The notes under the pieces: model-generated
What the model was told of the DNA's origin: nothing
The model's database searches: none
What the model saw: the letters and a program-made list of their open reading frames with translations, nothing else
Shown here: piece after piece, positions 1 to 15,935 of the stretch
Layout of the letters: each line of letters opens with the position of its first letter
Position numbering within the stretch: the stretch's first letter is position 1
Source of the DNA: an uncultured Opitutaceae bacterium
GTDB lineage: Bacteria > Verrucomicrobiota > Verrucomicrobiia > Opitutales > Opitutaceae
Direction: 5' to 3'
Length of the DNA stretch: 15,935 nt
Assembly (NCBI GenBank): GCA_937128785.1
Contig: CAKZMS010000391.1
Location: 1-15,935 of the forward strand
Position numbers and translations under genes: made by a program

Positions 1-1158
1 TTTGTCCCGTCGATGTTGGGGCTCTTTGTCGATGTGGCGGACCTGGCGCAGTGCACCTCGCTTCGCCGGATCATTTGTTCGGGCGAAGCCCTACCGGCCG
101 ATCTACCCGCCCGGCTTTTTTCCCGCCACCCCACCGTGGAACTCCACAATCTCTACGGGCCCACTGAAGCGGCGATCGATGTTTCCTACTGGGCCTGTCA
201 CCGTGATGCCGCCCCCAGACCTATTCCCATTGGTCGACCGGTCGCTCGCACGCAGCTCCACGTGTTAAACGAGGGCGGCGAACCGCAACCAATCGGCGTG
301 CCGGGAGAACTCCACATCGGCGGCGTTCAGTTAATGCGAGGCTACCACGGCCGCCCCGAACTCAACGCGGAGAAGCTGATCTCCGATCCCTTTGCCTCGA
401 CCGCTAACGCCCGCCTTTATCGCACCGGCGATCTGGTCAGCTGGCGCCCGGATGGCGCATTGGACTACCACGGCAGAATGGATGGCCAGGTGAAGCTCCG
501 CGGGTTCCGCATCGAACTCGGAGAAATTGAAACCGCGCTGGCGAACCGTGAAGGCATTCGGGAGGCCGTCGTTACGCTCCGGCAGGAGCCCGACCTCGAT
601 GCTCAATTGGTTGCTTATTTCATTCCCGAGCCGACGGAGACCGAGGAAATCAATATCCCCCATCTCCGGACTGAGCTGCGCCAGTTTTTGCCAGACTACA
701 TGGTGCCGGCGACATTCGTCCGCGTCGACGCGTGGCCGTTATCACCCAACGGCAAACGGGATCTCAAAGCGCTTCCGGACCCGCCTCGCGCCACCGATTC
801 GCCCGTCTCATCCAGCGCGCCGACCGCAACGGCTTCTCCCGTGGAAGCCAAATTGAGGGACCGTTGGGCCGAGCTGCTGGGTCATGCCACGTTCGGATTG
901 GACGACAACTTTTTTGATCTCGGCGGTCATTCACTTCACCTGGGCCGACTGCACGCCGAACTCCAAACCGCGGGGCATGCGGATCTCACTTTGGTGGAGT
1001 TGTTTCAATATCCGACCATCCGCACGCTCGCTCGCCGGTTGGACGGCACCAGCCCTGATCGCCCATCAATCCGCTCCAGCGCAGAAACCTCTTCCAGTCG
1101 TCCCGGCACCCTCGCCCATCAACGCGCCCAACGCCGCAAGGCCCGCAATCGCTCATGA
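1..1158 (+). CDS. NRPS, 3' part: adenylation domain (serine-type) and PCP
   Basis: This is the C-terminal end of a nonribosomal peptide synthetase whose 5' part lies before the window; the frame is open from base 1, so the ATG at 13 is internal. Codons 1 to about 262 are the second half of an A domain: A5 is LYGPTEAAIDVSYW, A7 YRTGDL, A8 GQVKLRGFRIELGEIE, A10 NGKRDLKAL with the adenylate-contacting Lys at codon 252. The visible specificity residues read I-S-L-I-D-K, matching the end of the known serine code DVWHISLIDK; the first four lie upstream, so serine is likely but unproven. A PCP follows at codons 281-352, with the phosphopantetheine Ser at codon 311 in DLGGHSLH. Its wording (HSLHLGRLHAEL, LVELFQYPTI) resembles carrier domains that precede a ketosynthase, which fits the next gene. 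The protein ends in an Arg/Ser/Pro-rich tail of about 30 residues. Its stop overlaps the next start (ATGA). Confidence 0.95.
   Translation, partial: FVPSMLGLFVDVADLAQCTSLRRIICSGEALPADLPARLFSRHPTVELHNLYGPTEAAIDVSYWACHRDAAPRPIPIGRPVARTQLHVLNEGGEPQPIGVPGELHIGGVQLMRGYHGRPELNAEKLISDPFASTANARLYRTGDLVSWRPDGALDYHGRMDGQVKLRGFRIELGEIETALANREGIREAVVTLRQEPDLDAQLVAYFIPEPTETEEINIPHLRTELRQFLPDYMVPATFVRVDAWPLSPNGKRDLKALPDPPRATDSPVSSSAPTATASPVEAKLRDRWAELLGHATFGLDDNFFDLGGHSLHLGRLHAELQTAGHADLTLVELFQYPTIRTLARRLDGTSPDRPSIRSSAETSSSRPGTLAHQRAQRRKARNRS
1155..1158 (+). promoter_or_regulatory. ATGA stop/start overlap
   Basis: The ATG of the PKS gene (1155-1157) overlaps the TGA of the upstream NRPS gene (1156-1158). 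No good Shine-Dalgarno sequence precedes it; the nearest is a weak AAGG about 13 bases upstream. The start probably depends on translational coupling, which would help keep the two partner proteins in step. Confidence 0.7.
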
Positions 1159-4100
1159 CTTCCCCACCACCCGTGCGTGAACAGGATGTAGCGGTAATCG
1201 GCATGGCTTGCCGACTACCGGGAGCGGAGAATGTGGATGCGTTCCTGAGCTTATTGCGCGAAGCCAGGGAAGGCCTCACTCATTTCAGCCGCGAGGAACT
1301 GTTGGCGGCCGGCGTGGCCGCCGAGCTGCTGGATCGTCCGGACTACGTTCGGACCAACGGCGTGCTGGCGCAGCCCGCCCGATTTGATGCCGCCTTCTTT
1401 GGCTACACGCCTCGCGAAGCCGAGCTCCTGGATGTTCAGCAACGGGTCTGGTTAGAGATCGTTTGGACCGCCATCGAACACGCGGGCTACGACCCGTCGG
1501 CGGTGCCGGGGCCGTGTGGTATCTTCGCCGGATCGGGACTCAATACCTACCTGCTCAATCAGCTTGCCGCCAATCCCGAGGTGGTGGAGTCGGCCGGTGG
1601 TTTCTCGGTGATGATCGCCAATGACAAAGATCACCTGGCCACCCGCGCCGCCTACAAACTCGATCTCCGGGGACCCGCGGTTGCCGTGCAAACCGCCTGC
1701 TCGACGTCACTGGTCGCCATTCACATGGCCACCCAGAGCATTCTCGCCGGGGAATGCGAAGTTGCCGTCGCCGGAGGCATTTCGCTGCGTGTGCCCCAAG
1801 AAACCGGCTACCTTTACCAGGAGGGCATGATTCTCTCACCCGACGGGCATTGTCGGGCGTTCGACGCAGCGGCCGCTGGCACCGTAGGCGGAAACGGCGC
1901 CGGCGCAGTCGTGTTGAAACGCGCGGAAGACGCCATCGCCGATGGCGATACCATTCATGCGGTCATCAGGGGATCCGCCATCAATAATGATGGAGCGGCC
2001 AAGGTCGGCTACACCGCCCCCGGACCGGATGGGCAGAGCACGGTCATCGCCGAAGCCCTGTCCGTGGCGGAAGTCTCCGCCCGCGACATCGGCTACGTCG
2101 AAGCCCACGGAACGGGCACAAAGATGGGTGACCCCATCGAGGTGGCCTCGCTCACCCAAGCGTTCCGTCACGACACCGAAGATTGCGGCTACTGCACGCT
2201 CGGAGCGGTCAAAACCAACGTGGGGCATCTGGATGCCGCGGCCGGCGTGGCCGGATTCATCAAGACCGTGCTCTCTCTGCGCGAAGCGATGCTCTTCCCC
2301 ACTCTGCACCAGCAGGAAGCCCCTCCTCAGATCGACTTCGCATCATCCCCTTTTCGCGTCTCCGGCACGTTGGCCCCCTGGTCGGCTAACGCGGGACAAC
2401 GCCGTCGGGCGGGCGTAAGTTCATTCGGCATCGGTGGAACCAACGCGCACGTGGTGCTGGAGGAACCTCCACCGGCTCCTGTCCCGCCGTCACGCGATGG
2501 CCCTGAACTCCTGATCGTGTCGGCGCGGACTCCCGAGGGACGTGACCAACTCGCCCGTGCTCTCAAGCAAGTGGACCCTAAAACCTCCCTGTCCGCCGCC
2601 GCTCGGACGTTGGCCCTGGGCCGCAAGTTCTTCGTCGAACGCTGCGCGATGGTCGGCGGGCGTTTTGAAGATCTTCGCCCCGTCGCTCAGGACTCCACTG
2701 ATCAAACACGCTCCACTGTTTTCCTGTTTCCCGGACAGGGTTCCCAGCTTCCGGGTATGACTGCCGGGCTTTATCGAGAGGATCCGGAGTTCAAACGATT
2801 GATCGATCAAGGAGCTGAAATGCTCATGCCGCATCTGGCCGGTAAAAATCTGCGTTCCCTGCTGCTCGCCGATTCCCACGACCGGGACGCGGCTGAGCAA
2901 CTCAAGCAGACCTCGATCACGCAGCCCGCGCTCTTTCTGGTCTGCCACGCGCTGGCCACCCGCCTGCAGGATCTCGGAGTCACTCCCGACGCCATGCTCG
3001 GGCACAGTATCGGTGAGTGGGTGGCCGCGAGTCTCGCCGGGGTCATGCCCTACGAGGAGGCCCTGCGGCTCGTCGCCCTGCGCGGTCGGCTGATGGAGGC
3101 CCAGCCTCCCGGCGTGATGGCTGCCATCGGCGCAGATGAAGCAACGGTCAGCACTGATCTACCGTCCGGGCTGGAAGTAGCCGCGGTGAACTCGCCGCAG
3201 CAGACCGTAATTTCCGGTGCGACTTCCCTCATCGATCAACACCTCGCTATCCTCGAGGCAAAGGGCATTACCGGCACGCGTCTGGCCACCTCTCACGCCT
3301 TTCATTCCGCCGCGATGCAACCAGCGGCCGATACGTTGGCTGAGGCCTTGGGCAGCGTGTCACTGCACGCGCCCCACCGCCGCTGGATCCCGGACGTAAC
3401 CGGCGATTGGCTACGACCCGAAGATGCGACGTCTCCCGACTACTGGGCTCAACAACTTCGGTCCCCGGTTCGCTTCGCCGATGGCATCAAAACCCTCCTG
3501 ACGCCGGGGCCTGCGCTCATGGTGGAGGTGGGACCGGGACGCACCGCGAGTAGCCTGGTTCGTCGACAAATCGATTGGACCGAAAACCATCGCAGCGTCG
3601 CCTCGCTCCCGACACCCATAACCGATGATAGCTTACTGCCGGCGGTCGGGGCGATCTGGTGCGCCGGTGGATCCGTCGATTGGGAAAAGCACTACAGCGA
3701 TCGCCCGCTTCCGCGCGTGCCGCTCCCGACCTATCCTTTTGCGGGAGCCGAATACTGGATCGAAGCTAAACCTGGTTCGCCGCCCACCAAGCCACCGCGC
3801 GCCGTGGACGACTGGATGCATTTGCCTTCCTGGCAGCGTTGCCCCGCACCTCAACCGGAGGGCGCGGTGTCCGACGCCACCTGGGCCGTCATCGGCGGTC
3901 CCTGCGATTGGCAACAGGCCGTCACATCGCGCTTAGACCAAGCGGGCGCCATCATGACCACTGATGCGACCGCCGCTCGATGGATCATCGATCTCCGGGG
4001 AATGAAATCGCCGGCTGATTTGATCGGTGGTTTTCTGGAGCTTCAACAAACCGTCCGGGAGCTTGCGGCGGATGATACTGATCCCCAACGACGACTGCTC

Positions 4101-6803
4101 GTGGTCACCACCGGCCTCGCGGCCCTAGCCGATGAGCAACCGGTAAATCCGTCCAAGTCTTTGCTGCTGGGCCCATGCCGGGTGCTGCCTCGAGAAGCTC
4201 CTCTTTGCGATTCGCGCTTGGTCGATCTGGTGACGGAACCACCCACGGAAGCCGCCGTAGAGTGTCTTGTGCGGGAGGCGATGAGTCCGGATTCCCATGG
4301 GGTTGTTTTGTGGCGGCACGGAAAACGTTGGGCCGAATCGCTCATCCCAGTTCCCCGTCAATCCGACCTACCTGCGGCCAAAGGCAACTGCACGCTGATC
4401 ACCGGCGGATTGGGCGGTCTGGGCGGCGAGATTGCGGCAGACGTGGCAGCGCAACCCAACCATCATCTCGTGCTCGTGGGCCGATCCAACGTCGACCAGC
4501 GAATCGAGTCTCGGCTGGTCGACCTGCGGGCCAAAGGCGCCACGGTCCAGTATGAGCAAACCGATATCACCGATGCCTCTCAGGTGGCAGCCCTGCATGA
4601 AAGACTAAGGCGCAAATCGTGCACGGTTACCCGTATCGTGCACGCCGCCGGCGTTCCCGCCAGTGGCAGCCTGCTGCGCTCCGATGCCTTCCGCGCCCAA
4701 GCCGTCCTGGCACCCAAGGTAAACGGGACGCGAGCCCTGTGGGCCACATTTGGATCCGAGCTCACTGAGGGGATGATTTTAATGTCATCGGTTTCCGCGC
4801 GGCTCGGCGAATTTGGTCAGTCCGATTACACCGCCGCCAATGCGTTCATGGATGCCTTTGCCACCATCCATCACACCGCAGCTCGACCGGTTGTCAGCCT
4901 GAGCTGGGATGGTTGGGACGAGGTGGGAATGGCTGCACGACTGGGCCAAGAGCCCGGGATGGCGGAGTGGCATGAAGCGCGACGTTTCCAATTGATCAAG
5001 CCGGCCGATGGAGTGGCCGCATTCCATGCCGCGCTGAGTTTTGGGGAGGCTCATGTGGTGATCGCAACGCATGCTCTTTCCGGACGGCAGGTTTCTCCGG
5101 CGGAGCAATCCGTACCGGTTTCGTCGGCAGGCTCATCCCATGAGCGCCCAGATCTGGTTACGCCGTTTGCAGCTCCAACTGAGCAAATTGAGATTCGCAT
5201 CGCTCAGATTTGGAGTGAACTGCTCGGGTTAAAAACGGTGGGGATCGACGATAGTTTCTTTGATCTGGGCGGGCACTCCCTTCTCGCCACGCAAGTGCTC
5301 GCGCGATTGCGGGAGCACGAATTGGGCGCCATCAACCTGGCCCAGTTTTTCGAAAACCCCACCGTTCGGGGCCTCGCTGAGTTGATGGAGTCGGCGGTGG
5401 ACCCGACCGCCGCACCGCCGCTCGAACCGGTGCCGCGCGAGAATGGCCTGGCCCCGTTATCGTTCGCTCAGGAATCCCTGTGGTTGCTTGATCGCATGGA
5501 AGGGTCGAGCGCCCACTACAACGAATGCGGTGTCCAGCGACTCCGCGGTCCCTTGGATCCGGCGAGACTCCGCGAAGCTCTCGGGCAAGTCATGGATCGA
5601 CACGAAATCCTCCGCACGCGCTTCGTCGAGATTGAGGGCACCGCTCAACAACAGATTGTTCCGGCGACCGAAATCGAATGGGACTTGCCGTTGCTGGATT
5701 GGTCGGATCGTCGGCCAGAAAACGAGACCGAGGATCTGGAGAACCTCACGGCGGAACTCAAAGCGGAATCGTTCGATCTGAGCCAAGCGCCGCTCCTGCG
5801 GGGACGATTGATTCGCTGGAGCGATAACCATCACGTGCTGACCATCGTAGTGCATCACATCGTATTCGATGGGTGGTCCTCCCGGAACTTCTTTGCCGAG
5901 ATGTTGGCCGCCTACCGCGGCGAGTCCCTGCCGCCGCTCCCGCTGCAGTATGCCGATTTCGCGCATTGGCAGCGCCAAGCCATCTCGCCCACTGAGCGGG
6001 CGCGGCTGGGATCTTATTGGCAGGAAACCTTCCGGCCGCTGCCTGCACCCTTGGCTTGGCCCCAAGGTCGAACCCGTCCGCCGCGGCAGACCTTTGCGGG
6101 GCAGTTCCATGGGTTCGAATTGGATACGGCTCTTTCGCAAAAGCTGACGGAGTTGGGACGCGAAACCGATGCCTCACCGTTTATGGTATTGCTGGCCGCT
6201 TATGCCGCCGTCTTGTCCCGCCACGCTGCCCAGGAAGAGGTGGTCATCGGCAGTCCGGTGGCTGGCCGGGATCAACGCGAACTGGAACCGTTGATCGGGT
6301 ATTTCGTAAATCCCCTGCCTCTACGCATCGATCTCAGAGAGAATCCCCATTTCACCGATCTCGTAGCCCGGACCCGGACGCAGGTTTTGGCGGCCTACGC
6401 CCATCAGTCACTGCCCTTCCAGCAAATCATCGAAGCCATCGCCCCACCGCGAGATCCCGCGCGTTCCGCGTTGTTCCAAACCATGCTAATCTTCCAAAAC
6501 CAGACCCCGGACCCAGAAACTCCCCCCGGGTTTACCTTGGAACCATGGCTGCCCCACACCGGCCCGGCTCGTTCGGATCTGGACTTCTATGTTTGGCAAA
6601 AATCGGAACGCCTGGAGGGCTACTTCCTCTTCAATTCAGACATTTTTGAGCGCGAAGAAATCAAACGCTTCAGCCTGCGACTGCAGACTTTTTTGAAATC
6701 GGCATTGGGCTCGCCCGATCAGCCCATCGCCGCCTTGAAATTTGACGAATCTTTTTCACTACCCGGCCTTGGCAGCCGTCGACGGCCTCCCTCAGGGTCT
6801 TAA
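1155..6803 (+). CDS. type I PKS with C-terminal condensation domain (KS-AT-KR-CP-C)
   Basis: This 1882-residue protein should extend the aminoacyl chain from the upstream PCP by one malonate unit and reduce it. KS, about 8-430, has Cys182 in TACSTS, His318 in EAHGTGT and His358 in NVGH. AT, about 521-830, has Ser618 in GHSIGEW and HAFHS (His717), the malonyl-CoA signature. A post-AT linker ends near 870 and the KR structural half follows. KR, about 1075-1260, has the NADPH loop TGGLGGLG from 1083 and a full tetrad Lys1188, Ser1212, Tyr1225, Asn1229, so a beta-hydroxyl is predicted. There is no room for DH, ER or methyltransferase. The carrier domain, about 1325-1400, has Ser1375 in DLGGHSLL. 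A C domain, about 1430-1865, has HHIVFDG (His1567, His1568, Asp1572, Gly1573) and IGYFVNPLPLR. The protein stops right after this C domain with a short tail containing SRRR and has no A domain; the next gene also opens with a C domain, which is unusual. Confidence 0.95.
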   Translation: MTSPPPVREQDVAVIGMACRLPGAENVDAFLSLLREAREGLTHFSREELLAAGVAAELLDRPDYVRTNGVLAQPARFDAAFFGYTPREAELLDVQQRVWLEIVWTAIEHAGYDPSAVPGPCGIFAGSGLNTYLLNQLAANPEVVESAGGFSVMIANDKDHLATRAAYKLDLRGPAVAVQTACSTSLVAIHMATQSILAGECEVAVAGGISLRVPQETGYLYQEGMILSPDGHCRAFDAAAAGTVGGNGAGAVVLKRAEDAIADGDTIHAVIRGSAINNDGAAKVGYTAPGPDGQSTVIAEALSVAEVSARDIGYVEAHGTGTKMGDPIEVASLTQAFRHDTEDCGYCTLGAVKTNVGHLDAAAGVAGFIKTVLSLREAMLFPTLHQQEAPPQIDFASSPFRVSGTLAPWSANAGQRRRAGVSSFGIGGTNAHVVLEEPPPAPVPPSRDGPELLIVSARTPEGRDQLARALKQVDPKTSLSAAARTLALGRKFFVERCAMVGGRFEDLRPVAQDSTDQTRSTVFLFPGQGSQLPGMTAGLYREDPEFKRLIDQGAEMLMPHLAGKNLRSLLLADSHDRDAAEQLKQTSITQPALFLVCHALATRLQDLGVTPDAMLGHSIGEWVAASLAGVMPYEEALRLVALRGRLMEAQPPGVMAAIGADEATVSTDLPSGLEVAAVNSPQQTVISGATSLIDQHLAILEAKGITGTRLATSHAFHSAAMQPAADTLAEALGSVSLHAPHRRWIPDVTGDWLRPEDATSPDYWAQQLRSPVRFADGIKTLLTPGPALMVEVGPGRTASSLVRRQIDWTENHRSVASLPTPITDDSLLPAVGAIWCAGGSVDWEKHYSDRPLPRVPLPTYPFAGAEYWIEAKPGSPPTKPPRAVDDWMHLPSWQRCPAPQPEGAVSDATWAVIGGPCDWQQAVTSRLDQAGAIMTTDATAARWIIDLRGMKSPADLIGGFLELQQTVRELAADDTDPQRRLLVVTTGLAALADEQPVNPSKSLLLGPCRVLPREAPLCDSRLVDLVTEPPTEAAVECLVREAMSPDSHGVVLWRHGKRWAESLIPVPRQSDLPAAKGNCTLITGGLGGLGGEIAADVAAQPNHHLVLVGRSNVDQRIESRLVDLRAKGATVQYEQTDITDASQVAALHERLRRKSCTVTRIVHAAGVPASGSLLRSDAFRAQAVLAPKVNGTRALWATFGSELTEGMILMSSVSARLGEFGQSDYTAANAFMDAFATIHHTAARPVVSLSWDGWDEVGMAARLGQEPGMAEWHEARRFQLIKPADGVAAFHAALSFGEAHVVIATHALSGRQVSPAEQSVPVSSAGSSHERPDLVTPFAAPTEQIEIRIAQIWSELLGLKTVGIDDSFFDLGGHSLLATQVLARLREHELGAINLAQFFENPTVRGLAELMESAVDPTAAPPLEPVPRENGLAPLSFAQESLWLLDRMEGSSAHYNECGVQRLRGPLDPARLREALGQVMDRHEILRTRFVEIEGTAQQQIVPATEIEWDLPLLDWSDRRPENETEDLENLTAELKAESFDLSQAPLLRGRLIRWSDNHHVLTIVVHHIVFDGWSSRNFFAEMLAAYRGESLPPLPLQYADFAHWQRQAISPTERARLGSYWQETFRPLPAPLAWPQGRTRPPRQTFAGQFHGFELDTALSQKLTELGRETDASPFMVLLAAYAAVLSRHAAQEEVVIGSPVAGRDQRELEPLIGYFVNPLPLRIDLRENPHFTDLVARTRTQVLAAYAHQSLPFQQIIEAIAPPRDPARSALFQTMLIFQNQTPDPETPPGFTLEPWLPHTGPARSDLDFYVWQKSERLEGYFLFNSDIFEREEIKRFSLRLQTFLKSALGSPDQPIAALKFDESFSLPGLGSRRRPPSGS

Positions 6804-8170
6804 TTCGCCTCAGTTGTATGGAGCCCTCCCTATCACCTCACCAAGAACGACTTTGGTTTATCGACCACTTTGAGCGGGGTCATGTCTACCCGCATCCGCC
6901 CGTCTACCATAATCTCCCGCTGGTGTTGGCTGGAGAGGGTTTATTGGGAGCCTCCATGGCGGAGTCCGTGTTGGCCGATTTGGTGGCCCGGCACGAGGTA
7001 TTGCGCACTCAATTCGAGGAGGATGGAGTTCCCGCCGTTCCCGTGATTCGAGACCAGGTGCAACCGCTCTGTGCAACCGTCGAACTGCCCGCCGGAGCCT
7101 CGGAAAACGACGTCGTGAACGCACTCATCGCCGCCAACGCGATACCATTCACCTTGGACCAAGATCCGCTGATACGGGCCAAGGTGTTTCGCATCGCCGG
7201 CGAGCCGGCAACCGGACGCTTCTGGTGGTTGATCACGGTGCACCACCTTGTCGCTGATCAACGTTCCCTGGAACTGCTGGCCGCCGAAATCGCCGCCACC
7301 TTGCGGGGTGAAAATGTGACCCCGCCCGACATCCACTATCCCGATTACGTGGCATGGCAGCGGGACCTGCCGAAACAGGTCTGGGAGCCCCAGCAGTTTT
7401 ATTGGAAGTGGCAGTTGCGCGGACGCCTTTCTCCGCTCGAGCTTCCCACCGCCCGACCGCGCCAGGCGGTGCATGTGTTCGCTCCCGCCCGTCACACCTT
7501 TCGATGGAATAAGCCGGTGGTGGACGCAGTGCGCTCCCTGGCGCGGGAAAGCGAGACGTCTCCCGTTGCGGTCTCGCTCGCCGTATTCAAGCTCTTGTTG
7601 CACCGTTATGCGCAACAAGCTGAAATCGTCATCGGCACGCGAGCGGACAACCGCCGTCAAGAGGGGACCGAATCGGTAATCGGCCCCGTTTCCAATCTGG
7701 TGGTGCTGCGTAGCACCTTGAGCGGTGACATGTTGCTGGCGGATTTGATCGCTCAGACCTCCCGAATCCACCGCGAGGCATGCGATCACCAAGAGATGCC
7801 GTTCGATTCCCTCGTGCAGGTGCTCAACCCCGCCAAGGACATGAGCCGCACCGCCCTGTTTGATGTATTGGCCACGGTGCAGGAAACGCCCGCGCCCGAG
7901 TTGGATGGCGGTGCGGTCGGCCCGCTTCACCGGGTCGACCTCAATCTGGGGCATGGCAAATACGACCTCGCGCTTCATCTGGAGTTCACCCGGGAAGACG
8001 AGGTCGCCGGAACCCTGACTTACAATTCGACGCTGCATGATGAGCCATTCGTCGCGCAACTGAGCCGCCACTTCACTGCGCTCGTAGAAACGGCCCCGCA
8101 GCATCAGCAGACTCCCATCGCCGACATACCGTTGCTCACGACCGCAGAGGAAGCTCAGCAACTCTCCTAC
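5430..8170 (+). other. back-to-back condensation domains split across two genes
   Basis: The C domain ending the PKS protein (about 5430-6760) is followed, after a stop codon and 14 bases, by the C domain that opens the next protein (about 6830-8170). No adenylation or carrier domain lies between them. The first has an intact HHIVFDG. The second has HHLVADQ, keeping the second His (143) and Asp (147) but with Gln148 in place of Gly, and its usual FVNTLPLR segment reads GPVSNLVVLR. Both keep RHE(I/V)LRT and the MPF/LPF segment. One peptide bond to Thr needs only one C domain, so the other has a different, structural or lost role. Confidence 0.85.
6804..6817 (+). other. 14-base gap between PKS and Thr NRPS genes
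   Basis: This is the only non-coding stretch in the window. It has no purine-rich ribosome binding site, no hairpin and no recognisable promoter. The short gap argues that both genes lie on one transcript. Confidence 0.75.
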
Positions 8171-10053
8171 TTCAACGATACCGCGGCGGAAGCTCCGCGG
8201 GAACACACGTTGGTAAACCGTTTGGAGCGACAAGTTGACCGGGCTCCGGATCGTGTCGCCGTGCAGGGGGGAGAGGTCGAACTGACCTACGCCGAACTCG
8301 ATCACCGGGCCAATCAGTTGGCTCGCCGTTTGATTGGGCAAGGGGTCACGACGGACACCCTCGTAGCCGTCGCCCTGCCGCGGTCTGCCGAGTTGGTAGT
8401 CGCACTGCTCGCCGTGCTGAAAAGCGGCGGCGCCTACCTGCCGCTGGATCCTCATCACCCCGTCGATCGCATTCGCTTCACGCTGGAGGATTCCGGGGTC
8501 GGTCATCTTGTGAGTCGCACGGGAGTTCTACCCGACTCGGCGCTACCGGCGACTGTCTCCCAATTCTCCCTGCTCGACTGCGATGCAGCGGAGATTGCCG
8601 CAGAGGATACTGGCCGTCCCGCGGTGACCACGCGGCCGGGGAATCTCGCTTATTGCATCTATACCTCGGGGTCCACGGGACGACCCAAGGGTGTCCTGAT
8701 CGAACACCGTCAGGTGGTGCGCCTGATGGAGACCGACCGGAGCCCCTTCGACTTTGGATCAGATGACGTCTGGTCCCTGTTCCATTCCACCTGTTTCGAT
8801 TTTTCGGTCTGGGAAATGTATGGTGCCCTGCTGTTTGGCGGGAAGCTGATAGTATTGGCCTCGGAAACTACCCGCGATCCCGAACAATTCGCTGCCCAAC
8901 TGCTGACTGACAAGATCACGGTATTGAACCAGACGCCGAGTGCATTTCGCCAAGTGGACGAAGCCTTGGCCCGGCGAGGCTACCCGGCCTTGGCTTTGCG
9001 CCAGGTGATTTTCGGTGGCGAAGCCCTAGCTCCGCTACATCTCAAGAGATTCGCTGAGGCCTACCCTCACATCGCCTTGATCAATATGTATGGCATCACC
9101 GAAACCACGGTCCATGTCACCCACCACCGGATCACCGATGACGACATCACCCTCAATCGCCCCATCATCGGTCGACCGTTGCCCACCACCACCACGCTGG
9201 TGCTGGATTCGCAGCAGCGGCTTTTACCTTTGGGGGTGGCCGGAGAAATTTGTATCGGCGGCGAAGGCCTCGCTCGTGGTTACCTGAACCGGCCCGAGCT
9301 CACCCGCGAAAAGTTTATCGACCATCCCTATCAAACGGGAGCGCGGCTCTACCGTTCCGGCGATCGAGGTGCCCTGCAACCGAACGGCAATCTGCACCAT
9401 CTCGGCCGCATGGACGACCAAGTCCAGGTGCGCGGGTTCCGCGTCGAGCTTGGCGAGATCCGGACCTGTCTGCTGCGGCATTCCGTCGTGACTGAAGCCG
9501 AGGTCGTCGCCCGAGAAACCCCGGATCAAGGTCCCCTATTGACCGCCTACCTCGTGACGGAACGTCCTACCGAAACCGCCGAACTCCGCGCCCACGCCGG
9601 TGAGACCCTGCCCGACTACATGATCCCCCATGCCTTCGTGCCGATGAACGCCCTGCCCTTGACCGCCAACGGCAAAGTGGATCGTAAAGCCTTGCCTGAT
9701 CCGGCCGAAGCCGAGCGGGCAGCCGGCATCGAATATTCCGCTCCGATCAACGAGGTGGAGACATTTCTGGCCCGTAATTATGCCAAGTTGTTGTCGGCGG
9801 AAGAGGTGGGCCGGGATCATCATTTCTTCGAATTGGGTGGGCACTCTCTCTTGGCGGCCCAATTGGTCTCCCGGCTCCGTGAAGAGTATCAGATCGAACT
9901 TCCCCTGAAGCACGTTTTCTCCTCTCCCACCGTGGCCGCCCTGGCCGAGGTCATCGCCCGTCTCCGCACCGATTCTCCCGCCCTCCCGGCTTCTGATATG
10001 ATCCCACGCGCCGCGCGCCGCCCGGCTGCCAGTCTGTCATCACCTGAAAAACT

Positions 10054-10057
<4 letters not shown>
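6818..10057 (+). CDS. NRPS module C-A(Thr)-PCP
   Basis: This 1079-residue protein is one elongation module. The C domain spans about 1-445; its first motif, SPHQERLWFIDHF, begins at residue 5, so there is no N-terminal docking extension and a later start would cut the domain. The active-site motif is HHLVADQ (His142, His143, Asp147, Gln148), with Gln for the usual Gly. The A domain spans about 455-960: A3 YTSGSTGRPKG near 616, A5 NMYGITETTVH, A8 GQ-type VQVRGFRVELGEI, and Lys953 in NGKVDRKAL. Aligned to gramicidin synthetase PheA, the pocket reads D661 F662 W665 N704 I731 G733 M757 V765 H766 K953, or DFWNIGMVHK, exactly the established threonine code. The PCP spans about 978-1045, with Ser1010 in ELGGHSLL. 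It ends in a Pro/Ser/Arg tail. No epimerase is present, so L-Thr should be passed on. The stop overlaps the next start (GTGA). Odd point: the tandem C arrangement with the preceding protein. Confidence 0.95.

Positions 10058-15935
<5,878 letters not shown>

Follow-up and report, generated by a model that had tools for sequence, protein, structure and literature searches.

A tandem of condensation domains at threonine modules contains a distinct C-domain subtype with a predicted modifying role

The window, i.e. the whole stretch of 15,935 nt analysed here, comes from an uncultured Opitutaceae bacterium and contains part of a polyketide and nonribosomal peptide assembly line (Table 1). Two condensation domains follow each other directly in it. 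The first one, C1, ends a PKS protein with the Pfam order KS-AT-KR-PP-Condensation (1155-6803), and the second one, C*, opens the next protein, Condensation-AMP-PP (6818-10057). A gap of 14 nt separates the stop of the former (6803) from the start of the latter (6818), and the two proteins are read in different frames. The tandem split over two proteins, as described in an earlier note on this DNA, is real: Pfam order and motif positions agree. The A domain of the upstream NRPS module has what we take to be a Ser-type code in three genomes (G003, G064 and G111). No DH is among the Pfam matches of the donor PKS module, which would hand a beta-hydroxyacyl chain to C1. The motifs of C1, HHIVFDG (5853-5873) and IGYFVNPLPLR (6294-6326), are those of a canonical LCL domain with HHxxxDG and a C5 motif of the GFFVNxLxLR type; since the latter is present and the E-type VGWFT is missing from C1, this is a true C domain and no epimerase. 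In C* the corresponding stretches are HHLVADQ (7241-7261) and IGPVSNLVVLR (7679-7711), and it also carries LGHGKYDL (7946-7969). The code of the following A domain presumably specifies Thr according to the Stachelhaus codes. The PCP next to it would be the carrier on which C* acts, and the C domain after it would pass the Thr-ended chain to the next module.

Table 1. Features of the window around the two adjoining C domains
Feature	Positions	Strand	Basis
End of upstream NRPS module (A-PCP)	1..1158	+	Pfam; cut by contig end
Donor PKS module KS-AT-KR-ACP	1155..5447	+	Pfam
C1, terminal condensation domain of PKS protein, L-type C	5448..6740	+	Pfam, motifs, tree
C-terminal tail of PKS protein and 14-nt gap	6741..6817	+	Split site corresponds to linker of 14-29 aa in fused homologues (n = 34 measured)
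C*, second C domain	6818..8161	+	Pfam, motifs, tree, model
Adenylation domain, code DFWNIGMVH	8222..9676	+	Pfam and code readout
Carrier protein (PCP)	9794..9955	+	Pfam
Next C domain, ordinary L-type	10096..11406	+	Tree and motifs

Where canonical LCL domains have HHxxxDG, the window C* thus reads HHLVADQ. It shows neither VGWFT nor HHxxxDH and is not placed in the clades of E or dual C/E domains, and the Cy motif DxxxxD is absent from both window domains. Together with its homologues C* is monophyletic: 107 out of 110 domains with the signature fall inside one clade of 114 (support 0.94), and in a second tree all 29 sampled C* stay together (UFBoot 100). This clade is placed with L-type C domains (support 75), apart from the group of dual, DCL and post-Dhb domains (support 100), whereas C1 domains are scattered across the L-type part of the trees. 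HHxxxD (H142, H143 and D147) is retained in C* at 1.00, 0.96 and 1.00, respectively. In 96% of the clade the Gly after D147 has given way to R, K or Q (Gln in the window), and the common C5 motif is lost in favour of GPxxNL; these and other positions are altered jointly. According to a part of PMC10212144, the C5-C6 region of C domains is located at the donor-carrier interface. Near-invariant in C* are His8, His31, His219, Arg/Lys148, Pro290 and Gly380 (protein numbering), and the window C* carries His8, His31, His219, Pro290 and Gly380. The proposed signature of HHxxxD(R/K/Q), GPxxNL, His8/His31/His219, a Thr A domain and an adjoining C domain is therefore complete in it. Judged by these sequence comparisons, C* is a distinct subtype within the L-type C domains; to our knowledge this branch has no name. 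The phylogeny proposed as a check in the earlier note gives C1 as an ordinary L-type domain and C* as a clade of its own, so the two are not both ordinary LCL domains. The guess that they have diverged in role proved right, as the second one belongs to a separate monophyletic subtype in two trees.

The arrangement recurs in other genomes. At eight of the nine loci read upstream of a protein-initial C* (window included) the C1//C* boundary is kept, two single-contig genomes among them; at the ninth, C* forms a protein by itself. In G447 a free-standing C* neighbours a complete C-A(Thr) module. Canonical LCL domains are placed after a donor carrier protein, whereas in the eight loci the gene preceding C* ends in a C domain. 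From 112 C* domains none follows a PCP, 49 come straight after another C domain in the same chain and 63 are protein-initial; the linkers between C and C* are 14-29 aa long (34 measurable). A C-C sequence without A-PCP resembles a skipped module, and a deleted A-PCP, one acting in trans, or an assembly collapse had been considered as explanations. However, no A-PCP lies between the two C domains at any of the eight loci, and within about 80 kb around the G003 and G064 clusters the only A-PCP units lacking a C domain are the loading unit and a terminal A-PCP protein, whose C domain ends the preceding protein (in G064 with methyltransferase and TE). Because the boundary is kept in eight of nine loci and C* is free-standing in the ninth, there was no deletion, and with the fused tandems in addition this whole group of explanations is scarcely credible. 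C-C pairs without a C* call were seen in P0069, and also in P0173, P0176 and P0188, the motifs of these three being unreadable.

It might be argued that C* is the condensing domain and C1 a modifying or vestigial one. HHxxxD is kept in C*, three Bacteroidota-type proteins (P0090, P0101 and P0104) have no more than a degraded C-lobe ahead of C*, and C1 of Flavobacteriaceae departs from HHxxxDG with HHIIGDFSS or HHIIGDYTS. However, C1 reads HHIVFDGWS in five Opitutaceae and DGWS in 20 out of 34 fused tandems, C* lacks the Gly behind D as well as the usual C5 motif, C1 is dispersed among L-type domains while C* is one clade, and a complete C-A(Thr) remains beside a free-standing C*. As a general explanation this is very improbable. 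In P0090, P0101 and P0104, C* may do the condensation, given the degraded C-lobe in front of it.

What is nearly constant in the C* tandems is the Thr module. A Thr code was found in 97 of 101 readable A domains after C* and in 40 out of 300 after other C domains, but the 101 codes are from homologues found by similarity to the window C* and some Opitutaceae domains are counted twice, therefore shared descent inflates the association. The four non-Thr codes belong to P0046, P0085, P0092 and P0125. The modal Thr code DFWNIGMVH accounts for 77 of 99 cases with C* and for 32 of 40 in ordinary Thr modules. As the codes are the same with and without C*, the A domain after C* probably loads plain L-Thr. 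Furthermore, C* is not needed for Thr incorporation, since Thr modules without it exist: one of three Thr modules has C* in the G003 cluster and likewise one of three in the G064 cluster, and 21 long C* proteins contain 17 Thr modules with C* and 11 without, all 11 in the Pseudomonas set. Nor is a polyketide donor the key, because the tandem also occurs behind ordinary NRPS modules and another PKS-to-Thr junction in both complete-genome clusters (G003 and G064) has a single C domain.

Several C* lines can be matched to known products. P0234 reads Ile-(C*)Thr-Gly-Asn-Ser followed by two TE domains; this predicted order agrees with modules 7-11 of lysobactin and puts C* at residue 8, which we take to be L-allo-Thr. 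In clovibactin-type lines (4 of the 21 long C* proteins) the residue at C* is Asn, and the hydroxyasparagine of clovibactin is (2R,3R). A TauD gene is present in the one clovibactin-type cluster read, therefore the erythro product there could stem from the hydroxylase alone. Pseudomycin, syringotoxin and cormycin have L-allo-Thr as residue 6. P0270, named Pseudomonas viciae, reads Thr6-Thr7-Asp8-(Thr9, no A domain) with C* at Thr6, and strain 11K1, the source of brasmycin, is presumably P. viciae. By its predicted residues this line fits brasmycin (PMC6433849, in excerpt, where every brasmycin module is given as A, T and C). Allo-Thr is taken here from the sister compounds only. Jagaricin, according to a part of PMC12077216, contains N-Me-L-allo-Thr and ends in histidine, and its module 1 has an additional C domain. 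The Janthinobacterium protein P0121 has the order C-C*-A(Thr)-T-C-A, the last A domain with a His-type code, but because it is without a methyltransferase stretch this match is only a hint. The idea of C* as a marker of the ring-closing residue of macrolactones, derived from clovibactin and Thr2 of chitinopeptin, was dropped. In the syringomycin group the lactone residue is not residue 6. The Thr of chitinopeptin is D-allo-Thr (PMC9248904, in excerpt), the product of L-Thr plus alpha-epimerisation, and therefore its support for the idea fell away; for the two C* fragments of C. eiseniae (P0104 and P0108) no link to the chitinopeptin cluster was established. Passages on threonine-tagged lipopeptides and on laxaphycin mention no C-C tandem.

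We propose a module of the form C1 // C*-A(Thr)-PCP, in which C1, as an ordinary L-type domain, would join the beta-hydroxyacyl-ACP chain to Thr via an amide, and C* would modify the carrier-bound beta-hydroxy residue, most likely by setting its allo configuration. We put the probability of this reading at about 0.45. C* would accept no donor from an upstream carrier; it would act on the beta-hydroxy amino acid bound to the PCP of its own module and set the beta carbon to allo (erythro), with L-Thr going in and L-allo-Thr coming out. More tentatively, C* could be a C-beta epimerase: water would be lost from carrier-bound Thr (and 3-hydroxy-Asn) and added back with the beta carbon inverted, possibly via the retained HHxxxD dyad and the extra C* histidines. 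We know of no C-fold enzyme inverting a beta carbon, and the activity of C* is predicted from comparison of sequences. Among the options raised in the earlier note, a modifying domain is the one best supported, C* being a separate subtype, with HHxxxD kept and linked to Thr; its interpretation is thus partly supported, namely for a modifying domain and diverged roles, and no support was found for a trans A-PCP or a deletion.

The lysobactin and brasmycin anchors would be explained equally well by an allo-selective gate, for which L-allo-Thr would come from another source, the A domain would accept both isomers and C* would let through only the allo form (or erythro hydroxy-Asn). That C domains can gate on the acceptor side is established. 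However, C1 in the window is already an intact condensation domain, in G447 C* is apart from the complete C-A(Thr) module, and a general Pfam scan revealed no evident allo-Thr supply gene among seven flanking ORFs of the two complete Opitutaceae clusters. Such a gate is rather unlikely. C* might also serve as a platform for recruitment, comparable to the interface domain of siderophore synthetases or the X domain, and dock a tailoring enzyme in trans, e.g. a TauD-type beta-hydroxylase. The clovibactin-type line would suit this, with its C* at an Asn module and TauD among the genes of its cluster, as would the two Aquimarina genomes, where a TauD gene and C* are some 14 kb apart; antiSMASH 8 introduced profiles for interface domains and for siderophore beta-hydroxylases (PMC12230676, in excerpt). 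On the other hand, Thr requires no beta-hydroxylation, retention of HHxxxD at 96-100% is unusual for a pure platform, and the sole TauD of Dokdonia sits on a different contig from C*. In five Opitutaceae genomes (G000, G003, G064, G087 and G111), two of them single-contig and G000 and G087 just 82 and 72% complete, TauD (PF02668) gave no match at E 0.001, which weakens the hydroxylase-recruiting idea. We consider a platform unlikely.

The residues at C* bear a beta-hydroxyl, or come to bear one in case of clovibactin, so that C* could also be a dehydrating domain of the CmodAA kind or an esterifier of the Thr hydroxyl. Both are improbable: C* groups with the L-type domains and not with the dual, DCL and post-Dhb group, and for an ester, residue 6 in the syringomycin group is not the lactone residue. 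Thr7 of brasmycin-type lines, which is Dhb in syringomycin, is without C*, and at E 1e-3 the PDB search matched AmbE to C1 and not to C*, a weak point. CmodAA domains do dehydrate Ser/Thr, but the characterised ones work on the upstream carrier (both from a part of PMC10880069), whereas C* precedes its own Thr module.

Going by the source names of the proteins, C* occurs in at least six phyla. With up to four candidates scored per genome, at least two of 395 Bacteroidota genomes match the C* of L007 at E 1e-70 (the Aquimarina genome itself and G447), the same two match a Chitinophaga C* at 1e-50, and at least three of 387 Verrucomicrobiota genomes, the window's own included, match C* at 1e-68. 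One plasmid record has C* at E 1e-60 (Eleftheria terrae); among five plasmid loci read, C* is in this one and not in the other four, and two Streptomyces loci matching in the search have an ordinary C domain after a PCP, not C*. In the excerpted literature, on tandem or additional C domains among other subjects, no description of the subtype was found; Hou 2011 (lysobactin cluster) and Reitz 2019 (interface domain) are outside this scope, and an earlier mention of the extra C domain there is possible. The subtype is recognisable from sequence, and genome mining could flag with it a special Thr, probably allo-Thr. How L-allo-Thr arises in several antibiotic families can now be tested on a single small protein. 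If C* inverts the beta carbon, this would be a new reaction for a domain family widely used in peptide engineering, and as a C-beta epimerase it would account for the allo-Thr of lysobactin, of the syringomycin group and of many unexplored clusters.

The best PDB matches of C*, by sequence and model, are LCL domains (Txo2, Txo1 and TycC), with which it has the C fold and HHxxxD in common; it differs from them by Arg, Lys or Gln for Gly after D (96%), GPxxNL, His8/His31/His219 and in never following a PCP. The X domain of glycopeptide synthetases, also of the C family, is one of several structural matches to the C* model, but it is terminal and recruits a P450, and C* retains both motif His. 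In VibF, Cy-Cy-A(Thr) likewise has two C-family domains with split roles before a Thr A domain; the window domains are without DxxxxD, and both have HHxxxD. The siderophore interface domain is like C* an extra C-family domain in a module with a beta-hydroxyl residue; compared by description, C* goes mostly with Thr rather than Asp, and the five Opitutaceae genomes gave no TauD match. The dehydrating domains AmbE-C2 and AlbB-C3 are C-family domains acting on a beta-hydroxy residue, as proposed for C*, but their target is on the upstream carrier (PMC10880069, in excerpt), whereas C* precedes its own Thr module and belongs to the L-type group. In our trees, which contain no certified CmodAA sequence, C* is separate from the D-type group holding two post-Dhb domains. 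Judged by position only, it is unlike CmodAA in that the donor ahead of it is a polyketide in the window and an NRPS module elsewhere, with Thr downstream.

A hybrid NRPS-PKS stretch fills the window (G000:C391); among named relatives, an Opitutaceae MAG is the nearest. The earlier note had described tandem condensation domains spread over two proteins, the second with HHLVADQ, and these are present as claimed. The C domain that ends the PKS protein (C1) carries the motifs HHIVFDG and IGYFVNPLPLR, the one that opens the next protein (C*) HHLVADQ and IGPVSNLVVLR; 14 nt separate the two proteins, and their frames differ.

Proteins encoded in the window
Protein	Positions	Basis
KS-AT-KR-ACP-C1	1155-6803	domain matches
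C*-A-PCP	6818-10057	domain matches
C-A-PCP-C-A, cut by the contig end	10054 on	domain matches

The C1//C* tandem (// marks a boundary between two proteins) is no accident. In 200 genomes of the family Opitutaceae, close relatives of C* (49-68% identity) were found in four other genomes, and the order KS-AT-KR-ACP-C1//C*-A-PCP occurs in 5/5 loci of this family as far as the contigs reach: that of G087 starts inside the AT, the PKS gene 5' of C1 is split into several frames in the MAG contig G111:C32 (L006), and G064 and G003 are both single-contig genomes. The same boundary, but after an NRPS module, was found in three loci of Flavobacteriaceae (Aquimarina L007 and L008, Dokdonia L009). Stop and start overlap as ATGA in G003 and G087; 12-14 nt lie between them in G064, G111 and the window, and 129-182 nt in the three Flavobacteriaceae loci. 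Since homologous loci of both families repeat the boundary, its explanation by a plain deletion or assembly collapse does not hold. The ninth locus read, G447:C16 (L103-L105), deviates. There, C* is a free-standing protein of 421 aa (17382-18647 in joined-strand coordinates), and its NRPS gene neighbours encode a protein whose last domain is E-like (HHLAVDGVS) on one side and C-A(Thr)-PCP-C on the other.

As to neighbouring genes, Aquimarina (L007:12477-13223) and Dokdonia (L009:3516-4262) have a gene of the Asp/Glu racemase family (PF01177) placed amid the NRPS genes close to C*. The long PKS-NRPS lines on contigs G064:C1 and G003:C1, of which about 67-70 kb are seen, end in C // A-PCP protein, the latter with an additional methyltransferase and TE in G064. 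A class-III aminotransferase adjoins both lines, and a PPTase stands beside that of G064.

Relatives were collected in three protein searches (best 120 each of 324, 1089 and 392 matches, some proteins twice). A FastTree analysis covered 636 C domains, drawn from the matches listed in searches one and two, from the clovibactin proteins and from fetched clusters. It placed 107 of the 110 GPxxN-signature domains in a single clade of 114 (support 0.94); three signature domains fell outside and seven clade members deviate from the exact pattern. Source names within the clade, among the matches listed, include Opitutaceae, Chitinophaga, Pyrinomonadaceae, Herpetosiphonaceae, Ktedonobacteraceae, Pseudomonas, Lysobacter and Nitrospira. 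IQ-TREE, run on 105 labelled domains, recovers the 29 sampled C* as one monophyletic group (UFBoot 100) that sits with L-type domains (support 75), apart from E and from the DCL/dual/post-Dhb group (support 100); neither tree contains a certified CmodAA (dehydrating) or interface-domain sequence. The suspected divergence of the two C domains is thus borne out: C* forms one clade, and C1 domains are scattered across the L-type part of the trees.

Among the matches listed, 112 distinct C* were counted (a few Opitutaceae twice, as genome frame and database protein). For 49 of them the domain just ahead on the chain is another C, which is never an E domain and in 15 cases is cut or short; 63 come first in their protein or fragment. 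None follows a PCP (0/112), versus 265/494 other non-E domains. Because some of the 63 open with a C-domain tail or a docking-like stretch, a share of these may be tandems whose start was misplaced. C* follows a C in 21/21 of a further set of long synthetases from the matches listed. Linkers between C and C* span 14-29 aa (34 measured, matches listed), and the protein split of the window coincides with the stretch that is linker in fused tandems. C-C pairs lacking a C* call occur in P0069, P0173, P0176 and P0188.

With residue names assigned by Stachelhaus codes, a Thr code is carried by 97 of the 101 readable A domains behind C*, compared with 40 of 300 behind other C domains (matches listed; Fisher 1e-54, inflated by shared descent). 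In 21 long proteins among the matches listed the residue after C* is Thr in 17 and Asn in 4. For Thr incorporation as such, C* is not required, judging from Thr modules that do without it: the G003 and G064 lines hold three Thr modules each, with C* on one only, and another PKS-to-Thr junction with a single C. Of the Thr modules in the long proteins, C* is present in 17 and missing from 11, the latter all belonging to the Pseudomonas set. The modal Thr code is identical with and without C*. GP-signature C domains before Thr-type codes, together with an FkbM-type methyltransferase (PF05050), were also seen in P0086, P0087, P0089, P0100 and P0105, with Thr or Ala after HHxxxD where read.

Compared with 465 other L-type domains, 114 C* retain H142 (1.00), H143 (0.96) and D147 (1.00), replace the Gly after D by Arg, Lys or Gln, show GPxxNL as C5 motif and newly possess His8 (0.99), His31 (0.98), His219 (0.96), Asn376 (0.92) and Gly380 (1.00). 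The window C*, modelled confidently by AlphaFold (pLDDT 92.9), has the fold of a C domain, closest to Txo2, Txo1 and TycC; a C-C* didomain model of P0065 reached 83.9. The usual C5 motif falls within a region that, according to one study, sits at the interface with the donor carrier (PMC10212144).

C1 of the window is complete and ordinary and is expected to form the bond. C* keeps the catalytic dyad, is without the usual C5 motif and is not needed for Thr to enter; modification of the residue on the PCP of its own module would be the role that fits it best, and it may invert C-beta of that residue. Counter to a modifying role, C1 of the Flavobacteriaceae is not HHxxxDG, DGWS stands at C1 in 20 of the 34 fused tandems (matches listed), and three Bacteroidota-type proteins (P0090, P0101, P0104) start with nothing more than a degraded C-lobe ahead of C*. 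That C* is instead a docking platform is less likely than a modifying role, and a platform for TauD beta-hydroxylases (PF02668) is disfavoured in Opitutaceae, where none was found in the five genomes searched.

Three C* lines (anchors) can be matched to known products. L094, on a plasmid of Eleftheria terrae P9846-PB (14036-43859), reads Phe-Leu-Lys-Ser-[C1-C*]Asn-Ala-Leu-Leu-TE. Clovibactin is an eight-residue depsipeptide containing hydroxyasparagine. The tandem C of L094 is in module 5, a TauD gene lies nearby, and by A codes, TE and TauD the cluster fits clovibactin. The hydroxyasparagine of clovibactin has the (2R,3R) configuration; once the alpha-epimerisation expected of the next dual-type domain is undone, (2S,3R) is left, which is erythro, the counterpart of allo-Thr. 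This residue could also come from the hydroxylase alone, without a part for C*. P0234 reads Ile-[C1-C*]Thr-Gly-Asn-Ser, carries two TE domains and fits lysobactin 7-11, in which residue 8 is L-allo-Thr and residue 10 threo-hydroxy-Asn; the Asn module, residue 10 by position, is without C*. L-allo-Thr is also residue 6 of pseudomycin, syringotoxin and cormycin. P0270 and ten alike among the matches listed, mostly named Pseudomonas, read [C1-C*]Thr-Thr-Asp-(C-T-TE), and P0270 fits brasmycin 6-9 as given in PMC6433849. A gate for allo-Thr, as another reading of C*, is less likely than a modifying role. C-beta inversion by C* would be the one change fitting all three anchors, which have an allo or erythro residue at C* in common, a correlation of three.
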